The notes below the pieces were generated by a model, which was given only the letters and a program-made list of their open reading frames with translations, ran no database searches and was not told where the DNA came from. Positions 1-64,000 of a DNA stretch of 64,000 bases are shown in pieces. The position numbers were made by a program, and so were the translations under genes. Each line of letters starts with the position of its first letter. Within the stretch, counting starts at the first letter, position 1. Source of the DNA: Roseospirillum parvum (lineage in GTDB: Bacteria > Pseudomonadota > Alphaproteobacteria > Rhodospirillales > Rhodospirillaceae); assembly GCF_900100455.1 (NCBI RefSeq), contig NZ_FNCV01000003.1, positions 62,001 through 126,000 of the forward strand. The letters run 5' to 3'.

Positions 1-1580
<1,580 letters not shown>

Positions 1581-1597
1581 GGTGGTTTTCCCCCTTG

Positions 1598-2773
1598 TCA
1601 TTCGGCGGCGCTGCTGGTGCCGGCATCGGCGGCCAGCCCGGCGGCGCGGTCGGTTTCCTCCCACGGCAGGCCGGCCCGCCCGAAGTGGCCGTAGGCGGCG
1701 GTCTGGCGGTAGATCGGCCGCAGCAGGTCGAGCATGGCGATGATGCCCTTGGGCCGAAGATCGAAGTGCTCGCGCACCAGCGCCTCGATGCGGGCCTCGG
1801 GCAGGGCGGCGGTGCCGAAGGTGTCGACCCGGATCGACACCGGGCGGGCGACGCCGATGGCGTAGGCCAGTTGCAACTCGCAGCGCTCGGCCAGCCCGGC
1901 GGCGACGATGTTCTTGGCCACGTAGCGCGCCGCATAGGCCGCCGAACGGTCGACCTTCGAGGGGTCCTTGCCGGAGAAGGCGCCGCCACCATGGCGGCCC
2001 ATGCCGCCGTAGGTGTCGACGATGATCTTGCGCCCGGTCAGGCCGCAGTCGCCGACCGGCCCGCCGATGACGAAGCGTCCGGTGGGGTTGATGTGATAGG
2101 CGGTGTCGGCGGACAGGAAGGAGGTCGGCAGGCAGGGGCGGACGATTTCCTCGATCACCGCCTCGCGCAGGGTTTCATGGCTCACCTCCTCGTCGTGCTG
2201 GGTGGACAGCACCACGGCATCGATGCCGGCTGGTCGGCTGCCCTCGTAGCGCACGCTGACCTGGCTTTTCACGTCCGGGCGCAGCCAGGGCAGGGTGCCG
2301 GCCTGGCGCACCTCGGCCTGGCGGGCGGTCAGGCGGTGGGCCAACTGGATGGGCAGGGGCATCAGTTCCTCGGTTTCGCGGCAGGCGAAGCCGAACATCA
2401 GGCCCTGGTCGCCGGCCCCCTGTTCCAGGTCCAGGCCGTCGCCCTCGTTGACCCCCTGGGCGATGTCCGGCGACTGCTTGTCGAGCGCCACCAGCACGGC
2501 GCAGGAGCGGCCATCATAGCCATGGCGCGGATCGTCGTAGCCGATGTCGAGGATGGTCTGGCGGGCCACCTCGGCATGGTCGACCTGGGCCCGGGTGGTG
2601 ATCTCGCCCGACAGGATGCACATGCCGGTGTTGACCATGGTCTCGCAGGCGACGCGGGCCAGCGGGTCCTGGCTCAGGATGGCGTCGAGAATGGCGTCGG
2701 AAATGCTGTCGGCCAGCTTGTCCGGATGACCGGCCCCCACGGATTCGGAAGTGAACAGATAGCTTTCGGTCAC
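1598..2773 (-). CDS. metK: S-adenosylmethionine synthase
   Basis: Makes S-adenosylmethionine from methionine and ATP. The 391 residues match the usual family length (about 385-395). The family signatures are present: SVGAGHPDK near the N-terminus, [10 protein letters not shown], and the phosphate-binding loop [14 protein letters not shown]. The start at 2773 follows AAAGGGA. It is immediately upstream of the betaine methyltransferase on the same strand, a sensible pairing because each betaine consumes three SAM. This may be a pathway-dedicated metK or the only copy; the window cannot decide. A leader of about 600 nt without an evident gene precedes it. Confidence 0.96.
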
Positions 2774-3388
2774 GTTTGTCCCTTTCTCCTGGTCGCGCCG
2801 GGGCGCGCGCCGGCGGCCGACTGTCGAGGTCGGTCGGGCACGGGGAACCCGGTCCTGTTGATCCGTCGGTCGCGAGCCTTGTGGAACGATCAGGCGCTCA
2901 AGGGGTGACCCCCGACGCCCGCGGTGACGATGCGCACCTGCGTTCGCGGCGTGCCGTCAGGGAAGCGGCACGCGAGGATGGATTGAACCCACGCCGAACT
3001 TGCCGACCCTCCGCTCCTGGCGGTGCCGGCTGGGGTGGGGAGAGGTTGGTGAAAAATGGCCTGTATGACAGGCGGGCCGATGCGGCCTGTTCCCCCCCTT
3101 GACCCGGCAGATGATACATCATGGGTCGCCTGATGTTCAAGGGGACCTGCCGTGATGCGTGTGTGGCAGAGGGCCGCCACCTATTGGCTGCGGTCGCCGC
3201 TTCACTTGGGGGCGGGCAAGAAGCGGGAAAAGGCTTGAAATCCAGGCTTCTCGACGGCGGGGCAGGATTCCCCGAAGAGACCCGGAGATGGGGCTCGAAG
3301 CCCGCCAATCGCCCCCGCCGTCGCGTTCGGGGCACAGATTGTGGTGATTAAAGATTCATGATTCCGGGCCGCGAAGGGGGCGGCGGCC
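2774..3388. other. Non-coding gap between chemoreceptor and metK, with possible metK leader
   Basis: No convincing gene: open frames here have atypical, proline/arginine-rich composition and no family features. As both flanking genes lie on the minus strand, this holds the metK promoter and 5' leader. It contains a perfect 8-bp inverted repeat at 2949-2956/2966-2973 (GCGTGCCG, 9-nt loop). I compared it by eye with known SAM and SAH riboswitch cores and did not recognise one. Confidence 0.5.
2949..2973. repeat. Inverted repeat in metK leader
   Basis: Perfect 8-bp arms GCGTGCCG/CGGCACGC separated by 9 nt, about 175 nt upstream of metK. No T-run follows on either strand, so it is not a classical terminator. 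It could be part of a structured leader RNA or an operator. Function unknown. Confidence 0.4.
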
Positions 3389-4768
3389 TTACCCGGCGTG
3401 TTTCTTGCGCAGGTGGGTGTGCAGGGCGTCGAGGTGCTGCAAAATGACGCGGGACAACTCGTCCAATTCCTCCAGCCGCGACAGGGCGCCGTCCAGGTCG
3501 CCGGCCTCGAAGTCGCGCAGCGTTGCCTTGCCCAGGTCGTGGAAGCGCTGGTGCGGCTGGGCCAGGGCGCGGAAGGCGGGGTCGTTGGTGACCGCCGGAT
3601 CCTTCTGGCTGTCGTACCAGCGGCCGAGGCGGCAGGAATGGCAGTCGGACAGGCCCTCGGCCGTGGCGTTGGCGCGGCCGACCAGGGTTTCCATAATGTT
3701 GCGCTTGTAGGCGGCGTGGTCGGCCTTGGCCACCTGCACCACCTTGGCCTCGATGCCGAGCGCCATGGTGGTGTCCACCTCGCGGTTGATGACCTTCCCG
3801 GCCCGGTCCATGGCGTCGCACACCGAGCCCACCGCGGTGACGCTGTTCTCGGCCATGGCGGCCACCTTGTGGACGCTTTCCGAAACCTCGGCCGAGGCCG
3901 CCGACTGCTGTTGCAGGATGCCGGCGATGTCCTCCATGCGCTGGGTCACCAGATCGACCTGACCGCCGATGCGGCGCATGGTCTCGCCGGCCTCGCCGAT
4001 CACCGCGCGGCCCTGGTCGACGGCCTGGGCGCCGGTCTGCATGGACTCGACGATGGCCTCCATTTCCTGGCGCAGGTTGTTGATCCGGGTGCGGATGTCC
4101 TCGGTCGCCTTGGCGGTCTGGTTGGCCAGGGTCTTCACCTCGCCGGCGACCACCGCGAAGCCCTTGCCGGCCTCGCCGGCGCGGGCCGCCTCGATGGTGG
4201 CGTTCAGCGCCAGAAGGTTGGTCTGCTGGGCGATCGCCTCGATCTGCGCGACGATGGCGCCGATCTGGGCGCTGGCATCGGCCAGGGTGTCGACCCGGGC
4301 GGCGGCGGTGGAGACGGCCTTGGCGATCTCCTCCATGCTGGCCTCGGCCCGCCCGGCGGCGCCCATGCCCTCGCGGGCGATGGCGGAGACCTCGCTGGCC
4401 TCGCCGGCGGCGGCCTCGGAACTGCTGGCGATCTCGCGCACCCCGACGACCATTTCCTCGGCCGCCGTGGCGATTGCCTGGCTGGCCCGCCCGACCTCGC
4501 CCACGTCGCGGTTCAGGCTGGCCAGGGCGCTCATCGCCTCGGTGGTTTCGATGGCCACCTGAACCAGGCCGCGCAGTCCTTCCGAACCCCGCTTCTCCAG
4601 CCCGACGGCCAGTTTCTTGAGGGCGCGGCCGACCTCTTCCTGGCCCGCCGGGACGGCCGTGTAGCGGCCCTCAAGCAGCGGATTGACGCTGTCGGAAAGG
4701 TCGAGGGTGGGGGGAGGATCAATCTCGACGGGTGACTGGGCGGGGTCGGATTTCCTGAAAAAGCGCAT
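3389..4768 (-). CDS. Soluble methyl-accepting chemotaxis protein with C-terminal CZB zinc-binding domain
   Basis: Cytoplasmic chemoreceptor. There is no transmembrane segment or periplasmic domain. A long alanine-rich coiled coil carries the conserved signalling hairpin ([20 protein letters not shown], near residues 185-205), the site that contacts CheA and CheW. The C-terminal 90 residues form a CZB domain with the zinc ligand pattern: His in KADHAAYK, Cys in CRLGRWYDS, and two His in [12 protein letters not shown] domains sense zinc, pH or oxidants such as hypochlorite in known family members. The ATG at 4766-4768 is preferred over the GTG one codon upstream because AGGTGGG is then well spaced. 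No other chemotaxis genes are in the window. The strand is convergent with nothing, downstream of serA. Confidence 0.93.
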
Positions 4769-4779
4769 CACCCACCTGT

Positions 4780-4807
4780 TGAAACATCTAGGTCAAAAGA
4801 TGTTTCA
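4780..4807. promoter_or_regulatory. Inverted repeat directly upstream of chemoreceptor ribosome-binding site
   Basis: Perfect 9-bp arms TGAAACATC (4780-4788) and GATGTTTCA (4799-4807), 10-nt spacer. The inner edge is only a few bases from the chemoreceptor's AGGTGGG. It could be a dimeric repressor operator or an mRNA hairpin controlling translation. The regulator is unknown. Confidence 0.5.
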
Positions 4808-4820
4808 TCGTACATCAGCC

Positions 4821-4856
4821 AATGAGCGGTGGAAAGACTCCGCCGCTCATTTTTTG
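4821..4856 (+). terminator. Rho-independent terminator pointing rightward with no gene upstream
   Basis: Stem AATGAGCGG (4821-4829) / CCGCTCATT (4843-4851), extendable inward to about 12 pairs with one G-T pair, followed by a run of T. The T-run is on the plus strand, yet no plus-strand gene ends here; the neighbours are on the minus strand. It might end an antisense or small RNA. Confidence 0.6.
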
Positions 4857-4995
4857 GTCAGTGCCCAGAAAAAAAACCTGGCTGGTTGCGTTTTTCCTGA
4901 ACTGTTCAATCCAGAGCGGATCGTGCCAAATGTGAATCGCGGAGCGCTTCAGGTTTCGCACGATCTGCCCTGGGATCTGGATGCAGGGCCGATCT

Positions 4996-5039
4996 GAGCG
5001 AAAAATCGGGAACCACCAAGTGGTTCCGATTTTTCGCTC
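4996..5039 (-). terminator. Long hairpin downstream of serA
   Basis: A near-perfect 20-bp inverted repeat, 4996-5016 against 5020-5039, with one bulged base and a 3-nt loop, begins 31 nt past the serA stop. An AAAAA/TTTTT block sits in the stem, so it can work as an intrinsic terminator for serA. Confidence 0.75.
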
Positions 5040-5070
5040 TCGGCTCTGGCGCCGATAAGGCGGCGATCAA

Positions 5071-6651
<1,581 letters not shown>

Positions 6652-6683
6652 GGCGACGGATCCTTGCAGTCAGGCGGAAAAAG

Positions 6684-6716
6684 GGAAGGGGGCGCCCCCG
6701 GGTCGGGAGGCGCCCC
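6684..6716 (-). terminator. GC-rich hairpin between serC and serA
   Basis: Arms GGGGGCGCC and GGCGCCCCC enclose about 12 nt in the 69-nt serC-serA spacer, followed in the direction of transcription by CCTTCCCTTTTTCC. This may be a partial terminator or RNA-stabilising hairpin that sets the serC to serA ratio. Confidence 0.45.
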
Positions 6717-6720
6717 CGGA

Positions 6721-7890
6721 TCAGGCGGCGAACTCGGCGCGCACGGTGGCGTGGGCCCAGTCGAGCCAGGCGGTGAGGGCCTGAAGGTCGGCCGCCTCGA
6801 CGGTGGCACCGCCCCACAGCCTGAGGCCCGGCGGGGCGTCGCGGTAGGCGCCGATGTCGTAGGCCACGCCCTCGGCATCGAGCAGGGCGACCATGCGCTT
6901 GGCGGCCTTGGCCTGATCCTCGTCCGAAAGGGCGGTGAACCAGCCCGACACCACCTTGAGGCAGATCGAGGTGGAGGAGCGAACCGCCGGATCGGTGGCC
7001 AGGAAGTCGACCCAGTCGGTGGCCGCCACCCAATCGGCGATCACCTTGAGGTTGGCCTGGCTGCGCCCGATCAGGGCGGACAGGCCGCCCAGGCCCTGGG
7101 CCCAGTCGAGGGCGTCGCGGATGTCTTCCACGGCCAGCATGGAGGGGGTGTTGATGGTCTCGCCCTTGAACACCCCCTCGATCAGCTTGCCCCCCTTGGT
7201 CAGGCGGAAGATCTTGGGCAGCGGGCGGTCGGGGGTGAAGCTCTCCAGGCGGGCGACGGCGCGCGGCGAAAGGATCAGGATGCCGTGCTGGGCCTCGCCA
7301 CCGAGCACCTTCTGCCAGGAGTAGGTGACCACGTCGAGCTTGTCCCAGGGCAGCTCCATGGCGAAGGCGGCCGAGGTGGCGTCGCAGATGGTCAGGCCTT
7401 CGCGGTCGGCGGCGATCCAGTCGCCGTCCGGCACGCAGACGCCCGAGGTGGTGCCATTCCAGGTGAACACCACGTCGCGCGAGAAATCCACCTGGGCGAG
7501 GTCGGGCAGGTCGCCGTAGCCGGCTTCCAGCTTGCGCACGTCGGCCAGCTTGAGCTGCTTGACCACGTCGGTGACCCAGCCCGAGCCGAAGCTTTCCCAG
7601 GCCAGCATGTCCACCCCGCGCGGCCCAAGCAGGGACCACAGGGCCATTTCCACCGCCCCGGTGTCGGAGGCGGCGACGATGCCGATGCGGTAGTCGTCGG
7701 GCAGGCCGAGCAGGGCGCGGCTCTTGTCCAGCACCTCGGCGATGCGCGCCTTGGCCGGCTTGGCGCGGTGCGAGCGGCCGGTGAGGGCCGGCTCGAGCAC
7801 CGCCGGGGTCCACCCCGGGCGCTTGGCGCAGGGGCCGGAGGAAAAGTTGGGATTGGCCGGCCGGGTGGTCGGCTTGCTGCTTTCTGTCAT
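6721..7890 (-). CDS. serC: Phosphoserine aminotransferase
   Basis: PLP enzyme that converts 3-phosphohydroxypyruvate and glutamate to phosphoserine. The 389 residues fit the methanogen/alphaproteobacterial PSAT group rather than the shorter E. coli type. Features are the N-terminal [12 protein letters not shown], the PLP-lysine context [15 protein letters not shown], and substrate-binding stretch [12 protein letters not shown]. It is the first gene of the serC-serA pair. The ATG at 7888-7890 follows AAGGAAGGGAGACATATTCC with a good AAGG/GGGAG. No serB is in the window. Confidence 0.95.
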
Positions 7891-8008
7891 GGAATATGTC
7901 TCCCTTCCTTGCAGAAGGGTCGCGGCCCGTTGGGGGACCGTGGCCCGCTCCGTTCTTAGGGCCCCACCCGGGGCGGGTCAACGGCCAAACCGGAAGATGA
8001 CCGGCTTT

Positions 8009-9565
8009 TCATCCGGCGGGCCCACGGGTGGGGAGGGCGCTGGTGGTGGCGGTGGTGTAGGCCTCCACCGGCCGGGTCAGGCCGGGCAGATCCAGGCTGG
8101 CCACCGGCCGGGTGGGGATCTCCGGGGGCAGGGCGTCGGCCAACTGGCGGCTCATCAGAAGGCCCGGGCGGGGGGCGCGGGCGGCGTCCTGCAGGCGGGC
8201 GGCGACGTTCACCGTCAGGCCGGTGACGGTGAACTCCAGGCGCTCCGGGGCGCCCATGTAGCCGGCCACCACCGGCCCCTTGTGCAGGCCCAGGCCAAGG
8301 GTGAGGGCGGGCCGGCCGAGCGCCGCGCCGCGGGCGTTGAAGGCGGCCATGCGGGAGTCGATCTCAAGCGCCGCCTCGACCGCGCAGGTGGCCAGACAGC
8401 TCCGCCCGGCCAGCCCGAACACCGCCATCATGCCGTCGCCGATGAACTTGTCGACCATGCCCTCATGGGCCTGCACGGCGGCCACCAGCTCGGCGAAGCA
8501 GCCGTTCAGAAGGCCGGTCAGAACCTCCGGCTCCAGGCTTTCCGAAAGGGCGGTGAAGCCCCGGATGTCGGCCATCAGCACGGCCACCTCGCGGCGTTCG
8601 CCGCCCTGGCTCAGGGCGCCCTCGGCGGTGCCCTCGCGGGCCAGGAAGGCCGCCGCCACCTCCGGGTTGACGAAGCGGCCGAAGGCCTCGCGGATGCGCT
8701 CGCGCTGGGCCAGGCCGGCGGCCATGCGGTTGAGGCCGGCGGCGACCTGCCCCAGCTCGTCGGGCCGGCTGGTGTCGAGGCGCAGATCGAAGCGGCCGGC
8801 GCCGACCTCGGACAGGCCGCCGAGCAGGTTGGCGCAGTCGCGTTTCAGGGCGCGCCCGTAAAGCCCGGCCACCAGCAGCGCCGCGACGGCGAAGACCAGG
8901 GCCAGGAAAAGCACCTCGAGGGCCACCCGGAGCGAGGTCAGGCCATCGAAATGAAAACGCCAGGCCATCAGCACCATGACCACGCCGGGGACCACGGTGA
9001 ACAGGGCGTAGCCCTCCATCAGCCGCTGTGCGATGCGCTCCAGTGGGGTTGCCCGGGGGGCGTCGCCGGTGGCGGCGCGGCGCCGGAACAGGGCTTCCAG
9101 CACCAGATAATCGGCCTGGGCCAGAATGCCGGCGCCCAGCGCCCAGTAGCCGCTGCCCAGCTTGAAGAAGGTGTGCCAGGGGTAGCCGGGGTAGGCGATG
9201 TAGTAGAGCATCATGCCGACCAGCCCGGTGATCCCCCAGCCGATCACCGACAGCCACCAGCCATGGCGGGCGATCCACTGGCCGGGCGCGGGCCGGGCAT
9301 GGACCCGCCACAGGGTTTCGCGCAGCACCACCTGGAAGGCGAAGGCCAGCAGCAGCCCGGCGAGCAGCCGGGCCGGCGGCAGGCCGCTGATGAAGGGGCA
9401 AACCACCTGCCCGTAGAAGGCCAGAAAGGCGACCGCCAGCAGGGGCACCAGATGCAGGGTGATCCGCCAGCCGAGCGGGACGTGGTCAAGGCTGGGCGCC
9501 AAGGGGGGCGCCAAGGGGGAAGCCGAGGGGGAAGCCAAGGGGAGCGGGGCGGGTGAGGCCGACAT
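8009..9565 (-). CDS. Membrane-bound class III adenylate/guanylate cyclase with HAMP domain
   Basis: Predicted to make cAMP (or cGMP). The 518 residues comprise a low-complexity Pro/Ala/Ser start, six hydrophobic segments (for example TLHLVPLLAVAFLAF and LEVLFLALVFAVAALL), a HAMP linker, then the catalytic domain from about residue 330. Metal-binding aspartates are visible in LMADIRGFTALSE and FIGDGMMAVFG, and the transition-state Asn/Arg in TVNVAARLQ. The six-segment plus HAMP layout is typical of alphaproteobacterial cyclases. The start at 9565 is chosen over frame-open codons upstream because the membrane part begins soon after it and CAGGG precedes it. Nucleotide specificity cannot be read reliably. 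No receptor of cAMP is adjacent. Confidence 0.9.
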   Translation of the reverse strand: MSASPAPLPLASPSASPLAPPLAPSLDHVPLGWRITLHLVPLLAVAFLAFYGQVVCPFISGLPPARLLAGLLLAFAFQVVLRETLWRVHARPAPGQWIARHGWWLSVIGWGITGLVGMMLYYIAYPGYPWHTFFKLGSGYWALGAGILAQADYLVLEALFRRRAATGDAPRATPLERIAQRLMEGYALFTVVPGVVMVLMAWRFHFDGLTSLRVALEVLFLALVFAVAALLVAGLYGRALKRDCANLLGGLSEVGAGRFDLRLDTSRPDELGQVAAGLNRMAAGLAQRERIREAFGRFVNPEVAAAFLAREGTAEGALSQGGERREVAVLMADIRGFTALSESLEPEVLTGLLNGCFAELVAAVQAHEGMVDKFIGDGMMAVFGLAGRSCLATCAVEAALEIDSRMAAFNARGAALGRPALTLGLGLHKGPVVAGYMGAPERLEFTVTGLTVNVAARLQDAARAPRPGLLMSRQLADALPPEIPTRPVASLDLPGLTRPVEAYTTATTSALPTRGPAG

Positions 9566-9666
9566 GGGCTGACCCTGGAAGTGGTTTCGGTGAGCGGTCA
9601 CCATGACCCCGGGTTGTCGGCGGGGCAAGTCACATCGCCGCGCGCGGGCCGGCCCTGGAAACGCCA

Positions 9667-9696
9667 ACGGCCGGCGGAGAGGTCTCCGCCGGCCGT
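9667..9696 (-). terminator. Perfect 14-bp hairpin downstream of mlaA
   Basis: Arms 9667-9680 and 9683-9696 (ACGGCCGGCGGAGA and its complement) lie 26 nt past the mlaA stop. There is no long T-run, so termination strength is uncertain; it may equally protect the mRNA end. Confidence 0.55.
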
Positions 9697-9722
9697 CATC
9701 GGGTGCCCGCGATGGGGCGGGG

Positions 9723-10697
9723 TCAGTTGGTGCCGACGCTCATCGACTGCTGGCCGGCGGCGGTCGGGCCTTCCTCGGCCACCCCGGGATCGTTCCACTC
9801 GCCATCGTCGATCAGGGTCATGGCCGGCAGGTTCTGCAGGCTGCTCGCGGTGCCGTTGTCGATCTCCGACTGGCGGCGCTGGCGATACAGGGCGCGGATG
9901 GCGGCGTAGTAGTCGACCGAGGACTTGCGCACCTCGTCCAGCTTGGGCTGGGCGTCGGACGCGCTGAGCACGCCGGAGGCCACCGAGCGGCCGGTGCGCA
10001 CATCGCTGTGGGCGAGATAGGTGAAGGGGTCGAAGTAGCCGTCGACAAAGCGGCCGACCATGTCGCGCGGGTTGGTCGGGCCGATCAGCGGCAGGACCAG
10101 ATAGATTTCGTCGCCCACCCCGTAGGTGCCCAGGGTCTGGCCGAAGTCTTCCTTGTGGGGCGGCAGGCCGAAGTGGGCATCGGCCATGTCGAACAGGCCC
10201 AGGATGCCGAACGAGCTGTTGATCAAAAAGCGCTGGAAGGTGACGAAGGCGCGGTCCCATTCCTGCTGCAGCAGGTCGTTGGCCAGGGTCACCGGGGCGG
10301 CGGCGTTGTCGAACACGCTGGACACCCGGTCCTTGACCCAGGGCGGGGTCAGGGCGTCGTAGTTGCGCGTCACCGGCTGCAGGAAGAACAGGGCGAACTC
10401 GTTGATGCCGAACATGGTCTTGTTGAACGGCTCAAGCGGGTCGTGGGCGTAGTCCGGGGTGTCCTCCAGCGCCGCCAGCTGCGGCGCGTCGGTGGCCACC
10501 GAGGGATCGGCGGCCAGCTGCACGGCGGTGGTCTGGGGCACCGACGGGGCGCTGAGGCGGGCCAGCGTGGCCGGGGCATCGGGGTTGGCGGTCACATCGG
10601 CGCAGGCCCCAAGGCCCAGGCCGACCACCAGCACCACGGCAAGCCGGCTCAGACGGCCAGCGGCCGATCCCGTGTCAAGGTGGGTCAAGAAACGCAT
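9723..10697 (-). CDS. mlaA: MlaA/VacJ family outer-membrane lipoprotein
   Basis: Outer-membrane component of lipid asymmetry maintenance; MlaA removes phospholipids from the outer leaflet and passes them to periplasmic carriers. About 324 residues: signal sequence with lipobox GLGAC, then the family core starting DPLEPFNKTMFGINEF, with PVTRNYD, RFLINSSFGILGLFDMA and the GPTNPRDMVG region. The ATG at 10695-10697 suits the GGA upstream; a GTG four codons earlier is possible. The C-terminal tail is Gly/Ser-rich. It is divergent from an MlaC-like hpnM gene, which in hopanoid producers commonly neighbours a vacJ/mlaA gene, so it may handle hopanoid or phospholipid transport. Confidence 0.93.
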   Translation of the reverse strand: MRFLTHLDTGSAAGRLSRLAVVLVVGLGLGACADVTANPDAPATLARLSAPSVPQTTAVQLAADPSVATDAPQLAALEDTPDYAHDPLEPFNKTMFGINEFALFFLQPVTRNYDALTPPWVKDRVSSVFDNAAAPVTLANDLLQQEWDRAFVTFQRFLINSSFGILGLFDMADAHFGLPPHKEDFGQTLGTYGVGDEIYLVLPLIGPTNPRDMVGRFVDGYFDPFTYLAHSDVRTGRSVASGVLSASDAQPKLDEVRKSSVDYYAAIRALYRQRRQSEIDNGTASSLQNLPAMTLIDDGEWNDPGVAEEGPTAAGQQSMSVGTN

Positions 10698-11258
10698 CGC
10701 CCAATCCACTCCCGTCCCTGGACGTCAATCACTTCAGAAGAACCGCCGACGCGGCGGGGCCCATTCTGCCCTCGTGCATCGGCGGCACAATCTTCCCGAG
10801 GCGGTGACCAAGGTCAACCCCGGTCAGGTTTCAACCCCGGTTAGCTCTCAACCCCGGTCAAGTTCGGGGAGATCGCCAAGGCTCCAGGCGCTTCCCACGG
10901 GGTTCCAGTCGGCTCCTCGAGTGCGCCGGCCATACCCGAGTGAACATCTCGCAAAGCGCGGGCGTTGTCCATATATCGATGCGCCAGGGTGCCCCCGTCC
11001 GAGGGCGGCGCCGGGGCCGGCGTGGCGCCATGGAAAGGGCCTGATCGCGCTGCCCAGGCCCCTGACATCCCCGAGGATTCCGCGCCCTTTCCGAAGGCCG
11101 GCGCGGTTGGCCATTGACCCCGGCGGGTGGCTCGGCCACAAGGTCGCCCGATTCGGACGATACCGTGGCCAAGGCGGTTTGTCGCCGGGTATGGCAATTT
11201 TGACACAGGGGTGCCGCCCTGACGGGGGCCTCCGACACAAAACCGAAAGCGGACTCGT
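10698..11258. other. Divergent promoter region between mlaA and hpnM, with 17-bp spaced repeats
   Basis: No credible gene. Since the flanking genes diverge, promoters for both must lie here. Three copies of TCAACCCCGGT start at 10814, 10831 and 10848, spaced exactly 17 bp. A TTGACA lies at about 11196-11202 upstream of hpnM but without a clear -10 partner. The rest is GC-rich without recognisable structure. Confidence 0.5.
10814..10858. repeat. Three direct repeats with 17-bp period
   Basis: TCAACCCCGGT occurs at 10814, 10831 and 10848. Regular 17-bp spacing (not a whole number of helical turns) upstream of mlaA could be a regulator-binding array or a minisatellite. No function known. Confidence 0.6.
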
Positions 11259-11984
11259 ATGTACCTTTTGCGTGTAATGATGGGGGCGGTGCTGGTTTTT
11301 GGGTTGGTCAACGCCCCCCTGGCGGCGGCCGATCCGGTTGCTTCCCCAAAGCCGGCTTCTTCGGCGGATGTTGCTTCGCCGGATACCGGGCCGGCCGACG
11401 CGGTCTTGACCGGCCAGCGGATGATCGCGGTGGTCGAGAACCTGCATCAGGCGCTGCTGGCGGCCGGTCGGGCCCACCCGACCGACACCGCCGCGCGGGC
11501 CGCCGCCCTGGCTCCGGAACTGGCCCGGGCCTACGATTTCGAGGCCATGCTGCGGCTGATCGCCGGGACCCATTGGACCACCGCCACGCCGCGGGCCCGG
11601 GCGGCGGCGGCGGCCGCCTTCGCCGACTACAGCGCGGCGCTCTATGCCAGCCGCTTCGAGGGTGGCGAGGGGGTGCGCTTCAAGACCCAGGGCGCCTTCC
11701 AGGGGCCGCGCGGCACGGTGGTGGTGCGCACCCATCTGCTGGCCCCGGGGATCGAGCCGGTGTCGCTGGACTACGTCCTGCGCCCTGGCGCCGGGGAGGG
11801 TGCCCCGGCGATCCAGGACGTGCTGGTCGATGGCGGTATCAGCGAGGTGGCGACCCGCCGCTCGGAATTCGACAGGAGCCTGAAGGAAGGCGGCCTGGAG
11901 ACCCTGGCCGAGGCCCTCAAGGCCCAGACCCGGGCCTTGCTGGACGCCGCGCCGCCCGCCCAGGCCGCCACGCCGGCCGAGTAG
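11259..11984 (+). CDS. hpnM: HpnM / MlaC-Ttg2D family periplasmic lipid-binding protein
   Basis: Soluble periplasmic lipid carrier of the MlaC/Ttg2D fold, annotated HpnM when in hopanoid loci. The 241 residues start with a signal peptide (hydrophobic core to about residue 25, ending PLAAA), a Ser/Pro/Ala spacer, then the family core with the FDFEAML-like motif YDFEAMLRLIAGTHW, the FADYSAALYASRF helix and the VVVRTHLL strand, and VLVDGGISEVATRRSEF near the end. A second ATG six codons later is an alternative start. It is convergent with hpnN, 8 bp apart, and divergent from mlaA. The HpnM label rests on neighbours as much as on sequence. Confidence 0.85.
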   Translation: MYLLRVMMGAVLVFGLVNAPLAAADPVASPKPASSADVASPDTGPADAVLTGQRMIAVVENLHQALLAAGRAHPTDTAARAAALAPELARAYDFEAMLRLIAGTHWTTATPRARAAAAAAFADYSAALYASRFEGGEGVRFKTQGAFQGPRGTVVVRTHLLAPGIEPVSLDYVLRPGAGEGAPAIQDVLVDGGISEVATRRSEFDRSLKEGGLETLAEALKAQTRALLDAAPPAQAATPAE

Positions 11985-11992
11985 GGCGCCCG

Positions 11993-14566
11993 TCAGCGCC
12001 GCCCGAGCAGGGCCAGCAGGGCCGGCAGCACGCCCAGGGTGGCGACCAGCAGCATGGCGATGACGAGGCTCAGCAACTGGCCCATGCTGGCCGTGCCGGC
12101 GTGCGGCGACAGGGCAATGGCGCCGAAGGAGCCCAGCGTGGTCAGGGCTGAGAAGACCACGGCGCGGGGCGTCGAGCCCTCGGCCAGATGGCCGGCCCCG
12201 TCGCGCCGCGCCCGGCTGACCAGATGGATCGCCCCGGCCACCCCGAGCCCGAACAGCAGCGGCAGGACGATCACGTTGGCGAAGTTGAAGGCCAGCCCCA
12301 GCGGCGCCATGGCGCCCACCGCGTAAAGCCCGGCCAGCCCCACCGGGACGAAGACCAGCAGGGTGTCCTTCAGGCTGCGCAGGACCACCAGCAGCATCAG
12401 GCCGAGGCCGAGGAAGGTGATCAGCCCGGCCTCGAACAGGGCGCCGATCACCGCGCGGCCCGACTCGTGGATCGACACCGGAGCCCCGGTGGCCTCCGGC
12501 GCCACTTCGCGCACGGACTCAACAAACTGTGCCAATGCCTTGGGATCGCGGAGATCGTCGCGCGGGCTGACGCTGACCAGGGCGCGCCCGTCAGGGGCCA
12601 CGAAGCGGGCCTTCAGGTCCGCCGGCAGATCACCCAGGCCGAACGCCTGGGCTTCCAGCGCCGTCTTCAGGCCGTCGATCTGGGCCGGCAGGGTACCCAG
12701 CAGACGTTGACGGATGACCTGGAGCGCCGCCGCGTCATCGCCCAGCGCCCGCAGGGCGTCGTGCAGGCGGTGGGCCGGTCCGGCCAGCTCGCCACCGGTG
12801 GCGGCCAGCGCCGCCTTCAACTCGGCCAGGGCGGCGCGGCTGGCCTCCGGCGTCGGCGGGGCGGCCTCGCCCGGTGGCAGGCTGAGCGCCGGCAGCAGGA
12901 TGAAGGCCAGCCGGTCGAGCACCGCCAGCTTGGCGTCCTGGTCGGTTGGCACCTGATCGGCCAGGGTGGTCGCCTCGGCCACCTCGGGCAGGTCGCCGAG
13001 CCGGCCGGCCAGGGCCTGGGCGGCGGGCAGGTCCCCGGCCAGCACCGAGATGCGGTACAGATCGCGGCCGTCGGCGGCCAGATCCTTGAGGGTGCGCACC
13101 GAGGGGGCGTTCTGGTCCTTCAGGTTCAGGGGATCGAAGTCGAAGCGCACTCCCGGCGCCACGGCGGCGGCGGCGACGGCCAGCCCCAGGGCGCCCCCCA
13201 GCACCACATGCGGCCGGGCCATCAGGCGTTTCTGCACGCCCTGGCCCAGGCGGCCGGCCGGGTCGGCGGCGGCCCGGGGGGCGATGGCCGGGGGTAGCAG
13301 GCGGCTGATCGCCGGGACCAGGGTCAGGTTGGCGACCAGGGCGATGATCATGCCGCCGCCGGCGATCAGGCCCAACTCGGCGAAACCCAGGTAGTCGGTG
13401 GGCAGGAAGGAGAGAAAGCCCAGCGCCGCCGCCAGGGCGCTGAGCAGCAGAGCCGGGCCGACCTCGCGCCCGGCCACCGCCAGCCCCTCGGCGTGGGCGG
13501 CGGCCTCGGCCCGGGCCTGCCGGTAGCGCAACGCGAAATGGATGCCGAAATCCACCGACAGGCCAAGGAACAGCACCGCGAAGGCGACCGACATCATGTT
13601 CAGCCGGCCCACCGCCAGCAGGCCGTAGGCAGCGGTCCACACCAGCCCCATCAACAGGGCGGCGAGCACCGCCACGAACAGGCGCGGGCTTTTCAGGCCC
13701 CACACCAGCAGCCCGACGACCAGGGTCAGGGAGACCACGCCGGCCCACCCCATGCCCTGCTCGACGCTGGCCAACTCCTCGCTCTCCAGGGCCACCGAGC
13801 CGGTCAGGCGGACCCGGATGCCGGCGCTGTCGTCCAGGCCCAGATCGGCGGCGGCGGCCAGCACCCCGTCCATCGGCCGGCGGCCCGGCGACAGGGTGTC
13901 GAAGTCGAGGCGCGGGTTGAGGACCAGGGTGCGCCGCCCGGGCGTGCCGGGCTCGGCGCCGCGCATCAGGTTCTGCCACGACAGGGCGCCGGGACGGCCG
14001 GCGGCGGCGTCCTCAAGGCTGTGGGCCATGGCGTCCAGGGTGGGGGCGAGGTCGAGGCCGCTCTGCGGGCCATGGGCCAGGGCCTGGGTCAGCAACTCCG
14101 ACAGGCTGACCAGATCGGGCCGGGTCGCCAGCCGGGCCAGGAACGGCTGGGCCCGGATCAGGCTGTCGGCCAACCCTTCGAGGTCCTCACGGTCGGCGTA
14201 GAGCAGGCCGTTCCGGCGGAAGAAGGCCATGCCTTGCGGATCGAACACCGGGCCGAACAGGGCCGGGTTCTCGGCCAGCCGCTGGCCCAGCCGGGTGGCG
14301 GCGCTCTCGGCCGCCTCCGGGGTGGGGGCGTCGATGACCACCACCAGGGTGTTGTCGAGGACCGGGAAGGCCTCGGCCTTTTCCCGCTGCCGCTGCTGGA
14401 AGGGCAGGTCGGGATCGATCATCGCCGAGGTGTCGGTGTCGATGGCGAAGCGCTCGGCCACCGTCCAGCCGGCGGCCAGGGTCAGCAGCACGGCCAGGGT
14501 CAGCACCCAGCCGGCCCGCCGCGAGGCAAAGCCCACCCAGCGGGCGATCAGATCGGCGACGGTCAT
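11993..14566 (-). CDS. hpnN: HpnN, hopanoid-associated RND (MMPL) transporter
   Basis: Inner-membrane RND-type exporter which in Rhodopseudomonas and relatives moves hopanoids to the outer membrane. From the preferred start at 14566 it is 857 residues. The layout is one N-terminal membrane helix (LTLAVLLTLAAGWTV), a periplasmic loop beginning FAIDTDTSAMI, a block of five helices including FLGLSVDFGIHFALRY, a second periplasmic loop and five more helices ending LLVATLGVLPALLALL. This is the MMPL duplication. An upstream ATG at 14656 would overlap the thiolase stop and add a Pro/Ser-rich tail, so it is rejected. It lies downstream of the thiolase and convergent with hpnM. Confidence 0.93.
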   Translation of the reverse strand: MTVADLIARWVGFASRRAGWVLTLAVLLTLAAGWTVAERFAIDTDTSAMIDPDLPFQQRQREKAEAFPVLDNTLVVVIDAPTPEAAESAATRLGQRLAENPALFGPVFDPQGMAFFRRNGLLYADREDLEGLADSLIRAQPFLARLATRPDLVSLSELLTQALAHGPQSGLDLAPTLDAMAHSLEDAAAGRPGALSWQNLMRGAEPGTPGRRTLVLNPRLDFDTLSPGRRPMDGVLAAAADLGLDDSAGIRVRLTGSVALESEELASVEQGMGWAGVVSLTLVVGLLVWGLKSPRLFVAVLAALLMGLVWTAAYGLLAVGRLNMMSVAFAVLFLGLSVDFGIHFALRYRQARAEAAAHAEGLAVAGREVGPALLLSALAAALGFLSFLPTDYLGFAELGLIAGGGMIIALVANLTLVPAISRLLPPAIAPRAAADPAGRLGQGVQKRLMARPHVVLGGALGLAVAAAAVAPGVRFDFDPLNLKDQNAPSVRTLKDLAADGRDLYRISVLAGDLPAAQALAGRLGDLPEVAEATTLADQVPTDQDAKLAVLDRLAFILLPALSLPPGEAAPPTPEASRAALAELKAALAATGGELAGPAHRLHDALRALGDDAAALQVIRQRLLGTLPAQIDGLKTALEAQAFGLGDLPADLKARFVAPDGRALVSVSPRDDLRDPKALAQFVESVREVAPEATGAPVSIHESGRAVIGALFEAGLITFLGLGLMLLVVLRSLKDTLLVFVPVGLAGLYAVGAMAPLGLAFNFANVIVLPLLFGLGVAGAIHLVSRARRDGAGHLAEGSTPRAVVFSALTTLGSFGAIALSPHAGTASMGQLLSLVIAMLLVATLGVLPALLALLGRR

Positions 14567-14589
14567 GGATGGCTTTCCGGCCAGGGCAG

Positions 14590-14619
14590 CGGCGCCGCCC
14601 CCGGGGCGGGGCGGCGCCG
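14590..14619. terminator. 12-bp GC hairpin between thiolase and hpnN
   Basis: Arms CGGCGCCGCCCC (14590-14601) and its complement (14608-14619), 6-nt loop, 20 nt after the thiolase stop. No T-run; it may be a weak terminator or a processing hairpin upstream of hpnN. Confidence 0.45.
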
Positions 14620-14639
14620 TTCTGTCGAGGGAAGGGGAG

Positions 14640-15821
14640 CTACTGGGCCTCGACAACCAGGGCGATGCCCTGCCCGCCGCCGATGCACATGGTGACCAGC
14701 CCCCAGCGGCCGCCGCTGCGCTTCAGCTCGTAAAGGCACTTCACGGTGAGGATGGCGCCGGTCGCCCCGATGGGGTGGCCCAGCGCCACCGCGCCGCCGT
14801 TGATGTTGGTCTTCTCGGCTGGGAAGTCGAGCGCCCGGGCCACCGCGCAGGCCTGGGCGGCGAAGGCCTCGTTGCTTTCGATGACGTCGAGATCGCCGAC
14901 CGAGATGCCGGCCCGCTCCAGGGCCTGGGGCACCGCCTCGATGGGGCCGAGGCCCATCACCTCGGGGGCCACGCCACCCAGGCCCCAGCCGGCCAGCCGG
15001 CCCATCGGGGCGATGCCGCGCCGCTCGGCCTCGCTGCGCTCCATCAGAACCAGGGCGGCGGCGCCGTCGTTGATGCCCGAGGCGTTGCCGGCAGTCACCG
15101 TGCCGTCCTTCTGGAACACCGTCTTCAGCTTGGCCATGCCCTCGGGCGAGGCGTCGGCGCGCACGTGCTCGTCGGTGTCGACGATGGTGGCGCCCTTGCG
15201 GGTCTTGATCTCGATGGGCAGGATCTGCTCCTTGAAGCGCCCTTCGGCGATCGCCTTGGCGGCCCGCTTGTGGCTTTCCACGGCCAGGGCGTCCTGATCC
15301 TCGCGGCTGATCGAGCGCTCGCGGGCGATGTTCTCGGCGGTCACCCCCATGTGGCCGTGGCCGAAGGGATCGGTCAGCGCGCCGACCATCATGTCGAGCG
15401 CCGCGCCGTCGCCCATGCGCTGGCCCCAGCGCAGCCCGGGCAGGGCGTAGAGGCCGCGGCTCATCACCTCGGCGCCGCCGGCCACCGCCACCTGACCGTC
15501 GCCCAGCAGCAGCATCTGGGCGGCGCTCAGGATGGCCTGGGCGCCCGAGCCGCACAGCCGGTTCAGGGTCAGCGCCGGGACCCGGCTGGGCAGGCCGGCG
15601 TCCAGCGCCGCCACCCGCGACAGGTACATGTCGCGCGGCTCGGTGTGCAGCACGTTGCCCATCACCACCTGATGCACGTCCTCGCCGGCCAGCCCGGCGC
15701 GGCGCACCGCCTCGGCGATCACCTGGGCGCCCAGGGCGGTGGGCGGCTGATCCTTCAGGCCGCCGCCGTAGTCGCCAATGGCGGTGCGCACACCGCTGAC
15801 AAAAAGAACCTCGCGGGTCAT
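14640..15821 (-). CDS. Acetyl-CoA acetyltransferase (thiolase)
   Basis: Thiolase of 393 residues that condenses or cleaves acyl-CoA. The active-site cysteine is Cys90 in NRLCGSGAQA; the C-terminal catalytic His is in GGAVALGHPIGATG and the second Cys in CIGGGQG. Length and motifs fit biosynthetic acetyl-CoA acetyltransferase or a beta-ketothiolase used for polyhydroxybutyrate. No phaB or phaC is next to it, so its pathway is open. It precedes hpnN on the same strand (73 nt apart). Confidence 0.95.
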   Translation of the reverse strand: MTREVLFVSGVRTAIGDYGGGLKDQPPTALGAQVIAEAVRRAGLAGEDVHQVVMGNVLHTEPRDMYLSRVAALDAGLPSRVPALTLNRLCGSGAQAILSAAQMLLLGDGQVAVAGGAEVMSRGLYALPGLRWGQRMGDGAALDMMVGALTDPFGHGHMGVTAENIARERSISREDQDALAVESHKRAAKAIAEGRFKEQILPIEIKTRKGATIVDTDEHVRADASPEGMAKLKTVFQKDGTVTAGNASGINDGAAALVLMERSEAERRGIAPMGRLAGWGLGGVAPEVMGLGPIEAVPQALERAGISVGDLDVIESNEAFAAQACAVARALDFPAEKTNINGGAVALGHPIGATGAILTVKCLYELKRSGGRWGLVTMCIGGGQGIALVVEAQ

Positions 15822-15923
15822 GGGCTTGGTCTCCGTCGGAAAGAGGGTGGGCAGGGCCGTTCAGCCCCGGCGATGGACCCAGTGTTCGGGCATCCGCCCG
15901 TCAAGGCAACAGGCAATTGTTGG

Positions 15924-17081
15924 TCAGCGCTTGGGCAGCCAGTCGGTCAGGCGGGCCACCGCCTGTTCCATGTCGGCCGTCTGGCCGGCGAAGGAGAAAC
16001 GCACGAAGCGATGCCCGCGGGCGCCGTCGAAGTCCAGCCCCGGGGTGGCGGCGACCCCGGTCTCGGCCAGCATGCGCTGGCAGAAGGCAACGCTGTCGTC
16101 GGTCAGGTGGGCCACCTCGGTGTAGATGTAGAAGGCCCCGTCGGCCGGCGCCATGGCCCCGAAACCGGCCTTCGGCAGGCCCTCCAGCAGCACCTTTCGG
16201 TTGGCCGCGTAGCGTTTGACGTTGGCCTCGAGGTAGTCGGTTTCCTCGAAGATCAGCTCGCCCGCCTTCTGCGACAGGGTGGGCGGCGAGATGAACAGGT
16301 TCTGGGCCAGGCATTCCACCGGCCGCACCATGTCCTCGGGCAGGACCAGCCAGCCCAGGCGCCAGCCGGTCATGCAGAAGTACTTGGAGAAGCTGTTGAC
16401 CACCACCGCGTCGTCGGCCCGCCCGGCGGCGGTCGGGGCCCGCACCCCGTCGTAGGTGATGCCGTGGTAGATCTCGTCGCTGATCAGGCGCACGCCGTTG
16501 GCCTCGCACCAGCCGATCAGGGCCTCGAACTCGGCCGGCGGGATGACCGTGCCGGTGGGATTGGCCGGACTGGCGACGATCAGTCCGTCCAGCCGCGCCC
16601 CCAGGTTCTCCAACACCTCGACGGTCGGCTGGTAGCGGGTCTCGGGGCCGACCGGGATGGCCACCGGCTCCACCCCCAGGGCGGTCAGGATGTGGCGGTA
16701 GGCGGGATAGCCGGGGGCGGCCAGACCGACCTTGTCGCCCGGCTCGAAGGCGGCCAGGAAGGCCAGCACGAAACCGCCCGAGGAGCCGGCGGTGGCGAAG
16801 ATGCGCTCGGGATCGACCGCCACCCCCTGGGTTTCCTGGTAGTGCCGGGCGATGCGCCGGCGCAGCCCGGGCAGGCCGCGCGCCACCGTGTAGCCCATGG
16901 CCTGGCCGGCGCCTTCCTCGGCCAGACGGGCCAGCAGGGGCGCCGGCACGCCGGTCGCCGGCTGGCCGACCTCCAGGTGCAGCACCGATTCGCCGGCCGC
17001 CTCGCGCTGGGCGGCGGCCTGCATGACATCCATCACGATGAACGGGGGGATGCGCCCCCGACGGGCGATCTTGAGACTCAT
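15924..17081 (-). CDS. Class I/II pyridoxal-phosphate aminotransferase
   Basis: Fold-type I aminotransferase, 385 residues. Visible PLP-site features are the Asn/Pro of SPANPTG, Asp and Tyr in SDEIYHGI, the Schiff-base Lys in SFSKYFCMTGWRLGW, and the substrate Arg near HRFVRFSFA. This is the aspartate/tyrosine-type superfamily; the donor and acceptor cannot be told. It stands 102 nt upstream of the thiolase on the same strand and may be cotranscribed. Confidence 0.92.
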   Translation of the reverse strand: MSLKIARRGRIPPFIVMDVMQAAAQREAAGESVLHLEVGQPATGVPAPLLARLAEEGAGQAMGYTVARGLPGLRRRIARHYQETQGVAVDPERIFATAGSSGGFVLAFLAAFEPGDKVGLAAPGYPAYRHILTALGVEPVAIPVGPETRYQPTVEVLENLGARLDGLIVASPANPTGTVIPPAEFEALIGWCEANGVRLISDEIYHGITYDGVRAPTAAGRADDAVVVNSFSKYFCMTGWRLGWLVLPEDMVRPVECLAQNLFISPPTLSQKAGELIFEETDYLEANVKRYAANRKVLLEGLPKAGFGAMAPADGAFYIYTEVAHLTDDSVAFCQRMLAETGVAATPGLDFDGARGHRFVRFSFAGQTADMEQAVARLTDWLPKR

Positions 17082-17102
17082 GGGTTCCTTTGTTTCCTTG
17101 GT

Positions 17103-17220
17103 GTGTCCGTCCCGTTATGGGTCGACCCCGGGGCCGGCCCGTGTCCGTCCCCTGATGGGCCGACCCCCAGGGGCCGGCCCGTGTCCGTCCCGTGATGGGC
17201 CGACCCCCAAGGGCCGGCCC
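17103..17220. repeat. Three tandem copies of a 38-40 bp repeat
   Basis: Units at 17103-17140, 17141-17180 and 17181-17220, each starting GTGTCCGTCCC and ending GGGCCGGCCC. Each can fold into a small GGGCCG/CGGCCC hairpin. They fill the spacer between the gamma-glutamyltransferase-like gene's stop and the aminotransferase start, so they may act as terminator or mRNA-stabilising elements, or simply be a minisatellite. Confidence 0.85.
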
Positions 17221-17236
17221 ATTGGCTTGGGCGGCC

Positions 17237-18730
17237 TCAATCGTCGGCCAGCAGCAGCCGGCCCAGGCTGTTGCCCCGGGGGTCGCTGCCGACCCGGCAG
17301 CTTTCCGGGTGCGACGAGATGCTTTTCGGGCAGCGGGCCAGATTGACCAAAGCCGGCGCCGATTCCGAGGTCCAGCCCACGGTCTGCGCGCCACTGACCA
17401 GCTTGGTGTCACCGCGCAGGGCGGCCAGGGCCAGCGCGCCGACGCCGGCGCTGGGGTCGCTGCCGTGGGCCCCGGCGATGGCCAGCCGGAACTCGTTGCT
17501 GTTCTCGTTCACCGCCAGCCCCAGGGCCATCGGCGGGGTTTCGCCGTCGCCCGGCCAGGGGGCGGGCAGGAAGCCGAAGCCGGGCAGGCCGCGGCCGATG
17601 CCGAAGGGCGCGTTCAGGGTCAGCGTGCAGGCCACCGCATCGCCCCGGGAATCGACGGCGATCAGCGAGGTGGTGCCGACCAGGGCGGTGCCGCCGCGTT
17701 CCTCGGCCAGACGGCGGGCGGTGGCCGCCAGTTGGCTCACCGCGTCGTCGGCGTCGGTGTCGTCGGACAGCCGCGGCCACAGGTCTGCCAGGGCGTGGCC
17801 GGCATAGGGCGCCGGCGGCAGGTGCAGGGTGGCATACCCTTCCTCGACCGTCGTGGTGTCGTGCCAGGTGGGGCGGTAGTCGCGCAGGTCGGCGAGGTTC
17901 AGCTTCAGGCCGGCCCGCCCGGCGGCGGCGGCCAGATCGCGGGCCAGGGCGCCGTTGTAGAAGTCGCCGACACCGCGCCCGCGCACCCGCCCGAACAGCG
18001 AGGCCAGCTCCAGGTTGGCCGCCGAGCCGCCGACCGCGCGCGGCTCGCCCCGGCCCTCGAACAGGTTGGCGGTGGCGGGATCGTCGGCCAGCCCGGCCGG
18101 CGCCGCCTTGAGGTCGCTGGCCAGGGCGCGCGAGATGGGGGAGCCGAAGCGGGCCGCCCGCTCCGGGCCGATGAGCAGGCTTTCGAAGCGCAGTCGGCCG
18201 TGGCGGGCGTGCAGGGCGAACAGGCCGCGCAACAGACCGGGCACCGCCACCGCCTGACCGGGGCCGCCCTCGGCCAGGGCCTGGGTCGGCGCGCCGGGCA
18301 GGAAGTCCAGGGCCTGGACCCGTTCCGCCTCGCCATCGTAGACCAGACACAGCCCGCCACCACCGATGCCGGCCGAGCCGGGATAGCTGACCGCCAGGTT
18401 GAGGGCCATGGCGACCGCCGCGTCGGCGGCGCTGCCGCCGGCCGACAGCACGCCTTCCGAGGCGATCACCGCCCCCGGTTCATCGGCCACGATCATGCCG
18501 GCGAAGGCGCTTTCATAGTTCAACTGGCCGACCGCCGGTTCCTCCAGGCCACAGGCGGCGGGCAGCAACAGCGCCATCAGCAGCGCGCCGAGCCGGGGCA
18601 GGGGACGCCGGGCGGCGCGTTGACGCCCGCCGCCGGGCGCCCTAACTTGCCGGGGTGACGGGCTCCGGGGCGCCACCTGGGCGGCATCCAGCCGGGGTCC
18701 GGCGGCAAAGGGGGTCGGCGTGCGGCTCAT
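17237..18730 (-). CDS. Gamma-glutamyltransferase-family lipoprotein, atypical
   Basis: Ntn-hydrolase superfamily protein resembling gamma-glutamyltransferase, which acts on glutathione in the periplasm. After an Arg-rich start and hydrophobic segment there is a lipobox-like LPAAC, suggesting a lipoprotein. Family features: ADEPGAVIASEGVLSAGGSA with AADAAVAMALNLAV, GSAGIGGGGLCLVY, and the putative nucleophile Thr in GTTSLIAVDSRG. The classical HTTHFSV-type signature and the family's usual 550-plus residues are missing; this one has about 497. The start is uncertain: ATG at 18730 overlaps the divergent protease gene by 11 bp, while a GTG at 18676 avoids overlap. Activity therefore may differ from true GGT. 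Confidence 0.8.
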   Translation of the reverse strand: MSRTPTPFAAGPRLDAAQVAPRSPSPRQVRAPGGGRQRAARRPLPRLGALLMALLLPAACGLEEPAVGQLNYESAFAGMIVADEPGAVIASEGVLSAGGSAADAAVAMALNLAVSYPGSAGIGGGGLCLVYDGEAERVQALDFLPGAPTQALAEGGPGQAVAVPGLLRGLFALHARHGRLRFESLLIGPERAARFGSPISRALASDLKAAPAGLADDPATANLFEGRGEPRAVGGSAANLELASLFGRVRGRGVGDFYNGALARDLAAAAGRAGLKLNLADLRDYRPTWHDTTTVEEGYATLHLPPAPYAGHALADLWPRLSDDTDADDAVSQLAATARRLAEERGGTALVGTTSLIAVDSRGDAVACTLTLNAPFGIGRGLPGFGFLPAPWPGDGETPPMALGLAVNENSNEFRLAIAGAHGSDPSAGVGALALAALRGDTKLVSGAQTVGWTSESAPALVNLARCPKSISSHPESCRVGSDPRGNSLGRLLLADD

Positions 18731-20153
18731 CCACGGTCTCGGCACCGGTATTCTCCTGATCCTGGGGCGTCGCGGCGGACTGCGCGGTCTGCCCTGCGGC
18801 CTGGTTGTGTTGGGCCTGGCCGTGGCCGGCCTGTTGGGCGGGCCTTTGGCCGCCCGGCCGGCCGGGGCGGAAACCACCATCATCCGCGACGCGGAGGTGG
18901 AAGGTATCATCCGCGATTGGACCGTGCCACTGTTCCGCGCCGCCGGACTGGCCCCGGAAACCCTGCGCCTGCGCATCATCGCCGACGACCAACTGAACGC
19001 CTTCACCACCGGCCAGGGGCGCCTGTTCCTGAACACCGGGACCCTGGCCGCCGCCGAGACACCGGACGAGATCATCGGCGTCATCGCCCACGAGGTGGGC
19101 CACATGGCCGGCGGCGACGTGATCAAGCTGAAGGATCAGATCGAGCAGGCCCAGGTGACCTCGCTGATCACGGCGCTGCTGGGCGCGGCGGCCGGCGCCG
19201 CCACCGGGCGCGGCGACGTGGCTAGCGGCATCATGCTGGGCGGGCAGGGCGTCGCCATGGGCCAGTTCTTCGGCTTCAGCCGCACCCAGGAGGCGATGGC
19301 CGATTCCTTTGCCCTGCGGGTGCTCGACGACACCGGGCAATCGGCGCAGGGCCTTTTGACCTTCTTCGAACGCCTGGGCGACCAGGACCTGCTGCCGACC
19401 TCGTCCCAGGCCCTGTGGGCCCGCACCCATCCGCTGACCGGCGACCGCATCGCCGCCGTGCGCCACCATGTGGAGACGACCAGCGCCGAGGTGCGCCCGG
19501 CCGGCCCGGACGAACAGGCGCGGCACGCCCGGATGGTCGCCAAGCTGACCTCGTTCCTGAAAAGCTTCGGGCTGACCATGCGTCAGTACCCGCCGGAAGA
19601 CACCTCGCTGCCGGCGCGCTACGCCCGGGCCATCGCCTACTATCGGCACAACGACCTCAAGGAGGCGTTGGTCGAGATCGACGGCCTGCTGGCCGATCAC
19701 CCGGACGACCCCTACTTCCACGAGCTGAAGGGCCAGATGCTGTTCGAGAACGGCCGCCTGGAACCGGCCGTGGCCAGCTATCGGCGGGCCGTGGAGCTGG
19801 CGCCGGGGCGCACCCTGATCATCCTCGGCCTGGCCCACGCCCTGGTCGAAAGCGGCCGGCCGGAGGATCTGGCCGAGGCCCAGGAGGTGCTTTCCCCGGC
19901 GGTCAGCCACGAGACCGACAATCCCTTTGCCTGGTGGCTGGTCGCCAACGCCTATGGCAAGGACGGCAAGATCCCCATGGCCGCCTATGCCGAGGCCGAG
20001 CGGGCGATCCTGCTCGGCAAGCCCGAAGAGGCCCTGTACCACGTGCGTAGGGCGATGTCGGAAACCGAGAAGGGCACCCCCTTCTGGTTCCGCCTGGAAG
20101 ACGCCGAGGCCGAGGCCGAGAACCTCAAGGAAAAGATGGCCCGCCAGCGCTGA
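18720..20153 (+). CDS. M48-family metalloprotease with TPR repeats (BepA-like)
   Basis: Periplasmic zinc protease of the BepA/YfgC type, which in E. coli controls outer-membrane protein assembly. The 477 residues begin with an N-terminal signal segment to about residue 50. The zinc motif is HEVGH at 124-128, with the third ligand Glu in TQEAMADSF near 186. A plug-like loop and about four TPR-type helical pairs follow from residue 295. Start GTG at 18720 follows AAAGGGGG at good spacing. The stop overlaps the hpnG start by one base (TGATG), so the two are translationally coupled. Confidence 0.92.
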   Translation: MRLIHGLGTGILLILGRRGGLRGLPCGLVVLGLAVAGLLGGPLAARPAGAETTIIRDAEVEGIIRDWTVPLFRAAGLAPETLRLRIIADDQLNAFTTGQGRLFLNTGTLAAAETPDEIIGVIAHEVGHMAGGDVIKLKDQIEQAQVTSLITALLGAAAGAATGRGDVASGIMLGGQGVAMGQFFGFSRTQEAMADSFALRVLDDTGQSAQGLLTFFERLGDQDLLPTSSQALWARTHPLTGDRIAAVRHHVETTSAEVRPAGPDEQARHARMVAKLTSFLKSFGLTMRQYPPEDTSLPARYARAIAYYRHNDLKEALVEIDGLLADHPDDPYFHELKGQMLFENGRLEPAVASYRRAVELAPGRTLIILGLAHALVESGRPEDLAEAQEVLSPAVSHETDNPFAWWLVANAYGKDGKIPMAAYAEAERAILLGKPEEALYHVRRAMSETEKGTPFWFRLEDAEAEAENLKEKMARQR

Positions 20154-20866
20154 TGAGCACTCTGCCCCCGATTGGTCTGATCACCGGATTGTCCATGGAA
20201 CGCCGGGCCCTGAAACGCCTGCGCGGCCAGGGCGTTGTCGTCACCTGCTCGGGCATCGGCCCGCGCCGCGCCCGGGCCGCCGCCGAGCGCCTGCTGGCCG
20301 AGGGGGCGACGGCGCTGATCAGTGCCGGCACCGCCGGCGGACTGACCGACACCACCGCCCCCGGGCATCTGATGGTGCCCGCCGCCGTGGTTTCCACCGA
20401 GGGGGTGCGCCTGGATGCCGATGCCGAGTGGCACGCCGCCGTGCTGGACGCGCTGGCCCCCCTCGACCCCGACCCGGGGCGCCTGCTGGGTAGTGATCTG
20501 CCGATTCTCACCGAGGCCGAGAAGCGCCGTCTGGGGCGGGAGATGGACTGTCTGGCCGTGGACATGGAAAGCCACGCCGTGGGCGCCGTCGCGGCCCAGG
20601 CCGGGGTGCCCTTCCTGGCCCTGAGGGTGGTCACCGACACGGTGGATCGCCAGCTTCCCGCCGCCTTGGGCCAGGCCTTCACCCGCCAGGGCGAGTTGCG
20701 CCCGGGTGGGCTGTTGCTCGGCCTGGCCCGGCGGCCCTGGGAACTGGGTCAGATGGGGCGGCTGAAAAAGGACGCCGACGCCGCCATGGCCACCCTGCGC
20801 CACCTCGCCCGGCTGCCGCTGCCCCGGCCGGCGGCACCGCCTACCGACCCGGGCCGAGCAGGCTGA
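20153..20866 (+). CDS. hpnG: HpnG-like adenosylhopane nucleosidase/phosphorylase
   Basis: Nucleoside phosphorylase superfamily protein of 237 residues. In hopanoid producers HpnG releases adenine from adenosylhopane to give ribosylhopane, the step after HpnH. Family features are GLSMERRAL, TCSGIGPRRARAAAERLL, SAGTAGGL and the base-binding VDMESHAVGAVA with VVTDT. It starts at the last base of the M48 protease stop and its 3' end overlaps hpnH's 3' end by 26 bp on the opposite strand. The convergent neighbour hpnH strongly supports the hopanoid assignment. Confidence 0.9.
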   Translation: MSTLPPIGLITGLSMERRALKRLRGQGVVVTCSGIGPRRARAAAERLLAEGATALISAGTAGGLTDTTAPGHLMVPAAVVSTEGVRLDADAEWHAAVLDALAPLDPDPGRLLGSDLPILTEAEKRRLGREMDCLAVDMESHAVGAVAAQAGVPFLALRVVTDTVDRQLPAALGQAFTRQGELRPGGLLLGLARRPWELGQMGRLKKDADAAMATLRHLARLPLPRPAAPPTDPGRAG

Positions 20867-21854
20867 CCTTCAGCGCCTTGAGGGGGTTGCCGACCGTGTC
20901 GTCGACGGCGGTCGGCTCGTAGCCACAGTGCATCATGCAGTTGTCGCACTTGGGGTTGTTGCCGGTGCCCCAGGCTTCCCAGTCGGTGTTCTCCATCAGC
21001 TCCTGGAAGGTCGGCACGTGGCCTTCGCCGATCAGGTAGCAGGGTTGCTGCCAGCCGAACACGTTGCGCGTCGGGTTGCCCCAGGGGGTGCACTGGTAGG
21101 GCTGGTTGCCGGCCAGGAAGTCGAGGAACAGCGAGGACTGGCTGAACCGCCAGCCGCGCCCCTTGCCCATCCGGAACAGCTTGCGGAACAGGGCCTTGGT
21201 GCGCTCGCGGCCGAGGAACATGGATTGCTCCGGGGCGTCCTCGTAGGCGAAGCCGGGCGACACGGTCACCCCTTCCACCTTCAGGTCGTGGCAGACGAAG
21301 TCGAGGAAGGCGCTCAGGCGTTCCACATCGGCGTTGTCGAACACCGTGCAGTTGACGGTGACCCGGAAGCCCTTGGCCCGGGCGGCGCGGATGGCCGACA
21401 CGGCGCGGTCGAAGACGCCTTCCTGGTCGACCGCCTGGTCGTGGTGTTCGCGGTCGCCGTCCAGGTGGACCGAGAAGGTCAGGTAGGGGCTGGGCGTGAA
21501 GCGCTCCAGCCGCTTCTCCAGCAGCAGGGCGTTGGTGCACAGGTAGACAAAGCGGCGCTGCGCGATCAGCCCGGCCACGATGTCCTCGATGTCCTTGTGC
21601 AGCAACGGCTCGCCGCCGGGGATGGAGACGATGGGCGCGCCGCAGGAGCGGGCCGCCTCCAGGCACTCCTCGACCGACAGGCGCTGGTTCAGGATGTGGT
21701 CCGGGTGGGCGATCTTGCCGCAGCCCTGACAGGCCAGGTTGCAGCGGAACAGGGGTTCCAGCATCAGCACCAGGGGGTAGCGCCGCTGCCCGCCAAGCTT
21801 CTTCCTGAGAATGTAGGCGCCAACGCGGAACTGCTGGATGAGGGGTACGGCCAT
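20841..21854 (-). CDS. hpnH: HpnH, radical SAM adenosylhopane synthase
   Basis: Joins adenosine to diploptene to make adenosylhopane, the entry to C35 side-chain hopanoids (bacteriohopanetetrol and related). The 337 residues carry a radical SAM cluster motif with Cys38, Cys42 and Cys45 (CNLACQGC), GGEPLLH after it, and a C-terminal Cys cluster in CDNCMMHCGYE. The start MAVPLIQQFRVGAYI is typical of HpnH. It is a monocistronic, minus-strand gene convergent with hpnG, an arrangement that keeps two successive enzymes on opposite strands. Confidence 0.96.
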   Translation of the reverse strand: MAVPLIQQFRVGAYILRKKLGGQRRYPLVLMLEPLFRCNLACQGCGKIAHPDHILNQRLSVEECLEAARSCGAPIVSIPGGEPLLHKDIEDIVAGLIAQRRFVYLCTNALLLEKRLERFTPSPYLTFSVHLDGDREHHDQAVDQEGVFDRAVSAIRAARAKGFRVTVNCTVFDNADVERLSAFLDFVCHDLKVEGVTVSPGFAYEDAPEQSMFLGRERTKALFRKLFRMGKGRGWRFSQSSLFLDFLAGNQPYQCTPWGNPTRNVFGWQQPCYLIGEGHVPTFQELMENTDWEAWGTGNNPKCDNCMMHCGYEPTAVDDTVGNPLKALKVSLLGPGR

Positions 21855-22195
21855 GGCGGTATCGGGGAAGTCCTAGAGGGGGAGTCGGAAATAGGGCAAG
21901 CACATTAGAGCATTTGGCCCCGGAGGGAAACCGGCCGATCCCGGGCTGAGGATGGGGCGGTGATTCGGCGGCGTTCGGGCCCCGGTTGCGGCGCCGACGC
22001 CATGCAACGCTTCCTGCCAGTGATCGGCTTTTTAGGAATGATTTGAGGCAATTGAAAATTCTGGGTTTTTTGTTTCCCGGGCAGGGCCCGCCAGGGCGCA
22101 TAATTGATCTGGACCTGATACGGCGGTAGGTTTTTCGGCAAGGGTCGGTTCGTGCACGGGTCCGTCAATCCGGCCATAGCCTCGGGTGCAAGGTG
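21855..22195. other. Divergent promoter region between hpnH and the giant GGDEF gene
   Basis: About 340 nt without a gene. An AT-rich stretch at about 22020-22085 (including a run of T after GGGTT) stands out from the GC-rich surroundings and suits promoters for the plus-strand giant gene. I see no known riboswitch. Confidence 0.4.
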
Positions 22196-25100
22196 ATGCC
22201 TCAGTATGCTGTCCTGGGTGTGGTGCACCAGGGGCCCGTTTTCAGGTATGTGCGGGCGCTGGATCACGAGCGTGGGGCGCGCGTCATCCTCAAGGCGGCC
22301 AACACCGACGACCCGAAGGCGGCCAACGACACGGCATGGCCGGCGGTTCTGGAGCAGGAATTCGGGGTTCTGTCGCTGGGTGGCGGGCAACGTATCCTGC
22401 GGCCGGTTTCGCTCGACCTGTTCAACGGCGGACGGGCCATCCGCTTCGCCGATGCCCCCGGCGTCGTCCTTTCCGAGGCCCTGAAGGGCGGCCCGGTTCC
22501 CTGGCGCCGGGCCCTGGCCTGGGCGGCCGACATCGCCGATGCGCTGCAGGACCTGCACGACGGCTGGATCGTCCATCGCACCATCAACCCGGCAAGTTTC
22601 CTCTGGAACCCGGAAACCGATCAGCTGCGCCTGATGGACGCGGCGTGGGCGGTGAAACGCGATCCCGGCATGCCGTACAGTGTCGACTCCGAGGGGCTGG
22701 TGGGGGCGCTGGCCTACCTGTCGCCGGAACAGACCGGGCGCACCGGCTCGCCGATCGACCACCGCGGCGATCTGTATTCCCTGGGCGCCTTGCTGTTCGA
22801 GGCGCTGACCGGCGAGGTGCCGTTTCCGGCGGCCGAGCCGATGGAGGTGATCCACGCCCATCTGACCCGCCCCGTCCCCGATGCGAGCGCCCGCAACCCC
22901 GATGTTCCGCCGCCGGTGGCGGCGGTGGTCGCCCGCCTGCTGGCCAAGGACCCCGGGGAGCGCTACCAGAGCGCCTTCGGCCTGCGGGTCGATGTGGAGA
23001 GCCTGCTGGCCCAGGGGCGGGCCGGCGCGCCCCTCGACACGGTGTCCCTGCATGCCGTGGACCCGCCCAGCAACCTCAAGGCGCCGCAGCGGCTGCACGG
23101 GCGCAACCGCGAAGTCGCGGCCCTGCGGGCGGCCCATGGCCGGGCCCGGCAGGGCGCCTTCGAGATGGTCATGGTGGGCGGGGAGTCGGGCTGCGGCAAG
23201 ACCCGGCTGGTGCAGGAGCTGGAACGCGCGGTGGCGGCGGCGGGCGAGCGGTTCGTGGCGGTCAAGCTGGACCCCTCCGCCAGCGCCATGCCCCATCTGC
23301 CGCTCAGCGCGGCGCTGGGGCAACTGGTCGCCGACCTGCTGGCCCGGGGCGAGGGGGCGGTCGAGGCCTTCCGCGACGCCCTGCCGGAGCACCTGGAGGA
23401 GAACGCCGCCTTGGCGGTGGAGCTGGTTCCCGGGCTTGGCGGCGTGCTGCGGCCGGCCGCTTCGGCGCCGGCCGTTCCCACCCAGGAGGCCCAGAGCCGC
23501 GCCCTGCACATCCTGCGGGATCTGATCGACGCCTTCACCGCCCAGGGGCGGGCGCTGGTGCTGTTTTTCGACGACCTGCAATGGGCCGACGCCGCCTCGT
23601 TGCAGGCCCTGGCCGCCCTGGGCCGCGACCGGGAGCTGCACGACCTGCTCATCCTCGGGGCCTATCGCGACAACGAGGTGGGGGAGGGGCATCCGCTGCG
23701 CGAGACCCTGGCCACCCTGCGCGAGGCCCCGGTGGCGGTGTCCGAGTTCCACCTCTCAAGGCTCGATGGCGGGGCGGTGGCTGCCCTGGTGGCCGACTGC
23801 CTGCACCGGCCGGTCGAGGACGTCGCCGACCTGGCCCAGGTCTGCGCCGCCAAGACCCTGGGCAATCCGTTCTTCCTGAGCCAGTTCCTGCACACCCTGG
23901 TCCGCGGCGGCTGTCTGGCTTTCGATCACCGGCGGGGCCGCTGGGAGTGGCAGCCCGAGGCCGTCGGCCGGATGGCCGCCGCCGACAACGTGGCCGGCCT
24001 GATGGTCGAGCGGCTGCACACCCTGCCGGCGGCGACCCAACGGGTCCTGGTGCTGAACGCCTGCGCCGATGCCGCCGTCGATCTGGCCACCCTGGCCGCC
24101 CTGTGCGACCAGCCGCTGGCCCAGACGGCGCGGGCCATGGCCCATGCGGTGGATGCCGGGCTGGTGCAGGTCAGCGGACCGCACGGCGGCGACGGGACGC
24201 CGGGTCGCCCCTCGGCGGACCACCCGCAGGCCACCTGCCGCTTCGTCCATGACCGCATCCAGGAAGCGGCGCTGGCCCTGCTGCGTCCCGACGAGCGGCC
24301 CGCCGTCCACCTGCGCATCGGGCGCACCCTGCGTGACACCCTGGATGCCGGCGGGCTCGAGGAGCGCCTCTTCCAGGTGATCTATCACTTCCAGTGGGCG
24401 CGTGCGCTGCTGGACGATCCGGCGGAGCGTCTGGCGGTGGCCGGGCTGGCCCTGGCCGCCAGCCGCAAGGCCGCCGCCACCGGGGGCTTCGGGCCGATGC
24501 TCGACCATGCGCGGCTGGGGCTGGCGCTGCTGCCGCCGCAGCCCTGGGCCGCCGCCTACGAGTTGACCCTGGGCCTGCATGGGCAGTGCGTGGCCGGGGC
24601 CTTCATCACCCACCAGCACGATTACCTCGCAGCCATGACCCAGGCGGTGCTGGATCACGCCGCCACGCCCTTGGACAAGACCCTGGTCGTCGAATACCAG
24701 GTCCTCAAGGCCAACGCCGACGGCGCCATGGCCGAGTCCATCGACCTCGGTCTGGCCTTTCTGGAAGAGTTGGGGGTGTCCTTCCCGCGCCATCCGACGG
24801 GCGAGGACATCGGCGCCGGACTGGCCCAGGTCCAGGCGGTGCTGGCCGGGCGCGGCGCCGAGGATCTGGCCGACCTGCCCGAGATGACCGACCCCGTCGC
24901 CCACGCCTTCATGCGTCTGTGCAACGCCATGGCCGGCCCGACCTACAATGCGGAACCGGCCCTGTTCCTGTGCATGGTGTTCAAGCAGGTGGAATGGTTC
25001 GTCCGCTACGGCAACTGCGCCGACGCGGTGGCCGGCTATTCCACCTATGCCATGGCCTTGTGCGTGGTGCCCCGCCAATACCGCGAGGGACAGGCCTTCG

Positions 25101-27361
25101 GCGAGTTGGCCTTCCGGCTGGCCGAACGCTACAAGGCCGGGCATCTCAAGGGGCGGCTGCACCTCAACGTCTATCTGTTCGTCCATCACTGGCGCCACCA
25201 CCTGGGCGAAACCCTGGCCCCCCTGATGGAGGGCTACCGTCAGGCATACAGCCATGGCGACTTGCTGTACGCCTCCCTGAACTCGGTGGTCTACTGCCAC
25301 CACACATGGTGGATCGGCACCCGACTGCCCGAGGTCGAGGCCATCATGGCCGAGCGTCACGCGGTGATCCAGGACGCCTACGGCCACCACGAGGTCGCCC
25401 GCTGGACCCGCCTGTTCCGGCAGACCGTCCGCAACCTGCGCGCCGACACCCCGGACCCGGTGGCGCTTGAGGGCGACATCTTCGACGAGCGGGTCGGCGC
25501 GCCGGCCGCCGACGAGCCCGACCAGACGTTTGTGCTGCTCTATCACCTGTGCAAGCTGATCCTGGCCGTGACCTTCGAGGACCGGGCGCGCATTTCCCGC
25601 CATCTGGCGGCGGGCCTCGACTTCCTGCCGGCCTGCAACGGCATCGTCATCGTGCCGGTGTTCCAGTTCTTCGGCTTCCTCGGCCGGGTGCTGCTGCTGC
25701 GCCATCCCGAGGCCCCGCCGACCCCGCAGGCGGCCCGGGACATCCGCGCCGCCCTCGAGGTCCAGGCCGAGGAGATGCGCCAGTGGGCCGAGCACGGGCC
25801 GATGAATTTCGCCCACAAACATGCCCTCATGGCCGCCCTGCTGGCCTGGCTCGACGGCGACCTTGACGGCGCCCTGGGTCACTTCGAGGCCGCCATCGAC
25901 GGCGCCCGGCGCCATGGCTACCTGTGGGATCAGGCGATCATCCAGGAATGGCTGGGCCGGGTCTGCCGGGAGCAGGACCGTCCCCAACTGGGGGCCATGA
26001 CCCTGCGCGAGGCGTTGCGCGGCTACGCGACCTGGGGGGGCGGGGCCAAGGTCGCCCAAATGGTCGCCCGTCACGGCGCCCTGCTGAGCGGCAGTGGGCT
26101 TGCCCCGGGGGGCGACGGCGGTGGCGAGGCCGACAGCGCCGAGGCGATTACCCACCAGGAGCTGGATCTGGGGGCGGTGCTGAAGGCCTCCCAGGCGATT
26201 GGCGCCGAAATCGTGCTGGGGCGCCTGCTCGACCGCATGATGCAGACCGTGTTGGAAACCGCCGGAGCTGATCGCGGCGTGCTGCTCAGGGTCGGGGCCG
26301 GTGGCGGGCTCAGGCTGTGGGCCGAGAAACGGGTGGGCGAGCCGACCCGGGTGCTGCCCGAGGCCAGCGATCCGGCGACCGAGCAATTGCTGCCCCTGGC
26401 CCTGGTCAACCGGGTGCTGGCCTCGGGCCAGACGATGATCGTTCCCGGCACCGCGTCGGACGGGCGGGGCGACCTTGATCTGTCCCTGGAGCGCCACGCC
26501 ATCCGCTCCGCCCTGTGCCTGCCGATCCGCGTGCGGGATCAGGCCATCGTGCTGCTGTACCTGGAAAACCGGGTGACGCCCAACGTCTTCACCCACCAAC
26601 GGGTCAGGGTGCTCGACCTGCTCGCCGGTCAGATCGCGGTGTCGTTGGAGAATGCTCGGCTGTACGAGGAGCTCGAGGCGCGGGTGGCCGAACGGACCCG
26701 GGAGTTGCAGGACAAGATGTCGGAGTTGTCCGAAGCCTACGAATCGGTCAGCAAGATCCAGGTCGAGCTGGAGGCCCAGGCGGTCGAGCTGATGCGGGCC
26801 AACGACATCACCGAGGCGGCCAACCGGGAACTGGTGGAGAAGAACGCCCTCATCCAGCGCATGGCCTCCACCGACGCCCTGACCGGCCTGTGCAACCGGC
26901 GCCATTTCGATCACACCCTGGCCAAGGAGCTGGAGCGCGCCAGGCGCTATGGCAAGGCCCTCAGCATGGCGATTGTCGATATCGACCATTTCAAGCGGTT
27001 CAACGACCGCCATGGCCATGCCTGTGGCGACCGGGTGCTGGAAACGGTGGCCGGGGTGTTGACGGCGCGGGTCCGAACCGCCGACACGGTGGCCAGGTGG
27101 GGGGGCGAGGAATTCTGCGTCCTGATGCCGGAAACCGATCTGGAGGGGGCGCTGAGGCTGATGGAGGACATCCGCGCGGCGATTGCCGCGACCAGCCTGC
27201 CCGATGTCGCGGACTCCCTGACCGCCAGTGTGGGGGTGGCGACGCTGGACCCGATCGAGGATCAGGACGGCCTGTTTCAGCGGGTCGACGCGGCGCTTTA
27301 TGTCGCCAAGGAAAAGGGACGCAACCAGGTCCGGTTGCACCGCCAGGACCGCATCGTGTGA
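22196..27361 (+). CDS. Giant hybrid: kinase-like domain, AAA ATPase, helical repeats, GAF and GGDEF diguanylate cyclase
   Basis: A 1721-residue cytosolic signalling protein. Residues 1-275 form a Ser/Thr-kinase fold: ATP lysine K33 (VILK), DFG-type Asp148 kept, SPEQTGR and DLYSLGALLFE present, but the catalytic HRD is HRT (127-129), so phosphotransfer is doubtful. A AAA/STAND-type ATPase follows with Walker A GESGCGKT (about 329-336) and Walker B LVLFFDDLQWAD near 455. About 800 residues of helical repeat come next, then GAF (about 1320-1490), coiled coil, and GGDEF (1558-1718) with GGEEF near 1635, metal Asp in IVDIDHFKRFND and an I-site RTAD. So c-di-GMP synthesis is likely and product-inhibited. 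The kinase-AAA architecture is known in cyanobacterial and proteobacterial hybrid kinases. GTG one codon upstream is an alternative start. Confidence 0.93.
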   Translation: MPQYAVLGVVHQGPVFRYVRALDHERGARVILKAANTDDPKAANDTAWPAVLEQEFGVLSLGGGQRILRPVSLDLFNGGRAIRFADAPGVVLSEALKGGPVPWRRALAWAADIADALQDLHDGWIVHRTINPASFLWNPETDQLRLMDAAWAVKRDPGMPYSVDSEGLVGALAYLSPEQTGRTGSPIDHRGDLYSLGALLFEALTGEVPFPAAEPMEVIHAHLTRPVPDASARNPDVPPPVAAVVARLLAKDPGERYQSAFGLRVDVESLLAQGRAGAPLDTVSLHAVDPPSNLKAPQRLHGRNREVAALRAAHGRARQGAFEMVMVGGESGCGKTRLVQELERAVAAAGERFVAVKLDPSASAMPHLPLSAALGQLVADLLARGEGAVEAFRDALPEHLEENAALAVELVPGLGGVLRPAASAPAVPTQEAQSRALHILRDLIDAFTAQGRALVLFFDDLQWADAASLQALAALGRDRELHDLLILGAYRDNEVGEGHPLRETLATLREAPVAVSEFHLSRLDGGAVAALVADCLHRPVEDVADLAQVCAAKTLGNPFFLSQFLHTLVRGGCLAFDHRRGRWEWQPEAVGRMAAADNVAGLMVERLHTLPAATQRVLVLNACADAAVDLATLAALCDQPLAQTARAMAHAVDAGLVQVSGPHGGDGTPGRPSADHPQATCRFVHDRIQEAALALLRPDERPAVHLRIGRTLRDTLDAGGLEERLFQVIYHFQWARALLDDPAERLAVAGLALAASRKAAATGGFGPMLDHARLGLALLPPQPWAAAYELTLGLHGQCVAGAFITHQHDYLAAMTQAVLDHAATPLDKTLVVEYQVLKANADGAMAESIDLGLAFLEELGVSFPRHPTGEDIGAGLAQVQAVLAGRGAEDLADLPEMTDPVAHAFMRLCNAMAGPTYNAEPALFLCMVFKQVEWFVRYGNCADAVAGYSTYAMALCVVPRQYREGQAFGELAFRLAERYKAGHLKGRLHLNVYLFVHHWRHHLGETLAPLMEGYRQAYSHGDLLYASLNSVVYCHHTWWIGTRLPEVEAIMAERHAVIQDAYGHHEVARWTRLFRQTVRNLRADTPDPVALEGDIFDERVGAPAADEPDQTFVLLYHLCKLILAVTFEDRARISRHLAAGLDFLPACNGIVIVPVFQFFGFLGRVLLLRHPEAPPTPQAARDIRAALEVQAEEMRQWAEHGPMNFAHKHALMAALLAWLDGDLDGALGHFEAAIDGARRHGYLWDQAIIQEWLGRVCREQDRPQLGAMTLREALRGYATWGGGAKVAQMVARHGALLSGSGLAPGGDGGGEADSAEAITHQELDLGAVLKASQAIGAEIVLGRLLDRMMQTVLETAGADRGVLLRVGAGGGLRLWAEKRVGEPTRVLPEASDPATEQLLPLALVNRVLASGQTMIVPGTASDGRGDLDLSLERHAIRSALCLPIRVRDQAIVLLYLENRVTPNVFTHQRVRVLDLLAGQIAVSLENARLYEELEARVAERTRELQDKMSELSEAYESVSKIQVELEAQAVELMRANDITEAANRELVEKNALIQRMASTDALTGLCNRRHFDHTLAKELERARRYGKALSMAIVDIDHFKRFNDRHGHACGDRVLETVAGVLTARVRTADTVARWGGEEFCVLMPETDLEGALRLMEDIRAAIAATSLPDVADSLTASVGVATLDPIEDQDGLFQRVDAALYVAKEKGRNQVRLHRQDRIV

Positions 27362-27401
27362 TCCCGCCCGGTGGGGTGGCCGGGCCGCTTCACCCCCAAC
27401 G

Positions 27402-27438
27402 CAAAACCCCGCCAAGTCATTGACTTGACGGGGTTTTG
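27402..27438 (-). terminator. tRNA-Arg terminator, also downstream of the giant gene
   Basis: Arms AAAACCCCGCCAAGTCA (27403-27419) and its complement (27421-27437) with one mismatch, ending GGGGTTTT. It lies 3 nt past the tRNA-Arg 3' end and can also stop the plus-strand giant gene. It shares 23 identical bases with the tRNA-Lys hairpin at 41898-41920. Confidence 0.9.
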
Positions 27439-27440
27439 AA

Positions 27441-27517
27441 TGGCGCGCCCGAGAAGATTCGAACTCCTAACCTTCTGATCCGTAGTCAGATGCTCTATCC
27501 AGTTGAGCTACGGGCGC
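27441..27517 (-). tRNA. tRNA-Arg (anticodon ACG)
   Basis: 77-nt cloverleaf on the minus strand: acceptor GCGCCCG/CGGGCGC, D-arm AGCTCAACTGGATAGAGC, anticodon stem TCTGA/TCAGA with loop CTACGGA (anticodon ACG, inosine-modified in bacteria, reading CGU, CGC, CGA), T-loop GTTCGAATC, encoded CCA. Confidence 0.97.
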
Positions 27518-27648
27518 CTGGTGCGGCGGGCGGTGCGTCGCCGCCGACCGGAGGGCGGTTACTTAAAGGATGGGCGGCGCCCTGACAAGAGCAAACTGCA
27601 CTCTTTTTTTCGCGGGCCAACGGCACGCCAGTGGATCGGGGCGGGGCG

Positions 27649-27730
27649 GCGGGGTGGCGCGGCCACGGGCGCGGGGTGGCGCGGCCACGGGTGGGGGGCG
27701 GGGCGGCCACGGGTGGGGGGCGGGGCGACC
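27649..27730. repeat. GC-rich tandem repeat, about 22-bp unit, four copies
   Basis: Two copies of GCGGGGTGGCGCGGCCACGG at 27649 and 27671, then two variants ending CCACGGGTGGGGG from 27698. Very purine-strand-biased; may fold into G-rich structure. No gene overlaps. Confidence 0.75.
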
Positions 27731-28288
27731 AAATGCCGCTTGTCGGGTCGCGGGCCTTTGAGTACACTCGGCGGCGCGCCCAAAGGGGGAGCTTTTCGCC
27801 TGTTTTGAAGGGGGTCCGCGCCGCATGACGGGGCCATGCCCGGGAACGCACCCACGCACTGCCCTTGAAACGGGCACGGGTGCCGACAAGGTGGGGTGGT
27901 CTTTCGATGGTGGGATCGTCACCTGATTGACGTCACCTGATTCACGGCGTGTGATTGACGGCGCGTCGGCTGAGGGGGCTTCGGGTCGGTCGCCACGGGT
28001 GGTTCCGCCGGCCATCCTGGTCAAGGCCGGAGGCGGCACCGCGCCGCGCCGGTCACGCTTGGATGCCGGTCGCTCGGATGCCGGTCGCCCGGTCGGGATG
28101 ACGTGTCGGGATGGTGCGGGCGACGAGGCAGGGCAAAGGGGCTTTCCCGGACAGGCGATGGACTTCGGGCGGCCGGGGCGCCGGCGCCGCCCTTTCCCAC
28201 GGGTGGGAAAGGACAGGCGTTGCGCCCGGGCGGCCATTCGGCGTATGCCTCGGGGGAACGGGGGCGAGACGGGCGGTTTGTTGGGCGG

Positions 28289-28364
28289 GTTCACCGGAAA
28301 CAAGTTCACCGGAAGCAAGTTCACCGGAAATCAAGTTCACTGGGATCAAGTTCACCAGGATCAG
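28289..28364. repeat. Five tandem copies of a 15-16 bp repeat upstream of the lipoprotein gene
   Basis: GTTCACCGGAAACAA-type units begin at 28289, 28304, 28319, 28335 and 28350, the last two diverged. The array ends about 105 bp before the start codon, the usual place for regulator sites, so it may be an iteron-like operator array or a minisatellite. Confidence 0.8.
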
Positions 28365-28469
28365 GAGCAGGAGGTTCGCCTCTGCCGTGTGCGACGGCTC
28401 AAGGGTTGCTCCCGCTCTTACCGGCCGGCGCCCGGCGGTGTCGGCCAGGAACCAAAGAAGGTGTGTTCG

Positions 28470-29681
28470 ATGGCGCTGTCGATGAAACGTAGTCTGGTTG
28501 TCAGCCTTGTGGCGGCCCTGTCCGGGTGCTCGTTCGCTTCCGAGGCTCTCTTCCCCTCCACCGTCGAGAGCGAGGGCGGGGCCGAGGGCACCGCCCAACC
28601 GGCCGGCCAGTCCGCGTCCCAGGGGGGGACCCAAGGCGCAGCCCAGGCAAGCGCCAGCGGTGGCGCGGGGGCCTATGGCGCCGCCCCGCCGCCGCAGTTG
28701 GGCAGCACCACCTTTGATCCGCCGCCCATCTCCACCGGTCCGGCCACCGGCACCTTCGTCGGCCAGAAGGTGGTCACCCTGCGCAACGAGCTGAGCCAGC
28801 TTCAGGGCACCATCAGCCAGCGCAACGGGGCCCTGCAGGCCATCCGCGGCCAGACCGAGCAGGACAGCCGCGCCTATCACGAGGCGGTGGCGACCATCAA
28901 CGCCCGCCTGCAGGTGGGCACCACCCCGGGCAACCCGGTGCTGGTCGAGCGTTGGCGGCAGGCCCAGGACAGCCTGGGCCGGCTGGAGCAGGACACCGCC
29001 CGGATGAACGATCTGGCCACCCAGGTGGCCTCGGATTCGGCGATGGCCGCCTACCTGCTGGACAGCGTGCGGGCGGCCCGCAACCTGACCGGCGCGGTGG
29101 AGGAAGACCACCGCCAACTGCGGGTGCTGGAGGACGAGACCAACCAGACCGTGGTCCTCATCGAGCGCCTGCTCGGCGAGCTGTCGCGCGATGTCGGCCG
29201 CCAGCGCCAGTACATCGCCAGCGAGAAGAGCAACCTCAACACCCTGGCGGTGGCGGTGAAGAACGGCAGCCTGTACGGCAACAGTCTGGCCAATCAGGCG
29301 GCCAGCGCCACCCTGCAGCCGACCCGGGCGCCGCAGACCACCTCCGGGCTGGCCGGCCTGCCCATGGCCGGGGTCAGCGGCCAGCGGCCGCTGGTGGTGA
29401 TCCGCTTCGACCAGCCCAACGTGAACTACGAGGACGCCCTTTATCAGGCGGTCAGTCAGGCCACCCAGCGCTATCCGCAGGCCGACTACGAGCTGGTCGC
29501 CGTCAGCCCGGCCCAGGGCACCCCGGGCCAGCAGGCGCTGTCGGCCAATCAGGCCCGGCGCAGCGCCGAGAACGTGCTGCGCTCGCTGAGCAACATGGGG
29601 CTGTCGCCGGATCGGGTGCGCCTGACCGCCATGCGCTCGCGTCAGGCGGCGGCCAACGAGGTGCACCTCTACGTGCGCTGA
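28470..29681 (+). CDS. Predicted lipoprotein with long coiled coil and OmpA-like C-terminal region
   Basis: 403 residues of unknown function. A signal peptide (MKRSLVVSLVAAL) ends in lipobox LSGC, so lipidation is expected. A Gly/Ser/Ala/Gln-rich linker to about residue 90 is followed by coiled-coil helices (LRNELSQLQGTISQRNG region, about 95-265) and a C-terminal domain from about 305 starting LVVIRFDQPNVNYE, with ANQARRSAENVLRSLSNMGL. That end recalls OmpA/MotB peptidoglycan-binding domains (a helix with paired Arg after a phosphate-like strand) but I cannot confirm it. ATG at 28470 follows AAGAAGG; a second ATG is four codons on. No operon partner is seen. Confidence 0.78.
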   Translation: MALSMKRSLVVSLVAALSGCSFASEALFPSTVESEGGAEGTAQPAGQSASQGGTQGAAQASASGGAGAYGAAPPPQLGSTTFDPPPISTGPATGTFVGQKVVTLRNELSQLQGTISQRNGALQAIRGQTEQDSRAYHEAVATINARLQVGTTPGNPVLVERWRQAQDSLGRLEQDTARMNDLATQVASDSAMAAYLLDSVRAARNLTGAVEEDHRQLRVLEDETNQTVVLIERLLGELSRDVGRQRQYIASEKSNLNTLAVAVKNGSLYGNSLANQAASATLQPTRAPQTTSGLAGLPMAGVSGQRPLVVIRFDQPNVNYEDALYQAVSQATQRYPQADYELVAVSPAQGTPGQQALSANQARRSAENVLRSLSNMGLSPDRVRLTAMRSRQAAANEVHLYVR

Positions 29682-30011
29682 TTGCCGCCCGGCACCGTCG
29701 CCGGCCCGACCTGCCTTGCGGGCTCGGGAGAGTTCGTGGGTCGCTGCCGGCGGCGGGACGGCCTGCCAACGGGCGACGGACCGCCACGCGACGGTGTTCC
29801 TGATCGGGCTTTGTCGTTGCGCCGCGTTTTCGGCCTGAAGCCCGCACGGCGCCCGCATTGGCGGCTGACCGGCGAGACGCGCCGACACCGATCCGCCCCG
29901 ACCGCCCCGAGCAGGGCCGGCCTGCTCCCCCGCCGGGCCGACCGACCGGATCACCGGGCGGGTGACAGGTCCGCACCGGGGCCCTTTCATCGGATCTTGA
30001 GCAGTCGCGAC

Positions 30012-30076
30012 CCGTCGCGGCCAGTCTCCCCGTCGCGGCCAAGCTCCGTGGTGGCCAAGCTCCGTGGTGGCCAAAC
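30012..30076. repeat. Diverged 16-17 bp tandem repeat
   Basis: Four units pair into two near-identical couples: CCGTCGCGGCCA-type and CCGTGGTGGCCAA-type. Non-coding surroundings; function unknown. Confidence 0.6.
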
Positions 30077-30354
30077 AGGGGCACGAAGCGCCCTGGATGA
30101 TTGCCATGCCATGCGCCAGCGCCATCAAACGGGCGCGCTCCGCGAGCCGGGGGCGTGAGGTCCGCCAATCTGTCGGAACGCAATGCGCGCCAAGGCCTTG
30201 CGCCCGATGATGGGCTGCCGAGGGCGCCCGGGGCGTGTGATCCGCCCGCAAGCCGTCCTCGCGATCCGCTTGGGATCACTCGGAATTGGCCAAGGCCCAG
30301 ACCCGCAGTGCGGGGGCGCGGTGCGGCGCCGGGCTGCCTGACACGAACGGCCAA

Positions 30355-30385
30355 GGCCGGCCCCGGAGCTGCTCCGGGGCCGGCC
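30355..30385 (-). terminator. Perfect 15-bp hairpin downstream of the putative secreted protein
   Basis: Arms 30355-30369 and 30371-30385 (GGCCGGCCCCGGAGC and complement), 27 nt past the stop at 30413. On the minus strand TTGGCCGTTCGT follows, a weak T-rich tail, so intrinsic termination is plausible. Confidence 0.65.
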
Positions 30386-30412
30386 AGCGCGGTGTGGGAA
30401 TGTCCCTCCGGC

Positions 30413-31678
30413 TCAGACCACCGGATAGTCGGCGGCGTGGCTGGCCGCGTGTTCCAGGATGTTGGCTTCCAACTCGAAGGCATCGCCGCTGGGCTGGTGG
30501 AAGTGGGCGGCGGTCATGCCCCCCAGCACCACATGGCCGGCGCCGTAGTCCTGTTCGGCCAGCACCAGGCTTTGCTGTTCGCTCAGGCCGACGATCAGCG
30601 CGCTCAGGTCGCCGTCCTGATCGAGGATGCCGTCGTGGCTGAAGTAAGTGCCGCTGTAGGTGCTTGCCAGCCCGTCGCCGATCAGGTCCTGGCCGGCCTC
30701 GGTCAAACGGACGTCGTATTCGTAGAACTCGTAGGCGAGTTGCGCCCCGAACCCGAGGTCGAGCGGGCTTTCGCCATACCAGCGCCCGGCGTTGAGCAGC
30801 AGGGTGCCGCCGGACTCGACGTAGGTTTCCATCTCGTCCCGGAATTGCTCGACAAAGCTGTCGAACCAAGCCGTCTGGCCATTGCCGCCGTCGATCCACA
30901 GGAAGTCGTAGCCCATGTTGAAGACGTTCTCGCCGTTCCGGGCCTGATAGACCTGATCCCAGTTGCCCTGTCCGAAGGCGGTGTTCATCGAGGCGTCGTA
31001 GCTGTACTGCTGGCTCCACGGGGCGGCGTCGCCGAAAACCAGCGCGGCGTTGAACTCGCCGTCGATGAAGGCGCCGCTGCCGACGATCTCGGGCTCGGCT
31101 TCCTCGACCGGCGTGGTGTCGGTGAATTCGTCGGCGGTGGCGGCGGGGCCGGCCAAGCCCAGGTCAAGATCGCCGCCCAGGTCGGACTGGTCCAGCCCGT
31201 CGCCCAGGCTGCCCGGATCATAGGCCCCGAAGGCGGCGCCGCCGCCCCCGCCACCGGCACCGCCGCCGGCCGCCGTGGCGATGGCATCGGCATCAAAGCC
31301 GGGAATGGCGGCGATGGCGTCCTCGACCGTGACCACGGTTCCGTCGGCCAGGCTGAGGGCCGGCGGCAGGCCGCTGTCGGCGAGCACGAAGAAGTCCTCG
31401 AGCACCACCTCGCCCTGATCGCTGGACACCACCAGACTGGGACCTTCCTGGCTGAAGGCGACGTCGGCGGTGGGGAAGGCATAGGTGGTGCCGAGGCTGG
31501 CCGGGACGACGCTGCGCAGGCCGGCGCCCGGCAGGGCGACGCCCTGGCTGACGTTGAGCCCGCCGTCGGCGATGGCTTCCAGATTGGCCGGGCTGGCCTG
31601 GGCGAGCTGCTGGAGCGGTGAGCTGCTGGCCGGGCTGTCGCCGGTTGGCGAGGGGGAGGTGAGGGAGGTCGCGGTCAT
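30413..31678 (-). CDS. Putative surface/secreted protein: adhesin-like N-terminal module plus glutamine-amidotransferase-like domain
   Basis: 421 residues, no classical signal peptide. The N-terminal 120 residues (FPTADVAFSQEGPSLVV, GEVVLEDFFVLADSG, PPALSLADGTVVT) look like the leader segment seen on type I-secreted adhesins and BapA-like proteins: a beta-rich module that repeats DG-type phrases. A polyglycine hinge and acidic segment follow. From about residue 225, ALVFGDAAPWSQQY to the C-terminus has the alternating strand/helix pattern of class I glutamine-amidotransferase-like (ThuA-like) domains, for example YDFLWIDGG, VESGGTLLLNAGRWYG and GHVVLGGMTAAHFH. No catalytic Cys is obvious. It is very acidic and its own gene is isolated. 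The function is unknown and the domain call is by eye. Confidence 0.72.
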   Translation of the reverse strand: MTATSLTSPSPTGDSPASSSPLQQLAQASPANLEAIADGGLNVSQGVALPGAGLRSVVPASLGTTYAFPTADVAFSQEGPSLVVSSDQGEVVLEDFFVLADSGLPPALSLADGTVVTVEDAIAAIPGFDADAIATAAGGGAGGGGGGAAFGAYDPGSLGDGLDQSDLGGDLDLGLAGPAATADEFTDTTPVEEAEPEIVGSGAFIDGEFNAALVFGDAAPWSQQYSYDASMNTAFGQGNWDQVYQARNGENVFNMGYDFLWIDGGNGQTAWFDSFVEQFRDEMETYVESGGTLLLNAGRWYGESPLDLGFGAQLAYEFYEYDVRLTEAGQDLIGDGLASTYSGTYFSHDGILDQDGDLSALIVGLSEQQSLVLAEQDYGAGHVVLGGMTAAHFHQPSGDAFELEANILEHAASHAADYPVV

Positions 31679-32169
31679 GGTCTCGAAGTCCTGTCGCAAA
31701 TGGCTGCATCGAAGCATCTGGTCCATCCGGCGCGGCCCTGGCTTGACCCGGCTGTCCATGTGTCGATTATGCGATCAGGCTTGTGGGCGCATCATCCCTC
31801 ATTTGGGGTATAGCCCACAATTTGGATATGGACGAATGGCTGGCTCGGCGCACTGCCGGCTTGGATCGCAAGCCGCCCGAAGGTTGGGCGTGGCTCGCCT
31901 CGGGGGCAAAAGGCCAATCTGATTAAGGTGTTTAGAGGCTTTTTTTAGGGCTGCGGGGCCCTGCTTCCCCGGAAGGGATCGCGCCAAGGTGTCGCTGGAT
32001 GGTGTGTGCGCTTTATAATAAAGGTGGGGCAACCCTGAATTGCCCAAATCCAGACCAGCGTCCCATTTGGCGATCTGGGATAATTCCTGGGGCAGGCTCT
32101 CCTGGCCTTCCGACGCCGCCTGTCAGGTCGCGGGCGGGCCTGCCCGGCGCGATCCTTGCGCGCCGTCGG
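31679..32169. other. AT-richer upstream region of the putative secreted protein
   Basis: About 490 nt with no credible gene. The middle (31750-32060) is notably less GC-rich than the neighbourhood. A TATAAT box occurs on the plus strand at 32014-32019 without a clear -35. Presumably it carries the promoter of the minus-strand gene ending at 30413. Confidence 0.4.
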
Positions 32170-33237
32170 TCAGCCGCCCTCGGTGCCGCTGATCACCACC
32201 TTCAGGGTTTCGCGGCGGATCATGCTGCGCAGGGCCTCCTCGGTCTGCTCGATGGGGCGGCGGGCGCTGATCAGCACGTCGGCCGGGAAGGCCGGGTCGG
32301 CGAGCATGTCCAGGGCCCGCCGGATGGTCTCCGGGCGGTGGTGATAGACCCCTTTCAGGGTCAGCTCGCTGTAGTGGACGAGGTGGGTGTCCAGCTCGAT
32401 GCTGGTCCCCTGGGCGCAGCCGCCGAAGAAGTTGACCAGCCCGCCTGGGCGCACGCTGCTCACCGCCTCGACCCAGACCTGGGGCGCGCCGGTGGCGTCC
32501 ACGGCGACCCAGGCGCCGGCCCCGCCGCTGGTGGCGGCGCGCACCTTCTCGGCCTGACCGGCCTCGCGTCCGATGAGCACGGTGCCCACCGCGCCCATGG
32601 CGCGCCCGGCCTCGAGACGCGGCGGGTTGGGGTCGGCCAGGATCGGCCGATGGCCGCCCACCGCCAGGGCGCCGATGAACAGAAGGCCGATCGGCCCGCC
32701 GCCGAAGACCACCGCCTCGACCGGGCCGGAGCGGGCATAACGGTCCATCTCGCAGGCATCCAGGCCGTGCAGCACGCAGGCCAGGGGTTCGGTCAGGGCG
32801 GCCCGTTCCATGGCCATGCCGTCGGGCACACGGTGGGTGTTGCGTTCGACGAAGCGGGCCGGGACCAGGATGTATTCGGCGAAGGCGCCGTTCAGGTAGT
32901 GCAGGTCCTGGCACAGGTTTTCCCGGCCCACCTTGCAATAGCTGCATTCCAGGCAGGGCGCGGAGTTGCCGACCACCACCCGGTCGCCTTCGGTCAAGAT
33001 GGTGACGCCGCTGCCGGTCATGGCCACGGTGCCGGCCATCTCGTGCCCGAACAGGGTGGGCACCTTCAACATGCGCGGATGCCCGCCGCGCCGGAACACC
33101 TTGACGTCGGTGCCGCAGGTGGTCGCCGCGTCGACCCGCAGCACCACCTCGCCGGGGCCGGGGCGGGGGATCGGCAACTCCCGCACCTCGACCTGTTCCG
33201 GCCCCAGCAGCAGGGCGCCTTTCATGGTCTCCGCCAT
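32170..33237 (-). CDS. Zinc-dependent medium-chain dehydrogenase, second of a coupled pair
   Basis: MDR-superfamily alcohol/polyol dehydrogenase of 355 residues. The catalytic zinc site is seen in TTCGTDVKVF and LFGHEMAGT, the structural zinc in CLECSYCKVGRENLC (four cysteines), the Rossmann loop in FGGGPIGLLFIGAL. It resembles threonine or sorbitol dehydrogenases, but the substrate is unclear. The ATG at 33235-33237 overlaps the stop of the upstream dehydrogenase (TGATG), so the two are translationally coupled and probably act in one pathway or as a heteromer. Confidence 0.9.
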   Translation of the reverse strand: MAETMKGALLLGPEQVEVRELPIPRPGPGEVVLRVDAATTCGTDVKVFRRGGHPRMLKVPTLFGHEMAGTVAMTGSGVTILTEGDRVVVGNSAPCLECSYCKVGRENLCQDLHYLNGAFAEYILVPARFVERNTHRVPDGMAMERAALTEPLACVLHGLDACEMDRYARSGPVEAVVFGGGPIGLLFIGALAVGGHRPILADPNPPRLEAGRAMGAVGTVLIGREAGQAEKVRAATSGGAGAWVAVDATGAPQVWVEAVSSVRPGGLVNFFGGCAQGTSIELDTHLVHYSELTLKGVYHHRPETIRRALDMLADPAFPADVLISARRPIEQTEEALRSMIRRETLKVVISGTEGG

Positions 33238-34292
33238 CAGTCCCGATCCTTCCCGTTGCTGGGCGTGTAGAGCACCTTCAGCGCCTTGCGCTGGCGCACC
33301 AGCTCGACCCCCTCGGCAAAGCGGTCCAGCGGCAGGCGATGGGTGACCAGCGGCGTGGGGTCCAGGGCGCCGCTGCGGAGCAGGTCGAAAACCTCCCGCT
33401 GCTCGCCGAGGGCGCCGGAATAGGCGCCGACGATGCGCCGTTCGAACTTGAACAGGTCGTTGATCGGGAAGTCGGCCGGCTCGTCCGGTCCGGCGTGGGC
33501 GAACAGCACCACCGTGCCGCCCTGGCGGCTGAGGGTGAGGGCGGCGCGCAGGGGGCCGGCGCCGCCCACCGTGTCGAACACCGCGTCGGCGCCCAGGCCC
33601 TCGGAAAGCTCGCCCACCGCCGCCTGCGCCGCCTCGCCGGGCGGCGCGGCCGCCGCCGCTCCCAGGCTGACCGCCAGTTCCATGCGCTCGGCGACCGGAT
33701 CGACCACCAGCACCTTGGTGCCGGGCAGGGCGGCGCGGATTATCAGAAGGTGCAACAGGCCCATGCTGCCGCCGCCCTGGACCACCGCCAGGCCGCCCTC
33801 CCGCGGCAGCTCGCCCTTGTGGACGCTGCGCAGCACGCAGGCCCCGGGTTCCAGGAACACGGCGGCCTCGTCGGAAACATGGTCGGGGAGCTTCTGGGCC
33901 GCCTGGGCGGTGGCCCGGGGACGGACCAGGATGCGGTCGGCGAAACCGCCCGGGAACAGCAGGTTCTCGCGGAAGGTGTCGCACATGGTTTCGGCACCAC
34001 GCCGGCACAGCGCGCATTCCCCGCACGGCACGTGGTGCGGCACGGCGACCCGGTCGCCCGGGGCGAAGCCCTCGACCCCCGGCCCGATGGCCGCGACCTC
34101 GCCAACGATCTCGTGGCCGAGCACCGTGCCCGGCGCGGCGGCCCCGGTGACAAGCTTGAACATGTCGGTGCCGCAGAACCCGACCACCCGGAGATCAAGC
34201 AGCAGTTCGCCGGGGCCGGGGGCTGGTGTGTCGAACGGCTGGAGCGTCGTTTGCTCGCCGCCGAGGCAGGTCACGGCGTTCGCGTGCGTCAT
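33237..34292 (-). CDS. Zinc-dependent medium-chain dehydrogenase, first of a coupled pair
   Basis: MDR-superfamily dehydrogenase of 351 residues: FCGTDMFKL and VLGHEIVGEV (catalytic zinc), CGECALCRRGAETMC (structural zinc), GGGSMGLLHLLI (NAD(P) binding). It differs clearly from its partner gene, so the pair is not a recent duplication. ATG at 34290-34292 has GGGGAAG upstream; frame-open codons before it lack support. Upstream lie three 16-bp tandem repeats. Substrate unknown. Confidence 0.9.
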   Translation of the reverse strand: MTHANAVTCLGGEQTTLQPFDTPAPGPGELLLDLRVVGFCGTDMFKLVTGAAAPGTVLGHEIVGEVAAIGPGVEGFAPGDRVAVPHHVPCGECALCRRGAETMCDTFRENLLFPGGFADRILVRPRATAQAAQKLPDHVSDEAAVFLEPGACVLRSVHKGELPREGGLAVVQGGGSMGLLHLLIIRAALPGTKVLVVDPVAERMELAVSLGAAAAAPPGEAAQAAVGELSEGLGADAVFDTVGGAGPLRAALTLSRQGGTVVLFAHAGPDEPADFPINDLFKFERRIVGAYSGALGEQREVFDLLRSGALDPTPLVTHRLPLDRFAEGVELVRQRKALKVLYTPSNGKDRD

Positions 34293-34798
34293 GGGTGTTC
34301 TTCCCCGCGTGGACAGGCCGGCGGCTTCCAGGCCGAAGGAGAAAGGCGGCGCCTGGTCGTCGAATGTCCTGGTCGTCGAATGTCCTGGTCGCCGATTTTC
34401 CACCCTGGCTGGCGTCAACATCAATCGGCGCCACCACCAGAAAGCAGAGCAATTTCACATGCCAGACCCGAAACGTCTGGCGACCGGATTTTGCAGGACC
34501 TGCTCTAGCGCGTCTTCCCCACGGGCTCAAGGAGTTTGCCCGGGGGAGGTCGGCCCGGGGCCCGGCGAAATCAACCGAGTGCGAGCTCCGGCATCCAGGG
34601 CTTTTGTGGCGTGGGGCTTGGCTGGGGGTTATCCAGGTTGTCATTCCCTCATGGTTGAAGCACTATGAAATCTGGCACACTGGAGAAGATCCAGAGCGGA
34701 CCGCGACGAATGATTTGCGGCAATATCAAGAATCTAGGCCATGTTCGGTAATTCAAAATCCACGGAATATGGTCCAATGCTCAGCTGGTAGTCGACAA
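34293..34798. other. Divergent promoter region between dehydrogenase pair and GGDEF-EAL regulator
   Basis: About 500 nt, AT-richer towards the right (34620-34800). Besides the 16-bp repeats at 34352-34399 it shows no gene. Promoters for the minus-strand dehydrogenases and the plus-strand regulator are expected here. Confidence 0.4.
34352..34399. repeat. Three 16-bp tandem repeats upstream of the dehydrogenase pair
   Basis: CCTGGTCGTCGAATGT at 34352-34367 and 34368-34383 (identical), a diverged third unit at 34384-34399. It is about 60 bp upstream of the dehydrogenase start, so it could be an operator array. Confidence 0.8.
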
Positions 34799-37000
34799 AT
34801 GCCAGAAAATCGCTTTATGGACGACGATGGGCCATTCACGTTCGCGGATGACAACGTGGAAGCCTCATCAAAAGAAAGCAAGTCATGGTCTATCCTCGTC
34901 GTCGATGATGAGGGCGATGTCCATGACGCCACGCGCATTGCCTTGCGTGGTCTGCTCATCGAAGGGCGGAAGCTTCGGCTCTTTCATGCGTTCTCGGCGG
35001 AGGAAGCCTACCAGATTCTGGCCGATGAAGCCGACATCGCGGTCGTTCTGCTCGACGTGGTGATGGAAACCGAGGATGCGGGGCTTCAGCTTGTCCGCCG
35101 GATTCGCAACGACCTGGGAAACAGCTCGGTTCGCATCGTCCTGCGGACCGGCCAGCCGGGGTACGCGCCGGAAATCGACACCATCCGCACGTATGACATC
35201 AACGATTACAAGACCAAGTCCGAGCTGACCCGCATTCGTCTGTTCACCACCCTGGCGGTGGCGTTGCGCTCCTATCACCAGATCCATCAACTGGAGATGA
35301 GCCGCAGGGGGCTTGAACTGATCATTGCCGCCAGCACCGGTCTTGGCAAACTGCGGGCCTTGCGACTGTACGCGGAAGGCGTCGTTACGCAGTTGTGCTC
35401 CCTGCTGGGTCTGGCGCCGGAAGGCTTGGTGTGCGCCGCCTCCAGGATCGATGGCGAGCCGGCGCGGGTGATCGCGGCCGCCGGCCGATACCGGGACCTG
35501 ATCCAATGTCCCCTGGACGACCTGCCCGACGACGACGCGCGCGCCATTCTGCACGCCTGTCTGGACAAGCGGCAGCACGTTCTCGGCGGCGGCATATGCC
35601 TTTATTTCGGCGTAAGTGACATGTCCGGGATTGCAGCATTCGTGGATACCCGGGAGGAAATCGACCCGGTCAACAGGAACCTGATCGACGTTTTCTGTGC
35701 CAATGCCACCGTTGGATTCGAGAACGTTCTCCTTCAGGAGCGTCTTTATGACTACGCGTACACCGACCAGCTTCTCAATGTCCCGAACCGGAAGGGACTG
35801 ATTGATATTGTCGACCGGCAGACCGGCGATGGGGAGATGGTCCTTGCGCTGATCGACCTGGACGACTTCGCCGAGATGAATACGGTGCTTGATCATCATT
35901 TCGGCGATCAGGTTCTGAGCGTCGTGGCCAGGCGCCTGGCCAGTATTTTTGGTCCGCCCGCCGTCCTGGCGCGGGTCGGCGGCGATACGTTCGGCCTGCT
36001 TGGATCGGCGGAGTTGGTCACGCCCAACCGGATCGAGGCCGTCTTCGCCGCTCCCTTTGACCTGAACGGCGAGATGCTGCGGGTGTCGGCCACCAGCAGC
36101 CTGATCAAGGTCGACCATCAGGTGAGCGCCAACGTGCTCAAGGATGCCAGCATTGCCTTGAAGCAGGCCAAGATCCTCAAGCGCGGGCGGGCAACGCTGT
36201 TTTCAGAGGACCTCAGCGCGAGGGCGCGGGAACGCATCCACATGCTGACCGATTTGCGGGCCGCGTTTTCCGCGGAACGCCTGTTCCTGGCCTACCAGCC
36301 GCAGGTCGATCTGCCGAGCGGCAAGGTCCTGGGCGCCGAAGCCCTGCTGCGCTGGAAGACGGAGGATGGCCGCTCCATCCCCCCCGACCAGTTCATCCCG
36401 CTGGCCGAGCAGTCCGGCTTGACGGTGCCGATCGGCGAGTGGGTTCTGCGCACGGCCTGCCATCAGTTGAAGCGCCTTACGGAGGGCGGTCACGCCAACT
36501 TCCGCATGGCCATCAATGTCTCCCACACCCAGTTCCGCGAGCCGAGCTTTGTCCCCGCCCTTGGCTGGGCGCTGCAGGACTGCCGGGTCGATCCCAGCCA
36601 GCTTGAACTGGAGCTGACCGAATCGGTGGCCATCGGCCATATCGAGTCCACCTCGGCCAAGATCCAGGAAATCCGCAACATGGGCATCACGGTGGCGATG
36701 GACGACTTTGGCACCGGCTATTCGTCGCTGAGCGTCCTCAAACAGCTCAACGTCGACCGCCTGAAGGTCGACCGCAGCTTCGTCATGGAGATCGGCGAGG
36801 ATGGCGATGCCACGGGCATCGCCGAACTGGTCATCGCCCTGGGCCGGCAGTTGCGTCTGGTGACCATTGCCGAGGGCGTCGAGAGCGAGGAACAGCGGCG
36901 ACAACTGCTGAAAATGGGATGTCACGAAGGGCAGGGCTATCTGTTCGGACGCCCCATGCCGGCAAAAGAGTTCGAGGCCTGGATGGCGGCACAGGGATAG
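34799..37000 (+). CDS. Response regulator with REC, DUF3369, degenerate GGDEF and intact EAL domains
   Basis: 733-residue c-di-GMP regulator. REC domain 30-155: acidic pair D36/D37, phospho-acceptor D86 in VVLLDVVME, T117 and K138. A DUF3369 sensor region (about 165-330) is followed by GGDEF with GGDTF (394-398), no I-site RxxD, so synthesis is doubtful. The EAL domain from about 495 keeps the catalytic set: EALLRW, INVSHTQF, LELTESVAI, AMDDFGTGYSSL, LKVDRSFV, IAEGVESEE, QGYLFGRP. It should hydrolyse c-di-GMP, perhaps with GGDEF as GTP sensor. The histidine kinase gene 94 bp downstream is the likely partner. The start is uncertain: no clear ribosome-binding site, and ATG at 34817 is an alternative. 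Confidence 0.93.
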   Translation: MPENRFMDDDGPFTFADDNVEASSKESKSWSILVVDDEGDVHDATRIALRGLLIEGRKLRLFHAFSAEEAYQILADEADIAVVLLDVVMETEDAGLQLVRRIRNDLGNSSVRIVLRTGQPGYAPEIDTIRTYDINDYKTKSELTRIRLFTTLAVALRSYHQIHQLEMSRRGLELIIAASTGLGKLRALRLYAEGVVTQLCSLLGLAPEGLVCAASRIDGEPARVIAAAGRYRDLIQCPLDDLPDDDARAILHACLDKRQHVLGGGICLYFGVSDMSGIAAFVDTREEIDPVNRNLIDVFCANATVGFENVLLQERLYDYAYTDQLLNVPNRKGLIDIVDRQTGDGEMVLALIDLDDFAEMNTVLDHHFGDQVLSVVARRLASIFGPPAVLARVGGDTFGLLGSAELVTPNRIEAVFAAPFDLNGEMLRVSATSSLIKVDHQVSANVLKDASIALKQAKILKRGRATLFSEDLSARARERIHMLTDLRAAFSAERLFLAYQPQVDLPSGKVLGAEALLRWKTEDGRSIPPDQFIPLAEQSGLTVPIGEWVLRTACHQLKRLTEGGHANFRMAINVSHTQFREPSFVPALGWALQDCRVDPSQLELELTESVAIGHIESTSAKIQEIRNMGITVAMDDFGTGYSSLSVLKQLNVDRLKVDRSFVMEIGEDGDATGIAELVIALGRQLRLVTIAEGVESEEQRRQLLKMGCHEGQGYLFGRPMPAKEFEAWMAAQG

Positions 37001-37094
37001 CGGCTGCCGGACAATTCGGCATGCCGGCCCGCGCTCCGGCCTTGCCGGGGGCCTGCCGGGCGCCGACGACCGACTGGCAGAGGAGAGAGCAACC

Positions 37095-40000
37095 GTGAAC
37101 GCCCGGTTGGGTCCGGACAGCGGCGATGCGTTGGTGTACTGGATCGGCCGGGATGGCCGCATCCTCGACATCAGCGAGCCGGTGTGCGCGTTCCTCGGGT
37201 ATCCCCGCGACCAGCTTGTCACCTTGTCCATCTGGGATATCAACCGGGCCTTTCCCGCCGAGCGGTGGCTGGATCATTGGGCCTCCTTGCAGGAGGCCCG
37301 CCAGTTCCGCTTTCAAGGTGCGCATTGGCGACGGGACGGGTCACGCTGCGAGGTGGAGGTTGTCGCCCATTGGGTCGACCTCGGCGGGCCGCCGCACATC
37401 TGCGCCGTCGTCACCCCCCTGACGGAAGGCCGGAAAGACTACGTAACCTTGCGCGATAGCGAGGCGCGTCTGGCGCTGGCCCTTGATGTTTCCGGGCAGG
37501 CCCCGTGGGAGCTCGACCTGATCACCGGTCAGGCCATGCTCGGCCAGGCGCATGCCGCCCTGTTGGGGCGCGGTCCCACGGAACGGCTCGCGGACCGCGA
37601 GACGTGGCTGGGCTGGGTGCATCCGGCGGATCAAAACCAGATCGTCCGCCTGTTCGAGCAGGCCGTTTCCGGCCAGATCAAGGAGTTGAAGGTCGATTTC
37701 CGGATGCGGCACGCGGCCGGCCATTGGGTCTGGCTCCGAACCATCGCGCGCGTGGTGCAGTGGGACGAGATGGGCCGCCCCTCGCGGATGCTGGGCACCC
37801 ATCTGGACATCACCGCCAGCAAGCGGGCCGAAGAGGCGCTGCAACTGACCCAGGCCTCCATCGACCGGGCGTCCATCGCCATCGCGTGGCACGACCGTGA
37901 GGGCCGGATCATCTACATCAATGAGAAAGGGTGCCGCTCGCTCGGCTACCCGCGGGACGAGTTGATCGGCTGCCGCGTCGACAAGTTCGACCCCGAGTTT
38001 CCCATCGAGGACCACGACGCCGCGTGGGAGCGCCTGAAAAGAAAAGGCCTTCATGTCTTTGAGTCGCGACACGTCACCAAGGACGGGCGCAGCTTTCCGG
38101 TCGAGATAACGGCCACCCACATCGCAACCGATGAGAAGGAATTCAGCCTGTCGTTCGTCCGCGACATCAGCGAGCGGAAAGCGGCGGAGCAGTCCCTTCG
38201 CTCCTCGGAGGCGTTCCTCGACAGCATCATCAAGCAAAACCCCATGCCCTTGATCATTTTCGATGGGAAGGGCGATGTGGTGCGCCACAACCAGGCCGCC
38301 ATCGAGCTGTTCCGGGCGACGGGCGCGCCCGAGCGTCTTGAGGACTACAACCTGTTCGAGGACGACCGGGTCCGTGGGGGCGGCCACCTCGAGGAGCTTC
38401 CGAAGGTCCTCTCGGAAGGCCGGACCATCCGCTTCCAGAACCGTTTCGAGTTGCGGCAGGCAAACGGCAACCCGGTGCTGGAGCTGGATACAACCCTCTT
38501 CCCGATCCGCAATGCCAACGGCGACATCACGCACTTCGCCCTGACGCATGTCGACATCACGGAGCTCAAGGCGGCCGAGGCCAGGCTGCGCTATCACCTG
38601 GATTCGGAACAGGCGCTGGCCGACATTTCCGCCCTGATGATCAAGCCCGGGTGGGACGACCTTGACGCCCGCCTGAACTGGATGCTCGAACGCATCGGCG
38701 AGCTGACCCAGGCGGATCGGACGTTCCTGTTCGCGATCACCGCCGATGGGCTGACCGCGACCAACACGCATGAATGGTGCGCGCCCGGCATCACGCCGCA
38801 GATTCTGGATCTCCAGGATATCCGGACCGCGGACCATTCACCTTTCTTCGAAAGCCTGCGCGATGGCCAGGCGGTCACGGCCCGGGCCGATGACCCGGAC
38901 TACCCGCTGCGCTTCAAGCCCAGGCTGCCCGAGCCCGGGCTGCATTCCCTGATCTGCATTCCCGTGGTTGGCGGCAACCGTCTTCTCGGCTTCCTGGGTC
39001 TGGAGGCCATCAAGCGGCAACGTGCCTGGTCGCAGATCGATGTCCGGTTCCTGCGTCTGGTGGCGGAGATCGTCGCCCACACCCAGCAGCACCTTCAATC
39101 CTACCGGGCCCAGGGCGAGCATACCTGGTTCCTGGAGAGCCTGGATCGCATTTCCCGGATCCTCACCCGCTCCCGGCGCGATGCCAACATCATGACCGAC
39201 CTCACCCGGGAGATTCGCGACATCTTCCAGGCGGACCGGGCCTACCTGCTGCACCCCTGCGATCCCGACGCCGAAACCGTCGAGGTCACCGTGGAGGCGG
39301 CCCGGACCGAGTATTCCGGAACCTTGCCAGAGACCCGGGTCATCGAGCCGAACGCCACGCTGCGGGCCGTCTTTCGGCAGGCGTTGGCCAGCAAGGGCCC
39401 GGTGCTGACCGGCTTCGAGCCGGACTCCGAGGACTTCCGGCAGTACGGGACGCGCAGCCGCATGGCCATCGCCCTGCGTCCCGAGGCGCATCAACCCTGG
39501 CAACTCGGTCTCCACCAGTGCGATGCACCGCGCGACTGGACCGGCAACGAGCAACGGCTGTTCCAGACCATCGCCGAGCGGATCGGGGACGCGCTTTCGG
39601 GCCACCTTCTGCTGCGGCAACTCACGGAAAGCGAAGGGCGCTACCGCGCCGTGTTCGACAACACCCTCGACGCGGTCATCATCCACGACGCCGAGGGTCA
39701 TATCATGGCCGTCAACAAGTCCATGCTGGACATCTTCGGTCTCGATGCACAGGACATCGCCACCTGCACCGTTGCCGACCTTTGCGGTCCGGGACCCTAC
39801 CAGGAAAGCCGCCTGCGATTACACCTGTGGAACGGCGTGATGACCGGCGACATGGCGCGCTTCGAGATGGTCTGCCGGCGTCCCAAGGACGGTCAGGTGT
39901 TTCCGGTCGAGGTCATCCTGCGGGCCATTCCTTTCGGCGACCGGCAGGCCATCCTGGCCAATGTCCGCGACATCACCGAGCGCACGCGGGCCGAGGAAGC

Positions 40001-41606
40001 CCTGCGGCAGAGCGAGGAGCGCTTCGCGAAAGCGTTCCGGGCCAACCCGGCGGCCATGCTGATCTCGACCATCGAGGAAGGCCGCATCATCGACGTCAAT
40101 GATCGCTGGCAGAGCCTGTTCGGCGGCACGCGCCAGGAACTGATCGGCCGAACCACCACCGAGGTCGGCGTCTGGCAGCGTTCCGATGTGCGCGCCGAGG
40201 CGATCGAGCAGTTTCGCCGCGATGGCCAGGTCCGTGATGTTCCGATGGTCTTCTTCACCCGCGCCGGCGTGCCCCTGGACATCCTCTGGTCCGCCGAAAC
40301 CATCACCGTTGGCGATGAGAAGGTGTTCCTGTCCCTGGTCAATGACCTCACGGAGCAGAAGCGCGCGGAACACGCCCTGCGCGAAAGCGAGGCCCGCCTG
40401 AGTGCCGCCATCGAAAGTATCCCTTTCGACTTCTTCCTGCTCGACATCAACGGCCAGTACGTTTTGCAGAACACCGCGTCGCGGCGGCGATGGGGCGATG
40501 TCGTCGGCCGGGATGCGGCCACCGCGACCGTCCACCAGGGACAGGACGCGTCGTGGGGGGCGAAGCTGGACGCGGTGCGGGGCGGGGAGATCGTTGACGC
40601 GGAACTCGAGGTCAACGTGGACGGCGAAGAGCTCTTCTTTCGGAACGTGCTGGCGCCGGTCAAGGATGGAGACGGCGTCCGCGGCATTGTCGAACTGACC
40701 ATGGACATCACCGCGCGCAAACGCACGGAAAGCGAGCTCGAAAGCTACAGGAGCCATCTCGAGGAACTGGTGTCGGAACGCACCGCCGCCCTGCAACAGG
40801 CCATGAGCCAGCTGATGCAGGCCGAGAAGCTCGCCGCGCTGGGCAATCTGGTCGCCGGTCTGGCTCACGAGCTGAACACGCCGCTGGGCAACGCCCGCAT
40901 GGTGGCCAGCACGCTGGCCGAGCACATCAACGATCTGGCTGGCGCCATCGAGCGTGGGGCGCTCAGTCGGGCACAGCTGATGGCCTTTCTGGAGACCGGT
41001 CTTGAGTCCGTCGATCTGCTCGAACGCAACACCGTGCGCGCGGCCGACCTGATCAGCCATGTCAAGGAGGTCGCCATCGACCAGACCAGTGTCCGCCGCC
41101 GCGTTTTCAACCTGCTGCACACCACCGAGGAGGTCCTGTCCACGCTGAGTCCGACGCTGAAGCGCACCGAGCACCGGATCGAGATCGACATTCCCCCGAA
41201 CCTGGAAATGGACAGCTACCCGGGTCCCTTGGAGCAGATCATCACCAACCTCGTCTCGAACTCCCTGACGCACGGTTTCGCCGGCATTCAGTCGGGGCTG
41301 ATCCGGATCGAGGCGCATGCCCTTGATGACGAATTCATCCGCTTCTCCCATGCCGATGACGGCGTCGGCATTCCGCCCGATGTGCGGACCCGGGTGTTCG
41401 ACCCCTTCTTCACCACGCGGCTCGGCCAGGGTGGCAGCGGGCTCGGCCTTTACATCGTCTACAGTCTGGTGACCGGTGCGCTCGGCGGCCAGATCACGGT
41501 CACCAGCGGCGAGGGGCAGACCGGCACGCTCTTCACCCTGACCCTGCCCCGCCGCGCCCCGGAGCGTCAGTCCTCCCAAGCCAGAACTGCCCAGGACGTG
41601 TTTTGA
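37095..41606 (+). CDS. Large multi-PAS/GAF sensor histidine kinase
   Basis: 1503-residue soluble hybrid sensor. I read PAS-like domains at about 10-105, 120-245, 245-365 and 365-495; GAF-like domains at about 500-670 and 675-840; PAS again at about 845-970, 970-1090 and 1090-1215; then coiled coil, HisKA with His1258 (GLAHELNTPLGN), and HATPase with NLVSNSLTHGF, ADDGVGIPPDV and GQGGSGLGLYIVYSL. Boundaries are approximate. No transmembrane segment, so the signals are intracellular (redox, gas, light or small ligands in known PAS/GAF proteins). GTG at 37095 follows AGGAGAG. It is 94 bp behind the REC-GGDEF-EAL gene and likely phosphorylates it. Confidence 0.93.
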   Translation: MNARLGPDSGDALVYWIGRDGRILDISEPVCAFLGYPRDQLVTLSIWDINRAFPAERWLDHWASLQEARQFRFQGAHWRRDGSRCEVEVVAHWVDLGGPPHICAVVTPLTEGRKDYVTLRDSEARLALALDVSGQAPWELDLITGQAMLGQAHAALLGRGPTERLADRETWLGWVHPADQNQIVRLFEQAVSGQIKELKVDFRMRHAAGHWVWLRTIARVVQWDEMGRPSRMLGTHLDITASKRAEEALQLTQASIDRASIAIAWHDREGRIIYINEKGCRSLGYPRDELIGCRVDKFDPEFPIEDHDAAWERLKRKGLHVFESRHVTKDGRSFPVEITATHIATDEKEFSLSFVRDISERKAAEQSLRSSEAFLDSIIKQNPMPLIIFDGKGDVVRHNQAAIELFRATGAPERLEDYNLFEDDRVRGGGHLEELPKVLSEGRTIRFQNRFELRQANGNPVLELDTTLFPIRNANGDITHFALTHVDITELKAAEARLRYHLDSEQALADISALMIKPGWDDLDARLNWMLERIGELTQADRTFLFAITADGLTATNTHEWCAPGITPQILDLQDIRTADHSPFFESLRDGQAVTARADDPDYPLRFKPRLPEPGLHSLICIPVVGGNRLLGFLGLEAIKRQRAWSQIDVRFLRLVAEIVAHTQQHLQSYRAQGEHTWFLESLDRISRILTRSRRDANIMTDLTREIRDIFQADRAYLLHPCDPDAETVEVTVEAARTEYSGTLPETRVIEPNATLRAVFRQALASKGPVLTGFEPDSEDFRQYGTRSRMAIALRPEAHQPWQLGLHQCDAPRDWTGNEQRLFQTIAERIGDALSGHLLLRQLTESEGRYRAVFDNTLDAVIIHDAEGHIMAVNKSMLDIFGLDAQDIATCTVADLCGPGPYQESRLRLHLWNGVMTGDMARFEMVCRRPKDGQVFPVEVILRAIPFGDRQAILANVRDITERTRAEEALRQSEERFAKAFRANPAAMLISTIEEGRIIDVNDRWQSLFGGTRQELIGRTTTEVGVWQRSDVRAEAIEQFRRDGQVRDVPMVFFTRAGVPLDILWSAETITVGDEKVFLSLVNDLTEQKRAEHALRESEARLSAAIESIPFDFFLLDINGQYVLQNTASRRRWGDVVGRDAATATVHQGQDASWGAKLDAVRGGEIVDAELEVNVDGEELFFRNVLAPVKDGDGVRGIVELTMDITARKRTESELESYRSHLEELVSERTAALQQAMSQLMQAEKLAALGNLVAGLAHELNTPLGNARMVASTLAEHINDLAGAIERGALSRAQLMAFLETGLESVDLLERNTVRAADLISHVKEVAIDQTSVRRRVFNLLHTTEEVLSTLSPTLKRTEHRIEIDIPPNLEMDSYPGPLEQIITNLVSNSLTHGFAGIQSGLIRIEAHALDDEFIRFSHADDGVGIPPDVRTRVFDPFFTTRLGQGGSGLGLYIVYSLVTGALGGQITVTSGEGQTGTLFTLTLPRRAPERQSSQARTAQDVF

Positions 41607-41903
41607 TGGGGTGACCCGCCAGGAATGGCCCGTATCCATTTCCTTCAACACGCGGTCCGTTCTCCCCCGGGCGCTCCGCTTTCCGAAGGGGGCCAGGCTA
41701 TTGTGGCTGCGGCTGGAGGCGTCTCAAACGCTCCCCTGTCAGATCGTCGGGAACGGGCCCGCTGCCAGCGCGACCGTGGTTACGCCGCGAGCTGCTCTCG
41801 ATTCAAGATGTAGAGCCGAGAGCGAAAACCGGAACGAAGAGTTGAACGTTCAACTGAAATGGAGTTGAACGGCCGGCGAATGTTCTATCTTCACTCCCAA
41901 CGC
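41607..41903. other. Non-coding gap with 16-bp palindrome
   Basis: No credible gene. It contains a perfect palindrome AGTTGAACGTTCAACT at 41840-41855 and another GTTGAAC at 41864-41870, plus a 7-bp stem (41794-41800/41817-41823). These could be operator sites but no downstream gene is on the right strand. A small AGTTGAAC-controlled RNA is possible but speculative. Confidence 0.45.
41840..41855. promoter_or_regulatory. Perfect 16-bp palindrome
   Basis: AGTTGAACGTTCAACT, with a half-site copy GTTGAAC nine bases on. The symmetry is typical of a dimeric repressor operator. The gene it controls is unclear, since the flanking histidine kinase ends here and the tRNA reads leftward from beyond. Confidence 0.45.
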
Positions 41904-41938
41904 AAAACCCCGCCAAGTCACTGACTTGGCGGGGTTTT
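41904..41938 (-). terminator. tRNA-Lys terminator
   Basis: Perfect 17-bp arms AAAACCCCGCCAAGTCA/complement with a single central base, 3 nt past the tRNA. The arms are the same sequence as the hairpin behind tRNA-Arg 14.5 kb away. Confidence 0.92.
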
Positions 41939-41941
41939 AAT

Positions 41942-42017
<76 letters not shown>

Positions 42018-42217
42018 CCGATGGGGAGGTTTCCCGGTCGCCCAGGGCCAGAAAAGAGGCCCGTCGCGGCGGGGAGGGCCGGATATAGCAAAGCGTCCGG
42101 CGGGTGTCGAGGGCTTTTTGTCGAGGGCTTTTTCATGGGCTGGTGGGGGTAAGTCCGTCGGCAGCCGTTTGGGGCGGTACTCCGGCGGGTGGCCGCCCCA
42201 TGGGCCGTCCTTCAGGC

Positions 42218-43210
42218 TCAGTGGCGGGCCAGATAGGCGCGGCACAGCTCGGCGCTGCCGGCGGTGTAGGCAGCGCCCAACTGGCGGGCCAGGGGGGCCT
42301 CCTGGTGCGAGCCGATCCAGGCCACCAGCAGCAGGCGGCGCAGCAGCACGAAGCTGGGGATTTCGCCCACTTCGTCGTCGCTCAGCGGGCGCACTTGGCG
42401 GTAGCCGCGCACCCAGGCGGCGAGCAGCTCGGGCACCTCCGGGTGGTGCTCGAAAAAGCTCACCGTGGTGGCGGCGTCATAGAGGTGCCAGGTGAAGCCG
42501 CAGTCGTCGAAGTCGAGCACGGTCAGCCGGGGCCCGGCGACCAGCAGGTTGGCCAGCCTGAGGTCGGCGTGGCACAGGCTGAAGTGTTCCGCCGCACGCC
42601 CCAGGCTGTCGAGGCGGCGGGCCAGGCGTTCGATGGTCCGGCCGAACAGGCGTTCGGTCTCGCCGTCCATGCCGATACCCTGGCGCCAGTCCCCCCACAG
42701 CGGGCGATCCCCCAGGGTGGTGTCGAGGTCCCAGGTCTGCCGGGTGAAGTCGGCCGGCGGGGTCCATCCGGCGACCTGACGATGCAGCCGGGCGGCCACG
42801 GCGCCCAGTTCGACGAAATGGTGCTTCAGTTCGGGCGAGTCTTCCCGGGGTTCCTCGCCCGGCTCCCAGGCGAACAGCACCGCCTGGCGGGCGCCGTGCC
42901 CGGCCGTGCCCGGCCAGCTCTGGATCAGGGCGCCGTCGCGGCCGGCGAGGGGGCGTGGGGGGTGGACATCGCCCTCGGTCTGGATGGCCCGCACCCAGGC
43001 CAGCTCGGAGCGGATGGCCGCCGGGTCCTGATACCCCGGGCGGTGCAGGCGCAGCGCCCCGCGCGGCTGCCCCCGGCCATCGTCCAGGCGATAGGTGGCG
43101 TTCTCCGACAGGTTGATCAGTGTGGCCCGGGTGTCGGTGGGCAGGTCCCAGGTGGCGATGGCCCAATCGGCGACCGGGGCGGAGGGAGGGGGCGTGGGAG
43201 TGTCGTTCAT
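42218..43210 (-). CDS. Aminoglycoside-phosphotransferase-fold (SrkA-like) kinase
   Basis: 330-residue protein kinase-like-fold phosphotransferase. The catalytic loop CHADLRLANLL (HxD with following Asn) and the metal-binding LDFDDCG are intact. Length and the VLDFDDCGFTWHLYD segment fit the SrkA/YihE stress-response kinase and homoserine-kinase-II-like subgroup, rather than an antibiotic-resistance enzyme. The start at 43210 is chosen over an ATG 12 codons upstream because composition changes there. Substrate unknown. Confidence 0.88.
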   Translation of the reverse strand: MNDTPTPPPSAPVADWAIATWDLPTDTRATLINLSENATYRLDDGRGQPRGALRLHRPGYQDPAAIRSELAWVRAIQTEGDVHPPRPLAGRDGALIQSWPGTAGHGARQAVLFAWEPGEEPREDSPELKHHFVELGAVAARLHRQVAGWTPPADFTRQTWDLDTTLGDRPLWGDWRQGIGMDGETERLFGRTIERLARRLDSLGRAAEHFSLCHADLRLANLLVAGPRLTVLDFDDCGFTWHLYDAATTVSFFEHHPEVPELLAAWVRGYRQVRPLSDDEVGEIPSFVLLRRLLLVAWIGSHQEAPLARQLGAAYTAGSAELCRAYLARH

Positions 43211-43290
43211 GGCGCGGCAGCATGGCCACTGGCGCGCCGATGTCAATCGGCTTCAGGGGCGGCTTCGGGCGGCGGCTTCAGGCAAGACAA

Positions 43291-43324
43291 ACCCCCGGCC
43301 GGAGGTGGATCTCCGACCGGGGGT
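43291..43324 (-). terminator. Terminator of the EF-hand gene
   Basis: Arms ACCCCCGGCCGGAG and CTCCGACCGGGGGT (one mismatch), 6-nt loop, followed on the minus strand by TTGTCTT. It lies 22 nt past the EF-hand gene's stop. Confidence 0.75.
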
Positions 43325-43346
43325 GTGTGATGCCGGTGGGAACGGC

Positions 43347-44366
43347 TCAGGCCAGGATGGAGACGCCGCCGCTGCGCGGAGGGGTCTGTTCCTCATCGTT
43401 GCCCTCGCCGTCCTCGGGCGTCGGGCCCGGCAGGTAGGGTTCGGGCTCATCGGTGACCAGTGGCGCGGTTTCCCGCTGCTGGCTTTCGACCAACTCCTCG
43501 TAGGCGCTGGGGCCGTCCTCCTGGTTCGGCAGGGGCGCCTCGGGCGGCGCTGGCAGCGGTTCTTCCTGGCTCTGCTCGGCCGGATCGCGGATCACCCCGG
43601 CGGCGACCAGTTCCTCGTAGGTCTGCCGCTCGCTCACCACCTCGTCATAGAAGCGGCCCTGCTCCTGCTCGCCGCCGGCCTCGCCGGGCAGCGGGAAAGC
43701 GGGTTCCTGGTCGGCGGCGCCATCCTCGGCCTGTTCCTCGCCGGGCAGGGGGTAGCTTGCCTCCTTGCCGATCACCACCTCGCCGGTGGTCGGATCGACT
43801 TCGGTGGTGCCGCGCTTGTGGTAGGCAAGCCCGCCGTAGGAGTTGCTGTCGTCGCGGGCCCGGATGGCGTGCTTGAGTTCCACCTGATCGACCCGGCCGT
43901 CGGTGTTCATGTCAAAGCGCGCCTTGAGATCGGGCGTGCCGATCAACTCGGCGGCGGTCGGGGTCAGGATCACCCGGTCGCGGGCTTCCTGGCGGCGCAC
44001 CTCTTTCTGCCGTTCGCCGGCGTCGCGTTGCAGGCTGTCCTGGACGGTGGCCGGACCCTTGTTGCTGGTCGCCGCCGGCTTGTTCTGCTGGCGCGCCTGT
44101 TCGGCCGCGCGCAGGGTGTCGGCCGGCGTGTCCTGGCGCTGGCTGGATTGCTGCTGGTTCTGGTCGCGGCTGCGCCGGCTTTCCTGACGCGCGCTTTCGT
44201 CGGCGCCTTGGACCACGGCGGGGTCGCGCCAGTTGGGGGTGGCTTCGGTCCGGGCGAGGTCGGCCGTCTGCTGGCCCTGGGGGGCCTGCTGGGCATCCCG
44301 GTTGTTGACGGTTGCGGCAACGTGGGCCGCGCTGGTGGCGGCGCCGAAGCCAACTTGGTCACTCAT
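43347..44366 (-). CDS. EF-hand-containing, Gln/Glu-rich low-complexity protein
   Basis: 339-residue protein of unknown function. It has a perfect EF-hand loop DMNTDGRVDQVE (about 152-163; ligands at positions 1, 3, 5, 9 and 12) flanked by Lys/Glu helices. The N-terminal half is Gln/Ala/Arg-rich (RRSRDQNQQQSSQRQD), the C-terminal half acidic and Pro-rich with repeated YPLPGE/FPLPGE phrases. No signal peptide or membrane segment. It probably binds calcium and may act at an extracellular or regulatory site, but this is inference. ATG at 44366 follows AGGAGACC. It stands alone. Confidence 0.78.
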   Translation of the reverse strand: MSDQVGFGAATSAAHVAATVNNRDAQQAPQGQQTADLARTEATPNWRDPAVVQGADESARQESRRSRDQNQQQSSQRQDTPADTLRAAEQARQQNKPAATSNKGPATVQDSLQRDAGERQKEVRRQEARDRVILTPTAAELIGTPDLKARFDMNTDGRVDQVELKHAIRARDDSNSYGGLAYHKRGTTEVDPTTGEVVIGKEASYPLPGEEQAEDGAADQEPAFPLPGEAGGEQEQGRFYDEVVSERQTYEELVAAGVIRDPAEQSQEEPLPAPPEAPLPNQEDGPSAYEELVESQQRETAPLVTDEPEPYLPGPTPEDGEGNDEEQTPPRSGGVSILA

Positions 44367-45062
44367 CCCTAGGTCTCCTTCTGGACCGGAGGTTGAGACG
44401 TTCAGCGAATCGGCGACGCGGGGACGTGATTCCTGTCGCGCTTCCCGCTGGTGCTGGCTGGCTTCCGACCCGGGGCCCAGGGCAAGGCATCCGAGGCCGG
44501 GCGGGCCGCGCTTCCAGGAGCAACGCGCCGGAAGAACCGGCAACCACCGCAGTCAACGTGCTTCCGGTGTGAAAAGGGGTGCCAGGTCTGGGTTGATCCC
44601 CGGGCACCAGCCCTGAGCAAGCGTCGCTTCAGAGGGGCGGGCGCTGCTCTCCTAAGGGGTCGCCAGACTACAGACACCGGCGGATTTCATGCCGGGTGAC
44701 GTTGCAGCCTACTTCGACAGTCCGGGCTCGGCCACCAGAGCCGCAGGATCGTCATTCCCGATCCAGTTGGCGCGTGTCACCATGCCCAAGGCGCATTCTA
44801 CGCCCACCGCCAGTTTACTGGAGGGGTGGGGGGGTCGTCAATCGGCAGCCGAGGCGGAGAATGTCCTGATTGCCCCCTCTATGTGATCGCGCCGCGGTCG
44901 GCTGACAACCCTTGGCGCTTGTTCCGATGCGGTGAAACGGTCAAGATCGTGCGAACCTTATGCGCAAGAGTGCTTTACCGGAGCGGATGCTCCCCACCGC
45001 AACATCCCGAGATCGACATCCTGAACCTGATTCGACGCAACAGCACACGGCAAGGGGGCCTG
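44367..45062. other. Long non-coding gap between EF-hand and PDZ genes
   Basis: About 700 nt, divergent promoters for both genes. Open frames here are short and without family features. No terminator or known RNA element seen. Confidence 0.4.
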
Positions 45063-46463
45063 ATGGGTAGGTGTTGGTTCTTGGCTGGGTATCGGCCGGC
45101 GCCCCGCCGTCAGCCGACGGGCGCCCGTCGGAGCCGGTTTGGCCGGCTGTCGGTGTGGTTCCTGATCGCCGGGCTGGTGGGCGGGACGCTCTCCGAGGTG
45201 CGTGCGGAGTCGGGATTTCTCGGCATGCAGGTGCAGCCGACCCTGCCGGCCATGCGAACCGCGCTGGGCGTGGACGAGGCGTCGCCACGGAAGGTCCCGG
45301 CCGGTGTCCTGGTGATCGATCTGCTGCCCTGGGGCCCCGCCGGCCTGGGCGGCGTGCGGCGTGGCGATCTGGTGCACGCCCTGAATGACCAGCCGGTCGA
45401 CGGTCTGGAGCGGATCGTTGCCTTGGCGGATGCCACCACGCCCGGCCAGACGGTTGATCTGATGGTGACGCGTCAGGGCGAGGTCCATCGCCTCGGTCTT
45501 GCCTTGACCTCCTGGCCACCCGGATGGCGGGGGGTGGCGGAGGCGGTCGCCGAAGATCCGCGCCTCGGTCTTGCCGTCAGTAATCTCGACGATGCCCTGC
45601 GGCACCGCCTGACCGTGCGCTGGGGGGCGCGCGGGGTGATGGTCAGCGAGCTTGTGCCGGGGCGTCCGGCGGCCCGGGCCGGGCTGGCCAAGGGCATGAT
45701 CATCCAGCGCGTGGCGGGCCATCTGATCGTTGACGCGGCCAGTCTGTGGCGGCGTCTGGACAGCCACCAGGGGGATGGCTGGGCCCCCCTGCTGGTTCAG
45801 GATGGCGGCGGCTTCCACCTGCTGGCCCTGCCCCTGAGCCGTCAGGCGCCGGCCGGCCCGCGGCCCCTGTTCCAGGCCCTGGGCCTGCGGTTGGGCGAAT
45901 TGCCGGGGTTGGGCCTGCTGGTGGTCGACGTGACGAGCGGAACGGCGCTGGCCCCGAGCGTGCCACGCGGCGCGATCATCGTCGGCATCGATGGCGTGCC
46001 ACCGACCGTGGCGGCACTTCAGCAGGCTGACCGGCCGTTGACCCTGACCCTGAAAGTGGACGGAGAGGCGCGCGAGGTGCGCCTCGATCCGGCCGCCGCG
46101 CCGTTGCCACCCTCGGCCGAGCGGCGGGATCTGCCCGGGGTCGGTCTGGTGGTCGCCAACCGGAGCGACGCGGTGATAACCAGCCTGGGCTTGCGCTGGG
46201 GGGTGGCCGGGGTGGCGGTGCAGGGGGTGGCGGCCCAGGGGCCGGCCTCCGGTCGCCTGCTGCCCGGCGATACGGTGGTCGCCGTCAACCAGCATCCGGT
46301 GGTGACGGTGGCGGCGCTGGCCGACCGGCTGGACGCGGCGCGGGCGGCCGGGGGAGCCGAGGTGCTGCTGCTGGTCGAGAACGTCTACGGCTACCGTCAC
46401 GTGGTGCTGCCCCTGGGGCGCGGCGACGGTCCGCCCCTGGCGCCCCTGCTGCAACTGGAGTAG
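45063..46463 (+). CDS. Periplasmic protein made of four PDZ domains, no protease domain
   Basis: 466 residues. An N-terminal signal segment (SVWFLIAGLVGGTL, ending near VRAES) sends it to the periplasm. Four PDZ-like units follow: about 50-135 (VLVIDLLPWGPAGL), 165-270 (GLAVSNLDDALRH, SELVPGRPAARAGLAKG), 275-350 (LGLLVVDVTSG), and 370-460 (VGLVVANRSDAVI, LLPGDTVVAVNQHPV). DegP and related HtrA proteases carry PDZ units but also a trypsin-like domain, absent here. It could be a scaffold or substrate-binding partner. ATG at 45063 follows AAGGGGG. Confidence 0.85.
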   Translation: MGRCWFLAGYRPAPRRQPTGARRSRFGRLSVWFLIAGLVGGTLSEVRAESGFLGMQVQPTLPAMRTALGVDEASPRKVPAGVLVIDLLPWGPAGLGGVRRGDLVHALNDQPVDGLERIVALADATTPGQTVDLMVTRQGEVHRLGLALTSWPPGWRGVAEAVAEDPRLGLAVSNLDDALRHRLTVRWGARGVMVSELVPGRPAARAGLAKGMIIQRVAGHLIVDAASLWRRLDSHQGDGWAPLLVQDGGGFHLLALPLSRQAPAGPRPLFQALGLRLGELPGLGLLVVDVTSGTALAPSVPRGAIIVGIDGVPPTVAALQQADRPLTLTLKVDGEAREVRLDPAAAPLPPSAERRDLPGVGLVVANRSDAVITSLGLRWGVAGVAVQGVAAQGPASGRLLPGDTVVAVNQHPVVTVAALADRLDAARAAGGAEVLLLVENVYGYRHVVLPLGRGDGPPLAPLLQLE

Positions 46464-46500
46464 GGGCCAAGAGGCTTGGCCAGGGAGCCTAAGCGATAGC

Positions 46501-46809
46501 CTAAAAGAGACCGCGCAGCAGCCACACCGCGCCGACCCCGGCCAGCATGGTCAGCGGCAGGTTGCGGGTCAACATGGCGACCAGCAGGGCAGCCCCGGCG
46601 GCCAGCCACTCGGGCGGGCCGCCCTGGGCCAGGCTGGTCGCCACCAGGGCGCTCAGCAGGCAGCCGGGCAGGGCGGTGAAGGCCCGCGCCCAGCGGCCCT
46701 CGCGGGGCAGTCGGGCGCCGATCAGGTATCCCCCCAGGCGCAGGGCGAAGGTGCCGCCGGCCAGACCGGCGATGAGCAGCCAGGGGGCGGTGCCCGCCGG
46801 GTCAGCCAT
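46501..46809 (-). CDS. azlD: AzlD family membrane protein, branched-chain amino acid export
   Basis: Small (102-residue) inner-membrane subunit with three to four hydrophobic helices (WLLIAGLAGGTFALRLGGY, LSALVATSLA, GAALLVAMLTRNLPLTMLAG). Works with AzlC to export branched-chain amino acids. The start overlaps azlC's stop by 8 bp (ATGGCTGA). Confidence 0.92.
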   Translation of the reverse strand: MADPAGTAPWLLIAGLAGGTFALRLGGYLIGARLPREGRWARAFTALPGCLLSALVATSLAQGGPPEWLAAGAALLVAMLTRNLPLTMLAGVGAVWLLRGLF

Positions 46810-47506
46810 GGCGCCGCACCCCGGCCAGCGCCGCGCCGCCCAGGCCGCCGGCCAGCAGGGCCCAGGCCGGGGCAAGGCCGGCCCCGCCGATCAGCCCCAG
46901 GGTGAGGGCGGCCGAGGCGACCCACGGCAAAAGGTCCGGACGGCCGCGCCACAGGCCGCGCAGGATGGCGATGAAGGCGGCGATGAAGGCGAAGTCCATG
47001 CCGATGGCGCGCGGCTCGGGCAGGGCCCGGGCGAAGGTCACCCCGGCCACGGTGCTGAGCAGCCACACCGCCAGCAGGCAGGCTCCGCCGCCGACCAGAT
47101 ACCAGTAGCCGACGGCCCGCCCGCGCGCCTGGGCGCCGTGCATCAGGGCCCAGTTCTCGTCGGCCGCCAGATGCAGGGCGAGCAGCTTCTGGCTCCACGG
47201 CCGGCCGGCCAGCTCGTGGCGCAGCGAGGCGGTGATGAGCAGCAGGCGCAGGTTCAGGCCCAGGCCGGCGAGCAGGGCCGCCCCGGCGCCGGCCCCGGCC
47301 ACCAGCCGCTCGACGGCGACGATCTGCGAGGCCCCGGCGAACACCGTGGCGCCCATCAGGCCGGTTTGAAGCTCCGCCATGCCGGCCTGGGCGGCGAGCA
47401 GCCCGAAGGCCAGCCCGTAGGTGGCCACGCCGATGGCCAGCGGGATGATTTCCCGCACGCCGAGCAGGAATTCGCGGCGCGGCGGCAGGGGCGATGGGGC
47501 GGTCAT
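46802..47506 (-). CDS. azlC: AzlC family branched-chain amino acid exporter
   Basis: Multi-spanning inner-membrane permease, 234 residues. Family features are PLAIGVATYGLAFGLLA, GATVFAGASQIVAVE and the charged loop DENWALMH. With the following azlD it forms the AzlCD exporter. It is divergent from an XRE-cupin regulator whose promoter region carries two direct TCGAACGAT repeats, probably its control site. Confidence 0.94.
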   Translation of the reverse strand: MTAPSPLPPRREFLLGVREIIPLAIGVATYGLAFGLLAAQAGMAELQTGLMGATVFAGASQIVAVERLVAGAGAGAALLAGLGLNLRLLLITASLRHELAGRPWSQKLLALHLAADENWALMHGAQARGRAVGYWYLVGGGACLLAVWLLSTVAGVTFARALPEPRAIGMDFAFIAAFIAILRGLWRGRPDLLPWVASAALTLGLIGGAGLAPAWALLAGGLGGAALAGVRRHG

Positions 47507-47564
47507 GGTGGGTCCTTGGTGGCGGTGACGGTGGCATCATGCCGTGCCCCCGGTGTTCCGTCAA

Positions 47565-47594
47565 ATCGAACGATGGTCTATCATGTCGAACGAT
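47565..47594. promoter_or_regulatory. Direct repeats in the azlC-XRE divergent promoter
   Basis: TCGAACGAT at 47566-47574 and 47586-47594, 20 bp apart (about two helical turns, same face of DNA). Likely binding sites for the XRE-cupin regulator, controlling azlCD and itself. Confidence 0.6.
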
Positions 47595-47652
47595 CCTGCT
47601 CCGCACCCGCCCCGCCGCGATGCCCCCCGTGTTTCCGAAAAAGGACCGGCCC

Positions 47653-48201
47653 ATGACCCCCAACGCCCTGATCGCCCGGGCCCTGCGCCGCGAGCGTCAG
47701 CACGCCGGGCTCAGCCTGTCGGCCCTGGCCGCCCGCGCCGGGCTGGCCAAGTCGACCCTGTCGCAACTGGAGGCCGGCCAGGGCAACCCCAGTGTGGAGA
47801 CCCTGTGGGCCCTGGCCACGGCGCTCGGCGTGCCGTTCAGCCAGTTGTTCCAGTCCCCGAACCCCGAGGCGGCCTTGATCCGGGCCGGCGAGGGAACCCC
47901 CCTGAGCGCCCAGGCAACGCCCTTCGCGGCCACCCTGCTGGCCGCCGGCGGGCCGGGCCGGCGGCGCGACCTCTATCGTCTCGATCTGGCCGGCGCGGCG
48001 CGGCGCCAGGCCGAGCCGCATCCGGCGGGGACCGTGGAGCACGCCGTGGTCTGCCAGGGGCGGGTGCGTCTGGGGCCGCTGGAGGCGCTGGAGGAGTTGG
48101 CGCGCGGCGACTACTACCGCTACGCGGCCGACAGGGTGCATCTTTATCAGGGCCTGAGCGACGACTCGGTGGTCCTGCTGGTCATGGAAAGCCCGGCCTG
48201 A
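47653..48201 (+). CDS. XRE-family transcriptional regulator with C-terminal cupin domain
   Basis: 182 residues: an HTH in residues 5-65 (GLSLSALAARAGLAKSTLSQ, recognition region AKSTLSQLEAGQGNPS), followed by a cupin beta-barrel (PAGTVEHAVVCQGRV, LARGDYYRYAADRVHLYQGL). XRE-cupin proteins near azlCD commonly regulate amino acid export; here the gene is divergent from azlC. ATG at 47653 follows AAGGA. Confidence 0.92.
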   Translation: MTPNALIARALRRERQHAGLSLSALAARAGLAKSTLSQLEAGQGNPSVETLWALATALGVPFSQLFQSPNPEAALIRAGEGTPLSAQATPFAATLLAAGGPGRRRDLYRLDLAGAARRQAEPHPAGTVEHAVVCQGRVRLGPLEALEELARGDYYRYAADRVHLYQGLSDDSVVLLVMESPA

Positions 48202-48223
48202 GGCGACCCACCGGCGAGACGGC

Positions 48224-48604
48224 TCAGCGGCCGCGCACCTTGTTGAGCAGCTCTTCCAGGGTCATCGGCACCTCGACCACGCCGTCATCGGCGCGGGCCT
48301 GGGCCGAGCGTTCCAGGTCGGCCACCGCGCGCCGCACCTGGGCCTCCGACAGCGCCCACTCATCGCCGGAGAGGAACACCACCACCTCGTCGCGGAAGGC
48401 CCGATGGAGGGCCAGGGCGCGGGCATCGTCGCCCAGCGCGTCGGCCAGCAGGGCCAGGGCCAGTTGCCCGGGGCCGTTGCCCTGGTAGCCCCACTCGAAG
48501 CCCTCGGCGGCCAGCGACAGAAGGTCGAGGCGTGGCTCCAGCGGCTGACCGTCGACGGTGACCAGGGTGCCTTCCGGGCCACGCCATCCCTGGTAGGTCT
48601 TCAT
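48224..48604 (-). CDS. DUF6166 domain protein
   Basis: 126 residues with the DUF6166 core: TLVTVDGQPLEPRLDL, GFEWGYQGNGPGQLALALLA and a C-terminal acidic tail. Function unknown. It overlaps the upstream ferredoxin by ATGA (48601-48604), so translation is coupled. Confidence 0.85.
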   Translation of the reverse strand: MKTYQGWRGPEGTLVTVDGQPLEPRLDLLSLAAEGFEWGYQGNGPGQLALALLADALGDDARALALHRAFRDEVVVFLSGDEWALSEAQVRRAVADLERSAQARADDGVVEVPMTLEELLNKVRGR

Positions 48605-48891
48605 GGCGGGTCCTCCTGGCTTGGCGGACTGTCCAGGCTGGCGATCACGGCGTCCGGATCGTCGGCGCTCAGCCGGTGGGAGAAGGCGCCGCCCAGGAGG
48701 CGGGCGTTGGGGCCGTGCCGGCAGTGGCCGAAGCAGGGGCTTTCCTCGACCACCACCTCGTCGCGGCCCAGCTCGGCGAGGCGCCGGCGCAGCCGTTTCA
48801 ACAGCTTCTCACTGCCCCGCCCGGCGCACGAGGGGCGGTCGGCGCCGAAGCGCCGGTTGGTGCAGACCAGCAGGGTGGGCGGCGGGCTCAT
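48601..48891 (-). CDS. Thioredoxin-like [2Fe-2S] ferredoxin
   Basis: 96-residue thioredoxin-fold ferredoxin. Cluster ligands are likely the Cys in LLVCTNRRF, SCAGRG, and the pair in ESPCFGHCRHG. It sits in an overlapping minus-strand operon with a NUDIX gene upstream (ATGA overlap at 48888-48891) and DUF6166 downstream. Confidence 0.85.
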   Translation of the reverse strand: MSPPPTLLVCTNRRFGADRPSCAGRGSEKLLKRLRRRLAELGRDEVVVEESPCFGHCRHGPNARLLGGAFSHRLSADDPDAVIASLDSPPSQEDPP

Positions 48892-49346
48892 CGGGCGGTC
48901 GCCGCGGCCGGGTGGGCCAGGGCCGCGTTGATCACCCGCAGGATGACCGGATGCAGGGCGTGGTCGGCCAACGCGCCCAGGTCCACCCACCGCGCCTGCC
49001 GGGCGTCCGAGCCGGCGACCGGCAGGGCGGCCGGGTCGCGCGGGCGGGCCAAATGGTCGAGGATGGTGAAATGGCAGCCCACCCCGCCATCGGCATGGCG
49101 CTCGATCCAGTCGACCACCTCGACCAGTGGACCCACCTCGACCTCAAGGCCGGTTTCCTCGGCCACCTCGCGGGCCACCGCCTGGGCCACCGTTTCGCCC
49201 AGCTCCTGCAGGCCGCCGGGCAGGCTCCAGGTGCCCTCGGCCGGCGCCTTGCCGCGCTCGATCAGCAGCACCCGCCCGGCCGACAGGACCACGGCGCCGA
49301 CGCCGATTTGCGGCAGGCGACGGTCGGGATCGGTGGCTTCGGGCAT
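48888..49346 (-). CDS. NUDIX hydrolase
   Basis: 152 residues. The Nudix box is complete: GGLQELGETVAQAVAREVAE with the following ETGL (G-x5-E-x7-RE-x2-E-E-x-G). Hydrolyses a nucleoside-diphosphate-linked substrate, not known. The start at 49346 is the first ATG after the composition change; upstream frame-open codons are rejected. First gene of the NUDIX-ferredoxin-DUF6166 operon. Confidence 0.93.
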   Translation of the reverse strand: MPEATDPDRRLPQIGVGAVVLSAGRVLLIERGKAPAEGTWSLPGGLQELGETVAQAVAREVAEETGLEVEVGPLVEVVDWIERHADGGVGCHFTILDHLARPRDPAALPVAGSDARQARWVDLGALADHALHPVILRVINAALAHPAAATAR

Positions 49347-49450
49347 GGGCGGGAAAATCCCTAGCGTGACAGGGGTCGCTTGGCGGCGGGGGGCATCCGG
49401 CGTTATATCATGCCCCGCCGTGATCCGTCCCGTGCCCGGAGATGCCGCCC

Positions 49451-50164
49451 ATGACACCCGCCGAGCCGCCGCATGACCACCATCCCCACGGACCGCCCGG
49501 GCTGTCCTTCGGGGGTCGCCTCAGGGCCTATTTCCTGGCCGGCATCCTGATCACCGCGCCGTTGGCCATCACCTTCGGCGCCGCCTGGTTCGTGGTCGAC
49601 TTCTTCGACCGCACGGTGGCCGAGGCCATCCCGCTCAAATACAACCCCAACACCTACCTGCCGTTCTCCATCCCCGGCCTGGGCCTGATGGTGGTGATGG
49701 TCGGGCTGACCCTGACCGGGGCGCTGACCGCCGGTCTGGTCGGCCGCCTGATCGTGCGCACCAGCGAGCGGGTGCTCGACCGCATGCCGGTCATCCGCAA
49801 CGTCTACAGCGCGGTGAAGCAGATCTTCGAGACGGTGCTGGCCCAGAAGTCCACCGCCTTCCGCCAGGTGGTGCTGATCGAGTATCCGCGGCGCGGTATC
49901 TGGGCCATCGGCTTCGTCTCCGGCACCACCGAGGGCGAGGTGCAGAACCTGACCGAGGACCAGACGGTCAATGTCTTCCTGCCGACCACCCCCAACCCGA
50001 CCTCCGGCTTCCTTCTGTTCGTGCCGCGCAAGGACATGGTGGTGCTGAACATGTCGGTCGAGGAGGGGATCAAGATGGTGGTCTCCGGCGGCATCGTCAC
50101 CCCGCCCGACCGCCGCCCCGAGCACCTGCGCAACCAGCCGGTGCTGGGCAGCGATCAGCCCTGA
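49451..50164 (+). CDS. DUF502 family membrane protein
   Basis: 237 residues with an N-terminal membrane region of two helices (AYFLAGILITAPLAITFGAA and PGLGLMVVMVGLTLTGALTA) and a soluble C-terminal domain (VIRNVYSAVKQIFETV, VLIEYPRRGIWAIGFV, FVPRKDMVVLNMSVEEGIK). It matches the DUF502 pattern; function unknown. The ATG at 49451 is preferred since GGAG is nine bases upstream, whereas it abuts ATG 49442. The tail overlaps the convergent AraC gene by 10 bp. Confidence 0.9.
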   Translation: MTPAEPPHDHHPHGPPGLSFGGRLRAYFLAGILITAPLAITFGAAWFVVDFFDRTVAEAIPLKYNPNTYLPFSIPGLGLMVVMVGLTLTGALTAGLVGRLIVRTSERVLDRMPVIRNVYSAVKQIFETVLAQKSTAFRQVVLIEYPRRGIWAIGFVSGTTEGEVQNLTEDQTVNVFLPTTPNPTSGFLLFVPRKDMVVLNMSVEEGIKMVVSGGIVTPPDRRPEHLRNQPVLGSDQP

Positions 50165-51018
50165 CGGCGGCGCGCCCGGTCGGCCGGCGCGACCTCGTCG
50201 CGGAAGCCGGCCGGGGTGCGTCCGGTGTGCTGGCGGAAGACGCGCGTCAGGTGGCTCTGGCTGGAAAAACCGCAGGCCAGGGCGATTTCGGCGATGGGCT
50301 GGTCGCCGCCCAGCAGAAGGCGGGCCCGGGCAATGCGCCGCCGGGCAATCCAGGCGTGGGGCGACAGGCCGCGCGACAGGCGGAACATGCGCTGGAAATG
50401 GAACTCCGACAGGTTGGCCACGCCGGCCAGATCGGCCAGCCGGATGGGATCGCCGAGGTGTGCCTCGATCCACCCGTCGAGGCGCCGCAGAAGGTGCCCC
50501 GGCAGGCCGCCGCGCAGGGCCACCGGGCGGCTGGCAAGCTGGCCGACCAGCTCGGTCATGGCGCCGTCGGCCAAAAGGAGGTCGCCGCCCTCGGCCGCCC
50601 GGGCCAGGGTGGCCAGCGCCGAGGCCAGCCCGGGGTGCTGGACGAAGGTGGCCTCGGCCAGATCGAGCCGGCGGGCATCGCACTCGTGGGTCAGGGCGAA
50701 GCTGGCCCTGAGCTCGTCATCCGGCAGGTACAGATGGACGAAGCGGAACGGCGTGGTGATGCGCCAGGATGAGCGGTGCCCCTCCGGCATCACGCAAACG
50801 GCGCCCGGCCAGCCCCGAAGGCCGCCGGCGTCCAGCCGCTGGGTGCCGGTACCGTCCTTCAGGTAGAGGCTGAAGGTGTGGCCCCGGGGGGCGTCGTAGC
50901 TCACCCGGGCGTCGCGGTTCTCCCAGATGGCCACCGCCCGGCCGGCGCCCAGGTCGAGCCTGGCGGCGACGCGGGCCGCCGGCGCGCGGCCGAGAAAGTC
51001 GGGAACGGTTTGGCTCAT
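50155..51018 (-). CDS. AraC-family transcriptional regulator
   Basis: 287 residues. The N-terminal cupin-like sensor is followed by the C-terminal double HTH (LADLAGVANLSEFHFQRMFR and IAEIALACGFSSQSHLTRVF with HTGRTPAGFR). Divergent from an EamA exporter, 121 bp apart, which is the probable target. Ligand unknown. Confidence 0.93.
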   Translation of the reverse strand: MSQTVPDFLGRAPAARVAARLDLGAGRAVAIWENRDARVSYDAPRGHTFSLYLKDGTGTQRLDAGGLRGWPGAVCVMPEGHRSSWRITTPFRFVHLYLPDDELRASFALTHECDARRLDLAEATFVQHPGLASALATLARAAEGGDLLLADGAMTELVGQLASRPVALRGGLPGHLLRRLDGWIEAHLGDPIRLADLAGVANLSEFHFQRMFRLSRGLSPHAWIARRRIARARLLLGGDQPIAEIALACGFSSQSHLTRVFRQHTGRTPAGFRDEVAPADRARRRQG

Positions 51019-51139
51019 GACTCCTTGTATCCCGCCGCCGGCGGTCGGGAAAGCGCCGGGCGCCGAATTGCGCAAGATGGTGCAAGGCAGGAGTCGGCGG
51101 GTGGGCTAGGGAAGAGGCCCCCTTTGTGGAGGCTCGCCG

Positions 51140-52003
51140 ATGAGCGGTTCCCTGCTGTTTGTCCTCACCGTGCTCATCTGGGGCACCACCTGGATCGCCA
51201 TCGCGGTGCAGGTGGAGAGCGCCCCGGTGGTGGTTTCCGTGTTCCACCGCTTCGCCCTGGCCGCCCTGCTGATGGTCGCCGGGCTGGCCCTGGCGGGGCG
51301 GCTGAAGGTGCCGGCGGTGTGGTCCTTCGTGGTGGTTCAGGGGCTGTGCCTGTTCTGCCTCAACTTCATCGGGCTCTATACCGCGACCACGTTGATCCCG
51401 TCGGGTCTGGTCGCGGTCATCTTCTCGCTGGCCTCGATCTTCAACGCGCTCAATGCCCGGCTGTTCTTCGGGGATCGGATCGGCGCCCGCTCGCTGCTCG
51501 CCGGTCTGATCGGGTCGGGCGGCCTGGCCCTGCTGTTCTGGCGCGACGTGGTGGTGAGCCTCGATCCGGCAACCCTGCGCGGCGTCGCCTGGGCGGCGCT
51601 GGGCACGCTGTTCTTCTCCTGGGGCAACATGGCCTCGCGGCGCAACGGCGCGCTTGGCATCACCCCGCTCACCGCCAACGCCTGGGGCATGGGGATCGGG
51701 GCCCTGGCCCTGCTGGGGGTTTGTCTGGCCGGCGGTCAGCCGCTGACAGTGCCGACGGTGCCCGACTACTGGCTGGCGACCGGCTATCTGGCGGCCATCG
51801 GCTCGGTGGTCGGGTTCACCACCTATCTTGTCCTGGTGGCGCGGGTCGGCCCGGTCCGGGCGGGCTATGCGACGGTCCTCTTTCCGGTCGTCGCCTTGCT
51901 GCTGTCGACTCTGTTCGAGGGCTATGTCTGGACCCCCACCGCCCTGGCCGGGGTGGTGGTGATCAGTCTGGGCAACGCGGTGATGTTCTGGCGCCGGGGC
52001 TGA
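51140..52003 (+). CDS. EamA/DMT-family transporter
   Basis: 287-residue inner-membrane protein with ten hydrophobic helices in two EamA repeats (VLIWGTTWIAIAVQVE, FFSWGNMASRRNGALGI). A metabolite exporter, substrate unknown. ATG at 51140 follows GGAGG. Divergent from the AraC gene. Confidence 0.93.
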   Translation: MSGSLLFVLTVLIWGTTWIAIAVQVESAPVVVSVFHRFALAALLMVAGLALAGRLKVPAVWSFVVVQGLCLFCLNFIGLYTATTLIPSGLVAVIFSLASIFNALNARLFFGDRIGARSLLAGLIGSGGLALLFWRDVVVSLDPATLRGVAWAALGTLFFSWGNMASRRNGALGITPLTANAWGMGIGALALLGVCLAGGQPLTVPTVPDYWLATGYLAAIGSVVGFTTYLVLVARVGPVRAGYATVLFPVVALLLSTLFEGYVWTPTALAGVVVISLGNAVMFWRRG

Positions 52004-52011
52004 GGGGGCGC

Positions 52012-52656
52012 TCAGGACCGCCCGGCGAGCACCCCCAGGACCTCGTCGGCCAGGGCGGAGACTTCCTCGGCCGCGCGGTCGCGGGGGGCGCTTTCCAGCA
52101 CGCCCAGGCCCTCCATCATGCTGTGGGCGAAGGCCACCCGGCTGCCCAGCATGGCCCCAGCCAGCGGCATCTCCTTCTCGGCCAGATCGGCCAGCACGCG
52201 GTCGCGCAGGGTGCCCCGGGCCGGCATGCGGTTGGCCACCAGCCGGGCCGCGCGGCGCTCACTGCGCGCTGCCTCAAGGGTGGGGGCGGTGGCCCACAGG
52301 TCCATCGGGCTGGGTTGCAGGGGGATCAGCACCAGGTCGGCGGCCCGGATGGCGGCCCGGGCCTCGGTCTCGGCATGGGGCGGGGTGTCGATCAGGATCA
52401 GGTCGGCCCCCCGGCGCAGGCGATCAAGCTCGGTGCCGACCCGCCAGCCGGCGACCGCCGACAGGGCCAGACCGCCGGCGGCCTCGCCCAGGCGTTGGCG
52501 GCGCACGGCGAACCACGCGGCGAGGCTGCCCTGGGGGTCGATGTCGAGCAGCGCCACCCGGCGCCGGCCATCGGCCGCCAGGGCGACCGCCAACTGGGCG
52601 ACCAGCGTGGTCTTGCCGGCCCCGCCCTTCTGCTGGGCCACCGTCACCACCGCCAT
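52012..52656 (-). CDS. ParA-family ATPase, orphan
   Basis: 214-residue deviant Walker ATPase. Walker A QQKGGAGKTTLVAQLA with the signature lysine, DIDPQGSLAAWF, and ILIDTPPHAE for Walker B. The ParA/MinD-like class positions cargo or partitions plasmids; no parB or partition site is beside it, so it may be a stand-alone chromosomal ParA. ATG at 52654-52656 follows GGGGAGG. The 70-residue extension upstream is rejected. Confidence 0.92.
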   Translation of the reverse strand: MAVVTVAQQKGGAGKTTLVAQLAVALAADGRRRVALLDIDPQGSLAAWFAVRRQRLGEAAGGLALSAVAGWRVGTELDRLRRGADLILIDTPPHAETEARAAIRAADLVLIPLQPSPMDLWATAPTLEAARSERRAARLVANRMPARGTLRDRVLADLAEKEMPLAGAMLGSRVAFAHSMMEGLGVLESAPRDRAAEEVSALADEVLGVLAGRS

Positions 52657-52765
52657 GATTCGCCTCCCCGCCGTTGTTCTGGGCCGTTGTTCTGGGCCTG
52701 ATCCTATCACGCCGGGTTGGTCAGGCCACTGCCCCGGATTGGCCAGAAGGGACCGGGGAACGGGC

Positions 52766-52993
52766 TCAGGGCTGGCTGGCCGGATCGCGCGGGTGGGGCG
52801 GCAGATCGCGCTCGGCGCGGCGCTGGCGGATGTGGGCCCAGATGGCGGCGCGGGTTTGGGCGTCGCCGTCACGCCAGGCGCCGATCTCCGACCCGCTGCG
52901 TTGGCAGCCCTTGCACAGACGATCCGTGGGGTCGAGTTCGCAGACGCCGATGCAGGGCGAGGGCAGGGTGATCAGGGCGGCGCTGTCGGTCAT
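52766..52993 (-). CDS. DUF1289 small cysteine protein
   Basis: 75 residues with the DUF1289 four-Cys pattern PCIGVCELDPTDRLCKGC. A metal or Fe-S site is likely; function unknown. Divergent from soxB with 126 bp between. Confidence 0.9.
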   Translation of the reverse strand: MTDSAALITLPSPCIGVCELDPTDRLCKGCQRSGSEIGAWRDGDAQTRAAIWAHIRQRRAERDLPPHPRDPASQP

Positions 52994-53119
52994 GATGCTC
53001 CGAGAGCTTGAAAAGGAGGCGGGTCGGCGGGGTTGCGTGGTCCCCCGGCCGGCCGCTAAGGTGCGCATCCGAAAGGTCCTTTTCAAGGACGCTCGGTTCT
53101 TTGGGAGTTCCCGCGGCCC

Positions 53120-54376
53120 ATGGCACAGCGCGCCACCAACCTTTTCAGCCTGGCCCGCCAGGCGTTGTCGCACCACCGCAACTGGCCCCGTCTGTGGGCC
53201 GCCGCCGAGCCCAGGCGGCACTATCAGGCGATCATCATCGGGGCCGGCGGGCATGGTCTGGCGACCGCCTACTATCTGGTCCGCGAGCACGGCCTGAGCG
53301 ACGTGGCGGTGATCGAGCGTGGCTGGGTGGGCGGCGGCAACACCGGCCGCAACACCACCATCGTGCGCTCCAACTATCTGTGGGATGAAAGCGCCCACCT
53401 CTACGAGCACTCCCTGAAGCTGTGGGAGGGCCTGACCCGCGAGCTGGACTACAACGTGATGTTCAGCCAGCGCGGGGTGCTCAATCTGGCCCACACCGTG
53501 CACGATGTGCGCGAGGCCAAACGCCGGGTCAACGCCAACCGGCTGAACGGCATCGACGCCGAGTTTCTTGATCGCGACGGGGTCAAGGCGGTCTGCCCGG
53601 GGCTTGATGTCAGCCCGACGCGGCGGTTTCCCATCCTCGGGGCGACCTGGCAGAAGCGCGGCGGGGTGGCCCGGCACGACGCGGTGGCCTGGGGCTTTGC
53701 CCGCGCCGCCAGCCGGCTCGGCGTGGACGTCATCGAGAACTGCCCGGTCGAGGGCTTCCTGATCGACAACGGGGTGTGCAAGGGGGTGCGCACCGGCAAG
53801 GGCGAGATCACCGCCGACAAGGTGGGCATCGTGGTTGCCGGGCAGTCCTCGGTGCTGGCCGGGATGGCCGGCTTCCGCCTGCCGGTGACCAGCCACCCCC
53901 TGCAGGCCATGGTCAGCGAGCCGATCAAGCCGGTGGTGCCCTGTGTCGTCATGTCGGGGCAGGTGCATGCCTACGTCAGCCAGTCGGACAAGGGTGAGTT
54001 GGTCCTTGGGGCCGGCATCGACCGGCGCAACGGCTACGGCCAGCGGGGCAGCTTCCCGGTGCTGGAGCAGGAGGCGGCGGCCCTCCTTGAGTTGTTCCCC
54101 GCCTTCAGCCGTCTGCGCCTGATGCGCAGTTGGGGCGGCACGGTGGATACCTGCCCCGATGCCTCGCCGATCATCGGCAGGACCCCCATCGACAACCTGT
54201 TCATCAACTGCGGCTGGGGCACCGGCGGCTTCAAGAGCACCCCGGGCTCGGGCTGGGTGTTTGCCCACACCCTGGCCACCGGCCAGCCCCACCCGCTGAA
54301 CGCCCCGTTCTCGCTGGACCGCTTCACCAGCGGGGCGCTGATCGACGAACACGGCGCCGCCGGAGTCGCCCACTGA
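53120..54376 (+). CDS. soxB: Sarcosine oxidase beta subunit
   Basis: Flavoprotein subunit of the four-subunit sarcosine oxidase, which oxidatively demethylates sarcosine to glycine, formaldehyde-level one-carbon unit and peroxide. 418 residues with FAD motif [19 protein letters not shown] and the [16 protein letters not shown] region. First gene of soxBDAG. The stop codon at 54374-54376 lies in the first unit of a 24-bp tandem repeat. Confidence 0.95.
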
Positions 54377-54450
54377 CGCCGCCGGCGTCTCGCCCACTGA
54401 CGCCGCCGGCGTCTTGCCCACTGACGCCGCCGGCGTCTCGTCCACTGACC
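54371..54450. repeat. 24-bp tandem repeat spanning the soxB stop codon
   Basis: CACTGACGCCGCCGGCGTCT-type units at 54371-54394, 54395-54418 and 54419-54442, then a partial fourth. Each has a small palindrome GACGCCGCCGGCGTC and its own in-frame TGA, so the stop codon is repeated at 24-bp steps. The units fill the soxB-soxD spacer. Confidence 0.9.
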
Positions 54451-54464
54451 CAGGAACCCCTCCC

Positions 54465-54776
54465 ATGCTGCGTATTTCCTGCCCCTGGTGCGGCCCGCGC
54501 GATGAGACCGAGTTCGGCTACGGCGGACAGGCCCACCTGAAGCGGCCCGACAATCCCGAGGCGCTGGATGATGCCGCCTGGGCCGAGTTCCTGTTCCTGC
54601 GCGACAACCCGGAAGGCCCGTTCGTTGAGCGCTGGGTGCACAGCCACGGCTGCCGGCGCTGGTTCAACGCCGTGCGCGACACCAAGACCGACCGCGTCAT
54701 CGCCACCTACCGCCCCGACGAGACGCCGCCCGAGGCGGCCAAAATGGTCCTCAAGGGCCAGGAGGGCGGCCGATGA
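54465..54776 (+). CDS. soxD: Sarcosine oxidase delta subunit
   Basis: 103-residue zinc-binding subunit. ISCPWCGPRDETEF and HSHGCRRWFNAVRDT are the conserved ligand regions. The ATG has AGGAAC upstream. The stop overlaps soxA by ATGA. Confidence 0.95.
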   Translation: MLRISCPWCGPRDETEFGYGGQAHLKRPDNPEALDDAAWAEFLFLRDNPEGPFVERWVHSHGCRRWFNAVRDTKTDRVIATYRPDETPPEAAKMVLKGQEGGR

Positions 54777-57700
54777 GCACCGATCTGTTCCGCATCCCCC
54801 CCGAGTTGGCCAGCCCGCTGGAGGACATCGACCGCGCCCATCCGGTGGCCTTCCGCTTCGACGGCAAGCGCCTTCGCGGGCGGGCCGGCGACACCCTGGC
54901 CTCGGCGCTGCTCGCCAACGGGGTGCATCTGGTCGGCCGGGGCATCAAGTACCACCGTCCCCGGGGCATCGTGGCGGCCGGGGCCGAGGAGCCCAACGCC
55001 CTGGTCCAGGTGGGCCAGGGAACGCGCGGCGAGCCCAACCTGAAGGCCACCCAGGTGGCGCTCTTCGACAACCTGAGCGCCGCGCCGGTGAACGTCTGGC
55101 CGTCGCTGAAGTTCGACGCCCTGGCCGCCAACGAGCTGCTGTCGCCGCTGATGGTCGCCGGCTTCTACTACAAGACCTTCAAGGAAGGCCCGGCAAGCTG
55201 GTGGGACCGCGTCTATGAACCGCTGATCCGCCGCGCCGCCGGCTGGGGCAAGGCGCCGCCGGGGCCCGACCCGGACACCTACGAGCACACCCATGCCCAT
55301 TGCGACGTGCTCGTCATCGGCGCCGGCCCGGCCGGGCTCAGCGCCGCCAAGGCCGCCGCCGAGAGCGGGGCGCGGGTGATGGTGCTGGAGGATGACGCCC
55401 GCCCGGGTGGCCATCTGCTGGCCCGGCCGCGCCGCGTCGACGGCAGGCCCGGCCACCAGTGGGCCGCCGAGACGGCGGCCGCCCTGGCCGCCCATCCCGA
55501 GGTGCGGCTGCTCACCCGGACCACCGCGTTGGGAGTCTACGCCACCGCCCATGTCACCGCCGTGGAGCGGCTGACCGACCACCTGGGCCCGGGCGCCCCG
55601 GGGCCGCGCCAGCGGCTGTGGCACATCCGGGCCGGGCGCATCGTGCTGGCCAGCGGGGCCCACGAGCGGCCCCTGGTCTTCGCCGACAACGACCGCCCCG
55701 GGATCATGCTGGCCGGCGCGGTCGGCACCTATGTCCACCGTTACGGGGTGCTCCCCGGGCGCCGGGCGGTGATCCTGACCAACAACGACAGCGCCTACGA
55801 GACGGCGCTGGCCCTGCTCGATGGTGGCGGCTCGGTGGTGGCGGTGCTCGACACCCGGCGCGAGCCCTCGGGGCCCCTGGTCGAGGCGGTGCGGGCGCGC
55901 GGCGTGCCGATCCGCGCCGGCTACGGCATCACCGGCACCACCGGACGCGGCCGGGTGAAGCGGGTGTGGATTTCCCCGCTCGCCGAGGACCTCTCGCCGC
56001 GCATCGCCGAAACTACCCTGGACTGCGATCTGGTGGCGGTCTCCGGCGGCTTCTCGCCGGTGGTTCATCTGTGGAGCCAGGGCCAGGGCAAGTTGGCCTG
56101 GGACGACCGTCAGGCCTGCTTCGTGCCCGACCCGGCCCGCCCGGCGGTGGAGCCGATCAGCGTCGCCGGCGCCGCCAACGGCTGTTTCGAGCTGGCCGAG
56201 ATCCTGGCCCAGGGCGCCAACGCCGGGGCCGAGGCGGCGCGCGCCGCCGGGTTCACCGCCAAGGCGACCACCCCCCCGGGGGTCGAGGCGCCGCCGGCCA
56301 CCCCGCCGGCCCCGATCTGGCTGGTGCCCTCCGACAAGCCGCCCGGCGAGGGGGTGGGCAAGCACTTCGTCGATCTCCAGAACGACACCACGGCGGCCGA
56401 CATCGCCCTGGCGGCGCGCGAGGGCATGACCTCGGTCGAGCTGATGAAGCGCTACACCCTGGCCGGCTTCGGCACCGACCAGGGCAAGACCGGCAACATC
56501 AATGCCTTGGCGATTCTGGCTCACGAACTGGGCAAGCCCATTCCCGAGGTCGGCACGACCACCTTCCGGCCGCCCTACACGCCGCTCACCTTCGGCGCCA
56601 TGGCCGGGCGTCAGGTGGGGGCGCTGTTCGCGCCGGAGCGCGTCACCCCGATGCACGACCGCCACCGGGCCCGGGGCGCGGTGTTCGAGGACGTCGGCCC
56701 GTGGAAGCGGGCCCGCTACTATCCCGAAGGCGGCGAGGACATGGACGCCGCCGTGGCCCGCGAATGCCGGGCGGCGCGACAGGCGGTGGCGGTGCTCGAT
56801 GCCTCGACCCTGGGCAAGATCGAGGTGGAAGGGCCGGATGCCGCCGCCTTCCTCGACCGGGTCTACACCAACACCCTGTCCACCCTGGGCGTGGGACGCA
56901 TCCGCTATGGCCTGATGCTGAACGACGACGGGCGGCTGATGGACGACGGCACGGTGACCCGTCTGGGCGAGGATCGCTACCTTCTGACCACCACCACCGG
57001 CGGCGCGGCCACCGTGATGGACTGGCTGGAGGAGCTGCACCAGACCGAATGGCCGGAGCTTGACCTGCACCTGACCTCGGTCACCGACCGCTGGGCGGTG
57101 GCCCAGGTGGCCGGCCCCAAGGCGCGCGATCTGCTGGCCGAGCTGGCCCCCGACATGGACCTGTCGGCCCAGGCGCTGCCCTTCATGCGCTTCGTCGAGG
57201 GCACGGTGGCCGGGCTGCCGGCCCGGGTCTTCCGGATCAGCTTCACCGGCGAGCTGAGCTTCGAGGTGGCGGTGCCGTGGTCGGTCGGTGGGGCGCTGTG
57301 GGACGCCCTGTTCAAGGCCGGCGGGAAACACGGCCTGACCCCCTTCGGCACCGAGGCGATGCATGTCTTGAGGGCCGAGAAGGGCTTCATCATCGTCGGC
57401 CAGGAAACCGACGGCTCGGTGACGCCGCTCGACCTGGGGCTGGACTGGGCCCTGGGCAAAAAGAAGGGTGATTACATCGGGCGCCGCTCGCTGGCCCGGG
57501 CCGATCTGGCCCGCGACGACCGCAAGCACCTGGTCGGCCTGCTCACCGAGGACCCGGGCGAGGTGCTGGAGGAGGGGGCGCAACTGGTCGATGACCCCGA
57601 TCAGGCGCCGCCCATGACCATGGTCGGCCACGTCACCTCGAGCTACATGAGCCCCACCCTGGAGCGCTCCATCGCCCTGGCCCTGGTGGCGCGCGGCCGC

Positions 57701-57811
57701 CAGCGGATGGGCCAGACGGTGCATGCGCCGCTGGCCGATGGGCGGGTGGTCAAGGCGACCATCGTCGACCCGGTGTTCTACGACAAGGAAGGGAAGCGCC
57801 GCGATGGCTGA
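54773..57811 (+). CDS. soxA: Sarcosine oxidase alpha subunit
   Basis: 1012 residues. N-terminal ferredoxin-like segment (FRFDGKRLRGRAGDTLASAL), then FAD/NAD-binding domains (DVLVIGAGPAGLSAAKAAAE and later IVLASGAHERP, with an FAD site LYYR-type), and a C-terminal GcvT-like tetrahydrofolate domain from about residue 610 (FEDVGPWKRARYYP, VLDASTLGKIEVEGPDAAAF), which catches the one-carbon unit as 5,10-methylene-THF. The start overlaps soxD by ATGA; the stop overlaps soxG by 8 bp. Confidence 0.96.
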   Translation: MSTDLFRIPPELASPLEDIDRAHPVAFRFDGKRLRGRAGDTLASALLANGVHLVGRGIKYHRPRGIVAAGAEEPNALVQVGQGTRGEPNLKATQVALFDNLSAAPVNVWPSLKFDALAANELLSPLMVAGFYYKTFKEGPASWWDRVYEPLIRRAAGWGKAPPGPDPDTYEHTHAHCDVLVIGAGPAGLSAAKAAAESGARVMVLEDDARPGGHLLARPRRVDGRPGHQWAAETAAALAAHPEVRLLTRTTALGVYATAHVTAVERLTDHLGPGAPGPRQRLWHIRAGRIVLASGAHERPLVFADNDRPGIMLAGAVGTYVHRYGVLPGRRAVILTNNDSAYETALALLDGGGSVVAVLDTRREPSGPLVEAVRARGVPIRAGYGITGTTGRGRVKRVWISPLAEDLSPRIAETTLDCDLVAVSGGFSPVVHLWSQGQGKLAWDDRQACFVPDPARPAVEPISVAGAANGCFELAEILAQGANAGAEAARAAGFTAKATTPPGVEAPPATPPAPIWLVPSDKPPGEGVGKHFVDLQNDTTAADIALAAREGMTSVELMKRYTLAGFGTDQGKTGNINALAILAHELGKPIPEVGTTTFRPPYTPLTFGAMAGRQVGALFAPERVTPMHDRHRARGAVFEDVGPWKRARYYPEGGEDMDAAVARECRAARQAVAVLDASTLGKIEVEGPDAAAFLDRVYTNTLSTLGVGRIRYGLMLNDDGRLMDDGTVTRLGEDRYLLTTTTGGAATVMDWLEELHQTEWPELDLHLTSVTDRWAVAQVAGPKARDLLAELAPDMDLSAQALPFMRFVEGTVAGLPARVFRISFTGELSFEVAVPWSVGGALWDALFKAGGKHGLTPFGTEAMHVLRAEKGFIIVGQETDGSVTPLDLGLDWALGKKKGDYIGRRSLARADLARDDRKHLVGLLTEDPGEVLEEGAQLVDDPDQAPPMTMVGHVTSSYMSPTLERSIALALVARGRQRMGQTVHAPLADGRVVKATIVDPVFYDKEGKRRDG

Positions 57812-58703
57812 CCAGAAGAAGCCGGCCAGCAAACGCCAAGCCGGTAAATCGCAGGCCGGGGGCGGCGCCAAGGGCACGGGCAGCCGCAAGACCGGCACCG
57901 CCAGCAAGCCGGCCGCCAAGGCTCCGGCCAAGCGGGCCGCCGCCGACAGCCCAACGGCCAAGGCGGGGGGCGCCAAGCCGGCCGCGAGTAAACCGGCCGC
58001 AAGCAAACCGGCGCCTGCCCAAGCCGGTCCGGCCAAGGCGGCCCCGGCCAAGTCAAGCCCGGCGGAGTCTCCCAAGGTCGCCGCCACGCCGGTCCCGACC
58101 CTGCCGGCGGCGCTTCGGGAAAGCCCGCTGTCGGCCCTGGCCGGCGACATCGCCGCCGCCGGCGGTCCGACGGTCAAGCTGGCCGAGGTCCCGTTTCCGG
58201 CCCTGGTCGGGGTGCGCGGCAAGCCCACCGACACGGCCTTCCTGTCGGCGGTGAGGAAAGCCCTGGGCGCTGATCTGCCGACCACCCCCAACACCACCGC
58301 CGCCTTCAAGGACGGGGTGACGGCGGTCTGGCTGGCGCCCGACGAGTGGCTGCTGATCGGCCCCGACGGCGCCCAGGCGGCGTTGCTCGAAGCCCTCGGG
58401 CCGGCCCTGGCCGGGGTCAAGGCGGCGACCCAGGTGCTCGACCTGACCGACGCCCAGGTCTGCCTGGACCTCACCGGGCCGCAGGCGGCCGACGTGCTGG
58501 CCAAGGGCTGTGGCCTGGACCTGCATCCCCGGGTCTTCGCCCCGGGCGCCGCCGCCCGGACCCTGCTCGCCCAGGCCCCGGTGCTGCTGATCGCGCTTGA
58601 CGGTGCGCCCGGCGGCTTCCGCCTGCTGACCCGGGCCAGCCTGGGGCGCTATCTGGCCCACTGGCTGCTCGATGCCATGCAACACCTGCCCGAGGCAGCC
58701 TGA
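57804..58703 (+). CDS. soxG: Sarcosine oxidase gamma subunit with long Lys/Ala/Pro-rich N-terminal extension
   Basis: 299 residues, of which about 195 (from residue 105) form the SoxG core (PLSALAGDIAAAG, VAVWLAPDEWLLIGPDG-like DGVTAVWLAPDEWLLIG). The first 100 residues are histone-H1-like: repeated KPAASKPAASKPAPA and QAGPAKAAPAKSS with Lys, Ala, Pro and Ser only. That tail is unusual for SoxG (usually about 190-200 residues). The ATG at 57804 overlaps soxA by 8 bp (ATGGCTGA). Extension could bind nucleic acid or anionic membrane, or be a start-codon artefact; no internal ATG at the core start favours real extension. Confidence 0.88.
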   Translation: MADQKKPASKRQAGKSQAGGGAKGTGSRKTGTASKPAAKAPAKRAAADSPTAKAGGAKPAASKPAASKPAPAQAGPAKAAPAKSSPAESPKVAATPVPTLPAALRESPLSALAGDIAAAGGPTVKLAEVPFPALVGVRGKPTDTAFLSAVRKALGADLPTTPNTTAAFKDGVTAVWLAPDEWLLIGPDGAQAALLEALGPALAGVKAATQVLDLTDAQVCLDLTGPQAADVLAKGCGLDLHPRVFAPGAAARTLLAQAPVLLIALDGAPGGFRLLTRASLGRYLAHWLLDAMQHLPEAA

Positions 58704-58780
58704 GCGGCGGCTCTCCAAGGTCCTGTTCGGCTGCGCAATGAAGCTTATTTTACAATGCGTTGCCGGGGCTATCGTGGGGC

Positions 58781-58795
58781 ATAACTTCAGGTTAT
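58781..58795 (+). promoter_or_regulatory. LysR-box-like dyad upstream of lysR
   Basis: ATAACTTCAGGTTAT (arms ATAAC/GTTAT) contains TAACTTCAGGTTA, the T-N11-A form bound by LysR-type regulators. It is 35 bp before the lysR start, so self-control is likely. Confidence 0.6.
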
Positions 58796-58829
58796 AGGTT
58801 GACTCTCCGCCCTGTCGACGGAGACCGGC

Positions 58830-59774
58830 ATGACCTTGAGCCAGGCCCAGATACGCGCCTTCAACGCGGTGGTTCACCACGGCGGCTTCACCGCCGCCGC
58901 CACCGCCCTGGAAATCAGCCAGCCGGCGGTGACGGCGCAGGTGCGTCAGTTGGAAGAGGCCTATGGGGTCAGCCTGTTTGAGCGCCTGGGGCGCGAGGTG
59001 CGCCTGACCGCCGTCGGCGAACAGCTCTACCGTCTGACCGGCCAGGTGGCCGACCTGGAGGAGGCCGCCGACAGCCTGCTGAAAGGCCAGGAGGTGCTGG
59101 CCGGGCAGGTTGTGAAGATTTCCACCGCCACCCCCCAGCTCTGCATGCCCCTGGTCGCCGCCTTCGCGGCGCGCCATCCCCGCACCAAGATGGAAGTGAC
59201 CCTGGGCAACAGTGGCGAGGCGGTGGCCCGTCTGCTGGACAGTGCCGCCGATGTGGCCATCGCCCCGGTGCTGCATCAGGATGAGCGGCTGTCCAGTCTC
59301 ATCCTCGACCATCAGCACCTGTGCGTGGTCATGCCGATCGAGCACAGGCTGGCCCTGGCCTCGCGGGTGACCCTGGAGATGGTCACCGCCCACCCGCTGA
59401 TCCAGCGCCTGGGGCCCTCGGCGACCCAGCGGCTGGTCGACAAGGTGCTGAAGGGGCGGGGCTTACGAACCCGCACCTCGCTGTGGCTGAGCACCCGGGA
59501 GGCGGTCTACGAGGCGGTTGCCGCCGGCCTGGGGCTGGCCCTGGTGCTGCACCGCGACTGCCCGCCGGACAGCCGCCTGTACCTCAGGCGGCTGGCTGAT
59601 GTGGAGGAAACGGTCACCGAGCGTCTGGTCTGGGTGACGCGGCGCGCCCGGCTGCCCGGCGTGCGGGCCTTCATCCGTCTGGCCGAGGAAGAAACCGCGC
59701 TGGCCGGCGGCCTGTCGCCGGCCGCCGATCCGACCAGGGCGGACCCTCCCTCCCTGGTCAGCCGGACCGGCTGA
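58830..59774 (+). CDS. LysR-family transcriptional regulator
   Basis: 314 residues. N-terminal winged HTH (IRAFNAVVHHGGFTAAATAL, EISQPAVTAQVRQLEEAYGV) then LysR substrate-binding domain. Lies 126 bp downstream of soxG on the same strand, so it may regulate sarcosine oxidase, but a downstream regulator is inference. Ligand unknown. Confidence 0.94.
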   Translation: MTLSQAQIRAFNAVVHHGGFTAAATALEISQPAVTAQVRQLEEAYGVSLFERLGREVRLTAVGEQLYRLTGQVADLEEAADSLLKGQEVLAGQVVKISTATPQLCMPLVAAFAARHPRTKMEVTLGNSGEAVARLLDSAADVAIAPVLHQDERLSSLILDHQHLCVVMPIEHRLALASRVTLEMVTAHPLIQRLGPSATQRLVDKVLKGRGLRTRTSLWLSTREAVYEAVAAGLGLALVLHRDCPPDSRLYLRRLADVEETVTERLVWVTRRARLPGVRAFIRLAEEETALAGGLSPAADPTRADPPSLVSRTG

Positions 59775-59843
59775 GGCGGAGGTCTCTCGCCCCGGCTGTC
59801 ACCACAACGTCGCGGCCGGTCTTACGACACCGCATCCTCTGTC

Positions 59844-60209
59844 TTACGACACCGCGGCCTGCTTCTGCTGGCGGTCGCGCTGGCGGGTGGTCCAGTCGCG
59901 GACCTGGCGTTCCATGGTCTGGAAGGCGTCGCGCAGGGCGATCAGGATGTCCTCGTTGACGTTCACGTCCTTGGGGTCGCGCTTGACCACCAGCTCGTCG
60001 CCGGGCACCGAGATGAAAATGCTGATGTGGTAGGGCTCCCCCTTCTTGTGCAGGTGCGAGGTATTCTTGTGGTGCACCTCGATGACCACCCGGCAGCCAG
60101 TGATGCGGTCACTGAACTGCTCCAGCTTGGCCACCTTCTCGCGCACGCGCTCTTCGATGGCGTCCGACTTGTCGAGGCCATGAAAGGCGATCTGCAAGGG
60201 GATCTGCAT
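59844..60209 (-). CDS. hpf: HPF/RaiA-family ribosome hibernation factor
   Basis: 121 residues, short-form hibernation promoting factor. The core MQIPLQIAFHGLDKSDAI and HHKNTSHLHKKGEPYHIS-like region (positive residues that bind 16S rRNA) are present. The long form's C-terminal dimerisation domain, common in alphaproteobacteria, is absent. ATG at 60207-60209 follows GGAGAG. Confidence 0.9.
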   Translation of the reverse strand: MQIPLQIAFHGLDKSDAIEERVREKVAKLEQFSDRITGCRVVIEVHHKNTSHLHKKGEPYHISIFISVPGDELVVKRDPKDVNVNEDILIALRDAFQTMERQVRDWTTRQRDRQQKQAAVS

Positions 60210-60512
60210 AAGTCTCTCCATCGTGCGGGGGGCGGGTCGATGCGGCGTGGCCGGGAGCGGCCGTTTGCCGTGTCGCGATCCGAACGGACAACCCGCCGGT
60301 CCTCGGTCAAAAACATCATCGGGCCGGTGCTGCCGCGCCCCGGTGGCCCGATCCTTGGGACGCGAAATATCAGTGTAACCCTCGATTCCGGGTGATGCAA
60401 AGGAACTTGGTGGGCCGGCGGGGGCTTGTCATCGGGCCGTTCAGGGGCCATATGTGCCGCCGTTTTTCGCCACCCCCCGACCCACGTCGAGACGAAAGGA
60501 CCCAGCCCGGCC
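60210..60512. other. Divergent promoter region between hpf and htpG
   Basis: About 300 nt without a gene. A CTTG-like and CCATAT pair around 60425-60453 vaguely recalls a heat-shock promoter but the spacing (about 20) is too long. No other structure. Confidence 0.35.
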
Positions 60513-62429
60513 ATGAGCAGCACCACCCCGGAGGCCCCCGAGGATCTGCGCTTCGAAGCCGAAGTGACCCGCATCCTGGATATCGTGGTCAACGCCCTTT
60601 ATTCGGAGAAGGAGATCTTCCTGCGCGAGCTGATCTCCAACGCCTCCGACGCCTGCGACCGGCTGCGCTACCAGGCCCTGACCGAGCCCCACCTGACCGA
60701 GGGCGACGCCGACTTTCGGGTCGAGCTTGAAATCGACAAGGCGGCCCGCACCCTGACCGTGCGCGACAACGGCATTGGCATGAACCGCGATGATTTGATC
60801 GCCAACCTGGGCACCATCGCGCGCTCCGGCACCGGCGAGTTCCTGAAGCGGCTGAGCGGCGATTCCAAGGCCGACATCAGCCTGATCGGCCAGTTCGGCG
60901 TGGGCTTCTACTCGGCCTTCATGGTCGCCGGCCGGATCGAGGTGCTGACCAGGAAGGCCGGCGAGGATCAGGCCTGGCAGTGGGCCAGCCAGGGCGACGG
61001 GCGCTTCACCGTCGGCCCGGCCGGCAAGCCGGCGCGCGGCACCGAGATCACGCTGCACCTGAAAGAGGGCGAGGACGAGTTCCTGGAAGCCCAGCGCCTG
61101 CGCCACATCGTCAAGACCTACAGCGACCATATCGCCATTCCGGTGGTCCTGAAAGCCGCCGCCGAACCGCCCAGGGAGGGCGAGGACGCGCCCACCGACG
61201 AGACCCTCAACACCGCCTCGGCCCTGTGGACCCGGCCCAAGAGCGAGATCACCGAGGAGCAGTACAAGGAGTTCTATCACCACGTCGCCCACGGCTTCGA
61301 CGACCCCTGGCACACCCTGCACCTGAAGGCGGAAGGGGCGATCGAGTACACGGCGCTGCTCTTCGTGCCGGGCACCAAGCCGTTCGATCTGTTCCAGCCG
61401 GAGCGCAAGCCGCACGTCAAGCTGTACGTCAACCGGGTGTTCATCACCGACGACTGCGAAGGCCTGCTGCCGCCCTACCTGCGCTTCATGCGCGGCGTGG
61501 TCGACAGCCCCGACCTGCCGCTGAACATCAGCCGCGAGATGCTGCAGAACAATCCGGTGCTGGCCAAGATCCGCACCGGGTTGGTCGGGCGCATCCTCTC
61601 CGACCTCAAGAAGCGGGCCGAGGACAAGGAGGCCTACGCCACCTTCTGGGCCGCCTTCGGCGCGGTGCTCAAGGAGGGCCTCTACGAGGACTTCGCCAAG
61701 CGCGACGAGATTCTCGACCTGTGCCGTTTCCGCACCACCAACGGGTCCGGGCTGGCCAGTCTGGCCGAGGTGGCCGGGCGCCTGAAGGAAGGCCAGAAGG
61801 CCATCTACTACCTGACCGGCGACGACCCCGAGGCGCTGATGCAGAGCCCGCAGATCGAGGGCTTCAAGGCCAAGGGCATCGAGGTGCTGCTGCTCACCGA
61901 CCCGATCGACGAGTTCTGGGTCAGCTCGGTCGGGACCTATAAGGAGCATCCCATCAAGTCGGTCGCCCAGGCCGGCAAGGACCTCTCGGAGATCAAGGGC
62001 GAGGCGGCCGACGAGGCCGAGGAGAAGGCCGAGGAAGCGCCCGAGGACAAGATCGCCGGTCTCATCGGGGTGATGAAGACGGCCCTCGGCGAGGCGGTGA
62101 AGGAGGTCCGCGCCTCCGAGCGGCTGCGCGAAAGCCCGGTCTGCCTGAGCAGCGACATGGACGGCATGAGCCTGCACCTGCAACGCCTGCTCAAGGCCCA
62201 CAATGCCGACGCCCCGGAGACCCCGCGGGTGCTCGAGATCAACCCCCGCCACCCGATCATCAAGGCCCTGGCCGAGCGCGCCGAGGCCACCGCCAACGAC
62301 GCCGAGGTGGGCGAGGTGGCCCACCTGCTGCTCGATCAGGCGCGCATCGTCGAGGGGGAGGCGGTGCCCGACCCGGCGGCCTTCGCTCGGCGCCTGTCCA
62401 AGGCCCTGGAGCAGGGCCTGCTGGGCTGA
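60513..62429 (+). CDS. htpG: Hsp90-family chaperone HtpG
   Basis: 638-residue ATP-dependent chaperone. GHKL ATPase: ALYSEKEIFLRELISNASDA, RDNGIGMNRDDLI, GQFGVGFYSAFMV; the middle domain and C-terminal dimerisation domain follow. Shorter linker than eukaryotic Hsp90. Start ATG at 60513 follows AAAGGA; two-residue upstream context excluded. A strong terminator follows. Confidence 0.97.
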   Translation: MSSTTPEAPEDLRFEAEVTRILDIVVNALYSEKEIFLRELISNASDACDRLRYQALTEPHLTEGDADFRVELEIDKAARTLTVRDNGIGMNRDDLIANLGTIARSGTGEFLKRLSGDSKADISLIGQFGVGFYSAFMVAGRIEVLTRKAGEDQAWQWASQGDGRFTVGPAGKPARGTEITLHLKEGEDEFLEAQRLRHIVKTYSDHIAIPVVLKAAAEPPREGEDAPTDETLNTASALWTRPKSEITEEQYKEFYHHVAHGFDDPWHTLHLKAEGAIEYTALLFVPGTKPFDLFQPERKPHVKLYVNRVFITDDCEGLLPPYLRFMRGVVDSPDLPLNISREMLQNNPVLAKIRTGLVGRILSDLKKRAEDKEAYATFWAAFGAVLKEGLYEDFAKRDEILDLCRFRTTNGSGLASLAEVAGRLKEGQKAIYYLTGDDPEALMQSPQIEGFKAKGIEVLLLTDPIDEFWVSSVGTYKEHPIKSVAQAGKDLSEIKGEAADEAEEKAEEAPEDKIAGLIGVMKTALGEAVKEVRASERLRESPVCLSSDMDGMSLHLQRLLKAHNADAPETPRVLEINPRHPIIKALAERAEATANDAEVGEVAHLLLDQARIVEGEAVPDPAAFARRLSKALEQGLLG

Positions 62430-62470
62430 TCGCCCCACCGCGCGCCGGCGCCGGGCGGCGGAAAACAAGG

Positions 62471-62504
62471 AAAAGGCCCGGTCGCGCCGACCGGGCCTTT
62501 TTTG
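62471..62504 (+). terminator. Intrinsic terminator after htpG
   Basis: Stem AAAAGGCCCGGTC/GACCGGGCCTTTT with 5-nt loop and a run of T. About 40 nt past the htpG stop; can also stop folD's convergent transcript because it is A-flanked on the other side. Confidence 0.93.
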
Positions 62505-62527
62505 CGCAAGCCGTCAGGGGGGATGCC

Positions 62528-63457
62528 CTAAACGTCGTCGAGGTCCAGCGTCAGGCCGCGCTGGCGGGCGCAGGCGATCAGGGTGTTGCGCAACAGCACG
62601 GCGATGGTCATCGGGCCGACGCCGCCGGGCACCGGGGTGATGGCGCCGACCACCGGCAGGGCGCTCTCGTAGTCCACGTCGCCGACCAGCCGGGTCTTGC
62701 CCGGCTCGGCGTCCGGGCGGTCGTCGGGGATGCGGTTGATGCCGACATCGATCACCGTCGCCCCGGGCTTGAGCCACTCGGCGCCGACCATGCGCGGACG
62801 GCCCACGGCGGCGACCAGGATGTCGGCGCGGCGGGCCACCGCCGGCAGGTCGCGGGTCCGCGAATGGGCCACGGTGACGGTGGCGTTGGCCCCCAGCAGC
62901 AACTGGGCCATCGGTTTGCCGACGATGTTGGAACGTCCCAGGACCACGGCCTCCAGGCCGTCCAGCTTGCCCAGGCGGTCCTTCAGCAGCATCAGGCAGC
63001 CGAGCGGCGTGCACGGCACCAGGGCCTCCATGCCACTGGCCAGCCGGCCGGCGTTGACCGGGTGGAAGCCGTCCACGTCCTTGGCCGGGTCGATGGCCAG
63101 CAGGATGCGCTCGGCCCGGATGTGGCCGGGCAGGGGAAGCTGGACCAGGATGCCATGCACCGCCGGGTCCTGGTTCAGACGCTCGACCAGGGCCAGCAGG
63201 TCGGCCTCGGTGGTCGCCTCGGGCAGGGTGTGGTGGAACGAGGCCATGCCCGCTTCCTCGGCCTGCTTGCGCTTGTTGCGTACATAGACCTGGCTCGCCG
63301 GGTCCTCGCCGACCAGCACCACGGCAAGGCCGGGGCGCACGCCGTGCCGGCGTTCCAGGTCGGCCGTGGCGGCGCCGACCCGGGTTCGCAAGGCGGCGGC
63401 GAAGGCCTTGCCATCGATGCGCTTGCCGGTGTCGTCCGGGGTGTCGGCCTGGCTCAT
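62528..63457 (-). CDS. folD: Methylenetetrahydrofolate dehydrogenase/cyclohydrolase
   Basis: 309 residues. Catalytic Lys in [17 protein letters not shown] site [16 protein letters not shown], and [12 protein letters not shown]. Interconverts 5,10-methylene-, methenyl- and 10-formyl-THF. Fits the one-carbon chemistry of sarcosine oxidase nearby. Start overlaps the DUF167 stop by ATGA. Confidence 0.97.
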
Positions 63458-63780
63458 CGGCGGTCCTTTCCAAGCAGGGGGGGCAGGCGGCGCATCAACT
63501 CCTCTGGCGCGCCGGCCAGATGCAGGGTCTTCAGGCGGTCGCTCTGCCCGGCGGTGATGGTGATCGCCGACTTGGGCAGATCAAGGCTCTTGGCCAGCAG
63601 GCGGACCAGGGCGGCGTTGGCGGCGCCATCGGCCGGCGGCGCGGTGACGCTGCATTTCAGCAGGGCCCGGCCGTCGGCGTCGGCGGCGATGGCGCCCAGG
63701 GCGTTGCGCGAGGCCCGCGGGGCCAGCTTGACGCGCAGCCGGACGCCGTCCCCGGCCGGGCTGATCGGCAGATCGTCCAC
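63454..63780 (-). CDS. DUF167/YggU family protein
   Basis: 108 residues with [15 protein letters not shown] and [20 protein letters not shown], the family core. Function unknown. GTG start at 63778-63780 is inferred; it avoids an 11-bp overlap with YggT. The 3' end overlaps folD by ATGA. Confidence 0.85.
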
Positions 63781-63791
63781 CAGAGGTCGTC

Positions 63792-64000
63792 TTACATCAT
63801 CGCGTAGTGGATGTTGGCCAGGATGCCGCGCACGAAGACGATGGCCAGCAGCAGCACGATGGGCGACAGGTCCACCCCGCCCATGACCGGCACCACCCGG
63901 CGGATCGGCCGGAGCAGCGGCTCGGTGATGCGCCACAGCACGTTGCCCACGCTGGCCACGAACTGGTTGCGCGGGTTGATCACGTTGAAGGCGACCAGCC
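63792..64000 (-). CDS. YggT family membrane protein (partial, 5' end outside window)
   Basis: About 69 residues visible, open to the right edge. VAFNVINPRNQFV, RITEPLLRPIRRVVP and LSPIVLLLAIVFVRGILA match the YggT C-terminal half with its second membrane repeat. Commonly sits next to yggU-type genes. The N-terminal repeat is beyond the window. Confidence 0.9.
   Translation of the reverse strand, partial: LVAFNVINPRNQFVASVGNVLWRITEPLLRPIRRVVPVMGGVDLSPIVLLLAIVFVRGILANIHYAMM

Follow-up and report, generated by a model that had tools for sequence, protein, structure and literature searches.

This study focused on a single long reading frame of Roseospirillum parvum, located in a window of 64,000 nucleotides (the whole stretch of DNA analysed, positions 62,001 to 126,000 of contig NZ_FNCV01000003.1). 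Its product has, in order, a kinase fold, an AAA ATPase, helical repeats, a GAF domain, a helical linker and a GGDEF domain (Table 1), and by its motifs and predicted structure it is probably a dead kinase joined to a predicted ATP-driven oligomerising receptor and a predicted c-di-GMP-making domain. An earlier reading, made from the nucleotide sequence alone (the sequence-only reading), had described one frame with kinase, AAA, GAF and GGDEF parts, and this was borne out: the frame is uninterrupted, and four Pfam matches exceed the cut-off, namely Pkinase (residues 92-258, 55.8 bits), AAA_16 (300-486, 104 bits), GAF (54 bits) and GGDEF (152 bits). In the homologue alignment, a methionine occupies the place of the start in L013, the homologue from Rhodospira trueperi, and in L094 (both MPQYA), as well as in L096 (MSQYA); the frame of L096 is open further upstream of the aligned methionine, so that its true start is uncertain. 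The protein ends in the GGDEF domain, and no HisKA or HATPase match to it was found in Pfam up to E 0.1. A second copy of the gene was not found in the genome, the other 27 of the 28 matches falling in the GGDEF part, some including the linker.

Table 1. Features of the reading frame, in window coordinates
Feature	Coordinates	Strand	Basis
Whole ORF, 1721 aa plus stop	22196..27361	+	Uninterrupted frame; open frame 22193/22196-27361, 1721 aa counted from ATG
Hanks-type pseudokinase domain (candidate), residues about 4-275	22205..23020	+	Pfam; AlphaFold2; Foldseek to PknB
Catalytic loop HRTINPAS: T129 at HRD Asp, S134 at catalytic Asn	22574..22597	+	Hybrid-kinase alignment and PknB alignment
DFG position, DAA, D148 kept	22637..22645	+	Hybrid-kinase alignment and PknB alignment
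STAND-like nucleotide-binding oligomerisation core (predicted), residues about 300-700 (AAA_16, helical domain, winged helix)	23093..24295	+	Pfam, model, fold matches, conservation
STAND core motifs: Walker A 328-336, Walker B 456-465, GxP 556-558, winged-helix His 685			
Helical repeat (TPR-like) superhelix (predicted), residues about 686-1298	24251..26089	+	Predicted helix pairs; weak TPR_CHK1 match under cut-off
GAF domain, residues 1343-1484	26222..26647	+	Pfam
Linker with ERT signature (AERTREL, residues 1498-1504), S-helix-like	26648..26863	+	Helical judged from sequence
GGDEF diguanylate cyclase domain (predicted), residues 1557-1711, GGEEF and RTAD	26864..27328	+	Pfam; alignment to solved cyclases

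The kinase motifs were placed using an alignment of 61 hybrid kinases and an alignment to solved PknB. The HRT reported earlier in place of HRD was confirmed as H127-R128-T129, so that threonine occupies the position of the catalytic Asp that characterizes active Hanks-type kinases; the same position is Asn in L013, L094 and L096, and Asp in L152, these five proteins forming the close clade. The accompanying claim that the other motifs are kept was only partly correct. While the β3 Lys (K33), the αC Glu (E55), the DFG Asp (D148) and SPE are retained, the catalytic-loop Asn is replaced by Ser in all five clade members, DFG has become DAA, and the glycine-rich GxGxxG loop is absent from the window kinase in both alignments. 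With HRT, S134 and DAA the domain shares with the CP1 pseudokinases a Hanks-type kinase in which at least one catalytic motif is degraded. An AlphaFold2 model of residues 1-295 (47 sequences, mean pLDDT 91.7) showed both lobes, and its best solved match in Foldseek was PknB (E 7.6e-21, TM-score 0.78/0.87).

Pairwise dN/dS among four sequences, by a simple counting method that gives rough values, was 0.16-0.33 for the C-lobe, 0.16-0.52 for the N-lobe, 0.19-0.41 for the AAA part and 0.14-0.18 for the GGDEF domain, placing the C-lobe within the range of most other domains, the GGDEF domain tighter, and the N-lobe and AAA part looser than GGDEF. By these ratios the kinase looks maintained by purifying selection, and gene decay was not supported, there being no sign in dN/dS of relaxed selection in either the kinase or the STAND parts. 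Invariant columns among the four sequences were fewest in the N-lobe (35/87, compared to 114/185 in the C-lobe), which forms half of the nucleotide pocket and thus shows less conservation than any other domain in the comparison. Predicted to fold and apparently under purifying selection, the domain is a good pseudokinase candidate that, by its motifs, most likely transfers no phosphate and most likely serves as a docking or autoinhibitory surface. Nowhere else in the 3.5 Mb genome does a Pkinase match exceed the Pfam cut-off (the match to this domain lies at C15:84454-84969, window 22454-22969); at C15:10183 a frame of 709 residues gives one further match, below cut-off.

The pseudokinase may bind nucleotide, given the retained Lys, Glu and DFG Asp. 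A parallel is described in PMC4718504 for ILK, where Ser likewise replaces the Asn and ATP is nevertheless bound, with one cation held by the DFG Asp alone. If ATP (or ADP) in the pseudokinase pocket itself set GGDEF activity, the protein would be an energy-state sensor, and the conservation of K33, E55 and D148 in the window protein and its four relatives, the bilobal fold predicted at high confidence and the precedent of ILK all agree with this. It is nonetheless quite unlikely, because the glycine-rich loop is missing, S134 replaces the metal-binding Asn, the N-lobe is less conserved than the other domains compared, and a likely ATP switch with invariant residues, the STAND core, adjoins. 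That the kinase has retained activity through some unconventional mechanism, phosphorylating its own GGDEF or GAF domain or a partner, or catalysing another ATP-using reaction such as AMPylation, appears very unlikely; although K33 and D148 are kept, and other degraded kinases (CASK, SelO and SidJ) still react according to parts of PMC4718504 and PMC12599244, the clade has lost the HRD Asp, the catalytic Asn and the DFG Phe-Gly, save that L152 keeps the Asp, and the cyanobacterial kinase SpkE, without the HRD Asp and other residues, showed no activity in the work described in PMC2176072.

Two features were absent from the sequence-only reading, the STAND-like nature of residues 296-1300 and the ERT helix ahead of the GGDEF domain. 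An AlphaFold2 model of residues 296-1330, computed with 38 relatives (pLDDT 88.6), consists of a nucleotide-binding domain, a helical domain and a winged helix, followed by helical repeats, which is the arrangement that defines STAND proteins, although in a predicted and not a solved structure. The top three Foldseek matches were 6mfv (E 4.8e-9), which is PH0952, a STAND with a TPR sensor, MalT (8bob, 2.7e-7) and Apaf-1 (3shf, 1.5e-6). A second aligner recovered 8bob (Z 19.9 over 383 residues), 6mfv (Z 18.6 over 615, rmsd 8.7) and Apaf-1 as 3sfz (Z 18.4 over 408), but its list is partly generic, as APPBP2 (Z 19.7), an APC/C subunit (18.5) and ORC/Cdc6 ATPases (up to 16.5) fell in the same score range, each matching one part of the model only. 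The Walker A and B motifs, the GxP and the winged-helix His expected of a STAND are all present, and K335, D459, D460, G556 and H685 are identical in 39/39 proteins, with P558 in 35/39. AAA_16 was likewise present in all 39 members including the window protein, and nSTAND1 matched 18/39 at E 0.01, the nSTAND matches of the window protein itself falling under the cut-off. A profile of residues 296-1330 matched no solved chain among PDB sequences at E 1e-3, and the STAND call consequently rests on predicted fold and motifs.

In PMC6468293, the GxP and winged-helix His are given as ADP contacts of STANDs, which have ADP-closed and ATP-open, multimerising forms, and bacterial serine-threonine kinases are listed among them. 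The AAA and repeat part of the window protein looks like such a module and is likely an ATP switch, judging from motifs and model, with the repeat superhelix of the model as its probable arm and sensor. The earlier suggestions that the protein is ligand-gated, and that ATP state acts through the pseudokinase, are interpretations. Control of c-di-GMP output by ATP would be served more plausibly by the STAND-like ATPase than by the pseudokinase, because the switch residues of the former are invariant, whereas the catalytic residues of the latter vary in the family.

At the C-terminus, the claim of an intact GGDEF domain stood up well. The GGEEF active site is complete, the RxxD inhibitory site reads RTAD (1627-1630), and the match to PF00990 and an alignment with WspR and other solved cyclases agree in giving both the fold and the GG(D/E)EF signature of a diguanylate cyclase, so that the domain looks intact and is predicted to be active. 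The linker before it carries AERT(R/K/Q)EL in the window protein, L013, L094 and L096, while no ERT was found in the linker of L014, L015 or L144. Passages of PMC1592074 describe the ERT signature as that of a signalling helix (S-helix), thought to prevent constitutive activity, and S-helices adjoining GAF and GGDEF domains. This precedent, together with the conservation of the linker (42/65 columns), would allow the GAF domain to be the sole real input, acting through the ERT helix on the GGDEF domain while the kinase-STAND part is a non-switching scaffold; such an arrangement is unlikely, as none of the 39 proteins departs from the conserved residues of the STAND switch and neither the kinase nor the STAND part shows signs of relaxed selection. 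Parts of a c-di-GMP network are present in the genome, since genome-wide there are 31 GGDEF matches, 14 EAL matches (13 over cut-off) and 2 PilZ matches (1 over cut-off). A second c-di-GMP protein is encoded about 7 kb downstream (window 34160-36997, + strand), with a receiver match under cut-off, DUF3369, GGDEF (55 bits) and a strong EAL match (236 bits).

The relatives examined comprise 61 rows, each a locus from searches seeded with the window protein, among the matches listed, and for that reason they are not a random sample. Before all counts, the window protein itself (L093) and L095 (with the same alignment values as L013) were taken out; L113 and L118, with kinase and AAA in separate frames, were left out of the tree, and L150 out of the site counts. 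Outputs were assigned by sequence motif, except for L014, L015 and L130, which the motif patterns missed and which were assigned by Pfam. The 61 rows of the AAA-region tree divide into 35 with a histidine kinase, 9 with GGDEF (7 GGEEF and 2 GGEEM), 5 with a class III cyclase, and 12 that are cut off or unassigned. The expectation that the kinase-AAA architecture usually ends in a histidine kinase was borne out among the matches listed: an output could be assigned in 49 rows, and in 35 of them it is a histidine kinase. In 17 of the histidine-kinase rows the motif assignment depended on DxGxG alone, and here HATPase_c was over the Pfam cut-off; another 17 carry two histidine-kinase motifs, and L117, cut off before HATPase_c, is assigned without Pfam confirmation. 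The five class III cyclase rows and the distant GGDEF rows were confirmed by Pfam, the former (L126, L130, L131, L133 and L151) joining a class III adenylate/guanylate cyclase to a kinase-STAND-GAF front end. Eleven of the 35 rows with a histidine kinase (L097-L099, L101-L105, L107, L108 and L122; loci L155-L164 and L169) gave no HisKA match up to E 1e-5 despite their HATPase_c, and these may be CheA-like for that reason; an HTLKG stretch in L107 looks Hpt- or CheA-like. Several of the 11 lack the β3 Lys and have GFG in place of DFG.

The HRD Asp was kept in 40/60 sampled rows, the Lys in 40/59, the DFG Asp in 37/60 and all three in 27/59, in a table of 61 rows that includes fragments and in which each site is filled in 59 or 60. 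The alignment with kinase-AAA hybrids suggested earlier as a check thus upheld the loss of this Asp in the window protein but not its singularity, as 20 of the 60 sampled hybrids are also without it. On the AAA-region tree, a quick tree without bootstrap in which 18 of 58 inner branches are drawn open, at least 9 changes are needed to account for the HRD state, and at least 4 for GGDEF against other outputs, the starred branches forcing 2 changes for the seven GGEEF rows. A class-wide search added a further GGDEF member, L181 (GGEEL). Six GGDEF members were found outside the clade of the window protein (L014 from Marinobacter bryozoorum, L015 from a Desulfobacterales MAG, L100, L144, L146 and L181), and all six keep the Asp of HRD or HKD. 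Among the 49 rows with an assigned output, the HRD Asp is lost in 12/40 non-GGDEF rows and in 4/9 GGDEF rows, the latter four being one clade. A tie between loss of the HRD Asp and GGDEF output was considered and not supported, the number of independent pairs (one on well-supported branches, 4 on all branches) being too small for a test of association. As GGDEF output is also found behind kinases whose HRD Asp is intact, it and the dead kinase do not represent a coupled design; neither is unique, since relatives elsewhere in the sample show each. Sequence and predicted fold do support the pseudokinase, AAA, GAF and apparently intact diguanylate cyclase parts of the sequence-only reading.

Related hybrids were present in 14/73 genomes of the family (E 1e-40), at least 26/297 of the order (E 1e-30), at least 6/385 of the class (full-length query, E 1e-80) and at least 40/398 of the phylum (E 1e-40), the own genome being included each time; the order, class and phylum searches scored the two best candidates per genome, making genome and copy counts lower bounds. 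The close clade occurs in 5/73 family genomes, one member being split over two contigs that were not joined. The flanks compared, about 6 kb to the left and right of the gene in R. trueperi (L013), about 5 kb for G248 (L175) and the downstream side alone for G123 (L176), have no neighbouring gene in common with the window. Just upstream of the frame in the window are a phosphorylase-superfamily gene (20153-20866, +) and a radical SAM gene with DUF3463 (20841-21854, -), assigned by Pfam and overlapping at their 3' ends, which look like the hopanoid genes hpnG and hpnH.

Several known systems share parts of this architecture. The STAND ATPases MalT, PH0952 (6mfv) and Apaf-1 resemble the predicted structure in their core of nucleotide-binding, helical and winged-helix domains followed by repeats, and in the Walker, GxP and winged-helix His motifs, but the window protein has a pseudokinase in front and GAF-GGDEF behind; in MalT the effector is DNA-binding. 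The TOMM system kinase/cyclase fusion family (TIGR03903) is by name a similar combination, and the window protein gave a partial match of 91.1 bits, far from the curated cut-off of 705.75 and with its best stretch at residues 299-759; the cyclase of that family is of another class than GGDEF. The plant receptor ZAR1 is a STAND. It oligomerises and works with the pseudokinases ZED1 and RKS1, and ZED1 carries Asn (N173) at the HRD Asp position, as stated in the part of PMC6634424 that concerns it, the same residue as in the Rhodospira homologues. As these are separate plant proteins with an immune output, the likeness is a functional analogy only.

Fungal Chk1 is a class X protein, and the window protein resembles it in a weak Pfam match to CHK1-like repeats. 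Chk1, Mak2 and Mak3 (the latter two labelled class X in portions of PMC9069115 and PMC6001611) have an N-terminal Ser/Thr kinase, AAA_16 and GAF, as does the window protein, and HstK and the cyanobacterial family III dual kinases (cbSTKIII), as covered in part of PMC2176072, have the N-terminal Ser/Thr kinase with GAF behind it. All of these end in a histidine kinase, whereas the window protein ends in GGDEF and has no C-terminal histidine kinase. Degraded kinases of this kind have been described before as CP1 pseudokinases. A 2025 review (PMC12599244) states that about 40% of that family is degraded and that each of its pseudokinases comes with a COG3899 ATPase, in many cases together with GAF (FhlA) or PAS. 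Like the window protein they are Hanks-type kinases fused to a predicted ATPase, often with GAF; the ATPase of the window protein, a Pfam AAA_16 match, may belong to COG3899. Neither GGDEF nor diguanylate is mentioned in the text of the review. The frequency of degraded kinases among the sampled hybrids agrees in kind with CP1, and a dead kinase is not unusual here.

The reading that best accounts for these results, to which a probability of about 0.6 is attached, is that of a one-component STAND-type receptor that carries a pseudokinase and has a diguanylate cyclase as its output, and that would be switched by an exchange of ADP for ATP and consequent oligomerisation. Domain order, predicted folds, motif states, conservation and selection are results of the analysis; the switch steps are inferred from STANDs in general, and oligomerisation, enzyme activity and the action of an inducer belong to the model. 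At rest, ADP would sit in a closed STAND core (residues about 300-700), kept shut by the repeat superhelix (about 690-1300) and perhaps also by the pseudokinase (1-275). An inducer, either a small molecule or a protein, would act at one of three places (repeats, pseudokinase or GAF domain) to open the core, ADP would be exchanged for ATP, and the protomers would oligomerise. The oligomer would gather the GAF, ERT helix and GGDEF parts, so that GGDEF domains could come together in pairs and make c-di-GMP from GTP, with the product acting as a brake at the RxxD site. Throughout, the pseudokinase would serve for docking or autoinhibition, and a bound nucleotide might stabilise it. Against this model stand the lack of a sequence-level match to a solved structure, the window protein's own nSTAND matches falling under cut-off, the partly generic list of the second aligner and the lack of a shared neighbour gene in the flanks compared; geometry may be a further difficulty, as STAND oligomers are often larger than dimers and cyclases need GGDEF pairs.

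An unlikely alternative is that the pseudokinase is the built-in partner sensor of the STAND switch, a covalent bacterial counterpart of ZED1/RKS1-ZAR1, in which a modified or bound partner would dock on the dead cleft and force release of ADP, the resulting oligomer giving a burst of c-di-GMP in place of an immune response. If this were true, pseudokinase-gated STAND oligomerisation would serve bacteria generally as an input module to which different outputs (histidine kinase, class III cyclase or GGDEF) can be attached.

The receptor type itself is already known, and GGDEF output is a less common variant of the pseudokinase-STAND receptor. A description of the whole architecture was not found among the open-access papers searched, and one may well be recorded in subscription papers or protein-database annotations. 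With the STAND-type receptor reading, c-di-GMP would be one more output for receptors of the pseudokinase-STAND type, as a shared kinase-STAND-repeat-GAF front end occurs with histidine kinases, class III cyclases and GGDEF domains. Since a diguanylate cyclase output is easily measured, the role of degraded CP1-type kinases would be directly testable in this protein, and altering the dead pocket or the STAND switch while reading c-di-GMP would provide a handle on what such kinases do.
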